From Gluconacetobacter tumulicola (GTDB lineage: Bacteria; Pseudomonadota; Alphaproteobacteria; Acetobacterales; Acetobacteraceae), in NCBI RefSeq assembly GCF_014174215.1, contig NZ_JABEQL010000019.1, positions 1-64,000 of the forward strand: a stretch of DNA of 64,000 nt, given 5' to 3'. The position numbers were made by a program, and so were the translations under genes. Under the pieces are notes generated by a model. It saw nothing but the letters and a program-made list of their open reading frames with translations. It did not search any database and had not been told where the DNA came from. Shown here in pieces: positions 1 to 64,000 of the stretch. Every line of letters starts with the position of its first letter. Position 1 is the first letter of the stretch.

Positions 1-153
1 CCACAATGGGTTTATCGAAACCGGCATCTGGTGGAAAACCTCTGGGCCCGTCTGAAGGAATGGCGCGCCGTCGCAACCCGATACGAAAAGACCGCCACCT
101 CGTTCCTCGCTATCCTTCACCTCGCAGCCGCCGCAGATTGGATCAAGATCTAA
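1..153 (+). mobile_element. IS5-family transposase, C-terminal fragment (cut by window edge)
   Basis: The window opens inside a reading frame that ends at a TAA at 151-153. The 50 visible residues include the signature ENLWARLKEWRAVATRYEKT followed by an Ala-rich helix and a final WIKI. This is the C-terminal end typical of IS5/IS1031-type DDE transposases common in acetic acid bacteria; the Glu of ENLW would be the catalytic Glu. The start lies outside the window, so an intact or a broken element cannot be told apart. No terminal inverted repeat could be identified in the 186 bp between it and the next gene. Confidence 0.8.
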
Positions 154-339
154 CAGACCCTAGTACTTCTGCCCGATAGCAGCCATTCCGGTATCCCCGG
201 CAGCCCGGACGTGGGGCGGTCTGGTGAGGCGATCTGATCGTCGGCTAAGGATGGTCGTGCGGCTGTAATGCTGTCTGCGATGCGGAGAGGCGTGGTGGAC
301 GCACGCCGGATTGGTTCCGGCGTGCGGTTGTGGGGGGCG

Positions 340-2463
340 TCAGTTCGGGTCTGTGCCCAGTATGCGGTGGTTCAGCATGGGGGTGATGTCGGGGTCCTTG
401 CCGTAGAAGGCGCGGAATAGGGGGGCGTAGTCCTGCGTGTGGCCTTGGGAGAGGATCATGTCGCGGAAATGCTGGCCGTTTTCGCGGGTGAGGCCGCCAT
501 GGTCGCGGAACCAGGCGAAGGAATCGTCGGCGAGCATCTGGGTCCAGAGATAGGCGTAGTAGCCGGCGGAGTAGCCGTTGGACCAGATGTGCAGGAAGTA
601 GCTGGAGCGGTAGCGGGTGGGGACCAGGGTGGTGTTGAGGCCGGTCTTGTCCAGGGCCGCTTTTTCGAAATTGTCGACGTCCTGCTCGGGGGCGGTGGCG
701 GGGAGGCTGTGCCAGGCCATGTCGAGCTGGGCCGCCGCGATGATCTCGCCCATATTGTAGCCGCGATTGAAGGTGGCGGCTTTCTTGATCTTGTCGACCA
801 GATCCTGCGGCATTGCGGCGCCCGTCTGGTAGTTGCGCGCGTAATGAGCGAAGACGGTCGGGTCGAGCGCCCAGTGCTCGTTGAACTGCGAGGGGAATTC
901 GACGAAGTCGCGGGCGACCTGGGTGCCTGATACGAGCGGGTAGGTCTGGTCGGCGAACAGTCCGTGCAGCGCGTGACCGAATTCGTGGAACATCGTGACC
1001 ACGTCTTCGAACGTGATCAGGTTGGGCTTTCCGGCCGCCGGCTTGGCGATGTTGGCGACGTTATAGACGACCGGCTTCGTGCCCAGCAGTTTGGACTGGC
1101 CGACGAAATTCGACATCCACGCGCCGCCATTCTTGTTGTCGCGCTTGAAATAATCGAAATACATGAGCCCGAGGGTGGAGCCATCCTTGTCGAGGACCTC
1201 GAACACCATCATGTCGGGGTTGTAGACGGGAATGTCCTTGCGCTGCTTGAAGGTGATGCCATAGAGCTGCGTCGCCGCGAAGAACACGCCGTCGCGCAGG
1301 ACCGTGTTGAGCTCGAAATAGGGCTTCACCTGATTTTGGTCGAGCGCGTAATCCTGTTTGCGCACCTGCTCGGCGTAATGCGTCCAGTCCCAGGGCTGCA
1401 ATGCGAAGGACTGGCCGTCCTTGCGGATCGTTTCCTGGATGCGGGCGGCTTCGTGATCCTGCTGCGCGCGCGTCGCCGGGGCTAGTTCGGCGATGAAACG
1501 CTGTACGGCGGCGGGGGTGTTCGCCATCTGGTCGTACAGCACGTAGGACGCGAAATCGGGGTAGCCGAACAGGGCCGCTTTCTGCGCCCGCGCGTGGGCC
1601 AGGGTGGAGATGGTGGCGCGAGTGTCGTCGGCGCCGCCCTTTTCGGCGCGGGTCCAGCTCTGTTCGAACAGGGCCTCGCGCGTGGCGCGGTCGGTCATGC
1701 TCTCCAAGTCGGGTTGCTGCGTCGTGTTCTGCAGCGGGATCAGCCATTTTCCGGACAGCTTGCGATCGCCGGCATCCTTGGCGAATGCGGTGATCGTGCC
1801 GTCATCGAGGCCGGTGAGGGCGGCCTTGCTGTCGACCGTCAACGCGCCGTCACGGGTGGCGGCCAGGAGCTTCTGCTGGAACGCTGTTTCCAGTGTGGAA
1901 ATCTGCGTGTTCAGGGCACGCAGTTTCGTCTGGTCGGCGGGTGAGAGCTTCGCGCCGGCATGGACGAACTGCTGGTAGTAGAGTGCGAGCACCTGCGTCT
2001 GTTCGGGTGTGAGATTCAGGTGGGCCCGGTCATTGTACAGGGTCTCGACGCGCGTGAAGAGTTTCGCATCGAGATAGATCGAATCCTGATGTTGCGAGAG
2101 CAGCGGGGCGACGATGCTCTGTGTTTTGTCCAGCGTGTCGTTGGTATTGGCCTGATAGACGCCGTAGAAGGTCAGGCCCACGCGGTCGAGCATACGGCCC
2201 GAGCGTTCCATCGCGACGATCGTGTTGTCGAAGGTCGGCGCGGCGCGATTGTCGGCGATGCGGCGGATTTCGGCCTTCTGGATTGCCATGGCCTGGAGGA
2301 AGGCCGGCTTGTAGTCGCCGTCATGGATGATGTCGAAACGCGGCGCCTGGAGCGGAAGCGTGCTCGGGACGGCGAATGGGTTGGAGGAAGCCATTGCGCT
2401 GGCGGAAAGACTGGCGAGCGCGGTCGTGGCGATCAGCGTGCTGATGCGGAACAATCGTGTCAT
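340..2463 (-). CDS. dcp: M3-family peptidyl-dipeptidase (Dcp-like), exported
   Basis: This 707-residue zinc metallopeptidase would cleave dipeptides from peptide C-termini. The motif HEFGHALHG near residue 490 is the M3 HExxH zinc site, and the length matches the ~680-720 residues of bacterial Dcp. The N-terminus (MTRLFRISTLIATTALASLSASAMA) is a clear Sec signal peptide with an ASA-MA cleavage region, so the enzyme probably acts in the periplasm, unlike cytoplasmic OpdA. It is a single gene with its own leader. The minus-strand sequence TATAAAAGAT at about 2530-2540 is a plausible -10 region. Oligopeptidase A is the closest alternative, but the signal peptide favours Dcp. Confidence 0.9.
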   Translation of the reverse strand: MTRLFRISTLIATTALASLSASAMASSNPFAVPSTLPLQAPRFDIIHDGDYKPAFLQAMAIQKAEIRRIADNRAAPTFDNTIVAMERSGRMLDRVGLTFYGVYQANTNDTLDKTQSIVAPLLSQHQDSIYLDAKLFTRVETLYNDRAHLNLTPEQTQVLALYYQQFVHAGAKLSPADQTKLRALNTQISTLETAFQQKLLAATRDGALTVDSKAALTGLDDGTITAFAKDAGDRKLSGKWLIPLQNTTQQPDLESMTDRATREALFEQSWTRAEKGGADDTRATISTLAHARAQKAALFGYPDFASYVLYDQMANTPAAVQRFIAELAPATRAQQDHEAARIQETIRKDGQSFALQPWDWTHYAEQVRKQDYALDQNQVKPYFELNTVLRDGVFFAATQLYGITFKQRKDIPVYNPDMMVFEVLDKDGSTLGLMYFDYFKRDNKNGGAWMSNFVGQSKLLGTKPVVYNVANIAKPAAGKPNLITFEDVVTMFHEFGHALHGLFADQTYPLVSGTQVARDFVEFPSQFNEHWALDPTVFAHYARNYQTGAAMPQDLVDKIKKAATFNRGYNMGEIIAAAQLDMAWHSLPATAPEQDVDNFEKAALDKTGLNTTLVPTRYRSSYFLHIWSNGYSAGYYAYLWTQMLADDSFAWFRDHGGLTRENGQHFRDMILSQGHTQDYAPLFRAFYGKDPDITPMLNHRILGTDPN

Positions 2464-2788
2464 TCAGTGAACCCTCGGAACCCGGGCGGCATCGCGTGGC
2501 GCCGCGGGCGAAGCCGGATGATCCGGCCGATGATCTTTTATAGGCAGCCATGACCGGTGTGGGAACCGGGTCACCCTGTCCGCAGCCGATTTTGTGGGGG
2601 GCGTCGCCGGCGCGCTGATCCCGCGGGGGAGGCGGCCGGGCAGGGTGATCGGGAATGATCCGCTTGCAGGTTGGGTCTATTGGAAACGGGTGGGGGACCG
2701 GATGATCGCGATGCGCCTGGTCGGGTGCTTCAATAATTCGGCATCTCTCGATCTGTTCGCAGATATACGGAACAGGTCTGCGACGCTG
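2464..2788. other. Intergenic region, 325 bp
   Basis: This stretch lies upstream of the M3 peptidase and downstream of the DapA-like gene, both on the minus strand. Apart from a possible -10 sequence for the peptidase near 2535 I see no gene, RNA or clear hairpin. Confidence 0.5.
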
Positions 2789-3688
2789 TCACGCCTGTTC
2801 GTCGGTGCATGCGCGCAGGGCTTCGTCGACTTTTTTCTGCTCATGGTCGGGCAAGGGCAGCAATGGCCTGGGTGGTCTGGCCTCGGACAATCCGAGATGA
2901 TGGATGGCCGCGTAGGCGACGCGGAGGCTGCCGTGGGCGCGGAAGAGTGCCCACAGCGGCTGGAGCCGGTCATTGCAGTGCCGCACGGTGGCGTCGTCAC
3001 CCGTGCGGGCAGCCGTGACCAGGGTGCGGGCCAGTTTCGGCAGGAAGCTGCCAAGGACGCTGAACCAGCCGTCGCAGCCCGCCAGCAGGGCCTCGGCGGC
3101 AATCCAGTCGCCGCTATAGCCGATGGCCAGTCTGCCCACCGGACCGGCGCGGAGGCGGGCGAGTTCGTCGGCGACGGCGCTTTCGGGCGGGGGCGGCATC
3201 TTGACGGCGGCGATGTTGGGGACGTCCGCCAGCCGTTCGAGCAGTTCCGCGCCGAAGTTGAAATGGGTGGTGCCGGGATTGTTGTAGATGCACAGCGGCA
3301 ATTGCGTGGCGCCGGCGACTGCCACGTAATGCTGGTATGCCTCTTCCTGTGTCAGCGGGGTGTAGGAGACCGGGGCCATGAGCAGCCCGTCTGCGCCTTC
3401 GGCTTCGGCATCGCGCGCGAGGGCCTGGGCGTCGTCCGTGCGCAGGGTTCCCACGCCGACGATCAGGGGTGTTCGGCCGCCCACGCTCTTGGCCGCGGCG
3501 CTTATGGCCCGGCGTCGTTCGGCGCGGGTGAGGTAGGCATAGGTTCCGGTGCTGCCCAGCAGGCCGATGGAATCGACGCCGGCCGCCGAGAGGTGCGCCG
3601 TCAGGCGCGTGACGCCGTCGGCATCCACGACGCCGTGTTCGTCGGCCGGGGTGATCGGGAAGGCGGACAGGCCGTGGAAGATCGACAT
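2789..3688 (-). CDS. Dihydrodipicolinate synthase-family lyase/aldolase (DapA-like)
   Basis: A 299-residue class I aldolase-fold protein of the DapA/NAL family. It has the YNNPGTT motif (catalytic Tyr), a Schiff-base Lys in AAVKMPPP, and GSTGTYAYLT in place of the GSTGE loop of true DapA. The altered loop suggests a substrate other than aspartate semialdehyde plus pyruvate, for example another 2-oxo acid or sugar acid. The start is fixed by a perfect AGGAGGT just upstream of the ATG at 3688; the frame stays open further upstream, but that part overlaps folE. It starts 14 nt after the folE stop and is probably cotranscribed. The substrate cannot be assigned from sequence. Confidence 0.8.
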   Translation of the reverse strand: MSIFHGLSAFPITPADEHGVVDADGVTRLTAHLSAAGVDSIGLLGSTGTYAYLTRAERRRAISAAAKSVGGRTPLIVGVGTLRTDDAQALARDAEAEGADGLLMAPVSYTPLTQEEAYQHYVAVAGATQLPLCIYNNPGTTHFNFGAELLERLADVPNIAAVKMPPPPESAVADELARLRAGPVGRLAIGYSGDWIAAEALLAGCDGWFSVLGSFLPKLARTLVTAARTGDDATVRHCNDRLQPLWALFRAHGSLRVAYAAIHHLGLSEARPPRPLLPLPDHEQKKVDEALRACTDEQA

Positions 3689-3702
3689 GCTACCTCCTGG
3701 TA

Positions 3703-4320
3703 TCAGAGCTGGGCGGTGGCGACCGAGGGGCGGTTGAGCATGGACATCAGTTCGCGCCTTGTGTCGGAATTGGTGCGGAAGATGCCCAGCATGCGGCTGG
3801 TGACCATCGATACGCCGGGGCGGTGGACGCCGCGCGTGGTCATGCACTGATGCCCGGCTTCCAGGATCACGGCGACGCCGTGGGGCTGCAGCACGTCGTT
3901 GATCGTGTTGGCGATCTGTGCCGTCAGGCGTTCCTGGATCTGCAGGCGGCGCGAAAAGGCGTCGACCACGCGGGCCAGTTTGGAAATGCCTACCACGCGT
4001 TTGCTGGGCAGGTAGGCCACATGGGCGACGCCGATGATCGGCACCATGTGATGTTCGCAATGGCTTTCGAAGCGGATGTCGCGCAGGAGCACGATCTCGT
4101 CGTAATCATCGACCTCGGAGAAGGTGCGCGACAGGATGGAGGACGGGTCTTCGCCATAGCCCGCGAAGAATTCCTCGTAGGAGCGCACGACCCGGCCGGG
4201 CGTGTCCAGCAGGCCCTCGCGCGACGGGTCCTCGCCTGCCCAGCGCAGCAGGGTGCGGATCGCGTCTTCCGCCTCCTCGCGAGAGGGGCGGAGAAGGGGG
4301 GACTGGGACATTTCGGTCAT
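3703..4320 (-). CDS. folE: GTP cyclohydrolase I
   Basis: The 205-residue enzyme converts GTP to 7,8-dihydroneopterin triphosphate, the first step of folate synthesis. Zinc and catalytic residues are visible: Cys and His in [13 protein letters not shown], and the second Cys in [10 protein letters not shown]. The motif [15 protein letters not shown] precedes them, as in the bacterial type I enzyme. Length and motif order are canonical. It lies downstream of apaG and upstream of the DapA-like gene. A second Met three codons in (MSQS) is an alternative start. The later folate enzyme folP is at 49234, not in this cluster. Confidence 0.96.
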
Positions 4321-4355
4321 GAATCCTGTCTTCGGGGAGGAGCGTGCGCGACGGG

Positions 4356-4832
4356 CTAGTGGATGATGGCGGGGTGGTAGGGACAATCCAGGCTGAAGGG
4401 CGGGACCTGGACGTCGAACGGCCGGTGCGAACGGGCATCGATCATATGATAGAGGCCGCGCATGAAGCCGGTCGGTGTCTGCAACCCGGTGCCGGATGTG
4501 TATTCGAAGACCTGGCCGGGCTCCAGCACCGGCTGTTCGCCCACCACGCCGTCGCCGTGGACATGTTCGACCCGCCCGACGGCATCCATGATCTCCCACG
4601 TCCGGCGCAGGAGCTGGACCGTCTCGCGGCCCAGATTCTCGATCCGGATGCGGTAGGCCCAGGCGAAGCGGTGTTCCTCGGGCATGGACTGGTCGTCCAG
4701 CCAGAAGGTCTGCACGATCACGCGGATCGATTCCGTGGTCGCCTCGTAGCAGGGGGCGCCTTCCATGGCCTCCGCCAGAGCGGCGTCCGGGTCGGGGGGC
4801 ATTCCCGGCGGCGGCGGTCTGTCAATGGCCAT
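4356..4832 (-). CDS. apaG: ApaG family protein (DUF525)
   Basis: This 158-residue protein has the ApaG/DUF525 fibronectin-III-like fold signatures: the YRIRIENLG strand, [30 protein letters not shown], and the F-x-Y-T-S-G-T-G-L-x-T-P-x-G-F-M-x-G segment. The N-terminal ~30 residues are Pro/Ala-rich and outside the domain. ApaG has been linked to cobalt resistance and magnesium efflux, and it resembles the F-box-associated domain; its biochemical role is unknown. It lies 18 nt downstream of metZ and upstream of folE in a minus-strand run. Confidence 0.93.
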
Positions 4833-4850
4833 GGCGTGGTCCCCGTCGGC

Positions 4851-6053
4851 TCAGCGCGACCGCAGGGCCGCGAGGCCGCGATCCAGATCGTCTTTCAGGT
4901 CGGCGATATCTTCCAGCCCGACCGAGAAGCGGATCGCGCCGTCGCTGATGCCCAGGCGGGCCCGTTCTTCGGCGCCGATCTTCATGTGCGTGGTGGTGGC
5001 CGGGTGGGTGACCATGGAGCGCGCGTCGCCCAGATTGTTGGAGATCGCGATCAGCCGCAGCGCGTTCATGAAGGCGAACGCACCCTCCTTGCCGCCTGCG
5101 ACCTCGAACGCCACCAGGGTGGAGGCGTCGCTCATCTGGCGTTTGGCCAGCTCGTATTGCGGATGGTCGGTGCGGCCGGGGTAGAAGACTCGGGTGACGC
5201 CTTCGGCGGCGGCCAGATGGTCGGCGACGGCGGCGGCGTTTTCGGTCATTGCGCGCACGCGCAGCGGCAGTGTTTCCAGCCCCTTCAGCATCACCCACGC
5301 ATTGAAGGGTGACAGGGCGTTGCCGGTGTTGCGGGTGAAGGGTTGCAGCGTATCGGTGATCCAGTCGCGGCGGCCCAGCACCGCGCCGCCCAGCACGCGG
5401 CCCTGGCCGTCGATATGCTTGGTGCAGGAATAGACGACCACGTCGGCGCCCAGTTCCAGCGGCTTCTGGTACAGCGGGGTGGCGAAGACGTTGTCGACCA
5501 CCACCAGCGCGCCGGCCTTATGCGCCAGTTCGGAGATCGCGCGGAGGTCCAGGATCTCGAGCATCGGGTTCGACGGGCTTTCCAGCAGCACCGCCGCCGT
5601 GGGACGGGAGAGGGCGGCGGCCCAGGCGTCCAGGTCGCGCCCGTCGACGAATTCGGTCTCGACACCGTAGCGGGGCAGCAGGTTGGCGACGATCCAGTGG
5701 CAGGACCCGAACAGCGCGCGCGACGCCACCACCCGGTCGCCGGCCTTGACGTGCGACAGCAGGGCCGAGGAGACGGCGCCCATGCCCGTGGAGGTCGCGA
5801 TACAGGCCTCGGCGCCTTCCAGGTCCGCCAGGCGGGATTCCAGCGCCGCGACGGTGGGGTTGCCGAAACGGCTGTACTGGTAATGGACCACGTCGCCGGT
5901 GAAGGTGGCCTCGGCCTGTTCGGCATTGTCGTAGACGAAGCCGGAGGTGAGGAACATCGCCTCGCTCGTCTCGCCGAAGGGCGTGCGCTCGATGCCCGCA
6001 TGGAGCAGGCGGGTGGCGGGGCGGTAGGTGCTGGTGGAATCGTTGCTCATCAT
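4851..6053 (-). CDS. metZ: O-succinylhomoserine sulfhydrylase
   Basis: A 400-residue Cys/Met-metabolism PLP enzyme (fold type I) that makes homocysteine from O-succinyl-homoserine and sulfide. It shows YSRFGNPTVAALE, the substrate-binding Tyr-Arg segment, and the PLP Lys in YSCTKHIDGQGRVLGG. The GQGRV sequence after the Lys favours MetZ over cystathionine gamma-synthase or the longer MetY. I chose the first ATG of a tandem pair at 6053; a TTG 15 nt upstream is possible, and only a weak GGGAA site precedes the gene. A SAM-II riboswitch about 130 nt upstream supports a methionine-pathway role and control by S-adenosylmethionine. Confidence 0.93.
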   Translation of the reverse strand: MMSNDSTSTYRPATRLLHAGIERTPFGETSEAMFLTSGFVYDNAEQAEATFTGDVVHYQYSRFGNPTVAALESRLADLEGAEACIATSTGMGAVSSALLSHVKAGDRVVASRALFGSCHWIVANLLPRYGVETEFVDGRDLDAWAAALSRPTAAVLLESPSNPMLEILDLRAISELAHKAGALVVVDNVFATPLYQKPLELGADVVVYSCTKHIDGQGRVLGGAVLGRRDWITDTLQPFTRNTGNALSPFNAWVMLKGLETLPLRVRAMTENAAAVADHLAAAEGVTRVFYPGRTDHPQYELAKRQMSDASTLVAFEVAGGKEGAFAFMNALRLIAISNNLGDARSMVTHPATTTHMKIGAEERARLGISDGAIRFSVGLEDIADLKDDLDRGLAALRSR

Positions 6054-6185
6054 CAGTTCCCGGAACAAAACCGTCAGGAGGCCGAGGCTGGGAGCATCCG
6101 GGTGGCGAACCGGTTCTGCGGCCCCGCGTCCTGACGCGGAAATCCGACCGTGGAAACCGTGACGCCCGCGGAGTCTGGCGGTGTC

Positions 6186-6245
6186 AGGCCTCTTTAGCGC
6201 GTCTGTTTAACCTCGTCGCAAGCCGGCCGATCCAAATCACGAGGG
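6186..6245 (-). promoter_or_regulatory. SAM-II (metA-type) riboswitch upstream of metZ
   Basis: Read on the minus strand, stem P1 is CUCGU (6243-6239) pairing with ACGAG (6216-6212). It encloses GAUUUGG and the conserved CUUGC, then GUUAAAC follows, and the segment ends with GCUAAAGAGGCC (6199-6188). Order and spacing match the H-type pseudoknot of SAM-II riboswitches known upstream of metA/metZ/metX in alphaproteobacteria. A GC hairpin (6124-6139) lies between aptamer and start codon without a U-tract, so the output is probably translational or Rho-dependent (inference). Confidence 0.88.
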
Positions 6246-6373
6246 CCCCGCGGCCCCTGGGGGCCATTGGACGTCAGGGTTATTGCGGATCGCGGGGCTG
6301 CTCGTCAACCATGTGGGACGGGTGGTGGTGGATTGCATCGGGCCGGCCGGTGCGGTATAGGGCTAGCCGCGAC

Positions 6374-6447
6374 GCGGGTGTAGTTCAATGGTAGAACGGC
6401 AGCTTCCCAAGCTGCATACGAGGGTTCGATTCCCTTCACCCGCTCCA
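6374..6447 (+). tRNA. tRNA-Gly (anticodon CCC)
   Basis: A 74-nt cloverleaf with 7-bp acceptor stem GCGGGTG/CACCCGC, D-arm TAGTTCAATGGTAGAAC, anticodon stem GCAGC/GCTGC around the loop TTCCCAA (anticodon CCC), T-arm AGGGTTCGATTCCCT, and an encoded 3' CCA. It reads Gly codon GGG. Confidence 0.97.
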
Positions 6448-6453
6448 GACTTG

Positions 6454-6568
6454 CTGATAAATTCCGGTTGGTGGCGATCTGACGTGCGTTTTCTGCGCCT
6501 CGGTGCCCGGAAGCATGTGACGGCGTGGCCCTGTGCGGCACTCTTGCCCATCAGACCGCATTTGTCAG
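6454..6568 (+). repeat. Palindromic element, copy 1 (degenerate)
   Basis: This is the oldest-looking of five related elements. The core (about 6475-6548) shares GGCGATC-(T/C)GACG, the GCGTTTTCTGCGC block, CGGAAGCA and a 3' hairpin GTGGCC...GCGGCAC with the other copies, but lacks the ~32-nt central insert. The outer arms CTGATAAAT (from 6454) and ATTTGTCAG (to 6568) pair with each other but do not match the arms of any other copy. It begins 6 nt after the tRNA-Gly CCA end, in the tRNA's orientation. Confidence 0.6.
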
Positions 6569-6657
6569 TTGGCCATCTGGCCGGGTAGCGGCGGGCCGCC
6601 CAATGCCTTCTGGCGGCATTGGGACGGGAGCGGTTTCCGGGCAATCGGGCTTGAGTT

Positions 6658-7599
6658 TCAGTCCTTGTGAGTGGCGACAAAGAGTTCGCCATTTGCGTCG
6701 ATCCAGCCGCGAAACATGCCTTCTGTGTTGAATTCCGCCGTGACCGTGCCGGCGTGGTCGATGGCGATGACGCCGCCGCCGATCCCCTGCGGCGTGAAGG
6801 TCTCCGCCAGGATCATGCGAATCGCCTCCCCGACCGAGTGCCCGGCATAGCGCACGCGTGCAGCGATCTCGTGGCCGACCACGTGGCGGATGAACTGTTC
6901 GCCCTGTCCCGTGCAGGAAACCGCGCAGATGCCGTTCCGCGCATAGGTGCCGGCACCGATGATGGCACTGTCGCCCACGCGACCCACCGCCTTGTTGGTG
7001 AAGCCCCCGGTGGAGGTGGCGGCCGCGAGGTTGCCGTCGCAATCCAGTGCCACCGCGCCGACCGTGCCGTGCTTCTCGCTCTCGCTGGCGAAGGTGCCCA
7101 GCCGGTCGTGCGCGCGCATCGCCTGCAGCGCCTCTGCCCGACGCGGGGTGGTGAAATAGGATTGCGGCATCGTCTCCAGCCCATGGGCGGCGGCGTATTC
7201 GTCGGCTGCCGGGCCGGCCAGCATCATGGGGATATTCTGTTCCATGAGCCGTCGGGCCAACCGCACCGGGTTGCGCACGGCCCGTGCGCCCGCGACGGCA
7301 CCCGCCAGCGCGGTCGCGCCGTCCATGATCGAGGCGTCCAGTTCATGCCCTCCCGCGGCGTTCAGTGCGGCGCCATGCCCGGCGTTGAAATGCGGGGAAT
7401 CCTCCAGGGCCATCACGCAGGCTTCGACGGCCGCGACGGCAGGGCCGCCTTCGGACAGGATCGCGTATCCGGCTTCCAGCGCCTTGCGGATGTCGGCTCG
7501 CGCGTCGGCCCATTCCTCCTCGGACAGAAGGGAACGGGACATGACACCGCAGCCGCCATGCAGGGCGATGACGGGGCGGCGGGTCGGCGCGGGGCTCAT
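6658..7599 (-). CDS. iaaA: Isoaspartyl peptidase / type III L-asparaginase (Ntn hydrolase)
   Basis: A 313-residue plant-type asparaginase/IaaA homologue that removes N-terminal iso-Asp residues from beta-aspartyl peptides. The autoprocessing and nucleophile Thr is in EKHGTVGAVALD, followed by the substrate-binding GGFTNKAVGRVGDSAIIGAG and a C-terminal GTYARNG...TGQGE block. The start is the ATG at 7599, which overlaps the TGA of the upstream hydrolase gene (ATGA), so the two are translationally coupled. It is the last gene of the TonB receptor-POT permease-hydrolase operon, which suggests that the imported substrate contains an iso-aspartyl bond or produces one (inference). Confidence 0.92.
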   Translation of the reverse strand: MSPAPTRRPVIALHGGCGVMSRSLLSEEEWADARADIRKALEAGYAILSEGGPAVAAVEACVMALEDSPHFNAGHGAALNAAGGHELDASIMDGATALAGAVAGARAVRNPVRLARRLMEQNIPMMLAGPAADEYAAAHGLETMPQSYFTTPRRAEALQAMRAHDRLGTFASESEKHGTVGAVALDCDGNLAAATSTGGFTNKAVGRVGDSAIIGAGTYARNGICAVSCTGQGEQFIRHVVGHEIAARVRYAGHSVGEAIRMILAETFTPQGIGGGVIAIDHAGTVTAEFNTEGMFRGWIDANGELFVATHKD

Positions 7600-8513
7600 G
7601 GCGTGTCTCCCTGGGGGTGGGCCATGCACCAGGCCGCGACCTGCTCGTGTGTGGCGAACCAGACATCACCCTTCTGCCGGGCGGCTTCGAGCAGGGCGGC
7701 GATCACGCCGATCCGGCTGCGATGGCCGCTGATATGCGGATGCAGCGTCAGCAGAAACAGCCCGCCTTCGTCATGGGCGCCCTGGAATTCGGCCAGGAAG
7801 ATATCCAGTACGTCGCGTGGGGGCGTGTAGGGGCGGAGCGCCGAAAAGCGGTCGAAATTGAAATAGACGGCATCGTCCCGGATCCATTCGGGCGGCAGTT
7901 CGACGATACCGGTGGGGGCCCCGTCCTGTACCAGTTCGTACGGATCATCGTCGGCCATCAGGCTGCTGTCGTATAGCAGGCCCATCTCGCGGATGATGGA
8001 CAGCGTGTTGAGCGAGAAATCCCAGCTTGCCGTGCGGATGCCAACGACCGGCTTGCGGCTGATATCCTGTAGCACCTCCCGCGCGCGGGAGGTCAGGTCC
8101 CTTTCGGTTTCTGCGTCCAGATGGGTGTTGCGCTCGTGGATCCAAGAATGGATGCCGATTTCATGCCCGTCGGCGACGATGCCGCGCACTTCCTCGGGAT
8201 AGAGGAGAGCGGACACGGCGGGGTAGAAGAAGGTTGCGGGCACGCCATGGCGTTGCAGCAGCGCGCGGATACGCGGCACGCCGCGACGGTTGCCGTAATG
8301 GCCTTGGCTGATCCGCATCGGGCTTTCATCGCTGTCACGCAGCGGGATCGTGTCGTGGTCGGCGTCGAACGAGATGGCGAAGGCACAGCGTGCGCCGCCC
8401 GGCCAGGCGGCGGGATGTAGCGAGCGCCCGGCCCTGGCGCGGCCGACGGCTGCGCGCCAGCGGCTCTCGGGCCATTGCCAGGGAGGGAGAGGGGTGTCGG
8501 GAGGCGTCGTCAT
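7596..8513 (-). CDS. NodB-fold polysaccharide deacetylase/cyclic imidase-like hydrolase
   Basis: This 305-residue carbohydrate-esterase-4 fold protein has no signal peptide, so it is probably cytoplasmic. Visible motifs are ISFDAD (the metal-binding Asp variant), GHEIGIHSWIHERNTHLD (the HxxxH-like zinc ligands) and LTLHPHISGHRSR. Cytoplasmic members with this layout include PgdA/cyclic imide hydrolase-type proteins and allantoinase-like PuuE, which act on amides or imides rather than polysaccharide. The start overlaps the POT permease stop by ATGA. Operon membership with a peptide importer and an isoaspartyl peptidase favours an imide or amide substrate (inference). Confidence 0.82.
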   Translation of the reverse strand: MTTPPDTPLPPWQWPESRWRAAVGRARAGRSLHPAAWPGGARCAFAISFDADHDTIPLRDSDESPMRISQGHYGNRRGVPRIRALLQRHGVPATFFYPAVSALLYPEEVRGIVADGHEIGIHSWIHERNTHLDAETERDLTSRAREVLQDISRKPVVGIRTASWDFSLNTLSIIREMGLLYDSSLMADDDPYELVQDGAPTGIVELPPEWIRDDAVYFNFDRFSALRPYTPPRDVLDIFLAEFQGAHDEGGLFLLTLHPHISGHRSRIGVIAALLEAARQKGDVWFATHEQVAAWCMAHPQGDTP

Positions 8514-9985
8514 GGCAGGGTTTCCAGGATTGGTTCGTTGGCGGCCGGCGGTGGCGGAAGCGCGCGGCGCCAGTGTGCGTCCATCTTGCGGGCGAAGGGG
8601 ATGAACAGGGCGGAAGCGAGGGCAACGAATGCCGCCAGCGCGGCCAGGTTGCCGAACAGATGCGCATATCCGGCGATGGAGGCCGCGCCGAGACCTCCTG
8701 CCGGCCCGCGCGTGGCATCGGTGGCGACGAGGCTGCCGAGATAGCTGGCAAGGCCGCCGAGGACAGAGAAACACCCCATCAGGCGGCCGACGCCGTCGGG
8801 GGGTGCGTAGCGGGCGATGACGGCGAGCCCGAGGGCTGCGATCAGCAGTTCGCCCAATGAGAACAGCGCATATCCCGCGACCATCCACCAGGGCGAGACC
8901 GGCCCGGCCGCGCCAGCCAGTGCTGCCGCGCGCCACAGGACGAAGGAGCCGGTCAGCAGTACGAAGCCGGACAGGAAGCGGATTGGGACGGAAATCGGGC
9001 GCCCCTTCCGTTCGGCGCGGTAATAGAGTGCGGCGAGGCAGGGGGCGAACGCGACGATCCACAGATTGTTCAGCGACTGGAACTGGCCGGGTTGCAGCGC
9101 CCAGTCCATGCCCTCGAGGCGGATCGTGGCCGCGACGTGGTCGCGCGCGAAGCCGGTCAGTGAGGTCGCGATCTGCTGGTTGAACAGGAAGAACAGGATC
9201 GCTTCGGACTGGAGGGCGAAGGATAGTTTCAGGCCCGCGCGCCAGGCGGGTTTCGAACGCCGGTAGAGCATGATCCAGATCAGCAGGATGGCGGCGGCCG
9301 CGACCCAGATGCAGGCCCTCGCGAGCGCCGGATAGTGAAGCAGTGTAAAGGCCGCGCCGATACCGGCACCGAGCAGCAGCCACAGGCGGCGATCCGGCGC
9401 GCCGGCCGGCGGGGGCGCCGTGGCCGGCAGCGTCAGCGAGACCGCGAAACCGGCCCACAGCACGGCGGCGGCGATACCGAAGCTTGCCTGCCAGCCGATA
9501 TGCACGGCGAGGAAGGGAATGGCGAGGGCCGCGATTGTCGCCCCGATATTGATGGACATGTAGTAGATGGTGAAAACGATATCGAGCCGGTCGTCGGCGC
9601 CGCTGAAGGCGTGACGCAGCAGGCTGGTGATGTTGGGCTTGAAGATGCCGCCGCCGCAGACCAGGACGGCCAGCACCAGCGAGACACCGGTCGCGCCGCC
9701 CATGCCGCTGGCCAGGCCGGTATAGCCGATGGCCAGCAGTGCGAGCGCGACGGCGACCGTCCGCCGGGCGCCCAGAATCCTGTCGCCAAGCCAGCCGCCC
9801 AGAACGGGCACGCCGAACATGAGGGCGCTGAATGCGCCCCACAGCATGATGGCGCCCTGTTCCGACAGACCCATGGTCCTGACGAAATACAGGACCGAGA
9901 CGCTCTGCAGGCCGTAGAAGCCGAACCGTTCGCACAATTCGAGCGTGGCGATCCGCAGGAAGGTGCGTCGGCGGGGCTCCATCAT
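8510..9985 (-). CDS. POT/PTR-family proton-coupled oligopeptide transporter
   Basis: A 491-residue major facilitator protein with about 12-14 hydrophobic helices. The POT signature ELCERFGFYG (ExxERFxxYG, proton coupling) is in helix 1, the family motif GGWLGDRILGARRT follows, and GGGIFKPNITSLL corresponds to the PTR2 helix 4 region. It would import di- or tripeptides across the inner membrane. It begins 1 nt after the TonB receptor stop and ends in an ATGA overlap with the next gene, so it is part of one four-gene transcript. Unlike housekeeping DtpA, its operon suggests a specialised substrate. Confidence 0.92.
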   Translation of the reverse strand: MMEPRRRTFLRIATLELCERFGFYGLQSVSVLYFVRTMGLSEQGAIMLWGAFSALMFGVPVLGGWLGDRILGARRTVAVALALLAIGYTGLASGMGGATGVSLVLAVLVCGGGIFKPNITSLLRHAFSGADDRLDIVFTIYYMSINIGATIAALAIPFLAVHIGWQASFGIAAAVLWAGFAVSLTLPATAPPPAGAPDRRLWLLLGAGIGAAFTLLHYPALARACIWVAAAAILLIWIMLYRRSKPAWRAGLKLSFALQSEAILFFLFNQQIATSLTGFARDHVAATIRLEGMDWALQPGQFQSLNNLWIVAFAPCLAALYYRAERKGRPISVPIRFLSGFVLLTGSFVLWRAAALAGAAGPVSPWWMVAGYALFSLGELLIAALGLAVIARYAPPDGVGRLMGCFSVLGGLASYLGSLVATDATRGPAGGLGAASIAGYAHLFGNLAALAAFVALASALFIPFARKMDAHWRRALPPPPAANEPILETLP

Positions 9986-9986
9986 G

Positions 9987-12326
9987 TCAGAACCTGGCGC
10001 TGATGGAGCCGAAGAACTGGCGGGGCGAGCCTGCCAGCAGGGACTGGCGGTCGCCCACCAGCGGGAAGCCCTGCTCGCCCACCGTCGAGATGTAGGGTGT
10101 GTTCAGCAGGTTGTAGACATCGAACGAGACCGAGAGGTCGCGGAAGATGCTCTGCTGGCCGAAGCTGTATCGCGCACCGACATTCGTCATCCAGAAGCCC
10201 GGCACGCTGGTATCGTTGGTGTAGCTGAGGTAGCGGCGTGAAATGTAGCTTGCATCGAAATGAGCCGAGAGCCCCTCGTAGCTGTAGGTCAGGCTCGTTT
10301 TGTACATGAACTGAGGGTAGGCGGGAACCTTCTTGCCCTGCAGATAATAGAGCACGCCTGCCGAGGTGATGTTGTTATCGTATGTCGAGCGATTGTAGCT
10401 GATGCTGTTGTCGATTGCGAGATGGCGGATCGGGTGGATCACGACGTCGGCATCCACGCCGTTCATGGTTACGCCGCCGAGATTGCCGACGGTCGAGGTC
10501 GGATTGACCAGCGAGCCGGAGGCCATGAGCCCGAGGCGGTTGGTGAAGTTCGAGCGGTAGGCGTCGACGGAAGCCGACACGACCTTGCCGTAATAATGAT
10601 AGCCGACGACGTAGGTCCAGTTGCGTTCCGGACGCAGTGTCCGGCGCGCGATATCGAATGCCGCCTGGTTTTTGACGCCCCACAGGGACGGCACGCTACC
10701 CGACTGGTAGCCTTCGTAGGTGAAGGCGCGCATGTTCTCTGCCACGTCGAAATAAAGCTCGTGGTTTTTGAGGAAATGCCAGTCGATATTGACGTGCGGC
10801 AGGAACGCGGCCGATGAGGTGACGCTGCCGTTCGGCAACTGGTCGACATGGGTGTAGGAGACGTTATTTTCGTTCGCACCGCCGGCCGTGGTGACGACGA
10901 GGGACTTGAAACCGCCGGTGATCGCGAGGCCCGGCAGGATGTGGTACGTATCGGTCAGGTGGTATTGGACCGTGTTGGTGTTGAAGCCCATGCCCCAGAC
11001 CTGGGCGAACGGGCCGCCATAGGTGTTGAACGGGCCGACTGCGCCGATCGGAGCGCCCTGCCCGAGGACGGGTTCGGAATAGTAATATTTTCCGATATCG
11101 TAACAATTATTCTCGAACCACACGCCCGTGCGCAGCACGTTGTTTTCGTAGGTGTGGGTCATCTCGGTCGTGAAGCCCAGGCGCCGGACCTGCTCGGGGA
11201 TGACCATGAACGATAGCGGGGCGCCGGTCGGCGATGCGACATAGGGGTTCGCCCAGGTCGAGTATTCCTGGCTGCCATGGCCGTAGAACAACGTCTTCCA
11301 GCGGATATGGTGGCCCATGTCGAAATCGAGTGTCAGGCCGCCCAGATAATCGCGTTCGGCCTGTCCGCCATTGTAGTAGGCGGCATCGGCGGGATCGGAC
11401 AGCGAGGCGAAGGACGAGGGATAAATCCCCTGCGCGGCGAGGTAGGCGGTGCGGTAGTCGGGCGCGTAGTTGTCCAGGCGCTGGCCTACCTTGTGCAGCA
11501 GCTCCAGGGACAGGTCCTGGTATTCGTACTGGGCGAGATCGCTCCAGTTGAAAAATGCCTTGATACTGCTGTTGTTTCCGATGGGCTGGACGATCTTGGC
11601 ATTGACCTGCTGGGTGAACTGGTCACCATAGCCTTTCCATTTATCGGCATCGACCCGCATATAGGATACATATGCCTTCGTTCCGAAAGGCGTGAAGGTG
11701 CCGGTATCGCCCTTTATGTAGGTGCGATAGCTGTTGTAGCTGCCGAACATCTGCGAGATCATGCCGCCTGCCTTGTCGGCCGGATCGGCGGAATAGAATT
11801 CCATCGCGCCGCCCAGTTCGCTGGTCGACGGAAGCGTGACGTCGCCGCCGCCCTGGCTGAGATTCATCCGGGCGATATTGTCCTGTGTGATCGCCGAATT
11901 GACGTCGAGGCCGTTATATTTGTTGTAAGACTGGTCCCCGAGCGGAATGCCGTCGAGCGTCGCGCCGAGCTGGCTCTGGTTGAAGCCGCGCACATAGAAC
12001 GATTTCGAATAGATATCGAGGCCAAGGGGATCGTTGGACACGAAGTTCGCGCCCGTCAGGCTGCCGAGGATCTTGAGCGGGCTTGTGCCTGCGACGAATT
12101 TTTCCATGTCCTTCCTGGACACGTCTGTGATGGCGCTGTGGGCGGCCCGGAGTGCCGCGGTGACCATGACGTTTTCGTTCTTCGCGCTCGATGCCGCATG
12201 TGAACGCTCCGGTTTCGCATGCTGCTTCTGATGGGGCGTGGCGTTCTGCGGTGTCGCAGCCAGGGCGGTCGAGGACAGCAGCATGAAGGCTGCGGCGCCG
12301 AAGGGGTTCATCTTTCTGGTGAACAT
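9987..12326 (-). CDS. TonB-dependent outer-membrane receptor
   Basis: A 779-residue protein with signal peptide (MNPFGAAAFMLLSSTALAATPQ), a plug domain (about residues 60-200, with FYVRGFNQSQLGATLDGIPLG and a GGG-rich segment), and a long beta-barrel rich in alternating aromatic residues. It ends in the characteristic C-terminal Phe (FFGSISARF). It would carry a substrate too large for porins into the periplasm using TonB/ExbBD. It is the first gene of the operon with the POT permease, imidase-like hydrolase and isoaspartyl peptidase, which suggests a peptide-like rather than an iron-siderophore ligand. Met6 is an alternative start. Confidence 0.92.
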   Translation of the reverse strand: MFTRKMNPFGAAAFMLLSSTALAATPQNATPHQKQHAKPERSHAASSAKNENVMVTAALRAAHSAITDVSRKDMEKFVAGTSPLKILGSLTGANFVSNDPLGLDIYSKSFYVRGFNQSQLGATLDGIPLGDQSYNKYNGLDVNSAITQDNIARMNLSQGGGDVTLPSTSELGGAMEFYSADPADKAGGMISQMFGSYNSYRTYIKGDTGTFTPFGTKAYVSYMRVDADKWKGYGDQFTQQVNAKIVQPIGNNSSIKAFFNWSDLAQYEYQDLSLELLHKVGQRLDNYAPDYRTAYLAAQGIYPSSFASLSDPADAAYYNGGQAERDYLGGLTLDFDMGHHIRWKTLFYGHGSQEYSTWANPYVASPTGAPLSFMVIPEQVRRLGFTTEMTHTYENNVLRTGVWFENNCYDIGKYYYSEPVLGQGAPIGAVGPFNTYGGPFAQVWGMGFNTNTVQYHLTDTYHILPGLAITGGFKSLVVTTAGGANENNVSYTHVDQLPNGSVTSSAAFLPHVNIDWHFLKNHELYFDVAENMRAFTYEGYQSGSVPSLWGVKNQAAFDIARRTLRPERNWTYVVGYHYYGKVVSASVDAYRSNFTNRLGLMASGSLVNPTSTVGNLGGVTMNGVDADVVIHPIRHLAIDNSISYNRSTYDNNITSAGVLYYLQGKKVPAYPQFMYKTSLTYSYEGLSAHFDASYISRRYLSYTNDTSVPGFWMTNVGARYSFGQQSIFRDLSVSFDVYNLLNTPYISTVGEQGFPLVGDRQSLLAGSPRQFFGSISARF

Positions 12327-12553
12327 ATGCGTGCCTGCGTCTCCGTTGCGTCATGTCGGGTCGTCGGGTCCGCCGGCAGGTCATTCATCGACCGGAACGA
12401 ACCGTTATCGGATTAAGCACACAAAATGTTACTCTGCAATGATACAAAATGGACGATTTGGCGAATTTTAGCATCCTTGTGTGTAACAAGTTTCCGTCCT
12501 AATATGAGCAGGCACGTTGCGCCGTTCCCGAATGTTGTCGAACAGGTCCGGCG
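12327..12553. promoter_or_regulatory. Divergent promoter/operator region (TonB receptor vs GntR regulator)
   Basis: This 227-bp gap is AT-richer than its surroundings. At 12476-12490 there is a perfect interrupted palindrome CTTGT-GTGTA-ACAAG, a size typical of GntR operators. At 12417-12432, GCACACAAAATGTTAC carries the same two modules (TTGTGTG and GTAACA on the complement) at a different spacing. The sites lie between the divergent starts and could let the adjacent GntR protein control both directions. Confidence 0.55.
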
Positions 12554-13591
12554 ATGGAGGAGGAGGATCTCATTCGACAGGACAGCGCCAACCCGGAGGT
12601 GGTGGAACAGGATGGGGGCGAGCGCCTGGACGTGACCCTCTTTCGGATCGACAGGACTCTGGACCTGCCGATCGGAACGCAACTCAAGGGACAGATCGAA
12701 TACGGGATCGGGCTCGGCGTCATCAGGCCGGGCCAGCGGCTTCCGCCTGTTCGCGAACTGGCCGAGCGGCTGGGCATTTCCCCGGTCACGGTGGGGCAGG
12801 TCTATGCCGAACTCAAGCGCGGCGGCGTACTGCGCGGACGGACCGGGGCAGGCACGTTCGTTGCCGACCTGATGGCCGGATGGTCGGCCCGAGGCGCGCG
12901 CGGCTCGGAGATCCAATCCGCGATCGATGTGTTGGTCACCCGTGCCCGGGCGCTGGGGCTGAGCACGAGCGAGGTCCTGGGCCTGGTCAGCGCGCGGATG
13001 GAAGGTGGCGGCCTGGGTGTGCCCCCGCCATCGGTGATGGTCGTCGGCAATTTCATGCAGACCACAATTGCCTATTGTCGGCAGATGGAGCGGCTGAGCG
13101 AGGGGAAGGTACGGTTTCTGCCGACGACCATCACCCAGTTGCAGACGAATCCGTCAGAACGGCAGCGTGTTGACTTGTGTCAGATGGCTGTGACATTTGC
13201 ACATCGCCGCACCGAGGTCGCGCGTATGTTGCCCGGACTGGGCGTGGCGGTCATCACCTTCATTCCGTCGATGGAGACGCGGATGAAACTGGCGCAGATC
13301 GATCCGGGAAGTCGCGTCCTGCTCGTCGTCATCAATCCGGAGTTCGCGGGGTCGATGAAAGCCGGTGTCCAGCAGTTCGCGCCGCATATCGCGGAACCTG
13401 TGGTCGTCCTGATCGACGCGCCAGAATGCGAGGTCCTGACGAGGAATGCCGATGTGATCGTCTACGCCACCGGCGCGGATGATCTCGGGCTGAAATTCCC
13501 CGACGAATCGATCCATTTTGAATATCAGCACACGCCCAATCCCCATGACGTCAGCCGCCTGATCGCCGAGCTGACCGCACGGCGGCCGTGA
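12554..13591 (+). CDS. GntR-family transcriptional regulator with ~260-residue effector domain
   Basis: The 345-residue protein has a typical GntR winged helix at about residues 30-105: QLKGQIEYGIGLGVIRPGQRLPPVRELAERLGISPVTVGQVYAELKRGGVLRGRTGAGTFV, covering the recognition helix and wing. The C-terminal ~240 residues do not resemble the usual FadR, HutC or MocR effector domains as far as I can judge; they alternate predicted strands and helices (VMVVGNF, RVLLVVINPEF, PVVVLID), as in a Rossmann-like ligand domain. It is divergent from the TonB receptor operon and 24 nt upstream of the creatininase gene, so it probably regulates both. The downstream Met choices are poor; the ATG used follows AACAGG. 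Confidence 0.85.
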   Translation: MEEEDLIRQDSANPEVVEQDGGERLDVTLFRIDRTLDLPIGTQLKGQIEYGIGLGVIRPGQRLPPVRELAERLGISPVTVGQVYAELKRGGVLRGRTGAGTFVADLMAGWSARGARGSEIQSAIDVLVTRARALGLSTSEVLGLVSARMEGGGLGVPPPSVMVVGNFMQTTIAYCRQMERLSEGKVRFLPTTITQLQTNPSERQRVDLCQMAVTFAHRRTEVARMLPGLGVAVITFIPSMETRMKLAQIDPGSRVLLVVINPEFAGSMKAGVQQFAPHIAEPVVVLIDAPECEVLTRNADVIVYATGADDLGLKFPDESIHFEYQHTPNPHDVSRLIAELTARRP

Positions 13592-13615
13592 GGGGCGCAT
13601 GTCACAGGAAACATC

Positions 13616-14311
13616 ATGAATTTACGCGAGATGAACTGGATGCAGGTCGAGGCCTATCTGGAGGCGGATGATCGCATCGTTATCCCGCTCGGTTCGACCG
13701 AACAACATGCCTATCTGAGCCTGTTCACGGATGCGATCCTGGCCGAGCGCGTGGCGCTTGAAGCCTGCGGACCGCTGGGGATTCCGGTCTGTCCTGTTGT
13801 GCCGTTCGGCATGACGCCGCGTTTTCTTGCCTATCCCGGCACGATTTCACTGCGGACGGAAACTTATCTTGCCCTTCTTGAGGACCTCGTGACCAGCCTC
13901 CACGGCCAGGGGTTCCGTCGCTTTGTGTTTGTGAACGGGCACGGTGGAAATTGTCCGATCTGGCCGTCACTCTCATTGTGGTTCGAGAAAAATATCGATT
14001 GCAGAGGCGTATTTCATGATTGGTGGCGGGCGTCGGAAACCTGGCGTATCGTGACGGCGACCGATCCAGTGGCGATGCATGCGTCGTGGATGGAGAATTT
14101 TCCGTGGACGCGTATTGCGGGCATCGCCCAGCCGGATGAGGCGAAGCCGGCCATCATGCTGGAACAATTGCATGATGTGACGCCCGAAATGGTCAGGATT
14201 CGCCTGGGCGACGGCAATTTCGGCGGACGCTACGCACGCGCGGATGCGGAGATGCACGCCATATGGGCCATCGCGGTCGAGGAGACGCGGCGGGTCATTG
14301 CGGCGGTCTGA
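13616..14311 (+). CDS. Creatininase-family metal-dependent amidohydrolase
   Basis: A 231-residue member of the creatininase/MftE/FAPy-deformylase family. The binuclear metal site is visible: GSTEQHAYL (Glu and His), then LFTDAILAERVA, and VFVNGHGGNCP with the HGGN motif. Members open cyclic amides (creatinine, formamidopyrimidines) or process modified peptides. It is cotranscribed with the GntR regulator and faces the TonB receptor operon. Together with the imidase-like hydrolase it could provide ring opening of an imported cyclic amide or peptide (inference). Creatinine itself is not indicated, because no creatinase or sarcosine oxidase genes are seen. Confidence 0.88.
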   Translation: MNLREMNWMQVEAYLEADDRIVIPLGSTEQHAYLSLFTDAILAERVALEACGPLGIPVCPVVPFGMTPRFLAYPGTISLRTETYLALLEDLVTSLHGQGFRRFVFVNGHGGNCPIWPSLSLWFEKNIDCRGVFHDWWRASETWRIVTATDPVAMHASWMENFPWTRIAGIAQPDEAKPAIMLEQLHDVTPEMVRIRLGDGNFGGRYARADAEMHAIWAIAVEETRRVIAAV

Positions 14312-14349
14312 TCACGGTCGGTACCCGACGGCGGTGCCGGCACAACCCG

Positions 14350-14925
14350 TTATTGCGGCGGTTGTTCCGTATGGTGTTGGGCCTGGAAGCGTTCGATCGA
14401 GCGGCGCAGGCCGGTGTCGGGGGCGGCGGGCATGGTGTCGCGGTAGGTGGTGCCGTTCCAGACCCAGCGGTCGGTGCCGTCCACGATCAGGTCGCGCATG
14501 CCGCCATGGAGGCGGTGTGAGAGGGCGATCGGTCCGCTGACGGAATCCAGCACCTTGACCCAGTCGCGCCGGCCGCGCCGCAGGTAGACCGAGGTGGCGC
14601 AGCCGGCCGAGCCGCACAGATTGGCCGATTGCAGTTGCACGAACAGGGCCGCGTCCCCGGCACGGGTCGAGAGGGGGGCGGAGCCGACCAGGACCACGGG
14701 CGTATCGCCCTTGCGCGTGGCCGCCGCCAGGTCGGCTGCATTGAGCGTGCGGGCTGCCAGGTCCAGCGCGCCGCCGGGTTGCTGGGCCAGGATGACCGGA
14801 TCGCCGCTCTCGGTCGCGGGGGCTGCCGGGTGGTGGGGTGCGGCCAGGGCGAGGGCGGCGGGGGCGAGCGCCATGGCGGCGGCCAGGGTGGCGAGCAGGC
14901 TTGTATGACGGGGCGGGCGAATCAT
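14350..14925 (-). CDS. Exported protein of unknown function
   Basis: I do not recognise this family. The 191-residue product starts with MIRPPRHTSLLATLAAAMALAPAALALAAP, a good Sec signal peptide with ALA-AP cleavage. The mature part contains DPVILAQQPGG, a Cys pair (LCGSAGCATSVYLR) and the repeated short motif W-V-W-N-G-T-x-Y-R. This layout fits a small secreted or periplasmic domain. The frame extends 60 codons further upstream, but the signal peptide marks the start at 14925. The gene is transcribed convergently to the creatininase gene and divergently from the DUF1653 gene. Confidence 0.7.
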   Translation of the reverse strand: MIRPPRHTSLLATLAAAMALAPAALALAAPHHPAAPATESGDPVILAQQPGGALDLAARTLNAADLAAATRKGDTPVVLVGSAPLSTRAGDAALFVQLQSANLCGSAGCATSVYLRRGRRDWVKVLDSVSGPIALSHRLHGGMRDLIVDGTDRWVWNGTTYRDTMPAAPDTGLRRSIERFQAQHHTEQPPQ

Positions 14926-15021
14926 GCGATGAGGTCCGTCGGTTCGCGGGCGGTCCTGGGGGCCGCCTGGGGAAAGGCTGGCTCCGGACCGCGATCCGGA
15001 GCCCCGTGAGGGGAGTAACGC

Positions 15022-15240
15022 ATGAACGAGACCGAAAGGACACAGCCGGGTCTGTACCGCCATTACAAGGGCGGCCTGTACACGCTGATCTGTGTCGGCC
15101 GGCATTCCGAGACCGAGGAATGGCTGGTGACCTATCGCAGCGAGGTGCGCGGCGATTACTGGGTGCGGCCGCTGGCCATGTGGATCGAGGACGTGGACGG
15201 CGTGCCCCGTTTCAGCCCCGTGCGCGAGGCGACGGGCTGA
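15022..15240 (+). CDS. DUF1653 domain protein
   Basis: This 72-residue protein carries the complete small DUF1653 fold: GLYRHYKGGLYTLICVG, then HSETEEWLVTYRS, YWVRPLAMWIEDV and a terminal RFSPV. The function of the family is unknown; members are small cytoplasmic proteins. A GAGGGGAGT ribosome binding site lies upstream of the ATG. It ends 47 nt before the exported adenosine deaminase start and could share its transcript. Confidence 0.88.
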   Translation: MNETERTQPGLYRHYKGGLYTLICVGRHSETEEWLVTYRSEVRGDYWVRPLAMWIEDVDGVPRFSPVREATG

Positions 15241-15287
15241 TCGGGCGGCCTGTTGCCTTTTTGAATCGATCGCCGCACGATCGCGGG

Positions 15288-16871
15288 ATGTCGCGATTCT
15301 CCGTTGTCTGTGCCCTGGCCGCCGGCCTGATCCTGCCCGGGGCGGCCCTTGCCGCGCCCCAATCCGTATCGCCCGATGCCGCGTCGCGCGCTTTCGCGCT
15401 GCTGGGCCGTGATCCGGCGCGGCTGGATATGCTGCTGCGGGCCATGCCCAAGGGCGCGGACCTGCATAATCATCTGGCCGGTGCCGTCTATGCCGAGAGC
15501 ATGCTGGACTGGGCGGCGCGGGATGGGTTGTGCGTCTCGCCCGTGCAGGGGCGTATTCTGGCAGGGGGCTGCGTGGCGGGTGGTGACGGGGTTCGGGCTG
15601 CCGATCTGTCGGGGCGGCCGGATATGCGGGCGGATATGATCGATGCGTTGTCGATGCGCGATTTCGTGCCGACCGCGTCCGACCGGTCGGGGCATGACCA
15701 TTTCTTTGCGACCTTTGCGCGCTTCATGCCCGCGCAGGCGGCCCATGGCGGCGACATGCTGGCCGAGGCGGCGACGCATGCGGCCGGCGATCATGTCCTG
15801 TATCTGGAATTGATGATTTCGCCCCAGCTTGGCGCGGCGGCGGGGCTGGGGGCGCGGCATCCTCTGCATGACGAGGCGTTTGCCGAGGCTGACCGGGCCA
15901 TCGGCCCCGACCTGCCGGCGCTGGTTGGGGCGGCGCGGCAGGATGTCGACGCCATGGAGGCGCGGATGCGGGCCGTGCTGCGGTGCGGAACGGCGCAGGC
16001 TGCGCCGGGATGCGGGGTGACGGTGCGCTATCTGTACCAGACGATCCGCACCATGCCGCCTGCCATGGTCTTTCCGCAGCTTGATTTCGGTTATGCGCTC
16101 GTCCATGCCGATCCGCGTTTTGTCGGTGTGAATATCGTGGCACCCGAGGACGATGCGGTGGCGATGCGCGATTACGGGCTGCATATGCGCATGTTCGGCT
16201 GGCTGGCCGCGCGCGATCCGGGGGTGAAGCTGTCGCTGCATGCGGGGGAACTGGCGCCCGGCATGGTGCCGCCCGAGGGGTTGCGCGACCATATCCGGCA
16301 GGCGGTCGAGGTGGCGGGGGCGCGCCGGATCGGCCATGGGGTCGATATCCTGCATGAGGACGATCCGGACGGGCTGATGGCGGAGATGGCGCGGCGCCGG
16401 GTGATGGTGGAGATCAACCTGACCAGCAACGATGTCATTCTCGGCATTGCCGGGGCGGGGCATCCGTTCGATGCCTATCGCGCGGCGGGGGTGCCGGTGG
16501 CGCTGTCGACCGATGACGAGGGGGTGTCGCGGATCGACCTGACGCATGAATATGCGCGGGCGGCGACGGTCTATGCGCTGGATTATGCCGCCTTGCGCGA
16601 TCTGTCGCGCGCCGGGCTGGAATATGCCTTTGTTCCTGGCGAGAGCCTGTGGCGCGGGGTGGCGCCGTATCGGATGGTTGCGGCCTGTGCGTCCGTGCCG
16701 ACGGGGGCAATGCCGGCTAGTGGCGCCTGCCATGATTTTCTGGCCGCGAGTGCCCGGGCGCGTCTGCAATGGGCGCTGGAAGCGCGGCTGCATGATTTCG
16801 AAACCATGATGATCCGCGAAGCGGGGCAGGGTGCTGGCTCCGCGCGGCCGAAAGGATATGGACCGGCATGA
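15288..16871 (+). CDS. Exported adenosine deaminase-family protein
   Basis: A 527-residue zinc-dependent adenosine/AMP deaminase-superfamily enzyme that would convert (deoxy)adenosine to inosine. Active-site motifs are present in order: DLHNHLAGAV (zinc HxH), KLSLHAGE (His-Ala-Gly-Glu), RRIGHGVDI and LSTDDEGVS. The N-terminus (MSRFSVVCALAAGLILPGAALAAPQ) is a Sec signal peptide, and the protein is longer than cytoplasmic Add (~340 residues), as are secreted ADGF-type enzymes. Extra Cys residues fit an oxidising compartment. Its TGA overlaps the ATG of the next gene, an exported purine nucleoside protein. Together they form a periplasmic purine-salvage pair. Confidence 0.9.
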   Translation: MSRFSVVCALAAGLILPGAALAAPQSVSPDAASRAFALLGRDPARLDMLLRAMPKGADLHNHLAGAVYAESMLDWAARDGLCVSPVQGRILAGGCVAGGDGVRAADLSGRPDMRADMIDALSMRDFVPTASDRSGHDHFFATFARFMPAQAAHGGDMLAEAATHAAGDHVLYLELMISPQLGAAAGLGARHPLHDEAFAEADRAIGPDLPALVGAARQDVDAMEARMRAVLRCGTAQAAPGCGVTVRYLYQTIRTMPPAMVFPQLDFGYALVHADPRFVGVNIVAPEDDAVAMRDYGLHMRMFGWLAARDPGVKLSLHAGELAPGMVPPEGLRDHIRQAVEVAGARRIGHGVDILHEDDPDGLMAEMARRRVMVEINLTSNDVILGIAGAGHPFDAYRAAGVPVALSTDDEGVSRIDLTHEYARAATVYALDYAALRDLSRAGLEYAFVPGESLWRGVAPYRMVAACASVPTGAMPASGACHDFLAASARARLQWALEARLHDFETMMIREAGQGAGSARPKGYGPA

Positions 16872-17986
16872 TGACGCACGCATCGCGCAAACGATTGGGC
16901 CGGCGGCTGGCGGGGGCCTGCCTGCTGGGCGGCATGGCTGCCTGTGGGAGTGCCGGGGCCCGTGCGGCGCAGATCCCCGTGCGCGTGGTGGTGGTGACGA
17001 CATTCGAGATCGGCAAGGATACCGGTGACGTGCCGGGCGAATTCCAGACCTGGGTGGAAAAGCTGCCGCTGAAGCAGGAACTGCCGGCGCCGGGCACCTG
17101 GCATGGGGTGATGCGCTATAATCCGGACCTTCAGGTGCTGGGCATCGCCACCGGTGAAGGACCGGAACATATGGCTTCGGCCATCACCGCGCTGGTGCTG
17201 GACCCGCGTTTCGACCTGCGGCGAACCTATTTCGTGCTGGCGGGCATTGCCGGGATCGATCCCAATTTCTCGTCGATCGGCGGGGCTGCGTGGGCGCCGC
17301 GCGTCATCAATGGCGGGCTGTCGCATGCGATCGATGCGCGGGAGATTCCGTCCGACTGGCCGGATGGTTATACGCCGGTCCAGGGCAGCACGCCGACCGA
17401 CAGGCCGGTGCCGCCTTTGCATTCGCTGTCGGGCGACATGGAATATACGCTCAATCCGGCGCTGGTCGGCTGGGCGTATAATCTGACGCGTTCGCTGGCA
17501 CTGCCCGACACGCCGGCGCTGAAGGCGATCCGGGCACGCTATGTCGGGTATCCGCAGGCGCAGAAGCCGCCTGCCGTGCTGCTGGGCGACACGCTGTCCA
17601 GCGAGACGTTCTGGGTCGGCGAGCGGATGAACCGCTGGGCGGAGCGCTGGGTCGGCTACTGGACCGAGGGCAAGGGCACCTTCGCGACCACGGCCGAGGA
17701 GGAAATCGGCCTGATGCAGGCGCTGACGCTTCAGGCCCAAGCCGGGCGTGTGGACCCGCAGCGGGTACTGGTGCTGCGGACCGGCAGCAATTTCGACATG
17801 CCGCCGCCGGGCGAGAGTGCGGCTGAATTGCTGAAATCCGAGGCCAGCGAGGGCGGGTATTCAGGTTATCTGCCCTCGGTCGCTGCCGCCTATCAGGTCG
17901 GCAGCGTCGTGGTGCGCGAACTGGCGCTGCATTGGGATCGTTATGCCGACCATGTGCCGGGGGCACCGCCGGCGAGGGCGGGTTAA
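16868..17986 (+). CDS. Purine nucleoside permease (NUP)-type, nucleoside-phosphorylase-fold exported protein
   Basis: This 372-residue protein matches the purine nucleoside permease family (NUP, related to fungal NUP1), which adopts a nucleoside-phosphorylase-like fold. Supporting segments are VVVVTTFEIGKDTGDVPGEF, IATGEGPEHMASAITALVLD, FVLAGIAGIDPNF, and the late LRTGSNFDMPPPG. It has an N-terminal signal with a possible lipobox-like GGMAACG (Cys26), so it may be a lipoprotein or be cleaved nearby. It has no membrane-spanning helices, so it is more likely a nucleoside-binding or cleaving partner than a pore. It is translationally coupled to the adenosine deaminase gene (ATGA). Confidence 0.85.
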   Translation: MMTHASRKRLGRRLAGACLLGGMAACGSAGARAAQIPVRVVVVTTFEIGKDTGDVPGEFQTWVEKLPLKQELPAPGTWHGVMRYNPDLQVLGIATGEGPEHMASAITALVLDPRFDLRRTYFVLAGIAGIDPNFSSIGGAAWAPRVINGGLSHAIDAREIPSDWPDGYTPVQGSTPTDRPVPPLHSLSGDMEYTLNPALVGWAYNLTRSLALPDTPALKAIRARYVGYPQAQKPPAVLLGDTLSSETFWVGERMNRWAERWVGYWTEGKGTFATTAEEEIGLMQALTLQAQAGRVDPQRVLVLRTGSNFDMPPPGESAAELLKSEASEGGYSGYLPSVAAAYQVGSVVVRELALHWDRYADHVPGAPPARAG

Positions 17987-18113
17987 TGATCTGACGCGGT
18001 GCTGTCCATCTTTCCCTGGATCGTATTGTGCGTGCGTGTCGGAAAATCGACACTGGCCGACCGCTTCGTTATAGCGGGCGACATCCATCAACGTGATTTT
18101 CAGGGAGTGGCGT

Positions 18114-18539
18114 GTGCAGTGCGAATGGCGTCGATCTTACGACAGGCTGGTGCCGATGCTGATCAAGGAGCATTTCGGTGATCCGGGCGGCCTGACGCGG
18201 CAGTTTCCCTATATGAAATCGACGTTCCAGTGGAAAGGTGACGGCTTCATCATCAGTGCGGAGGCCCTCGCCAACCCTCATACCGAGTATCATGGGCTCG
18301 AGCGGCTTGCTTTGAAGCATCATCGAGCCGGGTCCTATGCTCTTGCTGGGGAGCATTGGTTGATCGCGGCTGGTTGGCGTCGTGGCATGATGGATGCCAA
18401 TGACGAGCGCCATGTGCAGGCGCTACAGTTCGTCTTGCGTCATGTCGAATACGACAGGGCGATGGCGGAGTGGAAAAAGAAGAAACTGGGGCGAAGCGCG
18501 ATGCCTTATCCCGGTCAGTTCGGGCTTGCCGACGACTGA
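18114..18539 (+). CDS. Hypothetical protein, tetratricopeptide-like composition
   Basis: I do not recognise this 141-residue protein. It is rich in Trp, His and basic residues, is predicted mostly alpha-helical, and contains HHRAGSYALAGEHWLIAAGWRRG and ERHVQALQFVLRHVEYDRAMAEWKKKK. There is no signal peptide or membrane segment. I prefer the GTG start at 18114 because AGGGAG lies 6 nt upstream; another GTG 21 nt earlier lacks a site. It is isolated, with a disturbed region downstream, and its base composition is slightly poorer in GC than the neighbouring purine operon. It may be an orphan or horizontally acquired gene. Confidence 0.6.
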   Translation: MQCEWRRSYDRLVPMLIKEHFGDPGGLTRQFPYMKSTFQWKGDGFIISAEALANPHTEYHGLERLALKHHRAGSYALAGEHWLIAAGWRRGMMDANDERHVQALQFVLRHVEYDRAMAEWKKKKLGRSAMPYPGQFGLADD

Positions 18540-18757
18540 CGGTCGGAATTTTTTGAATCCACATGGAGTGGATTGTTCCGGTTTGGCGCATGTTGAAAGT
18601 CTATGCGGCAGAAGAGCGACTTCATGAGAAGGGGGACCATTTTACGGGAGCCGGACTTGCAGGAACAGGGTGTCCGCTATCGCCTCTTCTCGGACAGCAG
18701 GGAGTAAATCCGCGCCTTCTCGAAGCGGACGTGAAACAAGGGTTGTGGACTTTTTGG
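18540..18757. other. Intergenic region without recognisable gene
   Basis: I see no convincing coding sequence or RNA here. The segment borders the truncated racemase at 18758-18826, so it may be the filler left by a deletion or replacement event. Confidence 0.4.
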
Positions 18758-18826
18758 TCACCGCCAGTTTCGGCGCTGTTCACTGCACTCCCAACTCATG
18801 CCACCGATCAGGCCGATCATTTTCAT
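18758..18826 (-). pseudogene. Aspartate/glutamate racemase remnant (N-terminal ~14 codons only)
   Basis: Immediately behind the LysE gene (stop TGA and start ATG overlap as TGATG), the minus strand reads MKMIGLIGGMSWE. This is the hallmark first strand and glycine loop of the Asp/Glu/hydantoin racemase family. Homology stops right there: the frame continues with unrelated CSEQRRNWR and a stop at 18758. The rest of the ~230-residue enzyme is absent from the following 220 bp. The coupled start shows that the gene was once the second cistron of the lysE transcript. Confidence 0.72.
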
Positions 18827-19443
18827 CACGTCGTGGCCTCCTGCATGAGGGGATAGAGCGAGGCCAGCAGCAGGAGCGCCATGCCGATATTGAACCCGCG
18901 CAGAATCGTCGGGCGTGTTAGCCATCGCCGCATTGACGCACCGAATCCGGCCCAGAGGCTGACAGTCAGCAAGCTGATTATCCCGCACATCAGGCAGGCA
19001 ACGGGTAGATTGAACAGGAAATCATGGCGGGGTGTGTAGGCTGAGACAATACTGACGGCCATGACCCACGCTTTCGGATTTATCCACTGAAACCCGGCTG
19101 CCTGCAAAAAACTCAACGGCTTGGTGCTGCCAGTAGTTGATCCGCTCGCATCGGAAGTGGCGATCTTCCAGGCGAGCCATATCAGATAGAGTGCGCTGAT
19201 GTATTTCAGGGCGACGTAGAGAAAGGGCAGCCTATCAAAAATGCTGCCCAGTCCAATCCCAACCAGAGCAACCATGACGACAATGCCTATACTGATGCCT
19301 AACATTTGCGGAATCGTGCGCCTGAAGCCGTGATTAAGGCCTGATGCCGCCAGCATCGTATTGTTCGGGCCAGGCGTGATCGAGGTGACGAGAACAAATA
19401 CTGCCAAAGGTCCGAAACTGTCCCAAAGAGAGGGCATCGGCAT
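18826..19443 (-). CDS. LysE/RhtB-family amino acid exporter
   Basis: A 205-residue inner-membrane protein with six hydrophobic helices and the family hallmark TPGPNNTMLAASGLNHGFRRTIPQMLGI, which matches the RhtB/LysE motif TPGPxxxxxxxxxxxxGxxxGxxxxxG. It would export homoserine, threonine, lysine or a related amino acid by proton antiport. The first codon is preceded by a weak site; MPMPSLWDSF is the usual start region. It was formerly cotranscribed with an Asp/Glu racemase, of which only the first codons survive downstream. Confidence 0.92.
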   Translation of the reverse strand: MPMPSLWDSFGPLAVFVLVTSITPGPNNTMLAASGLNHGFRRTIPQMLGISIGIVVMVALVGIGLGSIFDRLPFLYVALKYISALYLIWLAWKIATSDASGSTTGSTKPLSFLQAAGFQWINPKAWVMAVSIVSAYTPRHDFLFNLPVACLMCGIISLLTVSLWAGFGASMRRWLTRPTILRGFNIGMALLLLASLYPLMQEATT

Positions 19444-19796
19444 ACTTCCATCGGTGAAAAATTATATTCAGGAATATTATGTATCGAGTTTGATCAGAAT
19501 TGATGCAGTCATGCAGACTACTTTTATACAGTTTCTTTGATGCCGATATGACAGTCAATCCTGTTCACGACGTCATGTTGTTGGTCCGTTCGTAGCCGAT
19601 CCACGGCGGAAACCGAATGCTAGTCGCTCTGGACTGCTCCGGTATTGGCGGAGACGTCCGCTTTCATGCATCCGTTCTGCGAAGCGGACTGTCCGTTCCC
19701 ACCCCCAAATCGGAAATTCGAACTGAGACATGACCGAATGAACGAAGAGTCGTCTCTTCTCTTTCCTTGGAAAAAGAAGAGATTGTTGATCTGGAT
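19444..19796. other. Intergenic region, 353 bp
   Basis: This lies between the LysE start and the lipoprotein stop, both on the minus strand. Short open frames on both strands have no recognisable similarity and I do not call them. The only clear structure is the inverted repeat at 19753-19782. Confidence 0.45.
19753..19782 (-). terminator. Inverted repeat, possible end of the mla transcript
   Basis: TCTCTTCTCTTTCC (19753-19766) faces GGAAAAAGAAGAGA (19769-19782): 13 of 14 positions pair around a 2-nt gap. It starts 15 nt after the lipoprotein stop on the minus strand. No T-run follows, so factor-independent termination is uncertain; the strongly purine/pyrimidine-biased arms are unusual for this genome. 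Confidence 0.4.
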
Positions 19797-20567
19797 TCAA
19801 TATTTCAGATTCTGGGTGCTCGTGACGATTTGGTCGGCCAGGGCGTCCAGCGCTGACTGGGTCAGGGTGGCGACCTGATCGTCGGTTGTGGCGGGGCCTT
19901 GGCGGGTCAGGGTCGTGCGTTGGTGCAACAGAGGCTGGCGTTCGTCGTGGGGGATGATTGACCAGTCGGCTGCCAGTGAGGCGGTGCCGTCATGGGCGAT
20001 GTCCAGACGGCTGATGTTGATTGCGAGTCTCCAGGTGGCGGGCAGGATTTGTGGCTGGTCGGTCACGAACAGGTCGGTGCGGCTCTGTGCCAGTCGCGCG
20101 GTGATGAGGTCGGTGGCGCCAAGGGACAGGCGGCTGGCCCAGCGGCCGGTGGCGCTGCGTTCGATCCGGTTGCCGTCGCGGGCGATCAGGTCCTGGCCAT
20201 CCAGATAATCGGGCAGGGTGACGCGGGCGACCGCGACGGTCGGCGTTGCCGGGGTGACGGTGCCGACGGGCACCGCACCGGTCGCGATGGCCGGCGCGCC
20301 CAGCGTATAGAACCGCACTGGCGGCGACGCGCAGGCCGCGAGCAGGGCGGGAAGAACAAGCCCAGCCACCCACGCCGGCGTGCGGCGATTGCGGAGCGAA
20401 AAAGACCATTCTGCAAGTTGGGCTGCCGAGCGAGAGTGCCGTATGGCGGCACGGCCGGCGCGTGTTTTCGAGCATCGGAGCGGAGCGGCCTTGATGGCCG
20501 TGAGCACCGAAGCACAGAAAACGCGCGTCGGATCACCGGCAGGCCGACTTGCAGAACGGTCTTTCAT
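19797..20567 (-). CDS. Mla-associated ABC transport auxiliary lipoprotein (DUF330/PqiC-like)
   Basis: The mature part matches the ABC-type transport auxiliary lipoprotein component found with MlaD-type transporters: RFYTLGAP after the lipobox, VAVARVTLPDYLDGQDLIAR, and a C-terminal ALDALADQIV. The lipobox LLAAC puts the acylated Cys at residue 79, whereas leaders are normally 15-25 residues. Residues 2 to about 55 are encoded by palindromic element copy 2 (20401-20564), inserted in frame. The remaining SFSLRNRRTPAWVAGLVLPALLAAC would be a normal signal peptide. The ATG at 20567 overlaps the mlaD stop (ATGA). Whether the long leader is still exported cannot be judged from sequence. Confidence 0.82.
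   Translation of the reverse strand: MKDRSASRPAGDPTRVFCASVLTAIKAAPLRCSKTRAGRAAIRHSRSAAQLAEWSFSLRNRRTPAWVAGLVLPALLAACASPPVRFYTLGAPAIATGAVPVGTVTPATPTVAVARVTLPDYLDGQDLIARDGNRIERSATGRWASRLSLGATDLITARLAQSRTDLFVTDQPQILPATWRLAINISRLDIAHDGTASLAADWSIIPHDERQPLLHQRTTLTRQGPATTDDQVATLTQSALDALADQIVTSTQNLKY
20401..20564 (-). repeat. Palindromic element, copy 2, inserted in frame in the lipoprotein gene
   Basis: The outer arms are 20401-20427 and 20538-20564 (27 nt, 24 paired). On the minus strand the core carries the shared GATCCGACGCGCGTTTTC block, the 20-nt string GGCCATCAAGGCCGCTCCGC (20480-20499), the partner GAAAACACGCGC, and a 3' hairpin GTGCCG-CCATA-CGGCAC (20436-20452). It is read through without a stop in the lipoprotein frame. 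One arm begins at the mlaD stop codon. Confidence 0.85.
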
Positions 20568-21538
20568 GGGCGGCGTCCTGTTAGGAGAAGTTGCGGATTG
20601 CGTTCGACGTCGCTGGCGAAGCCGCGCAGGGCGGCGGCGGCGGCGGACAGGTCGCGCAGGGTGGAGTCGATGTTCGCGCGGTCGGCCGAGCGGGGCGATG
20701 TCATGTCGTGCAGGGCGGACAGGCTCTCGCGGGCCTGGATCACCGTGTCGTTGGCGTTGCGCAGCACTTCGTGCAGGTCGGCGCCGCGGGCATCGAGCTG
20801 CTGGGTGCCGGTATTGGCCAGCCGGTCGATGGCCGTCAGCGTCGTACCCAGCCGTTGCTCCAGGTCCTGGATGGCGTGTGTCGCGCTGTCGACGGCGATG
20901 CGCGAATGGTCGGAGGTTTCTTTGATGCTGTCGACCAGCGGAGGCAGGTCATGATCCAGCCGTTCGCTCAACTGCTTGATGCTGGCGAGCGCTGCCTGGG
21001 CGTTGTCGGCCAGTTCCTTCAGGGGAAGCTGGGTCAGGGTTTCCTGCACCTTCTGGATCGCGGACTGGCGGGTCGGGATCTCGACCTCCTTGCCGGATAC
21101 GATGTCGGGGTGCAGGACCGCAGGGGCGGAGGGGTCGAAATCGAGGTCGATCTCGGACTGGCCGGTGACGAAGCTTTGCATGTTCAGCGAGGCGCGCAGC
21201 CCGTGATCGATCATGTTCTGCAGGCTCAGGCTACGGTGGGTGCCTGAGGTTCCGGCGATGGAGATGTTGTTGGGCTGGAGCTGGACCGTCACCGGGATAT
21301 AGGCGGCGTGGGTTCGGGCATCATAGGTGATCGAAATGGAATCGACCGCGCCGACCCGTACCCCCCGGAACGTGACCGGAGCACCGATGCTCAGACCGGA
21401 TGTCGAGCCCTGGAACACCACGGTGGCCTGCCTTGTGGGCGAGAAGAGATTGAAATTGCCGAAGAATATCAGGGCCCCCATGCCCAGGGCCACACCCCCG
21501 ACGACAAAGGCGCCAACGATCGTTTCTCGATTTGCCAT
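20564..21538 (-). CDS. mlaD: MlaD-family phospholipid transport protein (MCE domain)
   Basis: A 324-residue periplasmic protein anchored by one N-terminal helix (TIVGAFVVGGVALGMGALIFF). It is followed by an MCE domain (about residues 38-120: TVVFQGSTSGLSIGAPVTFRGVRVG) and a long helical C-terminal region with heptad-like repeats up to residue 300. MCE proteins form hexameric rings that guide lipids between the membranes. It is longer than E. coli MlaD (183 residues) and resembles PqiB/LetB-like or TTG2C-type members with an extended helical tail. It starts 3 nt after mlaF and overlaps the lipoprotein gene. Confidence 0.92.
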   Translation of the reverse strand: MANRETIVGAFVVGGVALGMGALIFFGNFNLFSPTRQATVVFQGSTSGLSIGAPVTFRGVRVGAVDSISITYDARTHAAYIPVTVQLQPNNISIAGTSGTHRSLSLQNMIDHGLRASLNMQSFVTGQSEIDLDFDPSAPAVLHPDIVSGKEVEIPTRQSAIQKVQETLTQLPLKELADNAQAALASIKQLSERLDHDLPPLVDSIKETSDHSRIAVDSATHAIQDLEQRLGTTLTAIDRLANTGTQQLDARGADLHEVLRNANDTVIQARESLSALHDMTSPRSADRANIDSTLRDLSAAAAALRGFASDVERNPQLLLTGRRP

Positions 21539-21541
21539 GGG

Positions 21542-22339
21542 TCAGTCGGTCCTCCCGGACTCGGTTTCGCGTTCGCGGTGCATGAAGGCGTGGACTTGCG
21601 GTTCGTCGCAGTGATCGTGGAGCCAGGACGGCGCACCATGGGCGATCGGGGTTTTGGTCTTGGCGTCGAGGAAGATCCCGTCATCGGCAATCTTGAACAG
21701 GCTGGGCAGTTCGTGGCTGACGATGACGATGGTGGCCCCCAGACCGTCGCGCAGGTTCAGGATCAGATCGTCCAGCCGGGCCGACGTGATCGGGTCGAGT
21801 CCGGCGGAGGGTTCGTCGAAGAACAATATGTCCGGGTCCAGCGCCATGGCGCGGGCCAGGCCGGCGCGCTTCTTCATGCCGCCGCTGAGCTCGGACGGGT
21901 ATTGGTCGATGGCGTGCAGCATGTCGACCAGCCCCAGCTTGAGTTCCACCTGGCTGCGGACGGTGGCGGGGTCCATCTTCGTGAGCATCTGCATCGGCAG
22001 GGCGACATTTTCGCCGACCGTGAGCGAGCTCCATAGCGCAGTACTCTGGAACAGCACGCCGAAGCGCCGGCTGACCGTCTGGCGGTGGGCTGGATCGGCC
22101 GTCCAGTAATCCTCGCCATCGACCAGGTAATGGCCGGCGGTGGGGCGCAGCAGGCCGATCATGCTCTTGAGGACGGTGCTCTTGCCGCAGCCCGAGCCGC
22201 CCATGACGGCGAAGATGCTGCCGCGTTTGATATTGAAGGAGATGTCCTTCTGGATCACTTTCGGCCCGAACGCGAGCGTGATGCCCTGGAGGGACATCAG
22301 GGTGTCGCTTGTAGCGGTGGCGGGGGTTTGAGGCGCCAT
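21542..22339 (-). CDS. mlaF: Mla-type ABC transporter ATP-binding protein
   Basis: A 265-residue ATPase. It shows Walker A GGSGCGKST, Q-loop, ABC signature LSGGMKKRAGLARAMA, Walker B DILFFDEPSAGLDP, and the H-loop His in VSHEL. The GGMKKR form of the signature is typical of MlaF/TTG2A. It would drive MlaE-MlaD-dependent lipid transport across the periplasm to keep outer-membrane asymmetry. The start (MAPQTPATA) lies 1 nt downstream of the mlaE stop. An internal Met (MSLQG) 14 residues later is an alternative. Confidence 0.95.
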   Translation of the reverse strand: MAPQTPATATSDTLMSLQGITLAFGPKVIQKDISFNIKRGSIFAVMGGSGCGKSTVLKSMIGLLRPTAGHYLVDGEDYWTADPAHRQTVSRRFGVLFQSTALWSSLTVGENVALPMQMLTKMDPATVRSQVELKLGLVDMLHAIDQYPSELSGGMKKRAGLARAMALDPDILFFDEPSAGLDPITSARLDDLILNLRDGLGATIVIVSHELPSLFKIADDGIFLDAKTKTPIAHGAPSWLHDHCDEPQVHAFMHRERETESGRTD

Positions 22340-22340
22340 G

Positions 22341-23477
22341 TCAGATTCCGATCGTCGTCGCGATGATGGCGAAGATCGCGTCCAGCGCGATGACGCCCAC
22401 GATCCCGACCACCACGGCGCGGGTTGCGGCCACGCCGACATCGGCGGCGCTGCGGCCGGCCTGCAGGCCGATGCGGCAACTGGTCAGCCCGATCAGGATG
22501 GCGAAGAAGATGCTCTTGATGAATCCGAACACGAACTGGTTCAGTGCCACGGCATTGAGCGTCTGGTGGAAATAGCCGGCGCCGGTGACGGACAGCATGC
22601 CGATCGCCACCGTGAAGCCGCCGAGCATCCCGACTAGGCACCCGTACAGATACAGGAAAGGCATGGTGGCGGTCAGGCTGAGGATCGACGGCAGGATGAT
22701 ATAGCTCGAGACCGGGATGCCGAAGACGGTCAGGGCGTCGATTTCCTCGTTGCCCTGCATGGTGGCGATGCGCGCGGCATAGGCGCCGCCGGTGCGGCCG
22801 GCCATGATGATCGCCGTCATGACCGCCGACATCTCGCGCACCATGGCGATGCCGACCAGGCTGGCGACGTAGATGTCGGCCGCGAATTTGCGCAGCTGGA
22901 CCGCGCCGACGAAGGCCAGGATCGCGCCGACCAGGAAGTTCACGACGCTGACGATCAGCAGCGCCGACGGGCCGGCGTTGCGGATGTTCGACATCAGGTC
23001 GGTCAGGCGCATCCGGCCGCGCCCGGTCACGCTGGCCACGCCGCCGCGGGCGGTCTCGATGCCCAGCTCGGTCACGGTGCCGATTTCGGTCAGGCTGTCG
23101 ATGGTGACGGTGCCGATGGCCGCCAGGGGGGCGAAGTGGCGGCGGGGCAAGGGCGGAGCGGGCGCGGGACGGTCGGGCAGCAGATCGAGCAGCTTGCGCG
23201 CCGCGTCCGGCAGGGTCTCGGCGCGCATGTCGAGATGGGCCTGTGCCGCGCCCTGCTTGAGGGCCCACAGGAAGCCGATCAGCCCGGTGTCCCAGCGCCC
23301 CAGCCCGTCGGTGCTGAAGGTCAGGGGCTGGTTCGGCCGGACCTGGTGCAGCCCGTCGGACGGGAAGGCGGGGACATGGCCCTGCTGCGCGATCCAGTCG
23401 CCGGACAGGACGATCACGTTGGCATTGTCGCCGGCTTGCAGGGACCATTCCGGTTGGCCGCGATCGGTACTGTTCAC
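22341..23477 (-). CDS. mlaE: MlaE-family permease with N-terminal STAS-like extension
   Basis: A 378-residue protein. The C-terminal ~260 residues form the MlaE permease, with about five helices, the motif AMVREMSAVMTAIIMAGRTGGAYAARIATMQGNEEIDAL, and late VGVAATRAVV. The first ~110 residues are a soluble domain (VIVLSGDWIAQQ, then a helix and GLGRWDTGLIGFLWALKQ) consistent with an STAS domain fused to the permease, as in many alphaproteobacteria that lack a separate MlaB. First gene of the mlaE-mlaF-mlaD-lipoprotein operon. Confidence 0.93.
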   Translation of the reverse strand: MNSTDRGQPEWSLQAGDNANVIVLSGDWIAQQGHVPAFPSDGLHQVRPNQPLTFSTDGLGRWDTGLIGFLWALKQGAAQAHLDMRAETLPDAARKLLDLLPDRPAPAPPLPRRHFAPLAAIGTVTIDSLTEIGTVTELGIETARGGVASVTGRGRMRLTDLMSNIRNAGPSALLIVSVVNFLVGAILAFVGAVQLRKFAADIYVASLVGIAMVREMSAVMTAIIMAGRTGGAYAARIATMQGNEEIDALTVFGIPVSSYIILPSILSLTATMPFLYLYGCLVGMLGGFTVAIGMLSVTGAGYFHQTLNAVALNQFVFGFIKSIFFAILIGLTSCRIGLQAGRSAADVGVAATRAVVVGIVGVIALDAIFAIIATTIGI

Positions 23478-23597
23478 AGCCTCTCCATATCGCAGGACAT
23501 CCCCGTGGCGGGTGGTCTGGGAAAAAGGGTGGGCGGGCGACGGGGTGCCGCGTACTGTTTCCTTATCAGATAGAGGCAGTTGGGCAAGGGGGCCGTA

Positions 23598-24656
23598 TCA
23601 GGGATGCGGCGGCACGAGGACCCTGGCCCGCGTGGGGGGCACATCTCGACCCGTGGCGGCGGCGGCCAGGTCGTCCATCACCATGCGGGCCACGCCCTGG
23701 CGGTAATGGATCGGGTCCCAGAAATTGGCGCGGCTGTCGGCGAGGGGGCCGGGGATTTCGAAGTCGATCGCCATCGCGTGTGGCGTTGTGCGGGCGAGGG
23801 TGGCGATGGCGGTGCGGCAGGCGGCGCGCGTGGCGGCGACCTGGGTGCCCGGGGCTCCCTGCTGTTCGCGCGCCGAGGGGGGGAGCCACAGGATCTTGGT
23901 GGTTTCCGCCGGAATGGCGTCGAGCAGGCGGGCCAGGAAGGGGGTTGAAGCCGGGGGGGGCGCCGGCCCGTTGGCCGGGGCCGTATCGAACGTCCAGGTG
24001 CGGAACAATTCGTCCACCCGGTGTGGGTCGTAGAGCCTGTCGGGCGGTACGAAGCTGGCATAGCCGTCGGAGCCGAAACGCTGTTTCTTGTGCCCGATCA
24101 GCCACATGAACTGGTTGGCGGCTTCCTGCACCGCATACATGTTCATCATTTCCAGATAGCCGCGCCAGGGCGAGCCCTCGTACATCCAGTCGGGCATCGG
24201 GCGGTTGGGTCCGGATAGGCCGTGGCGGTCGGCGAAGCACCATTCGGCGTCGATATCGATCAGCACCACGCGCGGGGCGGGATGGTGGCGGAGGAACAGG
24301 CGCAGGATGCGGTCCTGTTCCCACGGCGTCGCGCTGTTCATGGCCATGTTGGCGAAATGGGCGCCGAACGGGGCGTCGAGGATGGCCGGTTGCAGCAGGC
24401 GGCCGGTCGAGGTGCCGACCATCGCGGAATCGAAGCGGGGGCTGACGGCCAGGGCCGGCATGCTGTAGCGCGCGTTGCTGGAAATCGGAATCCGGTGCCA
24501 GGGCGGCGACAGGGGCAGCATGCCCCATGGATCGACGAGGGCGACGAACAGGCAGACGAATGCCCCGACCCCGGCTGCCGTGAAGGCGAGCGCGCGGGCG
24601 AATCGGCGCCAGGCCGCGCCCTGGCCGGGATCAGAACTGGAAATAGATGAAGGCAT
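23598..24656 (-). CDS. SGNH/AlgJ- or DltD-like protein, partner of the MBOAT acyltransferase
   Basis: A 352-residue protein with one N-terminal membrane anchor (about residues 22-42: ALAFTAAGVGAFVCLFVALV) and a periplasmic domain. VGTSTGRLLQP resembles the SGNH block I nucleophile Ser, and FWDPIHYRQGVARMVMDDL provides a D-x-x-H pair as in DltD/AlgX-type acyltransferases. The gene overlaps the MBOAT gene by 26 nt. The pair fits an AlgI/AlgJ- or DltB/DltD-type system in which the MBOAT protein passes acyl groups outward and this protein places them on an extracellular polymer. The acceptor is unknown. Confidence 0.72.
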   Translation of the reverse strand: MPSSISSSDPGQGAAWRRFARALAFTAAGVGAFVCLFVALVDPWGMLPLSPPWHRIPISSNARYSMPALAVSPRFDSAMVGTSTGRLLQPAILDAPFGAHFANMAMNSATPWEQDRILRLFLRHHPAPRVVLIDIDAEWCFADRHGLSGPNRPMPDWMYEGSPWRGYLEMMNMYAVQEAANQFMWLIGHKKQRFGSDGYASFVPPDRLYDPHRVDELFRTWTFDTAPANGPAPPPASTPFLARLLDAIPAETTKILWLPPSAREQQGAPGTQVAATRAACRTAIATLARTTPHAMAIDFEIPGPLADSRANFWDPIHYRQGVARMVMDDLAAAATGRDVPPTRARVLVPPHP

Positions 24657-26007
24657 CGGGAATCCGTCCGCCGATCAGTAGCAGCAGGAAGACGAAGGCG
24701 ATCGCGGCGGGCACCGCGGCCAGCGGGCTGGGGCGCAACAGCCGCAGCATGGCCTCCTGCGAGGATGGGCCGACCAGCGCGACGGCCACGGCGATCCAGA
24801 ACACCGCCGTATCGACGATTTTGGTATGGCCCGCCCCGCCCAGGCCGGCCATGCCGGCCAGCACGCGGCCGGCGGTCGGGAAATCGGGCGCGCGGAACAG
24901 GACCCAGCCGATGATGACGAACAGCATCGTCATCGCCCACCCCGCCAATGCCGGCAGGCGCAGGCCCGCGCGGGTCCAGGCATGGTTGACCGCCAGCCCC
25001 GCGCCATGCAGCGCGCCCCAGGCGACGAAGGTCCAGCCCGCGCCATGCCACAATCCGCCCAGCATCATGGTCGCCACCAGATTGACCATCTGGCGCGCCG
25101 GGCCGTGCCGGTTGCCGCCGAGCGGGATGTAGACGTAATCGCGCAGGAAGCGCGACAGCGTCATGTGCCAGCGCTGCCAGAAGGCGCGGATGCTGGTGGC
25201 GCGGTAGGGCACGTCGAAATTGAAGGGCAGGCGCAGGCCGAACATCAGCGCCATGCCGATCGCCATGTCGGAATAGCCCGAGAAATCGAAGAAAATTTCC
25301 AGCGTGTAGGTGAGGGCGGCGACCCAGGCTTCGGCGAGATTCGGCGTGGCGCCGCCTGCCGCGTGGGCGAAGAGCGGGTTGCAGGTCAGGGCCAGCGTGT
25401 CGGCCAGGCCGGCCTTCTTCGCCAGCCCCAGCAGCAGCAGCATCGCACCCCGCGACAGGTTCTCCCACATTGCGGGGCCGCGCGGATCGGCGCCGAACTG
25501 GGGCACGATTTCCGAATGGCGGACGATGGGGCCGGCGATCAACTGGGGAAAGAAGGTCACGAATTCCAGGAAATCGAGCGCGCCGCGCACGGGACGGGCG
25601 CCGCGCAGCAGGTCGGCGTGGTAGGCGATTTTCTGGAAGGTGAAGAACGAGATGCCCAGCGGCAGGAGGATGGTCCAGGCCGGCGGGGGCCGGCCAGCCG
25701 CCCAGGCCAGGCTGTCGGCGAAGAAATGCGCGTATTTGAAGAGGAAGAGGATCGTGAGGTTCAGCACGATCCCCGCGATCGGCCAGATGCGGCGCCCGGT
25801 AGCCGCCCAGGCGCGGCCCAGCGCCCAGTTGGCCAGCGTCAGCGCCACCAGTGCCGGGACGAAGTGCCAGTTCCACAGCCCGTAGAACAGCAGCGAGGCA
25901 GCGACCAGCACCGTCTGCCGCGCCGTGCGGTTGCCGGTGCACAGATAGAACAGCGCGAGCGTCGGCGGCAGGAAGCCGAGCAGGAACGCCTGGGTACTGA
26001 ACAGCAT
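24631..26007 (-). CDS. MBOAT-family membrane-bound O-acyltransferase (AlgI/DltB-like)
   Basis: The 458-residue polytopic protein has about 11 hydrophobic segments and the MBOAT hallmarks: the conserved DYVYIPLGGNRHG segment, RAFWQRWHMTLSRFLRD upstream of it, and the catalytic His in LGGLWHGAGWTFVAWGALHG. It would move an acyl (probably acetyl) group to an extracytoplasmic acceptor together with the SGNH protein downstream. It lies 19 nt behind the dioxygenase gene. In acetic acid bacteria, acylation of exopolysaccharide or cellulose is a plausible role, but no glycan genes adjoin it. Confidence 0.93.
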   Translation of the reverse strand: MLFSTQAFLLGFLPPTLALFYLCTGNRTARQTVLVAASLLFYGLWNWHFVPALVALTLANWALGRAWAATGRRIWPIAGIVLNLTILFLFKYAHFFADSLAWAAGRPPPAWTILLPLGISFFTFQKIAYHADLLRGARPVRGALDFLEFVTFFPQLIAGPIVRHSEIVPQFGADPRGPAMWENLSRGAMLLLLGLAKKAGLADTLALTCNPLFAHAAGGATPNLAEAWVAALTYTLEIFFDFSGYSDMAIGMALMFGLRLPFNFDVPYRATSIRAFWQRWHMTLSRFLRDYVYIPLGGNRHGPARQMVNLVATMMLGGLWHGAGWTFVAWGALHGAGLAVNHAWTRAGLRLPALAGWAMTMLFVIIGWVLFRAPDFPTAGRVLAGMAGLGGAGHTKIVDTAVFWIAVAVALVGPSSQEAMLRLLRPSPLAAVPAAIAFVFLLLLIGGRIPDAFIYFQF

Positions 26008-26026
26008 GATGGTCGGGGGCGCGGCC

Positions 26027-26764
26027 TTACTGGTGCCGGAAGGTCACGACCAGCACGTCGCGCCAGGCGGGGCGCGCGGGGTCGAGCGGCCGGACGGCGG
26101 TGACGCCGTGATAGACGCGGTTATCGTCCACCAGGGCGGCGTCCAGCGGTTCGGTGAGGGTGAAATGCCCGACCGGGCGGCGATGGAGATCGTGGATCGT
26201 CGTCTCGCCGCTGGCCACGTTCTCGCGCTGGACCATCAGGACCAGCACCCAGTCCACGCCGTCGCGATGCAGCCCTTCGGGTGTCGGCTCGCCGGGTTCC
26301 TCGGCGCGGGCCTCGATGCGGAACTGGTGAATTTCGACATGCCAGGCGTCGGGGCGCCGGTCAGGCGGGGTGAGGTCCGTGACCAGGCGCCGCATCAGGC
26401 GCAGCACGGCGATCAGCGCCGGGTGGGTGCCGATGGCGGCCTCCACGGGGCGAAACCAGCGTTCGATGCCGCCATTCAGTTCGTTGTAATCGCGGCTCTG
26501 ATAATGCGGCTGGTGCTTCTTGCGCTCGATCCCATCCGCCGCAACCGTGTAGGTGGCGTGCCGCCGCCGGCGATAGCGGCCGCCATCGGCCATGTAGCGG
26601 TCCAGCCCCAGCCGGTTCCAGCTTGCGGCGAATCCGTCCCAGTCGGCCAGGCCGTAGGGTGCGAGCAGGGCGTGGGTGGTGGGCGCATGCAGGAAGGCGA
26701 AGCCGCCCTGCGCCAGGGGGGATTCGACGTCGGCGAGATCGGCCGGCAGGAGCGTGTCAGTCAT
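26027..26764 (-). CDS. 2OG-Fe(II) dioxygenase family protein (amino-acid hydroxylase-like)
   Basis: This 245-residue protein fits the 2OG-Fe dioxygenase family represented by isoleucine dioxygenase and BsmA (PF10014). Metal ligands are recognisable in GLHRDGVDWVLVLMVQREN (H-x-D) and the distal His in NRVYHGVTAVRPLD, followed by the 2-oxoglutarate Arg. Relatives hydroxylate free aliphatic amino acids. The start overlaps the MscS-like gene's stop by 8 nt and MBOAT follows 19 nt downstream, so it sits in the middle of one operon. Why an amino-acid hydroxylase would be coupled to a channel and an acyltransferase is unclear. Confidence 0.82.
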   Translation of the reverse strand: MTDTLLPADLADVESPLAQGGFAFLHAPTTHALLAPYGLADWDGFAASWNRLGLDRYMADGGRYRRRRHATYTVAADGIERKKHQPHYQSRDYNELNGGIERWFRPVEAAIGTHPALIAVLRLMRRLVTDLTPPDRRPDAWHVEIHQFRIEARAEEPGEPTPEGLHRDGVDWVLVLMVQRENVASGETTIHDLHRRPVGHFTLTEPLDAALVDDNRVYHGVTAVRPLDPARPAWRDVLVVTFRHQ

Positions 26765-29246
26765 GCGACGGGTCCGGTTGGAGAGGCGCCGGCGCGGTGT
26801 TGGTATTGGCAGGCGGTGCCGGCTCGGCCTGTCCGATCATAAGGGGCGTGGTACCGAAATTGGTCATCATCGAAATGGAGGTGGGAACGGGGAACTTTAC
26901 CCCTTCGGCGACCATGCGCAGGCCCAGCCGGCGATAATATTCGCGCGACACCTTCCACTTGCTGCCCGGCGTGGTGCGGAACGAGCCGATGAATTTCGCG
27001 CCGTTGCCGTCGGCATTGTCGACGCCGAGGAAGGCGAAGTCGCTCAGGATCAGCGGCGCGAACAGGTCATCGGTGCGCATGCTGGCGACGACGTCGGCCA
27101 GGATGGACGCCACGCGGTCCGGGCTTTCGCTGAGGTCGAGCATGAAGCTGACGACAACGACGTTATAGTCGCGCGAGGTGTTGGCGATGGAGGTGACGGA
27201 CGAGAACGGAATGATGTGCACGTCGCCCGACGTGGTGCGCAGGCGCAGCGTGCGGATGGACAGATGTTCGACCGTGCCGGACACGCCCCCCGCCGTGACC
27301 CAGTCGCCGACCTGCATGGCGTTTTCCACCAGCATGAAGAAGCCGGTGATGAAATCCTTCACCAGGCTTTGCGAGCCGAAGGCGATCGCGGCACCCATGA
27401 TGCCGGCGCCGGTGAGCAGCGGGGCGACGTTCAGCCCGATCTGCGACAGGGTGGTGACGGCGACGATGATGACGATGACCGTCAGCAGCACGGTGCGGAT
27501 GATCGGCAGGACGGTGCGCAGCCGGATGGCGCGCGAGACCTGCTCGCTGGTCTCGTAGCGGTTGATCTGGTTCTGCAGGGCGGTGTTCGCGACTTCCCAG
27601 ACCACGATGGCGACCGTGAAGGCGATCAGGATCGACAGGATGGCGGCGATGATCCGCGTGCCGAGTTCGCCGTGGAGGAAGAAGGAGAGGGCGGGAATAC
27701 CCCATGCCTGCAGCAGGATGACGGCCGTGGCAAAGATCAGCAGTGCGGACAGGCAGCGCCGTGCATAGGGATAGTAATAATCGGCCCGGGCCCGCAGGCC
27801 CGGATAGCGGGATTCGACATCGTCATTGATATGGAACAGCCGGTTCTGGGCACCGAAGAGCAGCAGGGACAGCATGCGCGAGACGACGATGACAATGATG
27901 GTCAGGACCGTGGTGCGCCAGATCCAGGCATAGCCGCCCCGTGTATGGGTTGCCCAGACCAGCCACAGCGCCAGGTCGAACACCATGGCCGGCAGCCACC
28001 AGAGCTGCGCCAGGCGGCCGAGGAAGAGCCAGAACGAACTTTTCTGGAAACGGGCCGGCGGTTGCAGGGACGCGGCCACCTGATGGCGGATGCGCCAGAT
28101 GAACACGGCGATCATGAGATGTTCGGCCAGCACCAGGGCGCGGATCAGGGCCTCGGTGCCGCGCGGGGCGAGGTGGAACAATCCGCCCAGCGTGGAGAGG
28201 CACACGACGATCGAGGGCATGGCGACCAGCACGTTCCACCAGCGCGTGATGATCCGCGCCGTGCGGTCCGACGCGCGGCACAGGCGGATGGTGGGCGATT
28301 TCGGCACCAGGACCGTTTCGACCAGCAGGTACATGCCGCGCGCCGCCACATAGGCGTTGGCCAGCGTCAGCGTGACCAGCTCCGCCTGATCGTTATCGCC
28401 GAAGAAGGTCGCCCCGGCATAGCCGACGCCCAGGAACAGCGCCACGGGCAGCAATTTGGTGAGCAGATGCAGCAGCGAGAAGGGAAACCGGCGGATGATG
28501 CGCAGGGTTTCGACCTGCTTGCGGTCGTCCTGGCGCCTGGTGTCCTCCACCGTGCGTTCGGCCTGGCTTGCGTTGGGCGGGACGGAGGCGCTGTCTTCGG
28601 CCTGGACCTGGGCCGCGCGCTGGTTCAGGCGGCGTTCGGCCTCGACCGCGCGGGCGGTGATGCTGCTCAGGGGCCGGCGCAGCGCGATCGACAGGCCGCG
28701 CTCGGCGGCCAGTGCGAGGACGATCACCAGTCCCGCGCGGCCGAACGCATCGAACAGCGTGTGTCGCGATGCCGGATCGGACAGTTCGGTGCGGAACCAG
28801 TGGCCGACGAAGGCAAGGTCGGCGAACAGGGCGGCGAATTCGCGCGCCTGGCGGACGATGCCGTTGCGCATGGTCGACAGTTCGTCCAGCACGTCGCTGC
28901 CCACGCTGTCGGGTTCCAGCGCCACATCCGACTTGTCGGACGATGCGGGAGGCGTGGCTGCGGCCGCCGGCGCGGCGGGCGCAGCCTGGGGCAGGCCGTT
29001 CGCGATTGCGGTCAGGGTGCGGGTGAACTCGGCGCGTTTCTGCGGGTCGTTCAGCACGCCCAGGACCTGCTGCGCCTGCTGGGCGGTCATGGAAGATGGC
29101 GGTGAGGATGGCGCGGCGTCGGCGGCGCGGCCGGGCATTGCAGGCAGGAGGAGCGAGCTGAGGAGCAGCGCCAGGATCGGCATCACCCGGCATGGGCGCC
29201 ATCCGGCGCGGGGGAGGGAAGAACCGCGAACGGGGAGAACCGACAT
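26757..29246 (-). CDS. MscS-family mechanosensitive ion channel, large multi-helix type
   Basis: An 829-residue inner-membrane channel with a signal-like N-terminus (VMPILALLLSSLLLPAMPGRAADA), a periplasmic segment (to about residue 140), roughly ten transmembrane helices, then the MscS core. TM3 and the following beta domain are recognisable in GAAIAFGSQSLVKDFITGFFMLVENAMQVGDWV and HIIPFSSVTSIANTSRDY. It would release solutes on hypo-osmotic shock. The start follows an AGGAGGT 11 nt upstream of the ATG at 29246. The long open frame further upstream overlaps thiM and is not used. First gene of the dioxygenase-MBOAT-SGNH operon. Confidence 0.93.
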   Translation of the reverse strand: MSVLPVRGSSLPRAGWRPCRVMPILALLLSSLLLPAMPGRAADAAPSSPPSSMTAQQAQQVLGVLNDPQKRAEFTRTLTAIANGLPQAAPAAPAAAATPPASSDKSDVALEPDSVGSDVLDELSTMRNGIVRQAREFAALFADLAFVGHWFRTELSDPASRHTLFDAFGRAGLVIVLALAAERGLSIALRRPLSSITARAVEAERRLNQRAAQVQAEDSASVPPNASQAERTVEDTRRQDDRKQVETLRIIRRFPFSLLHLLTKLLPVALFLGVGYAGATFFGDNDQAELVTLTLANAYVAARGMYLLVETVLVPKSPTIRLCRASDRTARIITRWWNVLVAMPSIVVCLSTLGGLFHLAPRGTEALIRALVLAEHLMIAVFIWRIRHQVAASLQPPARFQKSSFWLFLGRLAQLWWLPAMVFDLALWLVWATHTRGGYAWIWRTTVLTIIVIVVSRMLSLLLFGAQNRLFHINDDVESRYPGLRARADYYYPYARRCLSALLIFATAVILLQAWGIPALSFFLHGELGTRIIAAILSILIAFTVAIVVWEVANTALQNQINRYETSEQVSRAIRLRTVLPIIRTVLLTVIVIIVAVTTLSQIGLNVAPLLTGAGIMGAAIAFGSQSLVKDFITGFFMLVENAMQVGDWVTAGGVSGTVEHLSIRTLRLRTTSGDVHIIPFSSVTSIANTSRDYNVVVVSFMLDLSESPDRVASILADVVASMRTDDLFAPLILSDFAFLGVDNADGNGAKFIGSFRTTPGSKWKVSREYYRRLGLRMVAEGVKFPVPTSISMMTNFGTTPLMIGQAEPAPPANTNTAPAPLQPDPSHD

Positions 29247-29356
29247 GCCTGGGTATGACCTCCTGGAAGATGGGCCGGGGTGGGACCGGATCGTCGATCG
29301 GAGCCTGACTGGACATGCGTGCCGGTGGGCGATCGGGCGCGCATGTCCGATCAGGC

Positions 29357-30196
29357 TCAGGGAGGCAGGATAGCGATCCGTGCCTGTCGCGTCACCGTAT
29401 CGCGGTCCAGATGGTACAACATGTCCAGCAGCCGCATTTGCAGGCTGCCCGGTCCGGTGGCCTCGCGCGCCGCGCATTCCCCTGCCAGGCCGAGCAGGAC
29501 CATGGCGTGCGCGCACGCGGCCATGGCGTCGGGTTCCACGGCCAGGCAGGCGCCGGCCAGTGCGGTGGCGGTGCAGCCCAGTGCGGTGACGCGCGTCATC
29601 ATCTGGTGTCCGTTCGCCACGGTGGCGACCCGCGTGCCGTCGGTGATGTAGTCGGTGGCGCCGCTGACGGTGATGCAGGCGCCGGTTGCCTGCGCCAGCC
29701 GGCGCGCTGCCGCCAGGGCCTGTTCGGCTGTGTCCAGCGAATCCACGCCCCGTCCGGCGGCCGGTGGTTCGGCGTGACCGTCGCGCAGGTGGGCGAGCGC
29801 CATGATTTCCGAGGCGTTGCCGCGAATCGCCCGTGGGGCGTGGGCCAGGCTGTCCAGCGCGACGCGGGCGCGGAAGGGGAGGGCCCCCACCGCCACCGGA
29901 TCGAGAATCCATGGTGTGCCGGCACGTTGCGCGGCGCGGGTTGCCCGCGCGATGGCGGCGGCCTGGGGAGCGGTGATGGTGCCGATATTGACCACCAGCG
30001 CGGCCGCCAGGGCGGCGAAGGCTTCGACTTCCTCTTCGGCATCGACCATGGCGGGCGAGGCGCCGAGTGCGAGCAGGGCGTTGGCCGTGCTGTTGGCCGC
30101 CACGATATTGGTGATGTTATGGACCAGCGGCGTGGCGGCCCGGACGCGTTCCAGCGTCGTGGCTACGGCGTCGGGGGTGAAGAGTGCGTTCGACAT
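29357..30196 (-). CDS. thiM: Hydroxyethylthiazole kinase
   Basis: A 279-residue ribokinase-fold enzyme that phosphorylates 4-methyl-5-(2-hydroxyethyl)thiazole for thiamine salvage. Family motifs are PLVHNITNIVAANSTANALLALGASPAM, the ATP/Mg site NASEIMAL, VSGATDYI, and the catalytic anion hole TALGCTATALAGACLAV. The Cys-containing GCTA loop is typical of ThiM. The start is the ATG at 30196, 20 nt after the RDD gene stop. ThiD, the next salvage enzyme, is encoded separately at 51687. No TPP riboswitch is visible upstream. Confidence 0.95.
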   Translation of the reverse strand: MSNALFTPDAVATTLERVRAATPLVHNITNIVAANSTANALLALGASPAMVDAEEEVEAFAALAAALVVNIGTITAPQAAAIARATRAAQRAGTPWILDPVAVGALPFRARVALDSLAHAPRAIRGNASEIMALAHLRDGHAEPPAAGRGVDSLDTAEQALAAARRLAQATGACITVSGATDYITDGTRVATVANGHQMMTRVTALGCTATALAGACLAVEPDAMAACAHAMVLLGLAGECAAREATGPGSLQMRLLDMLYHLDRDTVTRQARIAILPP

Positions 30197-30216
30197 GGGC
30201 GGGGGCTCCCGCCCGC

Positions 30217-30831
30217 TCACGCCGGAGGGGTGAAGCTGACGAGGGCTTCTTCCTGCCGGCGGATGACGCAGGTGCCGGCCAGGAGATCGTGCAGGGTCTG
30301 CTTGCGCCGGGTCCATACCACCATCAGGAAGCCCAGGCCGAGCGTCAGGACGGACAGGAAATGGCCGAAATAGCGCAGGGTGGCGCGGCCGATGCCGATT
30401 CGCTGGCCGTGGAGATCGGCCACGCGCATGTGGCAGGCGCGCTTGCCCGGCGTGCCCTGCAGGCGCGAGGATTCGAACAGGATATAATAGAGCGCCGGCA
30501 GGAGAATTTGCAGGATCTCGTACAGCCCGTTCCCGTGCCATGTGGGATGGAAACCGCTATAGGAATAGGAATAATCGACCGGCACGTCGCGGATCACGTC
30601 GCTGATGCGGACGATGTCCGAGATCTGGTACTTGTCCGACGCCGAGCCGCCATTCGTCAGCGTGACGGTGAGGCTGGGGGAGAGCAGGAGCCGCATGATC
30701 GCGCCCAGCACGCTGAGGATGAACGCGTCGATGACCCAGGCCAGCGCCCGGAACCAGAAGCCCGCATAGACCCAGACATGGCGGGGATGGAGGCTGCCGA
30801 ACGGATCGGAAAGCGGGGGCACGTCGGGCAT
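30217..30831 (-). CDS. RDD-family membrane protein
   Basis: This 204-residue protein has an N-terminal FRALAWVIDAFILSV helix, a soluble insert of ~60 residues (about 60-105), a second pair of hydrophobic segments with SSRLQGTPGKRACHMRVAD, and a C-terminal VVWTRRKQTLHDLLAGTCVI. These are the conserved Arg/Asp positions and PGK and HD motifs of RDD proteins. Their function is generally unknown; some are implicated in ion or solute transport. Located between argJ and thiM on the same strand. Confidence 0.9.
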   Translation of the reverse strand: MPDVPPLSDPFGSLHPRHVWVYAGFWFRALAWVIDAFILSVLGAIMRLLLSPSLTVTLTNGGSASDKYQISDIVRISDVIRDVPVDYSYSYSGFHPTWHGNGLYEILQILLPALYYILFESSRLQGTPGKRACHMRVADLHGQRIGIGRATLRYFGHFLSVLTLGLGFLMVVWTRRKQTLHDLLAGTCVIRRQEEALVSFTPPA

Positions 30832-30868
30832 GGAGCGGTCTCCGCGCGGGTCGGTCAGCCGGGATCTG

Positions 30869-32101
30869 TCAGCTGCGATAGGACCCGTTGATGTCGATAT
30901 AGCCGTGGGTCAGGTCGCAGCTCCAGGCCGTGCCGGTGCCGTTGCCCAGGCCAAGGTCGATCGTGATCTCGATTTCCAGGCCCTTCATGTGGGCGACGAC
31001 CGGCGTTTCGTCATAGCCCGGGACGACGGTGCCTTCGCGCGCGATCCAGACGCCGCCGATGGCGACCGACAGCGTGTCGCGGTTGGCGGGTTCGCCGCTC
31101 TTGCCCACGGCCATGACGACGCGGCCCCAATTGGCGTCCTCGCCGGCGATCGCGGTCTTGACCAGGGGGGAATTGGCCACGGCCATGGCTACCTTGCGGG
31201 CGGATTCGTCGCTGACGGCGCCCTTGACCTGGATCTCGATCAGCTTGGTCGCGCCTTCGCCGTCGCGCACCACCAGCAGGGCCAGTTCCAGCAGCAATGC
31301 GTTCAGCGCCTGGGTGAACGGCGCCAGCGCCGGGTCGGTCGGGGTGGTGACGGGCGGGTTGCCGGCCTGGCCGGTGGCGAACAGCAGCACCATGTCGGAG
31401 GTCGAGGTATCGGAATCGACCGTCGTGCGGTTGAAGCTGCGGTCGGTGCCGGCGGCCAGCAGGGGCTGCAGGACCGAGGGGGGCAGGGTGGCGTCGGTGG
31501 CCACGAAGCACAGCATGGTCGCCATGTCGGGCGCCACCATGCCGCTGCCCTTGGCGATGCCCTGGATGCGGACCGGCACGCCGCCGATCTCCGTCTCGCG
31601 CACCGCGGCCTTGGGGAAGGTGTCGGTGGTCATGATGCCGCGCGCGGCGTCTTCCCAGCCGGTTTCCGAAAGGGTGGCGTAGAGGCCCGGCAGGGAGGTG
31701 GAAATCTTCTCGAAGGGCAGGACTTCGCCGATCACGCCGGTGGAGGCCAGGAAGACCTCGCTGGCCGCGCAGCCGACCAGGCGGGCGGCATCGGCGGCAT
31801 TGGCCTGGGTGGCTTCATATCCCGCGCGGCCGGTGAAGACGTTGGCATTGCCGGCATTGACCACCAGCGCGCGGGCCGAGCCGTCGGGCAGGGCGGCGCG
31901 GCACCAGTCGACGGGTGCGCCGGGGCATTTGTTGCGGGTGAAGACGCCGGCGACCGTGGTGCCGGGGACGAAATCCGCCATCACCAGATCGGTCCGCCCC
32001 ACATAGCGGATGCCGGCCGCCGCCGCGCCGAAACGCACCCCGGCCACGGGCGGAAGGTCCGGTAGCGCGCGGGCGAGGGGGGATACGGGGAGGGGAGCCA
32101 T
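30869..32101 (-). CDS. argJ: Bifunctional ornithine acetyltransferase / N-acetylglutamate synthase
   Basis: A 410-residue Ntn-type enzyme of the cyclic arginine pathway that moves acetyl groups from N-acetylornithine to glutamate. Self-cleavage occurs before the Thr of GIMTTDTFPKA, which becomes the beta-chain nucleophile. Other motifs are KGSGMVAPDMATMLCF, TSDMVLLFATG, and SVAIGGVWIAREG near the C-terminus. Length and processing site are canonical. It lies 127 nt downstream of the parvulin gene, a frequent neighbour in Rhodospirillales (secA-parvulin-argJ arrangement). Confidence 0.97.
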   Translation of the reverse strand: MAPLPVSPLARALPDLPPVAGVRFGAAAAGIRYVGRTDLVMADFVPGTTVAGVFTRNKCPGAPVDWCRAALPDGSARALVVNAGNANVFTGRAGYEATQANAADAARLVGCAASEVFLASTGVIGEVLPFEKISTSLPGLYATLSETGWEDAARGIMTTDTFPKAAVRETEIGGVPVRIQGIAKGSGMVAPDMATMLCFVATDATLPPSVLQPLLAAGTDRSFNRTTVDSDTSTSDMVLLFATGQAGNPPVTTPTDPALAPFTQALNALLLELALLVVRDGEGATKLIEIQVKGAVSDESARKVAMAVANSPLVKTAIAGEDANWGRVVMAVGKSGEPANRDTLSVAIGGVWIAREGTVVPGYDETPVVAHMKGLEIEITIDLGLGNGTGTAWSCDLTHGYIDINGSYRS

Positions 32102-32228
32102 CGGTCCGGTCTTCTTTTCTGGGGGCGGTATGGTCCGACCCGCCGGGGGCCGGGGAATGGATATGGGTCTTTGTAGACCGATCGCACCCCCGTTTCATGT
32201 GAAACCGGGGGTGCGTCCGGATGGGTCG

Positions 32229-33170
32229 TTATTTCTTGGCCGGAGCTGCCGGGGCCGCCGCCGGGGCGGGGGTGTCGGCGATCGGCTTGCCGCTGGGATC
32301 GTAGCGCACGACCTTGACGGTGGAGACCGCCTTCTCGACCGCGTCGCGGACGCCCTGCTGGATCAGCTTCTGGCGGATTTCGTCACGCACGGCGTCCAGC
32401 TTGGGCACGGCGGCGGTGCGGGTTTCCAGCACCTCGATCACGTGCCAGCCGTACTGCGTGTGCACCGGCGTCTGGCTGATCGTGTGGGGCTTCAGCGTGA
32501 AGGCGGCATCGGAGAAGGCCGGCAGCATGTCGCCCTTCTTGAACCAGCCCAGGTCGCCGCCATTCTGCTTGGCCGACGCCTTGTCGGTCGACAGCTTGGT
32601 GGCCAGGGCCGCGAAATCGGCGCCGCCCTTGAGCTGCTTGATGATGTCCTTCGCCTCGGCTTCCGTCGCCACCAGGATATGGCGGGCGTGGACTTCCTGC
32701 TCCGGCTTCTTGTTGGCGTAGTTCTGGTCGTAATAGGCCTGGATCGCGGCGTCGGTCAGCGTCGGCGTGACCTTCTGCGACAGATAGGCGTTCTGCAGCG
32801 CGTTGGCGGCGGCGGTCTGCATCTGCTGCTTGACCTCGGGCTGGCTCTCCAGCCCTTCCTTGTGCGCCGCGAGCTGGATCGCCTTCTGGTCGATCAGCTG
32901 GTTCAGCAGCATCGGGAAGATCATGTTCGGCGGCAGCTGGCGGAGCTGCTGCGGCATGCCGGCGGCGGCCTGGCGCACGTCGTCGAGATGGATGTCTTCA
33001 CCATTCACGCTGGCGACGACGGGGTTCGGGTTGGCCGGGGGCGCCGGCTGGGCCGTGGCGGCGGCGGGCGCGGGCGCTGCGGCCGGGGCGGCATGGGCAT
33101 GAGGAATGGAAAGCGCAGGAACGAGCAGGGCTGCCGCCAGAATGGAGGCTGCCGGGCTGGAAGGCCGCAT
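32229..33170 (-). CDS. Periplasmic parvulin-type peptidyl-prolyl isomerase (PrsA/PpiC-like)
   Basis: The 313-residue protein has an Ala-rich signal peptide and Pro/Ala linker (residues 1-50). A SurA_N-like helical region (NPVVASVNGEDIHLDDVRQAA to about 160) is followed by a rotamase domain (about 165-265: VHARHILVATEAEAKDIIKQLKGGADFAALA, GGDLGWFKKGDMLPAF, QTPVHTQYGWHVIEVLE). A charged and Pro/Ala tail ends in PAKK. It would assist folding of exported proteins. The gene is divergent from secA, with palindromic element copy 3 in the shared upstream region. Confidence 0.93.
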   Translation of the reverse strand: MRPSSPAASILAAALLVPALSIPHAHAAPAAAPAPAAATAQPAPPANPNPVVASVNGEDIHLDDVRQAAAGMPQQLRQLPPNMIFPMLLNQLIDQKAIQLAAHKEGLESQPEVKQQMQTAAANALQNAYLSQKVTPTLTDAAIQAYYDQNYANKKPEQEVHARHILVATEAEAKDIIKQLKGGADFAALATKLSTDKASAKQNGGDLGWFKKGDMLPAFSDAAFTLKPHTISQTPVHTQYGWHVIEVLETRTAAVPKLDAVRDEIRQKLIQQGVRDAVEKAVSTVKVVRYDPSGKPIADTPAPAAAPAAPAKK

Positions 33171-33258
33171 GTGTTGAGAACCCTAAGATATAAAGCGTCC
33201 GAGGCATCATGGCCGAGGCCGCCCGGTCCTGCAAGGCTGGGCGGGATGGGTTGGACAG

Positions 33259-33409
33259 GAGGCTGTTTCAAAAGCGCCGAGGGTGAGCGGAAGCGTGGCG
33301 CGAGCCGCGCGTCTGGCGGTGGTTTTGAGCATCGGAGCGGAGCGGCCTTGATGGCCGAGAGCACCGAAGCGCAGGAAACCGCCGCCAGCGGGGCTTTTGA
33401 AACAGCCTC
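33259..33409 (-). repeat. Palindromic element, copy 3, in the parvulin/secA divergent region
   Basis: The outer arms GAGGCTGTTTCAAAAGC (33259-33275) and GCTTTTGAAACAGCCTC (33393-33409) are a perfect 17-bp inverted repeat. On the minus strand the core holds GCTGGCGGCG, the GTTTCCTGCGCTTCGGTGCTC block and GGCCATCAAGGCCGCTCCGC (33337-33356), shared with copies 2 and 5. This is the only copy not at a gene's 3' end: it lies 89 bp upstream of the parvulin start and 134 bp upstream of secA. Confidence 0.85.
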
Positions 33410-33543
33410 TCGGGCCGGCTTCGGTTGACCGGTGGCGGTGTGGGTCCTATCTCAGATGCCGCGCGCGAGAATGCCCTTGCTCCAGTTTCAGCCCGTCCGG
33501 GGGTCCGGCCGGGTGTGGGGCCGCGCCATTCCGGAAGGTCTAC

Positions 33544-36275
<2,732 letters not shown>

Positions 36276-36276
<1 letters not shown>

Positions 36277-36407
36277 ATGTTGGCCCGGAAACGCGCGCTG
36301 GTGGCGATCCGTCGCGCGTTTCCTGCGCTCCGGTGCTCGGAAGCACGCGACGGGCGCGGCCCTTCGGGCCGCTCTCGCTCACCAGCCCACGTTTCCGGGC
36401 CAACATT
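36276..36407 (+). repeat. Palindromic element, copy 4, directly behind secA
   Basis: This is the cleanest compact copy. The arms AATGTTGGCCCGGAAACG (36276-36293) and CGTTTCCGGGCCAACATT (36390-36407) are a perfect 18-bp inverted repeat. The 96-nt core has CGCTGGTGG facing CACCAGC, the GCGCGTTTCCTGCGCTCCGGTGCTCGG block without the ~32-nt insert, and a 3' hairpin GCGGCCC-TTC-GGGCCGC (36356-36372). It sits between the secA stop and yebC. Confidence 0.88.
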
Positions 36408-36462
36408 GAGTGGGGCGGATCGGCGGTTTTGATGAAGATCTAGAGATTAGAGAAGACGGACG

Positions 36463-37212
36463 ATGGCGGGTCATTCGCAGTTCAAGAACATCATGCATCG
36501 CAAGGGCGCGCAGGATGCGCGTCGGGCCCGGCAGTTTGCCAAGGTGATCCGCGAGATTACCGTGGCGGCGCGGTCGGGCCTGCCTGACCCGGCGAGCAAT
36601 CCGCGCCTGCGGGCCGCGATTTCGGCGGCGCGCGAGGTCAACATGCCGAAAGACACGGTCGAGCGCGCGATCAAGAAGGCGACGGGTGCCGGTGGCGGCG
36701 ACGATTATGTGGAAGTACGCTACGAGGGCTATGGCCCGGCGGGCGTGGCCGTGATCGTCGAGGCCCTGACCGACAACCGCAACCGCACGGCATCCGACGT
36801 GCGGGCCGCGTTCTCGAAATATGGCGGGTCGCTGGGCGAGACCAATTCGGTGTCGTTCATGTTCACCCGGCTGGGCGTGATCACCTATCCGGCCGGCGTC
36901 GCCAGCGAGGACGAGATGCTGGAGGCGGCGATCGAGGCTGGCGCCGAGAATGTGGAAAGCACCGCCGAGGGGCATGAGGTGACCTGCCCGGTGGAATCGT
37001 TCTTTGCGGTGCGCGATGCGCTGGAGACGCGATTCGGCGAGCCGGCGAGCGCGAAGTTCGACTGGCGGCCCGGGACGGTGGTGACGCTGGACGAGGAAAA
37101 GGCGCGCACCGTGCTGAAGCTGATCGACGTGCTGGACGAAAGTGACGACGTGCAGGCCGTCTATGCTAATTTCGACCTGCCCGACGACGTGGCCGAGACA
37201 TTGTCGGCCTGA
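36463..37212 (+). CDS. yebC: YebC/PmpR-family DNA-binding regulator / TACO1-like translation factor
   Basis: A 249-residue protein with the invariant N-terminus [22 protein letters not shown], then [27 protein letters not shown], and [23 protein letters not shown]. Family members bind DNA or ribosomes; YebC-type proteins have recently been linked to relief of ribosome stalling on proline runs. The classical yebC-ruvC-ruvA-ruvB order is conserved here. Confidence 0.96.
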
Positions 37213-37223
37213 CCGGGTTGTCC

Positions 37224-37730
37224 ATGGTCCGGCTGCTGGGCATCGATCCGGGCCTGCGCTTTACGGGGTGGGGGATCATCGACGTGGCGGGCAACCGGCT
37301 GTGCCATGTCGCCGATGGCGTGATCGCGACCGATGGCGACGTGGCGGTGCCCGAGCGGCTGCGTTGCCTGCATGACGGGTTGATGGAGCTGGTGCATCGG
37401 TTCGCGCCGGCCGAGGCGGCGGTGGAGGAAACCTATGTCAACCGCAACGGGGCCTCGACGCTGAAGCTGGGCTATGCGCGCGGGGTTGCGTTGCTGGTGC
37501 CGGCGCTGGCCGGAATCGCGGTTTCCGAATACGGTGCCATGGCGGTGAAGCGGGCGGTGGTCGGCACCGGTGCCGCCAGCAAGGAGCAGGTGGAGATGAT
37601 GGTGCGCCGCCTTCTGCCCGCAGCGACGATCAAGCGGGCCGATGCCTCCGACGCGCTGGCGGTGGCGATCTGCCATGCGCATCATCGTGCCAGCGCCCTG
37701 CGCGTGGCGGGCGGGACGCGCATGGCATGA
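37224..37730 (+). CDS. ruvC: Crossover junction endodeoxyribonuclease RuvC
   Basis: The 168-residue Holliday junction resolvase has its catalytic acidic residues visible: Asp in [14 protein letters not shown], Glu-Glu in [11 protein letters not shown], and the [15 protein letters not shown] pair near the C-terminus. The ATG at 37224 gives the canonical start MVRLLGID; a TTG two codons earlier is possible. It ends in an ATGA overlap with ruvA. Confidence 0.97.
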
Positions 37731-38344
37731 TCGCGCAACTGACCGGACTGGTCGGGCAGGTCGAAGCCGATCGCTGCGTGGTCGATGTCCATGGCGTGGG
37801 GTATCTGGTCCATGCCTCGACCCGTACCCTTTCCGCCCTGCCCAGCCCGCCGGAAACGGCGCGGGTGCTGGTGGAGACCGTGGTGCGCGAGGATGCGTTC
37901 CTGCTCTATGGTTTTGCCGACGCGGCGGAGCGCGACTGGTTCCGGCTGCTGACGACGGTGCAGGGGGTGGGGGCCAAGCTGGCGCTGGCGATTCTCTCCG
38001 CGCTCTCGCCGGGTGAGGTGGCGGCCACCATCGCGGCGGGGGACAAGGCCGGGCTGACGCGGGTTTCGGGCGTGGGAGCACGGCTGGCCGAGCGGATTCT
38101 GACGGAACTGCGCGACAAGGCGGGCAAGCTGCCCGTCGGCCCCGGTGTGGTGCTGCCGGGCCGGCCGGCCTCGGCCGGAGTCGAGGGCGATGTGCTGCTG
38201 GCGCTGGCGGGGCTGGGCTTCCGCCGGGCCGAGGCGCAGCCGGTGGTGGTGCGGATTCTGGCGCGGCTGAAGGAGGCCGGCGCCGGGCAGGAGGCCGACC
38301 TGGACGTGGTGATCCGTGAAAGCCTGCGGGAACTGGCGCGATGA
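37727..38344 (+). CDS. ruvA: Holliday junction branch migration protein RuvA
   Basis: A 205-residue protein that binds four-way junctions as a tetramer and loads RuvB. It has the N-terminal OB domain ([26 protein letters not shown]), tandem helix-hairpin-helix motifs ([14 protein letters not shown] and [16 protein letters not shown]), and a C-terminal domain III ([15 protein letters not shown]) that contacts RuvB. It overlaps ruvC and ruvB by 4 nt each. Confidence 0.97.
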
Positions 38345-39387
38345 GCGAATTGCCCCCTCGCGCGGTCGATCCCTCGCGGATGGACGAGGATTCGGCCGAG
38401 GCCGGGCTGCGCCCGCAGACGCTTGAGGATTTCACCGGGCAGAAGGCCAGCCGCGAGAATCTGGCGATCTTCATCGCCGCCGCGCGTGCGCGGGGCGAGG
38501 CGATGGACCATGTGCTGCTGCATGGGCCGCCGGGCCTGGGCAAGACCACGCTGGCGCAGATCGTGGCGCGCGAGCTGGGGGTGGGTTTTCGGGCGACGTC
38601 GGGGCCGGTGATCCAGCGCGCGGGTGATCTGGCGGCGATTCTGACCAATCTGCAGCCGCGCGACGTGCTGTTCATCGACGAGATCCATCGCCTGCAGCCG
38701 GCGATCGAGGAAGTGCTCTATCCGGCGATGGAGGATTTCCAGCTCGACCTGATCATCGGCGAAGGGCCGGCCGCGCGGTCGGTGCGCATCGACCTGTCGC
38801 CCTTCACGCTGGTTGCGGCGACCACGCGGGCCGGCCTTCTGGCCACGCCGCTGCGCGACCGGTTCGGCATTCCGCTGCGGCTGGTGTTCTACACGCCTGA
38901 GGAATTGCGGCAGATCGTCTCGCGCGGGGCGCGGAAGCTGCAATTCGACCTGACGCCGGAAGGGGCGGAGGAAATCGCCCGCCGGTCACGCGGGACGCCG
39001 CGCATCGCCGGCCGCCTGTTGCGGCGGGTGCGCGACTTTGCCTCGGTCTCGCGCGCCGGCGCGGTGGATCGGGCGATGGCCGATGCCGCGCTGTCGCGGC
39101 TGGAAGTCGATTCGCTGGGGCTGGATGCGATGGACCGGCGCTATCTGCGGCGGATCGCCGAGCACCATCATGGCGGACCGGTGGGGGTGGAGACGCTGGC
39201 GGCGGCGCTGGCCGAGGCCCGCGATACGCTGGAAGATGTGGTGGAACCCTATCTGATCCAGGAAGGGCTGGTGCTGCGGACCAGCCGCGGACGGATGCTG
39301 GGCGAACGGGGATGGCGCCATCTGGGGCTGCAGCCGCCGGCCCGCCTGGCCGACCAGGGCGATCTTTTGTTGGGAGATGACGGATGA
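38341..39387 (+). CDS. ruvB: Holliday junction branch migration ATPase RuvB
   Basis: A 348-residue AAA+ motor. Walker [16 protein letters not shown], Walker [11 protein letters not shown], sensor [13 protein letters not shown], and sensor II arginine in [19 protein letters not shown] are all in place; the C-terminal winged helix ([17 protein letters not shown]) contacts DNA. Start [11 protein letters not shown] overlaps the ruvA stop (ATGA), and its own end overlaps ybgC. Confidence 0.98.
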
Positions 39388-39788
39388 AGCACAGCATCCC
39401 GTTCCGCGTCTATTACGAGGATACCGATGCGGGGGGTGTTGTCTATCATGCCCGCTATCTGGCCTTTGCCGAACGGGCGCGGACCGAGGCGATTCGCGGG
39501 CTCGGCCGATCGGCGTTTTCGCTGCTGGAAGAATATGGGCTGGCCTTCGTCATCCATCGCGCCGCGATCGACTACAAGCGGCCGCTGCGGCTTGACGATA
39601 TCGTGACCGTGACCACCCGCCTGATCGAACAGGGCCCGGCGAGCTGTCGGCTGGAGCAGGAATTCCTGCTGGGGGAGATATGCTGCGCGCGTCTGGACGT
39701 CCGGCTGGCGTGCGTGCGTGCCGCCGACGGTCGGGCTGCCCGATTTCCGCCTTTATGGCGTGATCTTCTGACCGGGTTGCTGGACTAG
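39384..39788 (+). CDS. ybgC: Tol-Pal-associated acyl-CoA thioesterase YbgC
   Basis: A 134-residue hot-dog-fold thioesterase. [32 protein letters not shown] contains the catalytic Asp of the 4-hydroxybenzoyl-CoA thioesterase-like family (YxDTDxxGVVYH). It hydrolyses short-chain acyl-CoA or acyl-ACP and is linked to envelope lipid metabolism. ATGA overlap with ruvB joins the ruv and tol clusters, as in many alphaproteobacteria. Confidence 0.95.
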
Positions 39789-39980
39789 GGCGAGGCGTTT
39801 TTCCGCGTTTCTGTCCGGGAGAAATTTTTTCCGTGCGGCGGGTGCGTCCCGCCGTGGGGGGTGCTTCTGCTTTCTCCTGGAAGCCTATAAGGAACAGTTT
39901 GGAAAGCAGTGTGGGACTGCCCCGACTCGGCGTCGGGAGCGGGGTGCCGAAGCTGTGTGCGGAAGGTGCAGGAGGCGTTT

Positions 39981-40697
39981 TTGGACCAAGCGGTTAACGC
40001 GGCGAATCTGGGCGCGGCTGCGTCCGACCTGTCGCTGTGGAGTCTGTTTCTGAACGCGGCGATCATCGTCAAGCTGGTGATGATCGGCCTGGCGGTCAGC
40101 AGCGTCGTCGTATGGGGCATCATTTTCGACAAGATCGTGACCCTGCGGCGGGTGAATCGCGAGGCGTCGGCGTTCGAGGACAAATTCTGGTCGGGCGGCA
40201 GCCTGGACGATCTGTACGAATCCGATGGCGCCAAGCCGCTGCACCCGATGGCGGCCGTGTTCGGCGCCGCGATGGGCGAATGGCGCCGCTCGGCACGCAT
40301 CGCCGGCATCGACCTGGCGCGCGGCGGGGTGAAGGAGCGCGTCGACCGCGCCATGAACATCACCATCACGCGCGAGATGGAGCGGCTGGGCCGCTGGATG
40401 ATCTTCCTGGCCACGATCGGGCCGGTGGCGCCGTTCATCGGCCTGTTCGGCACGGTGTGGGGCATCATGCACGCGTTCGGGTCGATCGCGGCGATGCACA
40501 ACACCAACCTGGCCGTGGTGGCCCCCGGTATTTCCGAAGCGCTGTTCGCCACCGCCATCGGCCTTGTGACCGCCATTCCGGCGGTGATCGCCTATAACGT
40601 CATCAGCAACAGTCTGGGACTGTTCGAGGACCGGATGGCGGCCTTCGGCACCGAATTCGCCGCGATCCTGTCCCGCCAGTCCGAAGAAAGGGGCTGA
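39981..40697 (+). CDS. tolQ: Tol-Pal system proton channel subunit TolQ
   Basis: A 238-residue MotA/TolQ/ExbB-family membrane protein with an N-terminal helix (LWSLFLNAAIIVKLVMIGLAVSSVVVWGIIF) and two further helices (WMIFLATIGPVAPFIGLFGTVWGIM and ALFATAIGLVTAIPAVIAYNVI) that form the proton path with TolR. I chose a TTG start at 39981 because AGGAGG stands just upstream, and the resulting length is canonical; the frame stays open to 39909. Confidence 0.95.
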   Translation: MDQAVNAANLGAAASDLSLWSLFLNAAIIVKLVMIGLAVSSVVVWGIIFDKIVTLRRVNREASAFEDKFWSGGSLDDLYESDGAKPLHPMAAVFGAAMGEWRRSARIAGIDLARGGVKERVDRAMNITITREMERLGRWMIFLATIGPVAPFIGLFGTVWGIMHAFGSIAAMHNTNLAVVAPGISEALFATAIGLVTAIPAVIAYNVISNSLGLFEDRMAAFGTEFAAILSRQSEERG

Positions 40698-40700
40698 ATC

Positions 40701-41144
<444 letters not shown>

Positions 41145-41170
41145 CGCCATCGGGTAGGAGAGCCGCAATC

Positions 41171-42163
41171 GTGGTTCCGCCGCGTCGTTCCGAACGTAAC
41201 CTGATGCGGCGGTCGATCGTCGCATCAGGTGTCGCGCATATGGTGCTGCTGGCGGCCGTGCTGCTGGGGCTGCCGGTTTCCGTGCCGCCCGAGCCGCCGC
41301 CCCCGCCGACCATCGAGATGGAGTTCGCCCCCTCGGACAGCGGCGGTACGCCGCACAAGGCCGACAAGCCGGCGCCCAAGCCCGCCCCGGCCCCGGCCCC
41401 CGTGCCGCAGGAGGCGCCGCCGGCCCCGACGCCGCCGGTCAAGGCGCCGAACGAGGAAGCGGCCCCGCCGCCGCCTCCGCCGCCGCCCATGCCGCCACCG
41501 CCGGAGACGCCGCCGGCGAAGCTGCCCGATACCCCGGTGCCGCCCAAGGTCGAGCAGCCGTCGCCCGATGCCGTGCCGACACCGCCTTCCCTGCCGTCGC
41601 CGCCGGTGCCGTCGCATGAAGCGGCCCCGCCGTCGCCGCAGCCCGAGCCCGCGCCCCTGCCCAAGATGCAGCAATTCTCGCACATCACGCAGCCGAACGA
41701 GGCGAAGAAGGCGGTGCCGGATACCCATTCGCTGCTAGCGACGCTGGATGCGTTCCGTGCCGACCAGAAGCAGACCCATCCGCCGAAGGCGCGGGCGAAC
41801 CCGGTGCAGGGCGGGGCGCCCGACGGGGGCGGCGCGCCGGATGGCGACATCACCAATGCGCTGAGCTCGGCCGAGCAGAAGGCGATCGGGAACGCCGTCC
41901 GCCGCTGCTACACCGAGGATACGGCGGCGAAGGATTATGCGCAGTTCGTGGCCCATCTGGTGGTGACAGTGGATGGCGCGGGCATGGCCCGCATCGTCCA
42001 GTTCGCGCCCGAGACCCAGGCGCGGATGGCGGGCGATTCGTCCTATCGCGCGCTGGCTGAACGGGCGCGTGCGGCGGTGCTGAGCCCGACCTGCGCGCAA
42101 CTGCCCATACCCAAGGCGATGCTGGGGCAAACCCAGCAGCTCAAATTCGTTTTCCGTCCGTGA
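41171..42163 (+). CDS. tolA: Tol-Pal system protein TolA
   Basis: A 330-residue inner-membrane-anchored protein that links TolQR to TolB/Pal. It has one N-terminal membrane helix ([18 protein letters not shown]), a very proline-rich central region (residues about 38-165) in place of the usual alpha-helical Ala/Lys domain, and a TolA/TonB-like C-terminal domain ([23 protein letters not shown], then [15 protein letters not shown]). The Pro-rich rod resembles TonB. The GTG start follows GTAGGAGAG; an ATG 33 nt later is possible. Confidence 0.92.
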
Positions 42164-42207
42164 GGCAGCCCAGGCGCTGCCCCGTCGGTGCGTTCGAGGA
42201 GAAGACC

Positions 42208-43581
42208 ATGCGTCCGAGTGACCTTCCGCTGATTTCCGATGTCGAGGCCTCGCTGCTGGCGACCCATTTCGGCCGCCGTGCCCTGCTCGGGGCCGGAGCC
42301 GTCGCCGCCGGTGTCCTGGCCATGCCGCTGTCCGCGCTGGCCCAGGCCGCGCCCGGCGCGCCGGGCGATGCCGAGATCACGGTGGACCAGGCGCGCACGG
42401 CGCCGATTCCCATCGTCATTCCGGTGCTGGGCGGCGATGCGGGGCAACTGGTCAGCAGCGTGATTTCCGGTGACCTGGGCAATTGCGGCCTGTTTGCCCC
42501 GATCAATGGTGCGCTGCCGGTCGGCGTGCCGGATTTCGGCACCTACAAATCGCTGGGCGCGCGGGCGCTGGTCAGTGGCACCGCCACCACGGGCGCCGGG
42601 GGACTGCGCGTCGAGTTCCGGCTGTGGGACGTGCTGACCGGGCAGCAGATCCAGGGCACGGCCTACACCGCCGGGGCCGGCGACGCGCGCAAGATCGCGC
42701 ATATCATCGCCGATGTGATCTATGAGCGGCTGCTGGGCGAGAAGGGATATTTCAACTCGCGGATCGCCTATATCGCGCGGTCCGGCCCGCGGACGCACCA
42801 GACCACCCGGCTGGCGATCATGGACCAGGATGGCGCCAACAGCCATTATCTGTCCGGTGGCCAGTGGCTGACCCTGACCCCGCGTTTCAGCCCGGTCAGC
42901 GACCAGATTGCGTTCATGTCCTACGCCAACAACCGTCCGCGCGTGTACGTGCTGAACCTGGCGACGGGGCGGCAGCAACTGCTCGGCGATTTCGACGGGA
43001 TCTCGTTCGCGCCGCGCTTCGCGCCCGACGGGCATACGGTCATCATGTCCGTCACGCGCGGCGGGGGATCGGACATCTATTCGGTCGACCTGGCCTCGCG
43101 CGGCAAGCGGCAGCTCACCAGTTCCGGCGCCATCGATACCAGCCCGTGCTACAGCCCGGACGGGTCGCAGATCGTCTTCAATTCCGATCGCGGGGGTACG
43201 CCGCAGCTTTACATCATGAGTGCCGGCGGGGGTGGGGCGAAGCGGATTTCCTACGGCAATGGCATATATGGCTCGCCAGTCTGGTCGCCGCGCGGCGACC
43301 TGATCGCCTTTACCCGCATTGCCAACGGCAGTTTCTCGCTGGGCGTGATGGTGCCCGACGGCACTGGCGAGCGCATCCTGACCCAGGGCTTTACCGTGGA
43401 TACGGCGACCTTCTGCCCCAATGGCCGGGTGCTGGCCTTCTGCCGCCAGACGGCGGCGGGAGCCGGGGGGGCGGGGTTCTCGTCCTCGATCGGCACGATC
43501 GACATCACCGGCTTCCACGAGCGCTCGATCCCGGCGGCCGGCATGGCGTCCGATCCGGCCTGGTCGCCGCTGAACGGCTGA
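42208..43581 (+). CDS. tolB: Tol-Pal system beta-propeller protein TolB (twin-arginine-type leader)
   Basis: The 457-residue periplasmic protein has an N-terminal alpha/beta domain (about 50-170) and a WD40-like six-bladed propeller (repeats such as [65 protein letters not shown]). It binds Pal, OmpA/Lpp and TolA's end. The start follows GAGGAGAAGACC. The leader is unusual: about 24 residues precede [25 protein letters not shown], where the paired Arg before a weakly hydrophobic stretch fits a Tat signal rather than the Sec signal of E. coli TolB. Confidence 0.95.
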
Positions 43582-43631
43582 AAACACGCCGGGAAGGCGC
43601 GTTACTGTGCTTTTCAGGCCGATGTACAAAA

Positions 43632-43663
43632 CAAGATGCCCGGCATGTGTTACGGGCATCTTG
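43632..43663 (+). terminator. Perfect 11-bp hairpin between tolB and pal
   Basis: CAAGATGCCCG (43632-43642) pairs with CGGGCATCTTG (43653-43663) around a 10-nt loop, 50 nt after the tolB stop. There is no T-run behind it, so it may attenuate, stabilise the 3' end of the tolB message, or act with Rho. Pal then has its own 5' region of about 165 bp. Confidence 0.5.
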
Positions 43664-43827
43664 ACGGTCTGTCATGTCTGGCGCTAACGGGCGAGTGGGC
43701 TCCACTGTTCGTATAGTTCTGTCGTCGGGTTGTTGACGGAACAAAACGAGTATCGGAACCAGATAAAGCTTACCGGCAACTTAATCATATGGTTCCGTGC
43801 GGGAACCGATCTCAGGATCTAAAACCA

Positions 43828-44304
43828 ATGAGACTGAAGCTTCTTGGTGCGCTTGGCATGGCCGTTTTTCTCGCGGCGTGCTCGGACGATACGAACAAGG
43901 GCGCCACGACCGGAACCGGTGCTGCCGCCCAGAGCACCGGCGTGACGCCCGGCAGTGAAGCCGATCTGGTCGCCAATGTTGGCGATCGCGTCTTCTTCGA
44001 GCTGAACAAAAACAACCTGTCCAGCGAAGCCCAGGCGACGCTGGACCGCCAGGCTGCTTGGCTGGCGAAGTATCCGCAGGTTACCGTGCAGCTCGCCGGC
44101 AACTGTGACGATCGTGGCACCGAAGAGTACAACATCGCCCTGGGCGAGCGTCGTGCCAACGCGGCGCGCGACTACCTGGTGGCCAAGGGCGTTGCCGCCT
44201 CGCGCATCACGACGATCTCCTACGGCAAGGATCGTCCGACCGCGACGGGTGACAACGAGGAAGCCTGGGCCCAGAACCGCAACAGCATCACGTCGGTTCG
44301 CTGA
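43828..44304 (+). CDS. pal: Peptidoglycan-associated outer-membrane lipoprotein Pal
   Basis: A 158-residue lipoprotein with signal peptide MRLKLLGALGMAVFLAAC (acylated Cys18) and an OmpA-like peptidoglycan-binding domain: VGDRVFFELNKNNLSSEAQATLDRQAAWL and the LAGNCDDRGTEEYNIALGERRANAARDYL motif, where Asp and Arg bind meso-DAP. It ties the outer membrane to the wall through TolB. GGAACC/GGTTCC arms (43791-43807) form a small hairpin in the leader. Confidence 0.97.
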   Translation: MRLKLLGALGMAVFLAACSDDTNKGATTGTGAAAQSTGVTPGSEADLVANVGDRVFFELNKNNLSSEAQATLDRQAAWLAKYPQVTVQLAGNCDDRGTEEYNIALGERRANAARDYLVAKGVAASRITTISYGKDRPTATGDNEEAWAQNRNSITSVR

Positions 44305-44333
44305 GCGAACCGGCCGACGCGTTCGGCTGAAGG

Positions 44334-44369
44334 AAGCCGGCCAGGTGTTTTCACCTGGCCGGCTTTTTT
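44334..44369 (+). terminator. Rho-independent terminator of pal
   Basis: AAGCCGGCCAGGTG (44334-44347), loop TTTT, CACCTGGCCGGCTT (44352-44365) continuing into a T-run. The 14-bp perfect stem and T-tract 30 nt behind the pal stop make this a strong intrinsic terminator. Confidence 0.95.
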
Positions 44370-44530
44370 ATTTTGTCGTTGCCTCGTCTTCATGGCTGGA
44401 CCGTGCGTGATCTCTTCACGCCTTCGGGGAGGGCGTGCATAAGGGGTGGCGTTTATGACCTCGTATCGTCGCGCCCGGCGATCGGCATTGGTCCGGCCGG
44501 CGGCGGTGCGTTCATGGAGACATCCGTATC

Positions 44531-45466
44531 ATGCGGTCTGTTGCCTTCCGCCCTTTTTTGCCGTTTCGACATCGCGGGGGACTGACCCCGCGCGCAAGGG
44601 GGCTGGTGATCCTGACCCTGCTGGCCGGCCTGTCGCCGCTGGCGGTCCGGGCGCAGGATACCGAGCAGATGACGAGTCGTGAGGGGATCGCGCTGCAGAA
44701 CCAGATCATGGATCTGCGCCAGCAGCTTTCGCAGATGCAGTCGGCGGCGCCCTGGGGGCAGGGGAACGGGCAGGGCAATGGCATCCTTCCGCCGCCCGCG
44801 CCCGAGGCTGGCGGCAATGGCGGCCCGCCGGCCGGTGGCGATCTGACGGCGCAATTGCTGGACCGGGTGATGACCCTGGAGCAGCAGGTGCGCGACATGC
44901 GCGGGCAGCTCGACCAGCTGACCAACCAGGTGCAGCAGCAGAATGCGACCCTGGCGAAGCAGATCGACGACATGAATTTCGCCATGCAGAATGGTGGCCA
45001 CCCGGCGCCCCGGCCGGATGCACCCCCTACGGAGGCTGGACCCGCTGCTGCGGCCGGTGCCGGAGAGGCGCCAGCGGCCAAATCCACGCCCGAAACCATG
45101 CTGCGGGACGGCAATGCGGCCCTGATGCATGGGGATTATGCGGCGGCGCAGGCGGCCGCCAAGCAGGTGCTGGCCGGCCCGCGCGGCCCGTTGCAGATCG
45201 ACGCGCAATTCCTGCTGGCGCAGTCGCTGGCCGGGCAGAAGCAGTATCGGCAGTCGGCCGTGGCCTATTACGATACCTATAACCGCTCGCCGCGCTCGGG
45301 CCGGGCGCCGGATGCGCTGCTGGGCGTGACGGCGTCGCTGCTGGCGATGGGGGACAAGAATTCGGCATGCCAGGCCCTGGCCAAGCTGAAGAGCGAGTTC
45401 CCGTCGCCGGCGCCGCGCGTCAAGACGGCTGAGGCGGCCTATCGCACCCGCGCCGGATGCCACTGA
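44531..45466 (+). CDS. cpoB: Cell division coordinator CpoB (YbgF)
   Basis: The 311-residue periplasmic protein has a long signal region (to LSPLAVRAQ), a coiled-coil trimerisation segment (about 40-150, Gln-rich with a Gly/Pro-rich interruption near 75-100), and a C-terminal TPR domain (about 190-310: ETMLRDGNAALMHGDYAAAQAAAKQ, FLLAQSLAGQKQYRQSAVAYYDTYNR, RAPDALLGVTASLLAMGDKNSACQAL). It coordinates PBP1B and Tol activity during constriction. The pal terminator separates it from pal, so it probably has its own promoter. Element copy 5 starts at the base after its stop. Confidence 0.93.
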   Translation: MRSVAFRPFLPFRHRGGLTPRARGLVILTLLAGLSPLAVRAQDTEQMTSREGIALQNQIMDLRQQLSQMQSAAPWGQGNGQGNGILPPPAPEAGGNGGPPAGGDLTAQLLDRVMTLEQQVRDMRGQLDQLTNQVQQQNATLAKQIDDMNFAMQNGGHPAPRPDAPPTEAGPAAAAGAGEAPAAKSTPETMLRDGNAALMHGDYAAAQAAAKQVLAGPRGPLQIDAQFLLAQSLAGQKQYRQSAVAYYDTYNRSPRSGRAPDALLGVTASLLAMGDKNSACQALAKLKSEFPSPAPRVKTAEAAYRTRAGCH

Positions 45467-45686
45467 GAGCGTGACCGGAGATGCGCGCTGGCGGCGATCC
45501 GACGCGCGTTTCCTGTGCTCCGGTGCTCACGGCCATCAAGGCCGCTCCGCTCCGGTGCTCGGAAACGCACGCCGGGCGCGGCCCTGTGGGCCGCTCTCGC
45601 TCGCCAGCCCACATCTCCGGTCACGCTCCTGAGCTCGGCCTTGCGGGCCGCTCTCCGTTCGCCAGCCCACATCTCCGGTCACGCTC
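45467..45686 (+). repeat. Palindromic element, copy 5, with duplicated distal arm
   Basis: Left arm GAGCGTGACCGGAGATG (45467-45483) pairs perfectly with CATCTCCGGTCACGCTC at 45612-45628, and the same distal arm recurs at 45670-45686. The segment GGGCCGCTCTC...GCCAGCCCACATCTCCGGTCACGCTC is tandemly repeated (~58-nt period). The core contains GGCCATCAAGGCCGCTCCGC (45531-45550), the pair GCGTTTCC/GGAAACGC, and hairpin GCGGCCC-TGT-GGGCCGC (45578-45594). It fills the gap between the cpoB stop and tilS. Confidence 0.88.
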
Positions 45687-45728
45687 TTGAGCCCGGCCGT
45701 CGAGAGGGATTCCGAGGGTGGCTGGATT

Positions 45729-46994
45729 ATGGATGATGGTTGGTTTGCCGCCATCATGGCGGGGTTGGGGCCCTGGGTGCCGGATGGGGCGGGCATGCCC
45801 GAGGTGGGTATTGCGGTGTCGGGCGGGGCGGACAGTCTCTGCCTGGCCTATCTGGCGGGGCGGTGGCGCCGGGCGGTGCGGGCGCTGATCGTCGATCATG
45901 GGTTGCGTCCGGCGGCTTCCGCCGAGGCGCGTCTGACCCGCGACCGTCTGGCGCGGCTGGGTATTCCTGCCGAGATCCTGGTGCTGGAGGGGGTGCGGCC
46001 CGGCCCCGGCCTGGCCGACCGGGCGCGGCGTGCGCGCTATGCGGCCCTCTCGGCCGCCTGTCGCCGGGCGGGCATCGTCGACCTGTTGCTGGGGCACCAT
46101 GCCCGCGACCAGGCGGAAACCATGCTGATCCGGCGCCGTGCCGCCAGCGGGCCGGACGGTCTGGCCTGCATGGGCGCGGTGACGTTTACTCGGGACCTGC
46201 GCCTGCTACGCCCGTTGCTGGATATTGAGCCGGCGAGCTTGCGCGGCACGCTGCGGCGCGCGGGGCTGGAATGGGTGGAAGACCCGTCGAACGTCGATCA
46301 GCGGGCCGAGCGCGCCCGTCTGCGGGCCACGGTGTGCGCCGATCCGCCGGCGGTGATGCGGCTGCAGGCGGAGGCGCGGGAGGCGGGGGTTGCGCGCATG
46401 GTGCGGGATGCCGAACAGGCGCGGTGGCTGGCGCGTGGCGTGACGGCTGCCGAGGGCGGCTGGGTGGGGCTGACGGAAGACCCGGCTTGCCCGCGTGCGC
46501 TGGCCTTTCTGCTGCGTGCGGTATCGGGGCGGGATTATCTGCCGCCTGCGCGGGCGGTGGCGGCGCTGTGTGCCGATCCGCGGCCGGCCACGCTGGCCGG
46601 TGCCTCCCTGATGGCGGCGGGCGCGGCCTTGCGCCGCGCCGGGTTGCGCTGGCTGCTGCTGCGCGAGGAGGCGGCGATGCATGCCCCCATGCCGGCGGCG
46701 GAGGGATGTGTGTGGGACGGGCGCTTTGTGCTGTCCGCGCCGCATGGGGCCGACCTGCGGGGGGTGACGGTCGGGGCGGCGGGGCCGCCGGGGCGGTGGA
46801 TGCCGCCCCCGGACTGGAAGACGCCGTGGCCGGCCCGCGCGCTGCGCACCCTGCCGGCCCTGTTCCGCGCCGGGCGGGTGGTCGGGGTGCCGACGATAGG
46901 GATCTGCCACGATCCGGCGCTGGCAGGGGTGCGCCTGACGCTGATGCCCGGCGCGGTGGCAGTCGAGGCGGGGCGTTTCGCGGGGGGCGATTGA
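45729..46994 (+). CDS. tilS: tRNA(Ile)-lysidine synthetase TilS
   Basis: A 421-residue N-type ATP pyrophosphatase that converts C34 of the CAU tRNA-Ile to lysidine. The PP-loop AVSGGADSLCLAYLA is near residue 30; LIVDHGLR, LGHHARDQAETMLIRR, and GLEWVEDPSNVD are the following family blocks. The ATG at 45729 (MDDGWFAAIM) gives normal spacing to the PP-loop; the upstream open frame runs into the palindromic element and is not used. The tilS-ftsH order behind tol-pal is standard. Confidence 0.95.
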   Translation: MDDGWFAAIMAGLGPWVPDGAGMPEVGIAVSGGADSLCLAYLAGRWRRAVRALIVDHGLRPAASAEARLTRDRLARLGIPAEILVLEGVRPGPGLADRARRARYAALSAACRRAGIVDLLLGHHARDQAETMLIRRRAASGPDGLACMGAVTFTRDLRLLRPLLDIEPASLRGTLRRAGLEWVEDPSNVDQRAERARLRATVCADPPAVMRLQAEAREAGVARMVRDAEQARWLARGVTAAEGGWVGLTEDPACPRALAFLLRAVSGRDYLPPARAVAALCADPRPATLAGASLMAAGAALRRAGLRWLLLREEAAMHAPMPAAEGCVWDGRFVLSAPHGADLRGVTVGAAGPPGRWMPPPDWKTPWPARALRTLPALFRAGRVVGVPTIGICHDPALAGVRLTLMPGAVAVEAGRFAGGD

Positions 46995-47191
46995 CCGGTT
47001 GGCAGGCGGATTTTCGCGCCGGGGGGCAATAAAGACCCTGTGTGGGGGTGTGAATGTCCCTCGAAGGGCCTATGTATGACTAAATCGAGGTAGAGAAGGC
47101 GTCTGGCTGCCGGTCAGAAGGAAGCCTTACCTGCGTGTTTCGGCACCAGGCGGAATCCGGGTGGCGTCAAGCGTATGGAACAATGGGCAAG

Positions 47192-49126
<1,935 letters not shown>

Positions 49127-49233
49127 CGCTGGCGGGCTGCATTTTGCTTGCAGGATGGGTAGGGAAAACAGGCGGGGGTGGCTCCGTCTGTTTTCGTTTC
49201 AGGACCATGCCATGATGATGGGGCGGGAGGTCG

Positions 49234-50289
49234 ATGGACGCGTTGCGGCTGCTTGAACCGACGGGACTGGTGTTCGGGCAGGATGCCCATGGGGCGGTGG
49301 AGGCGGGGCTGGCCCATTGGCTGGCTGGTGGGCCGGCGGCCTTTACCCTGGCGCGTTTGATCGACGGCGATGCCGCGCGAATGGTCCGTGCGGCGGATGT
49401 GCCTGCTGACTGGCTGGATGTGCTGGCGCGCGTGACCGCGCCGCTGCCCTCGGCGGACCTCGCACCCGGGCCGCAGGTGATGGGAATCCTGAACGTCACC
49501 CCCGACAGTTTCAGCGATGGCGGCCGCCATTTCGGGGCCGAGGCGGCGATTCGCGCCGGCATTGCCATGATCACGGCGGGGGCGGGATTGCTGGATATCG
49601 GCGGTGAGAGCACGCGCCCCGGATCGGTTGTCGTGACGCCGGAGGAGGAATGGGCGCGCATTGCCCCCGTGCTGGCGGAATTGCGGCTTCAGTCCGACGT
49701 GGCGCTGTCGGTCGATACCCGCAATGCGGGGACCATGTCGGCTTCGCTTGGGGCGGGGGCGGCGCTTATCAACGATATCTCGGCCCTGCTGCACGATCCG
49801 TACGCGCTGGCGGTGGTGGCCGATGCCGGTTGCCCTGTCGTGCTGATGCACATGCGCGGCACGCCGCAGACCATGCAGCAATTCGCCACCTATGACGATG
49901 TGGCCGTCGACGTGACGCGTGAACTGGCCGCGCGGATCGACGAGGCGGTGGCGAACGGCATTGCCCGGGACCGGATCATCGTTGATCCGGGCATCGGGTT
50001 TGCCAAGAATGCCGCGCAGAATATCGAGATGATGCGGCGCCTGCCGATTCTGGCCAATCTGGGGTGCCGCGTCCTGCTGGGGACCTCGCGCAAGCGCGTG
50101 CTGGGGGAGATGGCGGGCGTGCCGGTGGCGTCGGACCGTGATCCGGCCACGATCGCCAGCAGCCTGCCGGGGCTGGAACTCGGCAACACCATCCTGCGCG
50201 TGCACAATGTTCCGGCCATGATGCAGGCGCTGAGGGTCTGGCAAGGATTGTGGACCTGCGATAAGCGGGGCAGGCAACAGGCGCGGTGA
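49234..50289 (+). CDS. folP: Dihydropteroate synthase
   Basis: A 351-residue protein. The TIM-barrel DHPS domain begins near residue 80 with VMGILNVTPDSFSDGG, then LLDIGGESTRPGS, INDISALLHD, VLMHMRGTPQTMQ, DPGIGFAKN, and LLGTSRKRVLGEM. It joins 6-hydroxymethyl-dihydropterin pyrophosphate with p-aminobenzoate and is the sulfonamide target. The extra ~80 N-terminal residues (common in Acetobacteraceae and Rhodospirillales) contain no recognisable domain. It is followed by glmM, as in many bacteria. Confidence 0.96.
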   Translation: MDALRLLEPTGLVFGQDAHGAVEAGLAHWLAGGPAAFTLARLIDGDAARMVRAADVPADWLDVLARVTAPLPSADLAPGPQVMGILNVTPDSFSDGGRHFGAEAAIRAGIAMITAGAGLLDIGGESTRPGSVVVTPEEEWARIAPVLAELRLQSDVALSVDTRNAGTMSASLGAGAALINDISALLHDPYALAVVADAGCPVVLMHMRGTPQTMQQFATYDDVAVDVTRELAARIDEAVANGIARDRIIVDPGIGFAKNAAQNIEMMRRLPILANLGCRVLLGTSRKRVLGEMAGVPVASDRDPATIASSLPGLELGNTILRVHNVPAMMQALRVWQGLWTCDKRGRQQAR

Positions 50290-50307
50290 ACCAGGGATAG
50301 CCGGAAG

Positions 50308-51666
50308 ATGACCAAGACCAGAAAACTGTTCGGCACCGACGGTATCCGCGGCACGGCCAACCAGGACCCGATGACGGTGGAAGTTGCCCAGAAGCTGGGA
50401 CAGGCCGCCGGCCTGCGCTTTACGCGCGGGACGCATCGGCACCGTGTGCTGGTGGGCAAGGACACGCGGCTGTCCGGCTACATGATCGAATGCGCGCTGG
50501 TATCGGGGTTTCTTTCCGCCGGGGTGGACGTGACGCTGGCCGGACCGATGCCGACGCCTGCGATCGCGATGCTGACGCGCTCGCTGCGCGCCGATCTGGG
50601 GGTCATGATCTCGGCCTCGCACAATCCGTTCGGCGATAATGGCATCAAGCTGTTCGGGCCGGACGGGTTCAAGCTGACCGACGAGACCGAGGCCGAGATC
50701 GAGGCGTTGATGCGCGCCGACCTGACGGACCGCCTGGCGACGCCCGAGCAGATCGGCCGTGCCTCGCGCCTGAACGATGCGGCCGGCCGGTATATCGAGA
50801 ATGCCAAGGCCTCGTTCCCGCGCGGGCGGCGGCTGGACGGGCTGCGCATCGTCATCGACTGCGCCAACGGTGCCGCCTATCGTGTGGCGCCGACCGCCCT
50901 GTGGGAACTGGGGGCCGAGGTGATCCGGATCGGGTGCGAGCCGAACGGGGTCAATATCAACGAGAATTGCGGCTCGACCCGGCCCGAGGCGCTGTGCGCG
51001 GCGGTGGTGGCGCATGAGGCCGATATCGGCATTGCGCTGGATGGTGACGCCGACCGGCTGCTGATTGCCGACGAACAGGGGCGGCTGATCGATGGCGACC
51101 AGATCCTGGCCCTGATCGCCCGGTCGTGGAGCCGGCAGGGCCGGTTGAGCGCGAAGCAGGTCGTGGCGACGGTGATGTCGAACATGGGGCTGGCGCGCTG
51201 CCTGGACGGGCTGGGGCTGGAACTGGTGCGTACGGCCGTGGGCGACCGCTATGTCGTCGAGCGGATGCGCGAACTGGGCGTCAATCTGGGTGGCGAGCAG
51301 TCGGGCCACATGGTGCTGTCCGATTTCGCGACCACCGGTGACGGTCTGGTCGCGGCCTTGCAGGTTCTGGCGGTGCTGGTCGAGGAGGGGCGGCCGGCCA
51401 GCGAGGTCTGTCGCGTGTTCGCGCCCTTTCCGCAATTGCTGCGCAATGTGCGTTTCGTCGGCAAGAGCCCGTTGCACGCACCCGCGGTGCAGGAGGCGCG
51501 CCGGCAGGCCGAGGCCGAACTGGGGACGGCCGGGCGGCTGCTGTTGCGCGAAAGCGGGACCGAGCCGCTGGTCCGCGTGATGGCGGAGGCCGAGGACCCG
51601 GCGCTGGTGGAGCGTGTGGTCGCCGGGATGTGCGCGGTGATCGGTTCCGCGCAGGAAGCGGCGTAG
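50308..51666 (+). CDS. glmM: Phosphoglucosamine mutase
   Basis: A 452-residue alpha-D-phosphohexomutase that makes glucosamine-1-phosphate for UDP-GlcNAc. The phosphoserine loop is [18 protein letters not shown] (Ser at about 104), the Mg site is LDGDADRLL, the sugar-binding loop is [10 protein letters not shown], and the phosphate-binding loop is [15 protein letters not shown]-terminal [13 protein letters not shown] is typical of GlmM. It lies 18 nt behind folP. Confidence 0.98.
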
Positions 51667-51686
51667 GGGCGCCGGTCTTGGCCATC

Positions 51687-52499
51687 ATGAAGGGTCGCGT
51701 CCTGGTCATCGCCGGCAGCGATTCCGGCGGCGGTGCGGGAATCCAGGCGGATATCAAGGCCGTGACCGCGCTGGGCGGATTTGCCATGACGGCGGTGTCG
51801 GCCCTGACGGTGCAGAACACGCTGGGGGTGAGCGGAATCCTGCCGGTGCCGCCCGATTTCGTGGCGGCCCAGATGCGTAGTGTGCTGGACGATATCGGGG
51901 TGGATGCCTTCAAGAGCGGCATGCTGGACCGGGGAGAGGTGATCCAGGCGGTGGCGGCGGAGGTGCGGGCCCGCCCGGATGTTCCGTATGTGCTGGACCC
52001 GGTGATGGTGGCCAAGGGCGGGTCGCGCCTGTTGCAGGATGATGCGGTGGAGACGCTGATGCGGCATCTGGTGCCGCTGGCGAGCCTGCTGACGCCCAAC
52101 CTGCCGGAGGCGGAGGTTCTGGTCGGCCATCCGATCCGCACGGTGGACGATATGGGCCGGGCGGCCGAAACGCTGCGGCGCGCGGGTGCGCGGGCGGTGC
52201 TGCTGAAGGGGGGGCATCTGGAGGGCGATATCCTGACCGATGTGCTGTGCGAATCGTCGGGCATCTCCCTGTTCTCGGACACGCGGCTGCCGACGCGGCA
52301 TACGCATGGGACCGGCTGCACGCTGGCCAGTGCGATTGCCGCCGGGCTGGCCCAGGGACTGGCCCTGCGCGCGGCGGTGGAACAGGCCCGGCGCTATCTG
52401 CGGGCCGCGATCGCGACCGCACCTGGATATGGAGCCGGCGCGGGGCCGCTGAATCATGCGGTGACGGTCGATTCGGCATGGGGTGCCCCAGGCGCCTGA
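51687..52499 (+). CDS. thiD: Hydroxymethylpyrimidine/phosphomethylpyrimidine kinase
   Basis: A 270-residue ribokinase-fold enzyme carrying out the two phosphorylations of HMP in thiamine synthesis. Motifs are VIAGSDSGGGAGIQADIK, TVQNTLGV, VLDPVMVAKGGSRLL, LTPNLPEAEVL, and THGTGCTLASAIAAGLAQG (catalytic Cys-loop). The ATG at 51687 is 20 nt after the glmM stop. Genes thiM and thiD are far apart in this window. Confidence 0.96.
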   Translation: MKGRVLVIAGSDSGGGAGIQADIKAVTALGGFAMTAVSALTVQNTLGVSGILPVPPDFVAAQMRSVLDDIGVDAFKSGMLDRGEVIQAVAAEVRARPDVPYVLDPVMVAKGGSRLLQDDAVETLMRHLVPLASLLTPNLPEAEVLVGHPIRTVDDMGRAAETLRRAGARAVLLKGGHLEGDILTDVLCESSGISLFSDTRLPTRHTHGTGCTLASAIAAGLAQGLALRAAVEQARRYLRAAIATAPGYGAGAGPLNHAVTVDSAWGAPGA

Positions 52500-52945
52500 G
52501 ACTCTGACCGAAAATGTGTGACGGCTGTGCTTCCTCCAGGCGTCGGACAATACGGGCGGGACTCATTTCGGATGATCTTCGTTTATTATCCCCCTCAGGG
52601 CGCTCGATACGGGCGGAGAATTGATGGGGGATCGAATACACATTCCTTTGAATTCTGGCCGAATATCGCGTGATGTACGTGACGTTGGGGTCACGTTTCG
52701 TTCATGCGGGCGTGTCCGGTATGCATGCGCGATATTTGGCGGCATTGGCGTCTGATGCGCCGATATGCGGGCTTGGCGACGAGGAAGATCTTTCCGGCAC
52801 GTTCGAAGTGCGTTCCGCGGCTTGATGTAACATATTCGTGATCATGGGATTTTGACGCCCGAACCCATCCTAAAAGGATTGTTTACGGAGAGTTACACAC
52901 CTATAGGTAGTAACTGTAGTCATAAACAATCAATGGTTGATTAAC
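52500..52945. other. 446-bp intergenic region upstream of the CtrA-like gene
   Basis: No gene recognised. It holds a 7-bp hairpin ACGTGAC-GTTGGG-GTCACGT (52677-52696), a loose pair ATCCCCC/GGGGGAT (52588-52594, 52626-52632), and near its end a dyad-symmetric operator-like site (52892-52914). The last 100 bp are markedly AT-rich, as expected for the promoter of the regulator. I found no TTAA-N7-TTAA CtrA box. Confidence 0.5.
52892..52914. promoter_or_regulatory. Nested dyad upstream of the CtrA-like gene
   Basis: GTTAC (52892-52896) and GTAAC (52910-52914) flank a perfect 10-bp palindrome ACCTATAGGT (52899-52908), 32 nt before the ATG at 52946. It may be an operator or include a -10 element (TATAGG). 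The binding factor is unknown. Confidence 0.5.
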
Positions 52946-53695
52946 ATGCGTGTCTTGCTCGTCGAAGGGGATGGGAGTGCGGCCCGTGGTACTTCCAGCA
53001 CATTGCGCTCTGTTGGCTACATGATCGACCACGCCGTGACTGGGCACGAAGGGGTCGAGATGCTCCGCCGTTACGATTATGATCTGGCATTACTTGAAAT
53101 GGTACTGCCGGATATTGACGGATATGAAGTCCTGCGGGCGGCCAGGGCCGCGCGGCTGGATACACCCATCGTTGCCATGTCCAGCCTGAACGGGGCCCAG
53201 GCCAAGGTCAGGGCCTTTTCGGCCGGTGCGGACGATTACATTACCCGGCCCTACGATACGCCGGAACTGGCCGCCCGTATCCAGGCGATCGTCCGCCGTT
53301 CGAAAGGCTATAGCCAGCCGGTGCTTCAGGCCGGGCTGGTGAAGCTGTCGCTGGACAGCCGGGAAGTGACGGTGAAGGGGCGGCTGGTTCATCTGACCGG
53401 CAAGGAATACATGATCCTGGAACTGCTCATGCTCCGAAGGGGTACGGTCCTGACCAAGTTCGCCTTTCTTGATCATCTCTATGGCGGGATGGACGAGCCG
53501 GAAATGAAGATCATCGATGTCTTCATCTGCAAGCTGCGCAAGAAATTGCAGCAGGCGGGGGCGAAGAACGTGGTCACGACCGTATGGGGGCAGGGTTACA
53601 TGCTCAGGGAGGATGGCGATGAGGACGCGCCGCCTTCCGGCGTGATGATGTCGCCGCCGCGATCGTCGGAGGAACTGGTCCTGTCGGTTGTCTGA
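52946..53695 (+). CDS. CtrA-family response regulator with non-canonical (pseudo-)receiver
   Basis: A 249-residue OmpR/CtrA-type regulator. The output domain (about 125-232: HLTGKEYMILELL, RRGTVLTK, HLYGGMDEPEMKIIDVFICKLRKKL) is nearly CtrA, so it should bind CtrA-like boxes. The receiver (residues 1-120) keeps the CtrA frame (DYDLALLE at 44-51, DDYITRP), but the phospho-acceptor at position 51 is Glu, the acidic-pocket residue 8 is Gly (VEGDG instead of the EDD motif), and conserved Lys101 is Arg. The ATG at 52946 aligns residue for residue with Caulobacter CtrA. A C-terminal tail of ~20 residues (APPSGVMMSPPRSSEELVLSVV) is extra and ends in two Val. It may be constitutively active or uncoupled from phosphorelay. 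Confidence 0.9.
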   Translation: MRVLLVEGDGSAARGTSSTLRSVGYMIDHAVTGHEGVEMLRRYDYDLALLEMVLPDIDGYEVLRAARAARLDTPIVAMSSLNGAQAKVRAFSAGADDYITRPYDTPELAARIQAIVRRSKGYSQPVLQAGLVKLSLDSREVTVKGRLVHLTGKEYMILELLMLRRGTVLTKFAFLDHLYGGMDEPEMKIIDVFICKLRKKLQQAGAKNVVTTVWGQGYMLREDGDEDAPPSGVMMSPPRSSEELVLSVV

Positions 53696-53766
53696 CGACG
53701 GGTCCTGGGGGTGGAAGCGTACGGATCGGCAAGAGCGCGAGGCATCGTGCTGCCTTGGCGTTCCGC

Positions 53767-53794
53767 AAAAAAAAGCAGGGTCCGAAGACCCTGC
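53767..53794 (-). terminator. Rho-independent terminator (minus strand) behind the Hsp70-like gene
   Basis: On the minus strand GCAGGGTC-TTCG-GACCCTGC (53794-53775) is followed by a run of eight T. The UUCG loop, 8-bp GC stem and T-tract form a textbook terminator for transcripts coming from the Hsp70-like gene. On the plus strand it lies 79 nt behind the CtrA-like stop but without a T-run. Confidence 0.93.
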
Positions 53795-53919
53795 GAGTTA
53801 GCGTGATGATTGAATAATGCGATGCCCCCATCGCCCTTTCCTTATGGCACCGTCAGGGGGCATCGGCCTTGATCTGAATCAAGGACGGATGAAAAGAACG
53901 AAAGGTCTGAAAGGATTTT

Positions 53920-55272
53920 TCAGCAGGAGGCAGGCGCGTCCGTCTGGCGTGCGCTGTCCCCCTGCATCAGGGCCAGCCCTTCGGCGACCGACACGAACTC
54001 GCCCCCGCGATCGATCCGCTGGTTGCCGAAACGCGCCGCGAACAGGGCGCGCACCGCCGGGACGAACGAGGTGCCGCCGGTCAGGAATACCCGGTCGATA
54101 TCGGATTCGGTCAGGCCCGCGCGTTCCAGCGCCGAGGTCACCGCGCCGTCGAACTGCACCAGATCGGGGGCGATCCAGTCTTCGAATGCCGCCCGGGTGA
54201 TCGTGCGCTCGATATGGATATCCTTGTGGTGGAAGCGCAGAATTGTGCTGTCGGCGTGCGACAGTTCGGCCTTGGCGGCGCCGACCGCGCGATACAGGGC
54301 CTGGCCCTGCTGGTCGGCGACCAGGGTGGCCAGCGCGTGCAGGCGGCCGGGTTCGGAGGCGGTGCGCGCGACATCGTCGATCGCGCGCAGCGTGGCCGGC
54401 GTGCGCATCAGCGACAGGCGGTGCCAGCGCGCCAGGCTGGCGTACCATTCGATCGGCACCGGCAGCGGTGCGCCGCCCATGATGCGATAGGTGCCGTCGC
54501 GCCCCAGTTCGGGCGAGACGACATTGTCGATGATCCGGTAATCGAACTGGTCGCCCGCGATGCCCACGCCCGCATGGCCCAGCGGAATGGCCCGGCCGAT
54601 GGCGGGATCGAAGCGCAGGACCGAGAAATCGCTGGTGCCGCCGCCGAAATCGCCGACCAGGATCGTGGCCGGCGCATCCAGTCGCCGGGCGAAGCGCCAG
54701 CCGGCGGCTTCGGGCTCCAGCGCCACCGCGATGCTGCGGAAGCCGGCCTCGGCAAAGCCGTCGCGCAGGCGCTGCTCGCCGAATGCATCATCCGGCAGTT
54801 CGCCGGCGAAGCGCACCGGGCGGCCGACCGTTGCGTCCACGTCGGCCGGGTCGATCCCGACGGCGCGCATCAGTTCGGCGACGAAGAAGCCGACCAGGTT
54901 TTCCAGCGTCAGGCGCCGGCCCACCAGGCGCGTTTCGCGGAACGATGTCTGCGCCAGATAGGATTTCATCGACATGATCAGGCGGCTCTCGGCCGGATCG
55001 TCCAGATAGGCGTCGATGGCGGCGGCGCCGATGGCCTGCTGAACGGCCAGGCGCCCGCGTTCTTCCTCCTGCCACAGGCACAGCAAAGTGCGGCAGGTCT
55101 CGGTTTCGGGATGGCCGGGGAAGGCGAAGCGCGTGGTGTGGGTGTTGCCATCCGGGGTCGCGATGACGACGACGCTGTTGGTCGTGCCGAAATCGATGCC
55201 GACACGGGGGCGTGGCGTGGGGGCAGAGGATATCATCGCGGGTGAATAGGTGTTGCGGATCGGGATGTCCAT
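53920..55272 (-). CDS. Hsp70-family protein (YegD-like)
   Basis: A 450-residue protein with the Hsp70/actin ATPase fold only: phosphate 1 motif VGIDFGTTNSVVVIA, connect motif ILVGDFGGGTSDFSVLRFD, and adenosine motif VFLTGGTSFVPAVRALF. The C-terminal substrate-binding and lid domains of DnaK are missing, which matches the YegD subgroup of unknown client. MISSAPTPRP, 12 residues in, is an alternative start. It ends 126 bp before an intrinsic terminator. Confidence 0.88.
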   Translation of the reverse strand: MDIPIRNTYSPAMISSAPTPRPRVGIDFGTTNSVVVIATPDGNTHTTRFAFPGHPETETCRTLLCLWQEEERGRLAVQQAIGAAAIDAYLDDPAESRLIMSMKSYLAQTSFRETRLVGRRLTLENLVGFFVAELMRAVGIDPADVDATVGRPVRFAGELPDDAFGEQRLRDGFAEAGFRSIAVALEPEAAGWRFARRLDAPATILVGDFGGGTSDFSVLRFDPAIGRAIPLGHAGVGIAGDQFDYRIIDNVVSPELGRDGTYRIMGGAPLPVPIEWYASLARWHRLSLMRTPATLRAIDDVARTASEPGRLHALATLVADQQGQALYRAVGAAKAELSHADSTILRFHHKDIHIERTITRAAFEDWIAPDLVQFDGAVTSALERAGLTESDIDRVFLTGGTSFVPAVRALFAARFGNQRIDRGGEFVSVAEGLALMQGDSARQTDAPASC

Positions 55273-55287
55273 CCGTGTCGTATAGCC

Positions 55288-55968
55288 CTACCCGGCGCGG
55301 CGGAAGGTCAGATTCAGGCGCGCGCGGCCGGTCAGCGCGTGGGTGCCCTCGGCCAGCGGGTGGATGCCATGATGGGCCAGGCGGGCCGGGCCACCCCAGA
55401 CCACGATATCGCCATGGTCCAGCGGCACGCGCTGCACCCGGTCCGAACGGGCGGGCCCGCCCCAGAGGAACACCGCCGGCAGACCCAGCGAGACCGAGAC
55501 GATCGGCTGGCCGAAATCGCGTTCATTGCGGTCCTGGTGCAGGGTCAGTCTGGTGCCGGGTTCGTAGCGGTTGATCAGGCAGGCGTCGGGGGTGAAACCG
55601 GGATATCCGGCCTCGGCGGCGGCTTCTGTCGCCAGGGCGATGAAAATGTCGGGCAGGGCGGGCCAGGGCAGGCCCGTCAGCGGGTCGTGCGTGGTGTAGC
55701 GATAGCCCCTGCTGTCCGAGATCCAGCCCAGTGTGCCGCAATTGGTCATGGCGACCGACATGGTCCGGCCGCCCTGGGTGGTCATGCGGCGGAAGGGCGC
55801 CGCGTGGGCGATGGCCTGGATCTGGGCGATCAGTCCGGGAGCGGTGGCGCGGGCGCGTCCGGCCAGCAGCAGGACGCCCGGCCCCAGCACGCGATCCCGC
55901 GCGCCCGATTCCAGGTCCAGGCCGGGCAGGGTGCCGGTTGCTGGTGGACGGGGCGGGGATGGCGGCAT
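55288..55968 (-). CDS. alkB: Alpha-ketoglutarate-dependent DNA repair dioxygenase AlkB
   Basis: A 226-residue enzyme that removes methyl groups from 1-methyladenine and 3-methylcytosine. Fe(II) ligands are in LHQDRNERDFG (His-x-Asp) and the distal His in LAHHGIHPL; the 2-oxoglutarate-binding Arg is in RARLNLTFRRAG, the hallmark RxNxTFR. The nucleotide-recognition lid contains MTNCGTLGWISD. It sits 15 nt upstream of the Hsp70-like gene and 15 nt behind the GNAT gene, so the three probably share a transcript. Confidence 0.95.
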   Translation of the reverse strand: MPPSPPRPPATGTLPGLDLESGARDRVLGPGVLLLAGRARATAPGLIAQIQAIAHAAPFRRMTTQGGRTMSVAMTNCGTLGWISDSRGYRYTTHDPLTGLPWPALPDIFIALATEAAAEAGYPGFTPDACLINRYEPGTRLTLHQDRNERDFGQPIVSVSLGLPAVFLWGGPARSDRVQRVPLDHGDIVVWGGPARLAHHGIHPLAEGTHALTGRARLNLTFRRAG

Positions 55969-55983
55969 GTCCGGTCCCGCCTT

Positions 55984-56529
55984 TCAGGGGCGGTTGGGAG
56001 GGGTGCGGTCGCCACTGCCCAGTTCGCATTGCAGCAGCACGACATCCAGCCAGCGTCCGAACTTGTAGCCGACCGATTGCAGGGTGCCGACCGTGCGGAA
56101 GCCGTGGCGTTCGTGCAGGCGGATGGAGGGCAGATTCGCGCTGTTGCCGACCAGGGCCATCATCTGCCGGAAGCCTCGGGCCACGCACTCCGCGATCAGC
56201 GCGCCCAGCAGCGTCGTGCCGATCCCGCGTCCGGCGGCGTCGGGGGACAGGTAGATGGAGTCCTCCACCGTGTCGCGATAGGCGATCCGTGGGTGATAGG
56301 GGCCGGCATAGGCGTAGCCGATCACCGAGCCATCCTGTTCGGCCACCAGATAGGGAAAATCCCTGGCGCGCAGTGTCTCCATGCGTCGTGTCATCTCTCC
56401 GACGGTAGGGGCCTCGATCTCGAACGACGCACAGCCATGCAGCACATGATGGGCGTAGATCGCCGTGATTTCGGGCAGGTCCGTGGTGTGCGCGGCGCGG
56501 ATTGTGACGATGGGAGAGGCGGGTGGCAT
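55984..56529 (-). CDS. GNAT N-acetyltransferase, phosphinothricin acetyltransferase-like
   Basis: A 181-residue enzyme of the PAT/Bar/YncA subgroup. IRAAHTTDLPEITAIYAHHVLHGCASFE is the N-terminal signature, VIGYAYAGPYHPRIAYRDTVEDSIYL the central strands, and GRGIGTTLLGALI the acetyl-CoA pyrophosphate loop, followed by NLPSIRLHERHGFR. Relatives acetylate phosphinothricin, methionine sulfone or sulfoximine. The start MPPASP at 56529 fits the family; a longer upstream frame overlaps the divergent GNAT gene's leader. Confidence 0.9.
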   Translation of the reverse strand: MPPASPIVTIRAAHTTDLPEITAIYAHHVLHGCASFEIEAPTVGEMTRRMETLRARDFPYLVAEQDGSVIGYAYAGPYHPRIAYRDTVEDSIYLSPDAAGRGIGTTLLGALIAECVARGFRQMMALVGNSANLPSIRLHERHGFRTVGTLQSVGYKFGRWLDVVLLQCELGSGDRTPPNRP

Positions 56530-56582
56530 GCTGGTGGTCCGGCTGGCTTGGGGGGTGGGATATCTATGCTTATATCGGCGGG

Positions 56583-57143
56583 ATGAAAGATACGGACGAA
56601 ATCTGCGGCAGCACGGCCCCGATGTCGATGACGACATTGTCTGTCCGTCCGGTCGGTCGGGGCGATGCGAGGGAACTGATCCACGCCAATCTGGAGAGTC
56701 GGGCCTATCACGCACCATGGGCCCGGCCGTTTACCAGTCAGGACGGCTTCGAAAGCTGGTTCGCCCGGCTGGTGACCGGGCCGGATGTGGGGCTGGTGGC
56801 GTGGCATGGTGCCGCTGATCCAGTGGGCGTGTTCACGCTCAGCCAGATCGTCATGGGCGCATTTTGCAGCGCCTATCTTGGTTATTATGGGATGAAGGCG
56901 CACGCCAGGACTGGCCGGATGACGCGTGCGACGGGGCTGGTACTGGATTATGGCTTCGATCAACTGGGCCTGCATCGGGTCGAAGCCAATATCCAGCCCG
57001 GCAATGCGGCGTCGATCGCGCTGGTCAGGCGGGCCGGGTTTCGGCGGGAGGGCTATTCTCCACGCTATCTGAAGATCGACGGGGAATGGCGCGACCATGA
57101 ACGGTGGGCCTTCCTGGCCGAGGACCGGCCAGGAAGGGAGTAG
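56583..57143 (+). CDS. GNAT N-acetyltransferase, RimJ/RimL-like
   Basis: A 186-residue acetyltransferase of the ribosomal-protein-alanine acetyltransferase type: LSVRPVGRGDARELIHANLESRAYHAPWARPF at the N-terminus, VFTLSQIVMGAFCSAYLGYYG, and YGFDQLGLHRVEANIQPGNAASIALVRRAGFRREGY. The usual Q-x-x-G-x-G/A CoA loop is reduced to KAHARTGRMTRATG. It is divergent from the PAT-like gene with 53 bp between starts, and convergent with the S9 peptidase. The substrate is unknown. Confidence 0.88.
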   Translation: MKDTDEICGSTAPMSMTTLSVRPVGRGDARELIHANLESRAYHAPWARPFTSQDGFESWFARLVTGPDVGLVAWHGAADPVGVFTLSQIVMGAFCSAYLGYYGMKAHARTGRMTRATGLVLDYGFDQLGLHRVEANIQPGNAASIALVRRAGFRREGYSPRYLKIDGEWRDHERWAFLAEDRPGRE

Positions 57144-57164
57144 GGACCGCGAACGGCGTTGCAG

Positions 57165-59411
57165 TCAGTTTAGCGTGGCGGGGGCCGGCGCCTTCAGCGT
57201 TGCTGCCAGGAAGGCCTCGCGCGCGTCGTCGACATGCGCGCGCAGGACCGGGTCGGTCAGCATGTGGGTGCCGGGCAGGAGCAGCAGATTGTAGGGGCGC
57301 CCGGCGGTGATGAAGGCCTGAGTCATCTTCATGGTGTTTTCGAAATAGACATTGTCGTCTGTCAGGCCGTGCATGATCAGCAGCGGACGGGAGAGGGACT
57401 GCGCGTAGGTGAGGACGTTGCTGACGCGGTAGCCCTCGGGGTCGTCCTGTGGGGTGCCCAGATAGCGTTCGGTATAGGCCGTGTCGTAATCGCCGAAATC
57501 GGCTGGCGGGGCGCCCGCGACGCCGGCCTTGAAGACGTCGGGCCGGCGGATGGTGGCCATGGCGGTGAAATAGCCGCCGAACGACCAGCCATGGACGCCG
57601 ACATGATCCAGGTCCAGTGCGGGGTAGCGTTTGCCAAGGGCGGTCAGGCCGTCGATCTGGTCCTGAAGCGGCAGGTCGATCAGGTTGTTCTTGGTCGCGC
57701 GTTCCCAGTCATGGTCGCGGCCCGGTGTGCCGCGCCCGTCCAGGCTGACGACGATGAAGCCGTGATTGGCCATGCACTGGCTTTCCAGGGACAGGCGCGG
57801 CGCGTCCAGGACCTCCTTGTATCCGGGGCCGGCATAGACCGACAGCACCACCGGGTAGCGCTGTCCCGGCTTGAAGTCGGCCGGGCGGATGATCATTGCG
57901 TCCATGTCGCGCGTGCCGGCGCGCGTGTATTCGATGTGCGGCGCCAGCGTCGGCGTTTCCGCGACCGCGGGCACGGTGGCCAGTACATGGCCCGCGCTGT
58001 CGCGCAGGGTGGTGACGGCGCTGCCGTCCGCGCCCGACAGGCTGTCGATGAAGCGCGTATGGCCGCCATCGGCGAAGGTGGCGCCATGCAGCCCGGCTTC
58101 CGGTGTCAGCAGGACCGGCGTGCCGCCTTGCAGGGGCAGGCGGTAGATCGCGGTGCGGGTCCGGTCGGGGTTGGCGGTGACGGTCACGGTGCCGGCTTCG
58201 GGATCGATATCGTCCAGCGAGACGAAGGGGAGGCCGGTGGGTGTGACCGCGTGGTCCAGCGTGCCATCGGCGTGGCGCAGTTCCAACTGCCAGTGGCCGT
58301 TGCGTTCGGCGCCCCACAGGAAACCGCTGCCGTCCGGCAGCCAGCGCGGCAGGGGGCGGCCGCGCCCGTCGCCCGAGGGGCTGATATTGATCCAGGCGGG
58401 ATCGCGTTCGGTGAGCAGGGTCGTGGTCTGGCCGGTGGCGGGGTCGACGCGCAGGACCCGTTCCTCGGTCTGGGCGCGGTTCAGCACCACCAGCGTGAGC
58501 GGGCCGCGACCTTTGGGCCAGACGGCGCGTGCCAGATAGGGGAAGGTGGTGCTGTCCCACTGGACCCACCGGGTCGGGCCGCCGTCGCGTGGCACGAGCC
58601 CCAGCCGGACGCGCGCATTCGCCGTGCCGGCGCGCGGGTAGCGGAATTCGACCGGCTGGGTGGCGGGGTGCTGGGGGTCGGTGATGTAATGTTTCTCGAC
58701 GCCGGAGGAATCGGCTTCTTCATAGAGGATCGTTTGCCCGTCGGGCGACCACCAGAGCCCGTCCGGGCGGGCCAGTTCCTCGGCGGCGGCGAATTCGGCC
58801 AGGCCGCGGGTCAGGGTTTCGCTGCCGCCATGGGTCAGGCGTACCGTGCGTCCGCTGGCCAGTGTCACGACATGGACGTCATTGTCGCGCACCACCGCGA
58901 CATGGGTGCCGTCCGGCGACAGGCGGGGGGCGATCCAGCCACGGCCGGGCACATCGGAGACCTTGCCGGTCGTGACCCCGACCTGCATCAGCCGGTCGCC
59001 CTGGCTGACCAGGGCGGTCCGCCCGTCATCCGCCAGAGTGAAATCCGTGATGCCGGTCAGCGACATGCGGGCGCGTTCGCGCCGGGCCTTTTCCTCGACC
59101 GACAGGGATTCGGTGCCGGTCGGGCGGGCCAGTTCGGTCTCGGTCCCCGTCGCGGGATCGAAGCGCCACAGGTGCAATGTGGTGTTGCGCGGGCCGCTGC
59201 GCAGGAACAGCACCGCGCGACCATCGGGCGTTGGCTGCGCGTGGCGCGGCAGGCCCAGCGTGAAATTCCGCGTGGCCGCGAGGTCGGCGTAGCACTGGCC
59301 GCCGGCGGCGGGTGCGGCATGCGCCGCTGCCGCCAGAAGCAACCCGGGGAGGGACAGCGCCACGCGCCGCATCGGGCGGCGGGGGCGGCGGCCGGGGGAA
59401 AGTGAAGGCAT
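57165..59411 (-). CDS. Prolyl oligopeptidase family serine peptidase (dipeptidyl peptidase IV type), exported
   Basis: A 748-residue S9B-type peptidase with a signal peptide (VALSLPGLLLAAAAHAAP), an eight-bladed beta-propeller (about 40-480), and a C-terminal alpha/beta hydrolase domain. The catalytic Ser is in VHGWSFGGYFTAM, Asp in MHGLTDDNVYFENT, and His in LLPGTHML. The propeller carries the Glu-Glu motif region FAAAEELARPDGLWWSPDG, where EE anchors the substrate N-terminus in DPP-IV. It would release N-terminal X-Pro dipeptides in the periplasm. Confidence 0.94.
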   Translation of the reverse strand: MPSLSPGRRPRRPMRRVALSLPGLLLAAAAHAAPAAGGQCYADLAATRNFTLGLPRHAQPTPDGRAVLFLRSGPRNTTLHLWRFDPATGTETELARPTGTESLSVEEKARRERARMSLTGITDFTLADDGRTALVSQGDRLMQVGVTTGKVSDVPGRGWIAPRLSPDGTHVAVVRDNDVHVVTLASGRTVRLTHGGSETLTRGLAEFAAAEELARPDGLWWSPDGQTILYEEADSSGVEKHYITDPQHPATQPVEFRYPRAGTANARVRLGLVPRDGGPTRWVQWDSTTFPYLARAVWPKGRGPLTLVVLNRAQTEERVLRVDPATGQTTTLLTERDPAWINISPSGDGRGRPLPRWLPDGSGFLWGAERNGHWQLELRHADGTLDHAVTPTGLPFVSLDDIDPEAGTVTVTANPDRTRTAIYRLPLQGGTPVLLTPEAGLHGATFADGGHTRFIDSLSGADGSAVTTLRDSAGHVLATVPAVAETPTLAPHIEYTRAGTRDMDAMIIRPADFKPGQRYPVVLSVYAGPGYKEVLDAPRLSLESQCMANHGFIVVSLDGRGTPGRDHDWERATKNNLIDLPLQDQIDGLTALGKRYPALDLDHVGVHGWSFGGYFTAMATIRRPDVFKAGVAGAPPADFGDYDTAYTERYLGTPQDDPEGYRVSNVLTYAQSLSRPLLIMHGLTDDNVYFENTMKMTQAFITAGRPYNLLLLPGTHMLTDPVLRAHVDDAREAFLAATLKAPAPATLN

Positions 59412-59560
59412 GATGAAATCCGTCTGTCATGTCGAAAGCGCTCGACGATGAATTGACGGAGCGTCGGGTGCAAGTCGGGGGCCTTATCCTCTCGCGTGGT
59501 CGGGATCGTTTCGGTATGACACGAGGTGCCCGCTGCGTGTCGGGCATGGAAATCTGAAGC

Positions 59561-60454
59561 ATGTCTCCTGTCGCGCGGTTCCTGCCGCTGATTGTCATCG
59601 TTGCCATTCTGTCCTGGGCCAGCGCCTATCCCGTCGTGCGGATTGCATTGCGCGATCTGCCGCCGGTGCCGCTGGCTGCCGCGCGCTATGCTATTGCGGC
59701 GATGCTGGCCGGGGGCTGGCTGGCATGGGCGCGCCCGCCTGTGCCGGCTCGGGGCGATTGGCTGCGGATTCTGGCGTGTGGCGCGATTGGAATTGCGCTT
59801 TACAATATCCTGTTCAATACCGGGGAAGTGACCGTCTCGGCCGGTGCGGCCAGCCTGCTGATCAGCGCCATGCCGCTGATTGCTGCCCTGATCGCAGTGG
59901 CGGTGATGGGGGAGCGGCTGTCGCCTTGGGGATGGGCTGGGTCGCTGTGCAGCTTTGCGGGCGTGGTTTTGATCGCAGAAGGCCAGGTGGGGGGAATCTC
60001 GCTGGGGTCGGGCGCGACGCTGGTCTTCGGAGCGGCGGTTTGCGGTGCGCTCTATACCACGTTGCAGAAGAGGCTGGTGTTGCGATACGGGGCGCTGCCG
60101 ACCATCTGCTACATCCTGATCGCGGGGGCAGCCTGTCTGAGCCCCTGGTTGCCGCAGGCGTTAAGGATACTGCCGGGTGCGCCAGCGCGTTGCTGGGCGG
60201 CGGTGCTGGAACTGGGGGTCTTTCCTGCCGCCATCGGCTATGCGGCCTGGGCGTTCGTGGTCGGCCATATGGGCGCGGCGCGGGGGGCGGGGTTGCTGTA
60301 TCTGCTGCCGCCGGCGACGCTGGTGCTGGCCTTTATCCTGACTGGTGAAATCCCCAGTGTGCGCACCTTGCTGGGTGGCGCGATTGTCATGGCGGGGGTA
60401 GTGATCACCAATACGTATGGACATCCGAGCCGTGCGATGCGGCATGGGGCGTGA
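59561..60454 (+). CDS. EamA-family (DMT) transporter
   Basis: A 297-residue protein with ten hydrophobic segments in two EamA repeats. Repeat one starts with VIVAILSWASAYPVVRIALRDLPPVPLAAARYAIAA, and repeat two with LGSGATLVFGAAVCGALYTTLQKRLV. RhaT/YdcZ-like exporters of this family move amino acids or metabolites outward; the substrate is not predictable. It overlaps nothing and lies 31 nt before glf. Confidence 0.92.
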   Translation: MSPVARFLPLIVIVAILSWASAYPVVRIALRDLPPVPLAAARYAIAAMLAGGWLAWARPPVPARGDWLRILACGAIGIALYNILFNTGEVTVSAGAASLLISAMPLIAALIAVAVMGERLSPWGWAGSLCSFAGVVLIAEGQVGGISLGSGATLVFGAAVCGALYTTLQKRLVLRYGALPTICYILIAGAACLSPWLPQALRILPGAPARCWAAVLELGVFPAAIGYAAWAFVVGHMGAARGAGLLYLLPPATLVLAFILTGEIPSVRTLLGGAIVMAGVVITNTYGHPSRAMRHGA

Positions 60455-60485
60455 GGCGGGTGCATGTCGAAAGACAGGGCGGAGC

Positions 60486-61637
60486 ATGAAATTTTGTGTG
60501 GTTGGCGCGGGTTTTAGCGGTGCAGTCATCGCCCGTCATCTGGCCGAGCGTGGTCACGAAGTGGTCGTGGTGGACGAACGCTCGCATGTTGGGGGAAATT
60601 GCCACACGGAGCGGGATGCCGAGACCGGGGTAATGGTCCATCGTTATGGGCCGCATATCTTTCACACCGGAGAGGAGCGCGTATGGCTTTATATACAACG
60701 CTTTGGCACTTTCCGTCCCTATACGAACCGTGTGAAGGCTGTCGCGGGCGGTCGTGTCTATTCCCTTCCTGTCAATCTTCTGACCATCAATCAGTTCTTC
60801 GGAAGGGATATGGGGCCGAGGGAAGCGCGTGCCTTTATCGAGGAAAAGGCCGATCATTCCATTGTTGATCCGCTTTGTTTCGAAACGCAGGCGCTCAGGA
60901 TGATCGGACCGGAATTATATAAGGCGTTTTTTCGTGGCTATACACGTAAGCAATGGGGGATCAATCCCACCGAGTTGCCGGCATCGATTCTGAAGCGTCT
61001 TCCCTTGCGATTTGATTATGATGATAATTATTTCAGTCATCCCTTTCAGGGAATGCCTGAGCACGGGTATTCGGCTATTATCCGGCATATCCTAGATGGA
61101 AAAGGAATCGAAATAAAATTAAACTGTTCATTTGAATCCCTGTCTGAAAAATTTCATCATGTTTTCTACACGGGACCAATCGATCGATATTTCAAGTTTC
61201 GGACCGGACGGCTGGCATACAGGACTTTAGATTTCGAGCGATTTGTCGATGACGGTGATTATCAAGGGACGGCCGTCATCAATTATTGCGATGAAGACGT
61301 GCCTTATACCCGAATCGCGGAGCATAAATATTTCGCGCCTTGGGAAAAAGACGCGTTCTCACGGACGGTATGTTTCCGTGAATATAGCCGACTGGCTGGA
61401 AAGCGTGACATTCCGTATTATCCAGTCAGGATGCTCGGTGATCAATCTCTGCTGAATCGCTATATAGATATGGCGCGTGAAGAGAAAAGCGTTTCGTTCA
61501 TCGGCCGATTGGGCACCTATCGCTATCTGGACATGGATGTGACCATAAAAGAAGCGCTTGATGCCTGCGACATTATCGATCGGACTCTTCAGTCCTCCGA
61601 ATTGTCCTTGCCTGCTTTTTTCGTGGACCCTCATTGA
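60486..61637 (+). CDS. glf: UDP-galactopyranose mutase
   Basis: A 383-residue flavoenzyme that interconverts UDP-galactopyranose and UDP-galactofuranose for surface glycans. FAD-binding motif VVGAGFSGAVIARHLAERGHEVVVVDER, HVGGNCHTE, YGPHIFHT, NRVKAVAGGRVYSLPVNLLTINQFF, GYTRKQWG, FIGRLGTYRYLDMD and the conserved Arg residues are present. The second half uses many AT-rich codons, and GC drops from about 60,900 onward, hinting at transfer of the glycan block. Confidence 0.97.
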   Translation: MKFCVVGAGFSGAVIARHLAERGHEVVVVDERSHVGGNCHTERDAETGVMVHRYGPHIFHTGEERVWLYIQRFGTFRPYTNRVKAVAGGRVYSLPVNLLTINQFFGRDMGPREARAFIEEKADHSIVDPLCFETQALRMIGPELYKAFFRGYTRKQWGINPTELPASILKRLPLRFDYDDNYFSHPFQGMPEHGYSAIIRHILDGKGIEIKLNCSFESLSEKFHHVFYTGPIDRYFKFRTGRLAYRTLDFERFVDDGDYQGTAVINYCDEDVPYTRIAEHKYFAPWEKDAFSRTVCFREYSRLAGKRDIPYYPVRMLGDQSLLNRYIDMAREEKSVSFIGRLGTYRYLDMDVTIKEALDACDIIDRTLQSSELSLPAFFVDPH

Positions 61638-61728
61638 ATGCTATGGCTATCGTCGATAGCTCGTGGCGATATGATCGGGTAGGTAGTTTTCTCCTGCAAG
61701 CCGACATCTTCGCATAGGGTGATCTATC

Positions 61729-62451
61729 ATGAACAAGTTTTTTATCAGCCTTGAAAGAACACCCGAGCGTACCGAACGCTTCCTGCAGGCCAACGCGCAT
61801 ATACAGGGTCTTGTCAGGTCGCCTGGTGTCGATGGTGCGTCGATGGATCTCGAGGAGATGAAGGAAAGAGGATTCGTAAGAGATTCCTGCGCGTTTACAC
61901 GGGGTGCCATCGGGTCGGGCCTCGCCCACGTCGCCTTGTGGGGGAATGTCGCCAAATATGGTATTCCCGCGCATATTTTTGAGGATGATGCGTTCCTGTG
62001 CCGCAATTTCGAGGAAGAAAGCAACCGGATCATCGCCACCCTGCCCGCTGATTGGGACATCATTCTGTGGGGGAATAATTCGGATACTGTCTTGCAGTTC
62101 GAACTGTTGCCGGGGATCACGCAGTGCGTTGCCACCTTCTCGCAAGAGACGGTTCGACGGGGGATTTCCTCGTTTCGGCAGATGGACGTAACTGCGTTGC
62201 CTTTCAAGCTGGATCATACATTTGGAATCTGCGGGTATGCGATTTCGCCTCTGGGGGCGGAAAAAATGATCAAGCGCACCCTGCCCATGGATACGACGCA
62301 TATAGCGTATCCCTCGCTCGGAGGCCGGGTCATCACGACGACGTCGATCGACCATCTGATGAATACAGTGTATCCGGAAATGAAGGCCTATACGTGCTTT
62401 CCGCCCCTGTGCCTGACCGACAATCAGGCGACGAATAGCCTCAATCGATAA
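61729..62451 (+). CDS. Glycosyltransferase family 25 (LPS biosynthesis-type)
   Basis: A 240-residue protein of the Lex1/LpsA/LgtB-type GT25 family: FISLERTPERTERFLQAN at the N-terminus, SGLAHVALWGNVA, the metal/sugar-nucleotide motif HIFEDDAFLCRNF, and GICGYAISPLGAEKMIK. It would add galactose or a similar sugar to LPS or capsule. It is 91 bp behind glf, which may supply galactofuranose donor for the same glycan (inference). The family includes collagen galactosyltransferases, hence the SL-x-R signature. Confidence 0.88.
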   Translation: MNKFFISLERTPERTERFLQANAHIQGLVRSPGVDGASMDLEEMKERGFVRDSCAFTRGAIGSGLAHVALWGNVAKYGIPAHIFEDDAFLCRNFEEESNRIIATLPADWDIILWGNNSDTVLQFELLPGITQCVATFSQETVRRGISSFRQMDVTALPFKLDHTFGICGYAISPLGAEKMIKRTLPMDTTHIAYPSLGGRVITTTSIDHLMNTVYPEMKAYTCFPPLCLTDNQATNSLNR

Positions 62452-62501
62452 TAAGAGTTGGAAGGTTTGGTGTCTGAATCTACTGCGGGAGCAGTGGAAG
62501 A

Positions 62502-62533
62502 CCTCCCATTCGGATATACGTCCGAATGGGAGG
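62502..62533. terminator. Perfect 13-bp hairpin between convergent GT25 and HAD-like genes
   Basis: CCTCCCATTCGGA (62502-62514), loop TATACG, TCCGAATGGGAGG (62521-62533). It stands between the two converging 3' ends, 50 nt from one stop and 18 nt from the other. No T-run follows on either strand, so it might be a bidirectional pause or 3'-end-stabilising structure. Confidence 0.55.
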
Positions 62534-62550
62534 GGGCGATGGAAAAGTTT

Positions 62551-63993
62551 TCAGGTTAAAGCTGTAGACGCGATAATATTTTCAACTTCGGCGTTTTCGT
62601 TAAAGAAATTTTGAGCGTAAACGTTATGTAAAATGCTATTTCCCGATAGGAATTTGTAAAAAACTTGGATTATATTGATGTGAACAGAGGCATTGTGAAT
62701 AATAATATCATTTATATTGAGTTCTCTTGTTTTTATTATGCATTCATTGAACGTTTTTATCTGTATGCCTACGTAAGATAATTCCTCCTTCGACCGCGTT
62801 TCGGGGAAAAATATAGGGCAATGTGCATTATTTACAGATTTTATGTCTTTCACCATGCTGTGGTCGGAGAAATTCGCAATTTCAAGAAGATGATTCCGGT
62901 AACTGGAGAGTTCATTTTCGATAACACAGAAAAAGTTGCATTTATTGGATAGGGATTTTTGCATATATTTTCTATCTTTCGGCATTTTGTGTATAAAAAA
63001 TACGTCAATTTTATCGAGAGAGAGGCTTTCCGACATTTTTTCCAAAGACCACCCACTGCCACATAGATCGACGACCATGGTCTGGGAGGTTATGAGCCTG
63101 TCAGAATATTGATCGTAACTTTTGCTGCCGGATGTCTTTGCGTAACGGCTGGTATAATAATAAATACATTCAAATTCACCAGGAAACATGGCTTCGAAGA
63201 GTTTTTGCCACAGATGGCAATCTCTGCTGGAAAAAAGAATTCGCGTTTTGCCGAGCTTTTTGCAGATCTTGTAGAGTATGATGCTGGAAAAGAATAATAT
63301 GGGAAAATTCATATGAATTTGTGTGACCTGCAATTCGCGTTCATGGGCGACTGCGGACCAACTTTTCAGCCGCACTTCGCGGCATAATTCACCAAGAGCA
63401 GTAAAACCAATGTCAAAAAAGATTTTTTCAAAGGCGCTTATCTGAGAGCTCGTCGTGATCTCAGTCTCGATGCCGGCTTCCCGAGCGCGGAAACCATCAG
63501 CATGCGTATTGTCGCCCAGATGTTTTCTGATCGAGAAATCCGAGAGTATATGTTTCCATATATATCCATCATGTTTACCGTAATTCGTGACAATCAAGGC
63601 GACTTCTTTTCTGAGTCCAGCTTTCGAAAGAAGGCCACGGATTATGGTTTCAGGGAGGTACATGTCGGAGATGAGAATGTCTCCGTCGTTAACTCTATCC
63701 ATATTTTCTTGTATGGGGATGACATTTTCCATCTCCATCTCTATTTCTGTCTCTTTTAATAAATTGATATTGTCGTATGTGACACCAAAGCTCTTGCCGA
63801 GTTCTGTATAAATATCGTCAAATGAATAAGGCCGGCCGAGCAGTTTCTGTTCGGCCTGTCTTCGCGCCTGCGCAAAGCCGGTTATGGCTGTTTTTCTTTC
63901 GACAAGAGCGAATATCGCGAGCGGAAAGACACAGCGTCTGGCGATCAGAGTGTCAAAAACATCAAATGTATTAATGGTAGGTCTCGAAGTCAT
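62551..63993 (-). CDS. HAD-superfamily-like protein of a surface-glycan locus
   Basis: The 480-residue protein begins with the HAD motif I NTFDVFDTLIARR (Asp-x-x-x-Thr) and has motif II-like ILISDMYLPETII. A conserved YGKHDGYIWKHILSDF and a second Rossmann-like half (TRILFSSRDCHLWQKLFEAMFPG, then TMVVDLCGSGWSLEKMSESL) follow. This layout matches the COG5610-type predicted HAD hydrolases seen in capsule and LPS clusters. Its codons are strikingly AT-rich (many AAT, ATA, TTT) against the ~65-70% GC neighbours, a clear sign of horizontal transfer. The start (MTSRPTINTF) lies 8 nt inside the window edge. Confidence 0.8.
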   Translation of the reverse strand: MTSRPTINTFDVFDTLIARRCVFPLAIFALVERKTAITGFAQARRQAEQKLLGRPYSFDDIYTELGKSFGVTYDNINLLKETEIEMEMENVIPIQENMDRVNDGDILISDMYLPETIIRGLLSKAGLRKEVALIVTNYGKHDGYIWKHILSDFSIRKHLGDNTHADGFRAREAGIETEITTSSQISAFEKIFFDIGFTALGELCREVRLKSWSAVAHERELQVTQIHMNFPILFFSSIILYKICKKLGKTRILFSSRDCHLWQKLFEAMFPGEFECIYYYTSRYAKTSGSKSYDQYSDRLITSQTMVVDLCGSGWSLEKMSESLSLDKIDVFFIHKMPKDRKYMQKSLSNKCNFFCVIENELSSYRNHLLEIANFSDHSMVKDIKSVNNAHCPIFFPETRSKEELSYVGIQIKTFNECIIKTRELNINDIIIHNASVHINIIQVFYKFLSGNSILHNVYAQNFFNENAEVENIIASTALT

Positions 63994-64000
63994 GATCCGT

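Follow-up and report, generated by a model that had tools for sequence, protein, structure and literature searches.

The ctrA locus

The window, by which we mean the whole 64,000-nucleotide stretch of Gluconacetobacter tumulicola DNA analysed here, carries at positions 52946..53695 of the forward strand an open reading frame of 249 amino acids that starts with ATG and encodes a CtrA orthologue (a further in-frame TTG stands at 52937). The product comprises a receiver (residues 1-118), an OmpR-type DNA-binding domain (about 130-222) and a tail (224-249) in which model confidence is low. The CtrA model NF045991 of NCBIfam was the top match among 90 families (model 1-223 on residues 1-222), at 320 bits, which lies below its curated cut-off of 350, and its name points to Rhodobacterales. 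The receiver was matched by PF00072 at 72.5 bits, and the closest named CtrA among the matches listed, that of Gluconacetobacter asukensis, is 99% identical.

Upstream on the same strand (47135..52499) lie four genes that we take to be ftsH, folP, glmM and thiD. The same neighbours recur in Gluconacetobacter, Novacetimonas and Komagataeibacter wherever the locus extends far enough to show them, and in most loci of the acetic-acid clade ctrA adjoins glmM, often with thiD between. A presumably Hsp70-like gene on the reverse strand (53920..55272) is the convergent neighbour of ctrA in part of Gluconacetobacter.

A probable sigma70-type ctrA promoter was read by eye at 52879..52907 on the forward strand (TTGTTT, 17 bp, TATAGG). 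Its putative -10 sits within the palindrome ACCTATAGGT (52899-52908), which in exact form occurs once in the G. tumulicola genome (G000) and once in G185, both times before ctrA, and is absent from G117; TATAGGT is invariant in 17/17 aligned ctrA leaders of the Gluconacetobacter-Komagataeibacter group. The palindrome was considered as an operator, but its distance of 17 bp from TTGTTT suits a sigma70 -10, and we propose no operator there. Within the conserved leader (52822-52908) a further block around TAACATATTCGTGA, some 120 bases ahead of the ATG, is shared by the aligned Gluconacetobacter loci, and the ctrA leaders of the Novacetimonas group (L018-L020) contain TTATTCACA, which we take to be a DnaA-box-like word. 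Positions 52500-53950 gave no Rfam match up to E 1.

Substitutions in the receiver

The first-pass annotation of this DNA had placed Gly8, Glu51 and Arg101 in the window CtrA, and the codons on the forward strand agree: GGG at 52967..52969 gives Gly for the Mg-binding Asp, GAA at 53096..53098 gives Glu for the phosphorylated Asp, and CGG at 53246..53248 gives Arg for the conserved Lys, with charge unchanged. The switch residue at position 79 is retained as Ser (TCC, 53180..53182). Because residues 7-9 (Glu-Gly-Asp), Glu51, Ser79 and Arg101 can be read directly, we regard that observation as right, and Gly8 and Arg101 likewise uphold its statement that other catalytic residues are gone. The residues used for comparison are Asp8, Asp51 and Lys101 of Caulobacter CtrA. 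All three residues are also present in 36/36 of the ChpT-bearing relatives described below.

The receiver was modelled as an intact fold, with 10-residue blocks at pLDDT of at least 79, and the model differs from the CtrA receiver chain of 4qpj by 0.6 A over 117 columns. With the PF00072 match, Glu51 and this modelled fold, the window CtrA has a pseudo-receiver, that is, a receiver fold that lacks the phospho-acceptor Asp. The DNA-binding domain is conserved, as had been noted, with 50/93 positions at least 90% conserved in the acetic-acid clade as compared to 47/93 in ChpT-bearing relatives.

Distribution of Glu51 among relatives

Glu51 was found at 30 of 80 separately sequenced loci and Asp51 at the remaining 50; these loci, from named organisms or MAGs, are the best 80 of 170 relatives, and the share of Glu51 is biased upward because of that selection and because one of the six search patterns contained Glu51. 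By label, within the same best 80, it occurs in Gluconacetobacter (10/10), Novacetimonas (3/3), Acetobacter or Acetobacter-MAG (12/12), 4/11 Komagataeibacter and one other MAG, and in each of the ten Gluconacetobacter inspected, of which the window is one, codon 51 reads GAA. The proposal of a natural, fixed D51E is supported by these loci, with the correction that the trait is shared by a clade and is not peculiar to one genome.

An alignment of Acetobacteraceae CtrAs at positions 8, 51 and 101, which the first-pass annotation had suggested, showed that within the clade positions 8 and 101 vary more than position 51. The Acetobacter-type proteins combine Glu51 with an intact acidic pocket (EDD) and Lys101 in 11/12 cases, and in the proteins from Gluconacetobacter, Novacetimonas and Komagataeibacter residue 8 is G, N, H, Y or P in 24/24 and residue 101 is Arg in 21/24. 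As EDD and Lys101 are still intact in nearly all Acetobacter-type proteins, their sequences suggest that Glu51 preceded pocket erosion in Acetobacter.

The CckA-ChpT relay

CtrA is a textbook cell-cycle regulator gated by a phosphorelay, and it had been advised that the genome be checked for a second, canonical ctrA and for cckA and chpT. This advice proved apt, in that no second canonical ctrA, no ChpT and no CckA-grade kinase was found. The Pfam model of ChpT gave 0 matches in the G. tumulicola genome with all 11 candidates scored and a positive Caulobacter control; as a sole test we judged it too weak, since it missed or left unranked the ChpTs of G025, G098, G113 and G140, all four of which were recovered by a profile built from the family. 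That profile, built on 16 ChpT sequences of relatives, found no ChpT in the G. tumulicola genome (15/51 candidates scored) or in four companions of the same genus. It placed ChpT in 116/200 Acetobacteraceae genomes, set clearly apart by the empty range from E 5.3e-18 to 9.5e-7; 124/200 genomes had any match, 8 of these only above E 9e-7. In 17 ChpT-bearing loci (L094-L110), picked for linkage on one contig and so not representing a frequency, chpT lies about 6-7 kb from ctrA.

A CckA profile from 15 relatives had its best match in the G. tumulicola genome at E 2.4e-100, within the range of other hybrid kinases. A cut-off of 1e-130, set after the scores were known and with at most 7 candidates scored per genome, was passed by 32/36 ChpT-bearing genomes and by 0/40 Glu51 genomes. 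The absence of CckA is less firm than that of ChpT because of this limited number of candidates and because 4/36 ChpT-bearing genomes (G022, G075, G106 and G113) also gave no strong match. A hybrid kinase of 696 amino acids, the best match to the CckA models among four proteins scanned in the genome, scored 327 against a cut-off of 1000, has the order receiver-PAS-kinase-receiver and was not accepted as CckA. In all, the genome gave 37 receiver matches, plus hybrid kinases; CpdR was not found among three further receivers, two of which are CheY-like and one of which is without a family match.

The next-best CtrA match, 40% identical, was likewise rejected as a second canonical ctrA. This CtrA-like paralogue (L002:1447-2262, forward strand; G000:C2, about 18.8-19.5 kb) has Gln for the phospho-Asp and other pocket losses, so that the genome holds two CtrA-family proteins with degenerate receivers. 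The gene beside it is presumably flgD, and the paralogue is possibly a flagellar regulator of the Rem/FtcR type. Rem and FtcR, which resemble CtrA, have degenerate receivers like the window CtrA, but are paralogues rather than CtrA itself. Rem is described as an OmpR-family regulator that works without phosphorylation and is inhibited by MirA (PMC12632262).

Residue 51 with and without ChpT

The relay and residue 51 were compared over the CtrAs of 103 of the 200 genomes, a set assembled without the search whose pattern contained Glu51. It comprises 67 of the 84 ChpT-lacking genomes and 36 of the 116 ChpT-bearing ones, the latter chosen by hand, many because of chpT near ctrA. All 36 ChpT-bearing genomes have Asp51, the acidic pocket (EDD; EDE in 4) and Lys101. 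Without ChpT, residue 51 is Glu in 40, Asp in 18, Arg in 4, Ala in 2 and His, Gly and Asn in 1 each, and ChpT was found in none of the 40 Glu51 genomes. A canonical CtrA stands without ChpT in four genomes, two of them about 90% complete (G037, G195) and two near complete (G088, G011). Five partial or frame-broken loci (L209, L210, L211, L215 and L219) were left out of these counts; L210, ChpT-bearing, has Asp51, L219, ChpT-lacking, has Asp51 with DHD and Arg101, and the other three are without residue 51.

The CtrA tree, of the "quick" kind and with long branches flagged, requires at least 13 changes at residue 51. In it the acetic-acid clade is mostly Glu51; Asp recurs in some Komagataeibacter, in g42 and in a single g29 genome, and g73/L085 has a Glu51 of separate origin. 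The four Arg51 sequences, putative CtrA orthologues placed on a branch of length 2.0, are nearer in score to CtrA than to the paralogue; dropping them alters no statement on Glu51. Only 2 phylogenetically independent contrasts fall on supported branches, which leaves independent-pairs tests underpowered and puts the link between ChpT and Glu51 beyond statistical test, so that the association of relay and residue 51 in these sequences is strong as a pattern, but comes from few independent events. Loci L137, L150, L152, L153 and L154 of a neighbouring group (g65 and g51, in which no ChpT was found) keep Asp51 with an eroded acidic pocket, an order opposite to that in Acetobacter. No CtrA match at E 1e-45 was obtained in 12/47 genomes searched, among them six ChpT-lacking ones (G027, G102, G069, G089, G134 and G171) and the ChpT-bearing G119 and G191, and CtrA may have been lost entirely in some lineages.

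Proteolysis and CtrA boxes

It had also been suggested that the window CtrA may be controlled by proteolysis, its hydrophobic end VLSVV being likened to the AA end of ClpXP-degraded CtrA. This found no support. None of the 10 Gluconacetobacter-labelled tails ends in AA, as compared to 10/10 Acetobacter-labelled CtrAs; over the genomes of the survey AA tails occur in 18/36 ChpT-bearing, 3/39 Glu51 and 12/27 other ChpT-lacking cases. PF07323, which we take to be the family of the adaptor RcdA, was found neither in G. tumulicola nor in six relatives, whether or not these have the relay. With regard to CtrA boxes, counts of TTAA pairs in G000 and G185 gave no clear preference for TTAA-N7-TTAA among spacers 5-9 (spacer 7 in 4/18 and 6/21 pairs, respectively). 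As Asp51 also returns in several sublineages, the description of the protein as constitutively active was not borne out.

What selection kept in the receiver

The constraints on the receiver were read from 60 acetic-clade CtrAs, taken from the CtrA tree and including named rows outside the ChpT search. Position 51 is acidic in 57/60 (His, Asn and Ala occur once each) and position 8 in only 14/60; by entropy rank they stand at 36/118 and 102/118, respectively. Position 79 is Ser/Thr in 60/60, position 98 Tyr/Phe in 60/60 (Tyr in 58/60, as compared to 11/36 in ChpT-bearing relatives, most of which have Phe) and position 101 Lys/Arg in 54/60, and the clade has newly fixed positions 90, 91 and 98. 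From these counts at 51, 8, 79, 98 and 101 it follows that the residues of the phosphate-driven conformational switch are retained and that the metal-binding chemistry is being lost.

When pairs whose DNA-binding domains diverge by 0.15-0.20 are compared, the receivers differ by 0.39 among Glu51 proteins and by 0.24 among ChpT-bearing ones. Among close relatives dN/dS is not raised, which indicates that the receiver is still under purifying selection: the Gluconacetobacter medians (41 pairs) are 0.13 for the receiver and 0.125 for the DNA-binding domain, and for the receiver elsewhere the 17 Acetobacter pairs have a median of 0.05 and the 152 pairs of the ChpT-bearing set one of 0.20.

A CtrA that probably outlived its relay

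On its sequence, the window protein is a CtrA orthologue by descent and not a member of a CckA-ChpT relay. The reading that we favour, at a probability of roughly 60%, is that CtrA persisted after the loss of its relay and now regulates independently of phosphorylation, the charge of the active state coming from Glu51. The CckA-ChpT relay would have been lost in an ancestor of the acetic-acid bacteria, ChpT not being found in those of their genomes that were searched and the absence of CckA being less firm; that CtrA remained under selection and that Glu replaced Asp51 is seen in the sequences. Glu51 probably supplies a negative charge and, together with Ser79, Tyr98 and a basic residue 101, would favour the active receiver without phosphate, as we infer from the D51E allele, by analogy with which Glu51 would make CtrA active without phosphate. 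The Mg2+-binding acid pair needed for phosphotransfer would then have become dispensable and eroded, an erosion visible as a pattern among the genera, and CtrA activity would now be set by the amount of protein from the conserved promoter, or by partner proteins. The fuller version, a natural phosphomimetic CtrA in which D51E locks a phosphorylated-like state after relay loss, the chemistry then decays, the switch 51-79-98-101 is selected and control is by dose, with the genera showing the stages, we consider an even bet. The earlier suggestion of phosphorylation-independent control by level or proteolysis thus survives in part: independence of phosphate is likely, given the fixed D51E, the lost catalytic residues and the failure to find chpT, a CckA-grade kinase or a second canonical ctrA, and the part concerning proteolysis is not supported.

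Alternatively, residue 51 might have become irrelevant once the relay was lost, in which case CtrA would owe its action to how the protein itself folds or dimerises, and Glu51 would be a tolerated one-base change rather than the source of activity. Asp returns in some sublineages and origins are few, which makes drift at 51 a real rival, if an unlikely one; D, H, N and A all occur in the clade, relay-less proteins drift elsewhere in the receiver too, and the Glu-bearing pseudo-receiver ChxR still bound DNA in vitro after its Glu had been replaced (PMC4395418). Drift sits poorly, however, with a position 51 that is acidic in nearly every clade member while position 8 has mostly lost its acid, and with the entropy ranks of the two positions. 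The return of Asp51 within the Glu51 clade, and the single His, Asn and Ala, do mean that Glu51 is not indispensable.

It is improbable that phosphorylation still controls CtrA, whether a different kinase or phosphotransferase acts on some other residue or on the Glu itself. The many receivers and hybrid kinases of the genome would allow it, and Asp96/Asp97 are acidic in 60/60 acetic-clade CtrAs, though they are likewise so in 36/36 ChpT-bearing ones; the acid at position 8 is lost in 46/60 and Asp51 in 53/60, and a review of aspartate-less receivers (ALRs) states that it knows of no Glu phosphorylation in bacterial signalling (PMC4395418). Less probable still is a receiver that has turned to binding a ligand or partner and so switches CtrA in some other way, for while the receiver is modelled as folded, is under purifying selection and has positions 90, 91 and 98 newly fixed, the kept active-state residues 51, 79, 98 and 101 are not required by such an account, and no candidate ligand or partner emerged from the analyses described here. 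A sequencing error or a decaying gene, for which no support was found, is ruled out with near certainty by the same codon in separate assemblies and the low dN/dS.

Relation to known systems

The window CtrA has a laboratory counterpart in the D51E allele, which serves as a phosphomimetic in work on Caulobacter and Rhodobacter (PMC12186491, PMC6363796). The Caulobacter allele concerns the same gene, position and substitution; unlike it, the window form is natural and clade-wide, CckA and ChpT were not found in its genome, and it has the further losses G8 and R101. In other pseudo-receivers activation does not always come from a Glu in this position, and for some of them the residue there was shown not to be what makes the protein active (PMC12632262, PMC4395418). 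In Rhodobacter unphosphorylated CtrA has a role of its own (PMC6363796), which a CtrA locked in the active form would forfeit.

A paper of 2003, going by its title, reportedly found that Glu at the CtrA site gives essential activities without raised DNA binding. Among aspartate-less receivers Glu is the commonest replacement, at 26% (PMC4395418), and regulators of the ALR or pseudo-receiver (PsR) type such as ChxR, HP1043 and RitR share with the window CtrA a receiver fold without the phospho-Asp. Unlike them, this is the orthologue of a master regulator, with intermediates in relatives and a named relay that was not found. Term searches of the main text of two reviews of such receivers gave no mention of CtrA (PMC4395418, PMC12632262).

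That members of the relay are missing in a Rhodospirillales cluster was described by Brilli in 2010 (PMC2877005), and a 2021 study reported chpT, cckA and divL in 27-36% of Rhodospirillales genomes as compared to 72-82% for ctrA, gcrA and ccrM, leaving open that the missing genes were merely hard to find (PMC8116508). The scarcity of chpT and cckA in Rhodospirillales and the prevalence of Glu in aspartate-less receivers are thus already known. Both genomic studies share with ours the scarcity of the relay, and in their accessible parts no change at the CtrA phosphorylation site is reported; in the accessible parts of the open-licence literature we likewise found no report of such a change in acetic-acid bacteria.

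A 2025 review calls the activation and inactivation of bacterial pseudo-receivers a mystery (PMC12632262). Here one orthologue is met in three states, namely with the relay, Asp51 and an intact pocket, with Glu51 as the sole pocket change (Acetobacter; in one such case, G008, a search for ChpT gave nothing) and with the pocket eroded in genomes that yielded no relay (Gluconacetobacter, Komagataeibacter), and a stepwise account is therefore testable by allele swaps between genera. Our findings suggest that a CckA-ChpT-CtrA relay is not to be assumed in studies of the cell cycle, motility and cellulose in acetic-acid bacteria, and these bacteria would be a naturally occurring experiment on how regulators persist once their signalling pathway is gone.
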